In this document: in pieces, positions 1 to 6,250 of the stretch | Layout of the letters: every line of letters starts with the position of its first letter | How positions within the stretch are numbered: position 1 is the first letter of the stretch | Source of the DNA: Klenkia sp. | GTDB lineage: Bacteria > Actinomycetota > Actinomycetes > Mycobacteriales > Geodermatophilaceae | Length of the DNA: 6,250 bases | Assembly (NCBI GenBank): GCA_025966215.1 | Contig: JAOPVM010000377.1 | Location: 1 to 6,250 of the forward strand | Reading direction: 5' to 3' | Program-made: the position numbers and the translations under genes | The notes under the pieces: model-generated | What the model saw: the letters and a program-made list of their open reading frames with translations, nothing else | Told to the model about the DNA's origin: nothing | The model's database searches: none

Positions 1-10
1 GAGCAGGACC

Positions 11-463
11 GTGCGCATCGCTCTGGTCTCCGACCACAACGGGCACCGACTCCGGCGGGAGCTGGCCGCCTGGATCCGCGCGGACGGCCATGTCGTCGAG
101 GACCGGGGACCCGAGGGCGCCGACGTCGTGGACTACCCACCGCTGTGCGTCGAGGTCTGCGATCTCGTGGTCTCCGGTTCGGTCGATCGGGCGATCGTCG
201 TCGGAGGCAGTGGCATGGGAGAGACCATCGCCTGCAACAAGATCCCCGGGATCCGGGCGGGACTGTGCATCGACGTGTTCCACGCCCGCATCTCCCGGGC
301 CAACAACGACGCCAACGTCCTGGTGCTCGGCGCCAAGGTCGTGACCTCCTACCAGGCCCGCGCGATCACCCGGACGTGGTTGACGACGGACTTCACCGGG
401 GGCGTGCACGCCCGCAGGCTGGCGCAGATCTCCGACCTGGAACACCGCCGGGGACGGTCCTGA
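11..463 (+). CDS. RpiB/LacA/LacB-family sugar-phosphate isomerase
   Basis: Cytoplasmic aldose-ketose isomerase of the ribose-5-phosphate isomerase B family, 150 residues, the usual family length. The GTG start is chosen because the protein then begins with the family N-terminus (MRIALVSDHNG, Asp8-His9 being phosphosugar-site residues); only a weak GAG lies upstream and the frame is open to the window edge. The phosphate/catalytic loop is GGSGMGETIACNK (residues 65-77). The position of the E. coli RpiB catalytic Cys is Gly, and Glu71 sits where mycobacterial RpiB uses a Glu as acid/base, so this is the actinobacterial type. The usual SRxHNxxN segment reads SRANNDAN (95-102), so the histidine that opens the sugar ring in RpiB is Asn98. 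That suggests a substrate other than ribose 5-phosphate, for example a tetrulose phosphate or other open-chain sugar phosphate, but this is inference. It converges on the tctC-like gene and is not part of that operon. Confidence 0.88.
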   Translation: MRIALVSDHNGHRLRRELAAWIRADGHVVEDRGPEGADVVDYPPLCVEVCDLVVSGSVDRAIVVGGSGMGETIACNKIPGIRAGLCIDVFHARISRANNDANVLVLGAKVVTSYQARAITRTWLTTDFTGGVHARRLAQISDLEHRRGRS

Positions 464-467
464 CCCA

Positions 468-502
468 GGCGGTGGGCACGCGCCAGGAACGCACCCACCG
501 CC
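468..502. terminator. Bidirectional hairpin terminator between convergent genes
   Basis: GGCGGTGGG at 468-476 pairs perfectly with CCCACCGCC at 494-502, a 9-bp GC-rich stem. Inside the 17-nt loop GCG (480-482) can pair with CGC (490-492), lengthening the structure. It starts 4 nt after the isomerase stop and ends 7 nt before the tctC-like stop, where a shared terminator is expected. There is no T-run on either side, which is common for terminators in high-GC actinobacteria. Confidence 0.72.
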
Positions 503-509
503 GCCGAGG

Positions 510-1544
510 TCAGTAGCTGTCGACCACGAGTTCGCGGAACCCCTCCGGTCCGTCCAGCACCTCGGCCACCAACGCTGCGGTGTCGGCACCGCTCAGGGCG
601 TCCAGGGGCCGTTGCTGGTCCTCCAGCTCGGCCACGGTGTCGGCGTCCTCGACCGCGCACTGGAACCCTTCCCGCAGTGCCGTGACGCGGTCTTCCTCCA
701 TCTGCGGTGAGGCCATCAGACCGCGGCCGGTCTCCCCCAGGGCGATCAGGTTGTCGATGATGGTCCGGGCCTCATCCGTGGGCGGCTCGGTCTCGTAGAT
801 CGTCGGGGTGTCCGGCAGCAGGGGGTCGGGCTCCTCGGCGACCGTCACGAGCGGGCGCACGTCGCCGGCCTCGATGGCGGCCAGCTGGGAGTCGATGGGC
901 AACACGTGGGCATCGGCGTTGCCGGCGATGACCGCTGTCCGCGCCTCCGGGGCCCCCGCGAACCCGGTGATGATCTCGTAGGGGAACTCGTAGGCCTGCG
1001 CCAGGATGTTCGGGCCGATGTAGTCGTTGGCCCCGGGCCCCTGAGCCACGAACTGCACGGGGTCCGCGCTGTCCACGAGGTCCTGGAAGGACTCCACGGG
1101 GCTGTCCTGCGCCACGACCAACACGTTGGGCGGCGAGGAGATCCGGCCCAACCAGTTCAGGTCGTTGAGGTCGAACTGCGCGCCCTCGGCCTCGGCGATC
1201 TGCGCGGACACCAGCCCCACGGTGTTGACGATCTGGATGCGGTTGTCCCGTGGGCCCGCAGCAGCAGTCCGGTTGCTGGCCACCAGGCCACCGGCCCCCG
1301 GCTCGTTCCTGACGACCAGCGTCGCCCCGAGGCACTCCTCCAGGGCCGGGGCCAGGGCCCGGGCGTAGGCGTCGTACCCGCCACCGGGCTCGTAGGGGAC
1401 GACCAGGTCGATGTCCTCGCCCTCGAAGAGGGCCTCGGGGTCCGAGCCGCCACCGGACCCGCACGCACTCATCAGCAGCGCCGCGGTGACGACGGCGCCC
1501 AAGCGGGTCGTGGTGCGCCGTCGCGTGTTGTTCCTGGTCGACAT
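510..1544 (-). CDS. TctC/Bug-family solute-binding lipoprotein
   Basis: Extracytoplasmic binding protein of the tripartite tricarboxylate transporter family, 344 residues. The ATG at 1544 is chosen because GAGGGAG lies 7 nt upstream and the protein then opens with a proper signal peptide: basic n-region (RRR and other Arg, residues 8-14), hydrophobic h-region (15-25) and a lipobox-like LMSAC with lipidated Cys28, followed by a Gly/Ser linker. A frame extension to 1613 would bury this signal. Family marks are VPYEPGGGYD (49-58) and NEPGAGG (80-86), the two loops that hold a ligand carboxylate in Bug proteins, and AVIAGNADA in the second lobe. Cys71 and Cys296 could form a disulfide. No TctA or TctB membrane subunit is encoded in the window, so uptake must use subunits elsewhere, or the protein may act as a sensor. 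It lies 78 nt downstream of the hydrolase gene, past a hairpin, and is probably last in the operon or separately expressed. The ligand is unknown; an organic or aromatic carboxylate fits the family and the oxygenase context. Confidence 0.9.
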   Translation of the reverse strand: MSTRNNTRRRTTTRLGAVVTAALLMSACGSGGGSDPEALFEGEDIDLVVPYEPGGGYDAYARALAPALEECLGATLVVRNEPGAGGLVASNRTAAAGPRDNRIQIVNTVGLVSAQIAEAEGAQFDLNDLNWLGRISSPPNVLVVAQDSPVESFQDLVDSADPVQFVAQGPGANDYIGPNILAQAYEFPYEIITGFAGAPEARTAVIAGNADAHVLPIDSQLAAIEAGDVRPLVTVAEEPDPLLPDTPTIYETEPPTDEARTIIDNLIALGETGRGLMASPQMEEDRVTALREGFQCAVEDADTVAELEDQQRPLDALSGADTAALVAEVLDGPEGFRELVVDSY

Positions 1545-1551
1545 GGTGGAT

Positions 1552-1558
1552 CTCCCTC
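1552..1558 (-). promoter_or_regulatory. Ribosome binding site of the tctC-like gene
   Basis: GAGGGAG on the minus strand, 7 nt before the ATG at 1544. It decides for the internal start and against the longer open frame reaching 1613. Confidence 0.75.
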
Positions 1559-1569
1559 GTTGGAGTTCA

Positions 1570-1594
1570 CCGCCCGAGGCCTCCCCCCGGGCGG
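1570..1594 (-). terminator. Intergenic hairpin, possible attenuator or terminator
   Basis: CCGCCCG (1570-1576) and CGGGCGG (1588-1594) form a perfect 7-bp stem with an 11-nt loop. With one bulged G the stem extends by three more pairs (CAC/GTG). A smaller stem, GTGC/GCAC at 1597-1608, lies beside it. The structure sits between the hydrolase stop and the ribosome site of the tctC-like gene. No U-tract follows on the minus strand, so it may be a partial terminator or an mRNA processing or stability element that sets binding-protein expression apart from the enzymes. Confidence 0.45.
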
Positions 1595-1622
1595 GTGTGC
1601 TGTCGCACGCCACACGGACGGG

Positions 1623-2471
1623 TCAGTGGGCCTGCAGGAAGCTCATGACCTCGGCCGGGGCGTTCGCCGCGGTCTGCTCGGCCACCGGTACGTCCCAGAA
1701 CTCGTGCACGGGCAGGCACTCCTGCAGGTAGCGAGCTGCCGACGGGGCATGGGACGCGTCCTGGCCCGGCACGATCAGGGCCGGGACGTCGCACCCGAGA
1801 AGGTCCTCGGGTTCCGGGCCGGGCACGGTGTCCCGGTCGAACATCAACCGCGCCGTCGCGGTGACCGTCACCCCGTAGCGGTCCCGGTCCAGCACCCGGT
1901 ACCGCTCGGCGAAGGCGGCGTCCGTCCGGATGACGCTGTTCCACGGACCCACCCGGGGATCCGCGGTGAAACCCGCTGTTGAGCCCATGACCAGGTCGAC
2001 CACCGCGGGCAGCCCCTCGTCCTCGACGAAGGCGCGGTGGGCGGCGAAACGGGCATGCTGCTTCATCCGGTAGTGGACACCGCCGGCCGGGGAGTACAGC
2101 ACCATGCTCGACACACGTTCCGGGTGCTGCACGGCGAACGTGGCCACCGTCGAGCACCCCACGCAGCCCCCCATCAGGTGGGCCCGGTCGATGCCGAGGT
2201 GGTCGAGGAGTCCCCGCCCCTGCGAGACGTAGTCCGCCCACGTGAGGCGCTCGACCCTCCCCCCCGAATGCCCCGACTCCCGCCGGTCGAAGGTGATGCA
2301 GGTGAAGGCTGTGCCCAGCTGCTCCAGCAGGGCGAGACGCTTGTAGGTGCCGACGGTCCGCCAGCTCTCCAGCGTCGAGTCGAAGCCCCCCGGAGAGAAC
2401 ATCAGCAGCGGTGGCCCCTCTCCGGTGACCTCGTAGCGCGTGGGGATCCCGTCGATCACGGCCGTGGGCAT
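1623..2471 (-). CDS. Alpha/beta hydrolase with Cys nucleophile elbow
   Basis: Cytoplasmic alpha/beta-hydrolase-fold enzyme, 282 residues, no signal peptide. The ATG at 2471 follows AAGGAG with 7-nt spacing, and the protein then begins at the first strand of the fold. Order of marks: oxyanion region LLMFSPGG (22-29), FDRRESGHS (61-69) as in MhpC-like hydrolases, nucleophile elbow GGCVG (101-105) with Cys103 where Ser is usual, and a strand ending VPGQD with the likely acid Asp238. The usual C-terminal GH before a P-E-V helix is missing: the region reads AEQTAANAPAEV (264-275). His241, just after the acid, or the terminal His282 are the only nearby histidines. Cys nucleophiles occur in dienelactone hydrolase, but this protein is longer and otherwise resembles the MhpC/haloperoxidase-like group. 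Its start lies 19 nt after the PanB-like stop, so the two are co-transcribed. It may hydrolyse an ester, lactone, thioester or C-C bond in the oxygenase product; the substrate is unknown. Confidence 0.85.
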   Translation of the reverse strand: MPTAVIDGIPTRYEVTGEGPPLLMFSPGGFDSTLESWRTVGTYKRLALLEQLGTAFTCITFDRRESGHSGGRVERLTWADYVSQGRGLLDHLGIDRAHLMGGCVGCSTVATFAVQHPERVSSMVLYSPAGGVHYRMKQHARFAAHRAFVEDEGLPAVVDLVMGSTAGFTADPRVGPWNSVIRTDAAFAERYRVLDRDRYGVTVTATARLMFDRDTVPGPEPEDLLGCDVPALIVPGQDASHAPSAARYLQECLPVHEFWDVPVAEQTAANAPAEVMSFLQAH

Positions 2472-2478
2472 GAGCGGA

Positions 2479-2484
2479 CTCCTT
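2479..2484 (-). promoter_or_regulatory. Ribosome binding site of the hydrolase gene
   Basis: AAGGAG on the minus strand, 7 nt before the ATG at 2471. It rules out the longer in-frame reading that would overlap the upstream PanB-like gene. Confidence 0.78.
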
Positions 2485-2490
2485 CCGGGG

Positions 2491-3330
2491 TCAGGCAGGG
2501 GGTGGGGGCATCGGGATGCCGCCGGGCAGCTGACGGGCGGACCTGACGTCCTCGGCGTAGGACGTGATCGCACCCAAGGTGAGCTCGGCGACGTTGACGT
2601 AGCTGTCGGTGGTGCCGTCCACGGCCGAGGCCGCGTAGCCGATGGCGGCGTGGACCATCCGCATCCGGCCGTCCAACCACGGCCCGCCACCGAAACCGCC
2701 CAGCACCGGGACGGACACGGCGCCGGCGACGGCAGCCCCCACCACGGGTCCGGAGTTGGTGAAGTTCAGCAGGGCCGCCCCGGCCTCCTCCAGCCGCCGG
2801 GCCTGCGCGATGAGGTCATCGGTGAGCTCGTCGGGCACCGTGTCGTCGGCCGAGGGGACCGACTTGTAGGCGATGCCGTAGCGCAGTGCGGTCTGGGGGG
2901 TGATGCCGAACTGCGCGAAGACCGGGATCCCGCTACGGGTGACGGCCTCCACGGCGTCCAGGTGGTCAGCGGCGCCGTCGAGCTTGACCAGGTCCACCCC
3001 CGCCTCCTTGACGAAGCGGATCGCTGCGCGCACGGCCTCGACCGGACCCTCCTGCAGCGGCCCGAACGGGAAGTCGACGCTGACCAGAGCTCGCCGCACC
3101 CCCCGCCGGACGGCCTGGGCGACGACCAGCATCTGCTCCATCGTCACCTCGAGCGGGTTCGTGTGACCCCACAGGTTGACACCGACGGTGTCGCCGACGG
3201 ACACCAGATCCACGCCTGCGCGGTCCACGATCCGGGCGATCTGGTAGTCCCAGGCAACCACCCCGACGATCTTCCGACGCTGCACCTTCATGTCCTGCAG
3301 CCCGCGCAGGGTCACTGCCGCCTGGTCCAT
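2491..3330 (-). CDS. Divergent PanB/ketopantoate hydroxymethyltransferase homologue
   Basis: A 279-residue protein of the PanB family (PEP mutase/isocitrate lyase-like TIM barrel); PanB transfers a hydroxymethyl group from methylene-tetrahydrofolate to 2-oxoisovalerate. The ATG has GAGG 7 nt upstream, overlapping the preceding gene's stop. Conserved with E. coli PanB: AWDYQIA (26-32), VGDTVG (45-50; metal ligand Asp47), the GH of LWGH, SVDFPFG (84-90; metal ligand Asp86), VKLDG (115-119; Lys116, with Asp for the usual Glu), GITPQ and the LDGRM region near 219-223. Not conserved: the E. coli His136 position is Gln140, and the LVLEC segment with catalytic Glu181 reads LLNFTNSGP (187-195), putting Thr191 at the base position. 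The C-terminus ends in a proline run. A metal-bound 2-oxo acid or enolate chemistry is likely kept, but ketopantoate synthesis is doubtful. Its place between an oxygenase and a hydrolase argues for a catabolic role, perhaps retro-aldol C-C cleavage (inference). Confidence 0.85.
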   Translation of the reverse strand: MDQAAVTLRGLQDMKVQRRKIVGVVAWDYQIARIVDRAGVDLVSVGDTVGVNLWGHTNPLEVTMEQMLVVAQAVRRGVRRALVSVDFPFGPLQEGPVEAVRAAIRFVKEAGVDLVKLDGAADHLDAVEAVTRSGIPVFAQFGITPQTALRYGIAYKSVPSADDTVPDELTDDLIAQARRLEEAGAALLNFTNSGPVVGAAVAGAVSVPVLGGFGGGPWLDGRMRMVHAAIGYAASAVDGTTDSYVNVAELTLGAITSYAEDVRSARQLPGGIPMPPPPA

Positions 3331-3339
3331 GTCGACGCC

Positions 3340-3849
3340 TCAGACGCGCAGCGCGGTCAGGACGTCCACGACGTCGGTCTCGTCCGCCGAGGGCAGGAGC
3401 ACCCGCGCGTGCGGGCGCAGCGCTGCCACCGCAGCTGATGCCGCGGTCCCCTGGTGCGTTCCCTCGCCCAGCACCAGGCCCGCGGTCTGCACACCCCGTT
3501 CCCAGCACGCCTTGCCCAGCGCGTACGCGCACTCGGCGCCCTCGTCCGACGTCGCGACCATCACCACCACCGACGCGCTGGCCAGCTCGTCGGCCAGCGT
3601 GGCCGGCCCGCCGTCGATCCCGGACAACACGATGCTCCCGGCACTGCCGGCCGCGGGCCGGCAGACGTAGAACCGGGCGTTGGCCCACGAGTGCTGGGCG
3701 GTCCGCTCCAGGACCCGGGCGGCTCCCTCGTCCAGGGCGATCACCCGGCCCGCTCGGGAGGGCGCGATGGGGCGGTCGATCCGGTAGCCGGCCTCGGCGG
3801 CGGTGGCCGCTCGGGCACAACTGCTGAGCAGGCTGGTCTCGATGCCCAT
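3340..3849 (-). CDS. Unrecognised 169-residue protein, translationally coupled to the oxygenase gene
   Basis: I do not recognise this family. The ATG overlaps the oxygenase TGA as TGATG, so translation is probably coupled; GGGGGTG about 11 nt upstream may help. The open frame continues upstream across the oxygenase gene but there encodes only an antisense-like Arg/Gly-rich shift of it, so the short start is right. The protein has no signal peptide or membrane segment. Residues 34-50 and 59-65 look like short strands and a helix. The C-terminal half (from about 83) alternates strand and helix: SVVVMVATSDEGAE (93-106), an alpha-helix rich in Ala/Cys, GVQTAGLVLGEG (119-130), an Ala-rich helix, then ARVLLPSADETDVVDVLTAL (148-167). 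That pattern resembles a Rossmann-like sheet with Gly-containing turns, although no full nucleotide-binding motif is seen. Four cysteines (11, 63, 107, 115) are spaced unlike any iron-sulfur motif. The PanB-like gene starts 9 nt downstream, so it may be a partner or accessory of that enzyme. Confidence 0.75.
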   Translation of the reverse strand: MGIETSLLSSCARAATAAEAGYRIDRPIAPSRAGRVIALDEGAARVLERTAQHSWANARFYVCRPAAGSAGSIVLSGIDGGPATLADELASASVVVMVATSDEGAECAYALGKACWERGVQTAGLVLGEGTHQGTAASAAVAALRPHARVLLPSADETDVVDVLTALRV

Positions 3850-5135
3850 CAGACCGACGACACCCCCACGCCCGGACGGACCTTCACGTCCTCGGCGGCC
3901 GCCTCCAGGAACGCCTCCGCCTGCGGGAGGACGACCGCGGCGGACCGCACGTGGTGGTGGGCGGGGTCCACACCCGGCGGGGTGGTCCCGTTCTCCCGCA
4001 GCGCCTTGGCCGCGCGGTACAGCTTCTGCCGGGCCTTGATGATGCCGCTGTCGGCCGGCACCAGGCGCTCCTTGGTGCGGTCCACGATCGGGCCCATGCT
4101 CTCCTGCAGCGAGGAGTCCTGGATCGCGATCCCCTTGACCCCGGAGTAGTACTCGCCGCGCTTCTGCGCCTCGCGGTCCATCAGGTAGTCGTTGTCCATG
4201 TTGGCGACCGGACGGTAGGTGCCGGGGATGTTCTCGCTGTGCACGCCGTGACCGTCGATCATGGCCTGCCGCTCCTCGGCGGTCAGAGCACGCATCGGGT
4301 GGTAGTCGTAGCTGTAGGCCCAGCAGTTCTCGTCGTCGATCGGGATCCAGAAGTGGCCGTGGATCGGGTGGTCGCCGCGCGGCGGCACCATGGTGAAGGA
4401 GGGCATGACCCACGGCGTGATCCGCCAGTAGTAGCTGCCCTCCTCGGCGTTGCGACGTGCCCCCACGAACAAGCCGCCGGGTGAGTCGGCGACCTCGAAG
4501 AAGGGCTTCTTGTCGTTGGCGTTGTACTCGTTGCCCTTGGCGCCCTTGAAGAGCGGATCGGTCTTCAGCCCACCCGAGTGCAAGAAGGTGACGTGGCTGG
4601 AGTCGATGCCACCCTCGAAGGCCTGCAACCAGTTGGACTGCTGCCACCGCTTGGACGTGTAGGTCTGCTCAGCGGGAACGAGGGCGAACTCCCACTCGGG
4701 CAACGGCGGCTGCGAGGCCGGATCGCCCATGTACGTCCACAGGATGTCCCCGATCTTGACCAGGGGGTAGGACGTGAGGCGGACGTTCTCGGCGAAACTG
4801 CTGTTGTCGGCCTCGGAGGGCACGTCCACGCACTGGCCCGTCGAGTCGTACTTCCAGCCGTGGTACGGGCAGCGCAGCCCACCCTCTTCGTTGCGGCCGA
4901 ACCAGAGCGAGGCTCCGCGGTGGGCGCAGAACTCGTCGATCAGCCCGTAGTTGCCGTAGCTGTCCCGGAAGGCGACCAGCCGCTCGGACAGCAGCTTCAG
5001 GCGGATCGGTGGGCAGCCGTCCTCGGGCAGTTCCTCGGCCAGACAGGCCGGCATCCAGTACTGGCGGTACAGGTCGCCCATGGGCGTCCCCGGCCCGGTC
5101 TGGGTGAGCATGTCGTTGATGTCCTGACGGAGCAC
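3849..5135 (-). CDS. Rieske non-heme iron oxygenase, alpha subunit
   Basis: Catalytic subunit of a Rieske oxygenase, 428 residues, cytoplasmic. The GTG start has GAGGGG 6 nt upstream and gives the N-terminus typical of the phthalate-dioxygenase-like group, with GPGTPMG and YRQYWMPA near residues 14-30. The Rieske [2Fe-2S] site is Cys70-X-His72 and Cys89-X2-His92, separated by 16 residues. The mononuclear iron site is Asp178-X2-His181-X4-His186, Asp178 being the bridging acid, with Asp340 in GIAIQDSSLQESMGP (335-349) the likely third ligand; NWLQAFEGG (168-176) precedes it. DRTKERL (352-358) is also typical of this alpha-only group, and no beta subunit gene is present, so a homotrimer is expected. 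Electrons probably come from the ferredoxin encoded just upstream; a reductase is not in the window. It would hydroxylate an aromatic or other ring compound, or demethylate an aryl ether; the substrate cannot be read from the sequence. Confidence 0.95.
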   Translation of the reverse strand: MLRQDINDMLTQTGPGTPMGDLYRQYWMPACLAEELPEDGCPPIRLKLLSERLVAFRDSYGNYGLIDEFCAHRGASLWFGRNEEGGLRCPYHGWKYDSTGQCVDVPSEADNSSFAENVRLTSYPLVKIGDILWTYMGDPASQPPLPEWEFALVPAEQTYTSKRWQQSNWLQAFEGGIDSSHVTFLHSGGLKTDPLFKGAKGNEYNANDKKPFFEVADSPGGLFVGARRNAEEGSYYWRITPWVMPSFTMVPPRGDHPIHGHFWIPIDDENCWAYSYDYHPMRALTAEERQAMIDGHGVHSENIPGTYRPVANMDNDYLMDREAQKRGEYYSGVKGIAIQDSSLQESMGPIVDRTKERLVPADSGIIKARQKLYRAAKALRENGTTPPGVDPAHHHVRSAAVVLPQAEAFLEAAAEDVKVRPGVGVSSV

Positions 5136-5141
5136 GGTGTT

Positions 5142-5147
5142 CCCCTC
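5142..5147 (-). promoter_or_regulatory. Ribosome binding site of the Rieske oxygenase gene
   Basis: GAGGGG on the minus strand, 6 nt before the GTG at 5135. It supports the GTG over the in-frame ATG at residue 9. Confidence 0.72.
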
Positions 5148-5162
5148 ATCCGGCGCCCCGAC

Positions 5163-5216
5163 GCGACGACGTCGCTCGGGACTGGTGGTCGTGGTGCGAT
5201 TCGGGCCGGCCGCCCG
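5163..5216 (-). other. Two small hairpins in the ferredoxin-oxygenase gap
   Basis: The 85-nt gap holds CGGGC/GCCCG (5202-5206 with 5212-5216, 5-nt loop), starting 4 nt after the ferredoxin stop. It also holds GCGAC/GTCGC (5163-5167 with 5171-5175, 3-nt loop). Neither has a T-run. In high-GC DNA stems this short arise often by chance. If real, they could set the ratio of ferredoxin to oxygenase mRNA. Confidence 0.25.
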
Positions 5217-5220
5217 TGGG

Positions 5221-5544
5221 TCAGGGCTGGATCGGCGGGATGTCGACGGTCAGTCCGTCGAGCTCGAGCCCCAACTGGATCTGGCAGGACAGTCGGCTGC
5301 CGTCCCGGCGCTCGGAGACGGCCATGTCGAGGAGGTCTTCCTCCACGTCCCCGGGCTCGCCCACCGCGGGCACGAACTCCTCGCGCACCCACACGTGACA
5401 GGTGGCGCACGAGGCGTTGCCGCCGCACTCCCCGATGATCCCGGGGACGCCGTTGCGGACGGCCGTGATCATCACCGAGTCACCCACGACAGCATCGATG
5501 ACCCGCTCGGTCCCGTCGCTGTGCACGAAACTGACCTTCGGCAC
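5221..5544 (-). CDS. Adrenodoxin/putidaredoxin-type [2Fe-2S] ferredoxin
   Basis: Soluble one-electron carrier, 107 residues, the normal family length. The cluster ligands are Cys40-X5-Cys46-X2-Cys49 and Cys87, with CATCHVW (46-52) and LSCQI (85-89) as in adrenodoxin, putidaredoxin and terpredoxin. The acidic helix EEDLLD (68-73) matches the segment used by this group to dock on its reductase. The GTG start at 5544 has GGAGGG (5554-5559) 9 nt upstream, and the protein begins with the first beta strand (PKVSFVHSDG). It is the first gene of the operon and lies directly before the Rieske oxygenase gene, so it probably feeds that enzyme. A ferredoxin of this type, rather than a fused or plant-type one, suggests a three-component system with a glutathione-reductase-like FAD ferredoxin reductase encoded elsewhere, as in class IIA dioxygenases; that is inference. 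A P450 partner is an alternative, but no P450 gene is seen. Confidence 0.93.
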   Translation of the reverse strand: MPKVSFVHSDGTERVIDAVVGDSVMITAVRNGVPGIIGECGGNASCATCHVWVREEFVPAVGEPGDVEEDLLDMAVSERRDGSRLSCQIQLGLELDGLTVDIPPIQP

Positions 5545-5553
5545 GGGCGATGT

Positions 5554-5559
5554 CCCTCC
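5554..5559 (-). promoter_or_regulatory. Ribosome binding site of the ferredoxin gene
   Basis: GGAGGG on the minus strand, 9 nt before the GTG at 5544; a near-consensus site that fixes this non-ATG start. Confidence 0.75.
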
Positions 5560-5603
5560 GTGTGGCCCACGGTCGACGACCGCGGGACGGAATGTGTTCC
5601 ACT

Positions 5604-5616
5604 ATGGTTAGTCCAT
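5604..5616. promoter_or_regulatory. Candidate operator, ATGG-N5-CCAT
   Basis: ATGGTTAGTCCAT is an inverted repeat with 4-bp arms and a 5-nt spacer, in the A/T-rich centre of the divergent region. Its shape recalls operators of FadR-type GntR regulators (TGGT-N3-ACCA), though the inner pair is mismatched. A second dyad, GGAA-TGTG-TTCC, lies at 5589-5600. No regulator gene is in the window, so the assignment rests on position and symmetry only. Confidence 0.35.
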
Positions 5617-5653
5617 TCGACCACATCGGCCCCGGTCTCGCTAGGGTCGGCGC

Positions 5654-6250
5654 ATGACCTGCCTGGTGTTGCTCCGCCACGGTGAGAGCGACGGCAATGC
5701 CGCCGGCCGGTTCACCGGGTGGGCCGACGCGCCGCTGACCGAGCGTGGTCGCGAGCAGGCACGTCGCAGCGGGGCGCTCCTGCGTGCAGCAGGGCTCTCG
5801 CCCACCAGGCTGCACACGTCGGTGCTGGCGAGGGCCATCGACACCGGTGCGCTCGCCTGCGAGGCCGGACAGGTCACCGACATCCCCGTCCGGCGTTCCT
5901 GGCGGCTCAACGAGCGGCACTACGGGGCCCTGCAGGGCCGAGACCGGTCGGCAGTCGTGGCCCAGTACGGCCCCGACCAGGTGCAGCGGTGGCGGAGGTC
6001 CTACGACGGCCGGCCGCCGCCGGTGCCTCGCGGAGGTTCCGGTGACCCTGCCCTCGACCCCCGGTACGCAGGTGTCCCGGTCGGCCTCCTGCCGCGCGCG
6101 GAGAGCCTGCGGGAGGTGCAGGACCGGGTGCTGCCCTACTGGCGGGGAGCCGTCCTGCCGGACCTGCGTACCGGGCACACGGTGCTCGTCGTCGGGCACA
6201 GCAACTCTCTGCGGGCCCTCATCGCCTGGGTGGACCAGCTCACCGCCATC
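5654..6250 (+). CDS. 2,3-bisphosphoglycerate-dependent phosphoglycerate mutase, 3' end missing
   Basis: Interconverts 3- and 2-phosphoglycerate in glycolysis through a phosphohistidine intermediate. The window holds 199 in-frame codons and no stop; full proteins have about 230-250 residues, so only the C-terminal tail is lost. Conserved with E. coli GpmA: LLRHGES (6-12; His9 is phosphorylated), RFTGWAD (19-25), TSVLARAI (55-62; Arg60), LNERHYGALQG (85-95; Glu87 acid/base), QRWRRSYD (111-118), DPRYA (135-139), ESLREVQDRVLPYW (150-163) and the second histidine His182 in GHSNSLRALI. The common form of that last motif is AHGNSLRAL, so two positions differ. The full insert typical of the mutase, absent from short phosphatases of this superfamily, is present. 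The ATG start is fixed by the N-terminal strand; the transcript may be leaderless. It is divergent from the oxygenase operon and may be a second mutase copy rather than the main glycolytic one. Confidence 0.9.
   Translation, partial: MTCLVLLRHGESDGNAAGRFTGWADAPLTERGREQARRSGALLRAAGLSPTRLHTSVLARAIDTGALACEAGQVTDIPVRRSWRLNERHYGALQGRDRSAVVAQYGPDQVQRWRRSYDGRPPPVPRGGSGDPALDPRYAGVPVGLLPRAESLREVQDRVLPYWRGAVLPDLRTGHTVLVVGHSNSLRALIAWVDQLTAI

What the first reader, a model, noticed from the sequence alone, without database searches (positions are those of the whole stretch)
510..5544. Possible undescribed catabolic operon: ferredoxin, Rieske oxygenase, unknown protein, PanB-like, Cys-hydrolase, TctC-like
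Six same-strand genes, four tightly packed, join an electron carrier, an oxygenase, a 2-oxo-acid-type TIM-barrel enzyme, a hydrolase and a carboxylate-binding lipoprotein. I know of no named pathway with this set. Seen: gene order, spacing and motifs. Known: Rieske enzymes start ring catabolism, and Bug proteins bind carboxylates. Inferred: uptake and oxidation of an organic acid, followed by C-C and ester or lactone cleavage.
Basis: partly seen in the sequence, partly recalled or inferred. Interest (0 to 1): 0.75.

Follow-up and report, generated by a model that had tools for sequence, protein, structure and literature searches.

The report
Isophthalate-type operon with FtsZ-fold partner
These genes belong to a gene cluster found in many actinobacteria that likely breaks down an aromatic acid resembling isophthalate, and the cluster's unknown small protein is predicted to have the fold of the cell-division protein FtsZ and to assist the ring-attacking enzyme.

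Summary
The six minus-strand genes are real; four are packed with gaps of -1, 9 and 19 nt. In 40 of 41 loci found through the 169-residue protein the order Rieske oxygenase, 169-aa protein, PanB-like, Cys-hydrolase is kept, across several actinobacterial genera and Thermoleophilia. RpiB and a phosphoglycerate-mutase-like gene usually flank it. Another contig of the same genome carries genes that follow in relatives: alcohol dehydrogenase, CHA aldolase (LigK), 4-oxalomesaconate hydratase (LigJ), two paralogues of a dihydroxyphthalate-decarboxylase-like family, a ferredoxin reductase. The oxygenase is nearest to isophthalate dioxygenase, keeps both carboxylate-binding residues and has an extra invariant Arg. 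The 169-aa protein is predicted to have an FtsZ nucleotide-binding-domain fold without the GTP-binding signature. The PanB-like protein lacks KPHMT catalytic residues. No characterised pathway with this set turned up in the open-access searches run. Best reading: an isophthalate-like aromatic polycarboxylate is oxidised and funnelled to 4-oxalomesaconate, then pyruvate and oxaloacetate. Substrate, ring cleavage and the roles of the FtsZ-fold and PanB-like proteins are inferred.

The parts
11..463 (+). RpiB/LacAB-family sugar-phosphate isomerase paralogue, convergent with the operon; part of the conserved cluster (outside the finding's coordinates)
   Evidence: PF02502 1.6e-43; second RpiB elsewhere in the genome; opposite-strand RpiB near the oxygenase in 29 of 41 loci
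510..1544 (-). TctC/Bug-type solute-binding lipoprotein; lineage-specific end of the operon
   Evidence: PF03401 6.5e-17; directly after the hydrolase in 5 of 41 loci; lipobox-like LMSAC seen in the sequence (motif recalled)
1623..2471 (-). alpha/beta-hydrolase-fold protein with Cys at the nucleophile position (GGCVGCS)
   Evidence: PF00561 1.1e-12; Cys103, Cys106, Asp238, His241, His145 invariant in 17 of 17 rows; no conserved His in the usual C-terminal catalytic-His region
2491..3330 (-). PanB-like TIM-barrel-family protein, paralogue of the genome's canonical PanB; by its residues not a ketopantoate hydroxymethyltransferase
   Evidence: PF02548 1.6e-61; below NCBIfam PanB cut-offs; canonical PanB on C312; Glu181->Thr, His136->Gln
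3340..3849 (-). 169-aa protein predicted to have the fold of the FtsZ nucleotide-binding domain without the tubulin signature; its start overlaps the oxygenase stop
   Evidence: AlphaFold2 model, Foldseek and VIA-align, profile comparison; first possible start -4 to +9 nt from the oxygenase stop in 35 of 37 loci measured
3849..5135 (-). Rieske non-haem iron oxygenase, isophthalate-dioxygenase-like (LigXa_C type)
   Evidence: PF00355, PF19301; best solved relative 9INA, 450 bits; ten pocket sites invariant in 41 of 41 loci apart from V/I at one site
5221..5544 (-). [2Fe-2S] ferredoxin of putidaredoxin type, the likely electron donor
   Evidence: PF00111 9e-9; best solved match 4ltu 5.4e-30, putidaredoxin 1oqq 2.9e-26; same strand just upstream of the oxygenase in 31 of 41 loci
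5654..6250 (+). phosphoglycerate-mutase-like gene (cut by the contig end), divergent from the operon; part of the conserved cluster
   Evidence: PF00300 6.4e-32 and TIGR01258 above cut-off; opposite-strand copy upstream of the oxygenase in 23 of 41 loci

Best explanation
The six genes are part of a gene cluster conserved across actinobacteria, which likely catabolises an isophthalate-like aromatic polycarboxylate, beginning with a Rieske dioxygenase that is predicted to work with a small FtsZ-fold partner protein. Shown from sequence: the gene set and order; the pocket residues; the LigJ and LigK assignments of the copies on contig C410; loss of KPHMT catalytic residues in the PanB-like protein; absence of the GGGTG signature in the 169-aa family. 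Inferred: that C423 and C410 are neighbours in this genome (from the order in relatives), and the whole chain that follows. The binding protein helps uptake; NAD(P)H -> ferredoxin reductase -> putidaredoxin-type ferredoxin -> oxygenase makes a cis-dihydrodiol of a substrate with two meta carboxylates and probably a third anionic group held by Arg253; the zinc-type dehydrogenase re-aromatises it; one or both dihydroxyphthalate-decarboxylase-like proteins remove CO2; an unidentified ring-cleavage step, not LigAB in most of the genomes tested, gives a product that the Cys-hydrolase and the PanB-like barrel (as a C-C lyase or isomerase) convert towards 4-oxalomesaconate; LigJ hydrates it and LigK splits the product into pyruvate and oxaloacetate. 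The FtsZ-fold protein, encoded right after the oxygenase, is most likely a non-GTPase binding partner that assembles or protects the oxygenase.
Against: No expression, growth or enzyme data. The substrate is read from one crystal structure; F249, I294, F333 and L198 differ (R, V, I, N). No ring-cleavage enzyme is identified: the bicupin is in 22 of 41 loci, only a 42-residue match was found in this 73%-complete genome, and its model was poor. ADH, LigK and LigJ are not all near in 9 of the 37 loci, among them the Blastococcus loci that share the TctC gene. The 330-aa decarboxylase-like gene is in 18 of 41 loci, and of the 40 plasmid relatives listed 27 are named substrate-binding proteins and 6 dihydroxyphthalate decarboxylase, so it may be a binding protein. 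RpiB, the mutase-like gene and EutA have no place in the scheme. The FtsZ model is moderate (pLDDT 77); only one Foldseek match is below E 0.001 (FtsZ 7ojb, 8.8e-4, TM 0.52), a non-FtsZ fold (TRAP, 4hqf) ranks second and MglA fourteenth; the best profile hit in PDB sequences is a BMC-domain protein (E 0.11) ahead of FtsZ (0.19); Pfam Tubulin does not match. The cluster is patchy: no match to the 169-aa protein in the 8 same-genus genomes listed.
Confidence: 0.55

Rival explanations
1. It is an ordinary isophthalate or phthalate pathway: the oxygenase and dehydrogenase make protocatechuate, which enters the 4,5-cleavage pathway, and the PanB-like, RpiB and mutase-like genes are passengers.
For: Nearest solved relative is isophthalate dioxygenase; LigJ and LigK are 4,5-cleavage enzymes; the LigA subunit of protocatechuate 4,5-dioxygenase is present in 4 of 16 cluster-bearing genomes.
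Against: LigA was not found in 12 of 16, two of them single-contig genomes listed as 99 and 100% complete (G317, G049), though another ring-cleavage dioxygenase was not looked for; the PanB-like gene is in the core order in 40 of 41 loci; the pocket has an extra invariant Arg and lacks F249 and F333; in the known isophthalate route the dehydrogenase step also loses the CO2 (passages of the review PMC13040137), so decarboxylase-like genes would not be needed.
Confidence: 0.2
2. The substrate is a nitrogen or oxygen heterocycle or a methoxylated lignin acid (for example a pyridine dicarboxylate or 5-carboxyvanillate), with the oxygenase acting on that ring or as an O-demethylase.
For: The oxygenase carries the LigXa_C domain, named after an O-demethylase (recalled); 55%-identical oxygenases with a dehydrogenase and an FtsZ-like gene sit on plasmids of Arthrobacter and Rhodococcus, and Arthrobacter crystallopoietes is recalled as a hydroxypyridine degrader; meta-dicarboxylate geometry also fits dipicolinate and 5-carboxyvanillate (inference).
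Against: The 55% relatives have Phe, not Arg, at the discriminating pocket site; LigJ and LigK point to a C7 tricarboxylate end product usual for carbocyclic acids.
Confidence: 0.2
3. The 169-aa protein is a Rossmann-like small-molecule or NAD(P)-binding protein that only resembles FtsZ, acting as a separate enzyme or sensor, not as an oxygenase partner.
For: FtsZ's domain is itself Rossmann-like (recalled); non-FtsZ folds are in the same Foldseek list, TRAP at rank 2 and MglA at rank 14; one relative matches F420_oxidored weakly and another is named NAD(P)-binding in a database.
Against: Profile comparison singles out FtsZ over three control alignments, one of them a dehydrogenase with a Rossmann domain (against 90, 91, 108, 109, 127, 128); it stays with the oxygenase in rhizobial plasmids where no PanB-like gene was found in the stretches taken.
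Confidence: 0.25

Closest known systems
Isophthalate catabolism (IPDO of Comamonas testosteroni KF1; iph genes of Comamonas sp. E6)
   Same: Oxygenase family, both carboxylate-binding residues (R234, H257), a carboxylate-binding-protein gene in the Blastococcus and Modestobacter loci
   Different: IPDO is described as two-component with its reductase (PMC12445078, abstract and passages); here a separate putidaredoxin-type ferredoxin and another reductase type; extra Arg in the pocket; FtsZ-fold, PanB-like, Cys-hydrolase, RpiB and mutase-like genes have no counterpart that I know of (recalled)
Phthalate 4,5-dioxygenase pathway (pht/oph)
   Same: Rieske oxygenase, dehydrogenase and 4,5-dihydroxyphthalate-decarboxylase-like proteins
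   Different: Oxygenase is nearer to isophthalate than phthalate dioxygenase (450 against 307 bits); zinc-type dehydrogenase; two decarboxylase-like paralogues
Protocatechuate 4,5-cleavage lower pathway (lig/pmd)
   Same: LigJ and LigK
   Different: LigA not found in 12 of 16 cluster-bearing genomes; no LigC- or LigI-like gene among the 18 called genes of the Streptomyces locus L066
PanB, ketopantoate hydroxymethyltransferase
   Same: Pfam family, metal-site Asp pair and Lys kept
   Different: Glu181->Thr (17 of 18), His136->Gln (18 of 18), Glu114->Asp (18 of 18); canonical PanB is elsewhere in the genome
FtsZ nucleotide-binding domain
   Same: Predicted fold and weak profile similarity
   Different: No GGGTG in any of the called 169-aa family members, no C-terminal domain, encoded with an oxygenase
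Plasmid clusters of Arthrobacter, Rhodococcus, Caballeronia and rhizobia
   Same: Related oxygenase (54-73%), zinc-type dehydrogenase, FtsZ-like small protein
   Different: No PanB-like gene found in the stretches taken

Membership tests
Isophthalate dioxygenase (IPDO) | Closest characterised sequence is IPDO | tested here: met
   Among solved structures: 9INA 450 bits, next 7FHR 307 bits
Isophthalate dioxygenase (IPDO) | R234 and H257 for the two carboxylates | tested here: met
   R238 and H261 in 41 of 41 loci, sites from PMC12445078 passages
Isophthalate dioxygenase (IPDO) | Remaining pocket residues F249, I294, F333 | tested here: not met
   R, V, I in 41 of 41
Isophthalate dioxygenase (IPDO) | Two-component system, no separate ferredoxin | tested here: not met
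   Separate Fer2 ferredoxin just upstream in 31 of 41 loci and a ferredoxin-reductase-type flavoprotein
Isophthalate dioxygenase (IPDO) | Activity on isophthalate | not testable with these tools
   -
PanB (KPHMT) | Pantoate_transf family | tested here: met
   PF02548 208.5 bits
PanB (KPHMT) | NCBIfam PanB cut-offs | tested here: not met
   161.4 bits against 207.55 and 187.7 against 272
PanB (KPHMT) | Catalytic Glu181 and His136 (E. coli numbering and roles recalled) | tested here: not met
   Thr in 17 of 18 and Gln in 18 of 18; the genome's canonical PanB row has Glu and His
FtsZ/tubulin | Nucleotide-binding-domain fold | tested here: met
FtsZ/tubulin | Tubulin signature GGGTG | tested here: not met
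   None in the called family members; Pfam Tubulin not matched with the limit at E 10
FtsZ/tubulin | GTP binding and polymerisation | not testable with these tools
   -
Serine alpha/beta hydrolase | Fold family | tested here: met
   PF00561 48.6 bits
Serine alpha/beta hydrolase | Ser nucleophile | tested here: not met
   Cys in 17 of 17
Serine alpha/beta hydrolase | Catalytic His at the usual late position | tested here: inconclusive
   No conserved His there; His241 and His145 invariant elsewhere
4,5-cleavage lower pathway (LigJ, LigK) | LigK equivalog score | tested here: met
   316.5 against 304.5 for the copy on C410
4,5-cleavage lower pathway (LigJ, LigK) | LigJ closest relatives are OMA hydratases | tested here: met
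   2gwg 455 bits, LigY-type 170 bits
4,5-cleavage lower pathway (LigJ, LigK) | LigAB ring-cleavage dioxygenase in the genome | tested here: inconclusive
   PF07746 (LigA) in 4 of 16 cluster-bearing genomes; none in the window's genome, which is only 73% complete

The most novel reading that the evidence does not exclude
A degenerate FtsZ (tubulin-superfamily) domain has been recruited as a dedicated subunit of one branch of Rieske oxygenases, and in actinobacteria this enzyme opens a so far undescribed pathway for aromatic tricarboxylates that reaches 4-oxalomesaconate without protocatechuate 4,5-dioxygenase, using a repurposed PanB barrel and a Cys-type hydrolase.
Probability: 0.3. Interest if true: 0.8.

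Novelty: new variant of a known kind. Interest (0 to 1): 0.6.

Why it matters
If true, Rieske oxygenases, a much used enzyme group in biodegradation, have a kind of partner that the searches here did not find described, and the tubulin fold has a role outside filaments. The cluster would also give actinobacteria a route for aromatic polycarboxylates, compounds that arise from oxidised lignin, humus, charcoal and plastics (recalled), with two repurposed enzymes whose family names (PanB, hydrolase) may mislead. Complete versions of the cluster are in named strains, so the claims can be tested.

Tried and rejected
Bicupin next to EutA as the ring-cleavage enzyme: its predicted structure was poor (pLDDT 58) and matched bicupins in general, led by oxalate decarboxylases and seed storage proteins; its only family-specific hints were weak (cupin glucose-6-phosphate isomerases and one gentisate dioxygenase); left open. 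A 2-hydroxypyridine (hpo) pathway for the 55% relatives: the key paper is not held; passages of PMC6525221 say only that ring dioxygenation of 2-hydroxypyridine is reported from Rhodococcus rhodochrous PY11, without genes; PMC7441240 held none of the terms. Trimellitate and related terms: of 731 papers the 25 listed were, by title and abstract start, about materials or exposure. Literature for the set, listings only and capped: 25 of 678; 20 of 130; 1 of 1, a genome announcement; 15 of 33; 8 of 8, one listed copy each; none of the titles or abstract starts describes the set. PHROGs and Pfam gave no family for the 169-aa protein. Rfam: none. Sigma-70 promoter scan: none; terminator-like sites 3 against 1.3 expected. 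Direct profile comparison of the two FtsZ-like groups was weak (probability 29, 14), so their kinship rests on the bridging locus L135 and on FtsZ similarity. A further control alignment failed; the dehydrogenase alignment served instead.

Sampling limits: the 41 loci were found through the 169-aa protein. Starting from the oxygenase instead, 394 genomes gave 12 places: the 7 at 54% or more, the window among them, all have the 169-aa protein or an FtsZ-like relative in the same stretch (in L135 about 4 kb from the oxygenase); none of the 5 at 38-42% has one at E 1 or better in the 12-13 kb taken. Of the 16 plasmid records at 54% or more I opened 7 and all 7 have one; two more have the 169-aa match next to the oxygenase by coordinates; 7 were not looked at. 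In the start-distance count 4 of 41 loci were left out because the gene was not called there.
Full report
Observation. The six genes exist as described, all on the minus strand of the window: ferredoxin 5221-5544, Rieske oxygenase 3849-5135, a 169-aa protein 3340-3849, PanB-like 2491-3330, alpha/beta hydrolase 1623-2471 and a TctC-type lipoprotein 510-1544. The middle four genes are separated by -1, 9 and 19 nt. The window is one whole contig (C423) of a 73%-complete draft genome; the nearest named relatives of the 169-aa protein are from Modestobacter and Blastococcus.

Conservation. A search of one genome per species with an alignment of the 169-aa protein gave 41 loci, among them Blastococcus, Modestobacter, Streptomyces, Pseudonocardia, Amycolatopsis, Kibdelosporangium, Phytohabitans, Acrocarpospora, Nocardioides, Thermoleophilia and a Mycolicibacterium plasmid. 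Oxygenase, 169-aa protein, PanB-like and hydrolase keep this order in 40 of 41; the miss ends at a contig edge. The ferredoxin is just upstream in 31, RpiB near the cluster in 29, the mutase-like gene in 23, the TctC gene in 5. In the window's own family the PanB-like gene and strong hits to the 169-aa protein fall in the same 11 of 112 genomes; two more genomes have weak hits to the 169-aa protein only. None of the 8 same-genus genomes listed has it, so the cluster is patchy.

The rest of the cluster. In many relatives RpiB is followed by a 305-315-aa protein, then on the other strand a zinc-type alcohol dehydrogenase, an RraA-family protein, an amidohydrolase and a 330-aa protein, then a flavoprotein ferredoxin reductase. 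The same genes are on contig C410 of the window's genome, which begins with the 305-aa-type gene just as the window begins with RpiB; that the two contigs are neighbours is inferred from the relatives. On C410 the RraA protein is a CHA aldolase by curated cut-off (LigK, 316.5 against 304.5), and the amidohydrolase is nearest to 4-oxalomesaconate hydratases (2gwg 455 bits). Dehydrogenase, LigK and LigJ are together in 28 of the 37 loci with at least 8 kb downstream of the oxygenase start; the Blastococcus loci with the TctC gene lack them nearby. The 305- and 330-aa proteins are paralogues. The Streptomyces 330-aa copy is 47-54% identical to 6 of 40 listed plasmid relatives that are named 4,5-dihydroxyphthalate decarboxylase; 27 of the 40 are named substrate-binding proteins. 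The 305-aa type was not compared with named decarboxylases directly. A bicupin and an EutA-like ATPase are near in 22 of 41 loci each; in the window's genome EutA was not found and the bicupin gave only a short match, which its incompleteness could explain.

Oxygenase. The nearest solved structure is 9INA (450 bits), then phthalate 4,5-dioxygenase 7FHR (307 bits). The one paper that holds the code 9INA is on isophthalate dioxygenase of Comamonas testosteroni KF1 (PMC12445078, abstract and passages). It names R234 and H257 as the residues that hold the two carboxylates. I matched its numbering to the alignment by the residues themselves. Both are kept in the window (R238, H261) and in all 41 loci; G172 and V178 are kept and T175 is Ser; F249 is Arg, L198 is Asn, I294 is Val and F333 is Ile in all 41; I246 is Val in 39 and Ile in 2. 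In the paper a His placed at F249 gave a new carboxylate contact on the ortho face, so an invariant Arg there suggests a third anionic group on the substrate. This last step is inference. The rhizobial and Caballeronia relatives share the Arg; the 55% relatives of Arthrobacter and Rhodococcus have Phe.

PanB-like and hydrolase. Against the genome's canonical PanB, the PanB-like rows keep the two metal-site Asp and the Lys but have Asp for Glu114 and Gln for His136 in 18 of 18 and Thr for Glu181 in 17 of 18 (E. coli numbering and roles recalled). The window protein scores below the curated PanB cut-offs. It is therefore not expected to make ketopantoate. The hydrolase has Cys at the nucleophile position in 17 of 17 rows, three rhizobial ones included, and no conserved His at the usual place, while His241 and His145 are invariant. 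Both look like family members with changed chemistry.

Pathway. LigJ and LigK set the end: 4-oxalomesaconate to pyruvate and oxaloacetate. The LigA subunit of protocatechuate 4,5-dioxygenase, one usual start of that route, was not found in 12 of 16 cluster-bearing genomes, two single-contig ones included, and was found in 4. So in most of them either something in the cluster or another dioxygenase cleaves the ring. Substrate and ring cleavage stay open.

Verdict. A real, widely conserved catabolic cluster with no name found, a new variant of the isophthalate/phthalate kind, with one feature that would surprise a specialist: a predicted FtsZ-fold protein travelling with a branch of Rieske oxygenases.

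Noticed in passing
L094 (contig C410 of the same genome) 2-6493: Further genes of the cluster: decarboxylase-like (cut by the contig end), alcohol dehydrogenase, LigK, LigJ, decarboxylase-like, ferredoxin reductase.
   Followed up: yes
window 11-463 and 5654-6250: RpiB and phosphoglycerate-mutase-like genes flank the cluster in 29 and 23 of 41 loci although sugar phosphates have no place in the inferred pathway.
   Followed up: partly
L066 4515-7286 and the same genes in 22 of 41 loci; L085 6306-9077: An EutA-like ATPase and a bicupin form a pair that recurs in actinobacterial and rhizobial versions of the cluster; role unknown.
   Followed up: partly
L084, L085, L087 (rhizobial plasmids): Plasmids of Sinorhizobium, Phyllobacterium and Rhizobium carry a version with oxygenase, FtsZ-like protein, Cys-hydrolase, dehydrogenase and LigJ but no PanB-like gene in the stretch; the Phyllobacterium one has two class II aldolases and a TctA-type permease nearby.
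   Followed up: partly
L089 (Rhodococcus aetherivorans plasmid pN1): A 55%-identical oxygenase with dehydrogenase, FtsZ-like protein and reductase lies beside a two-subunit ring-hydroxylating dioxygenase with a PdxA-like gene.
   Followed up: no
L136 (G068 contig C76): A more distant oxygenase (39%) sits with dehydrogenase, LigJ-like and several RraA-family genes; no FtsZ-like gene found in the stretch.
   Followed up: no
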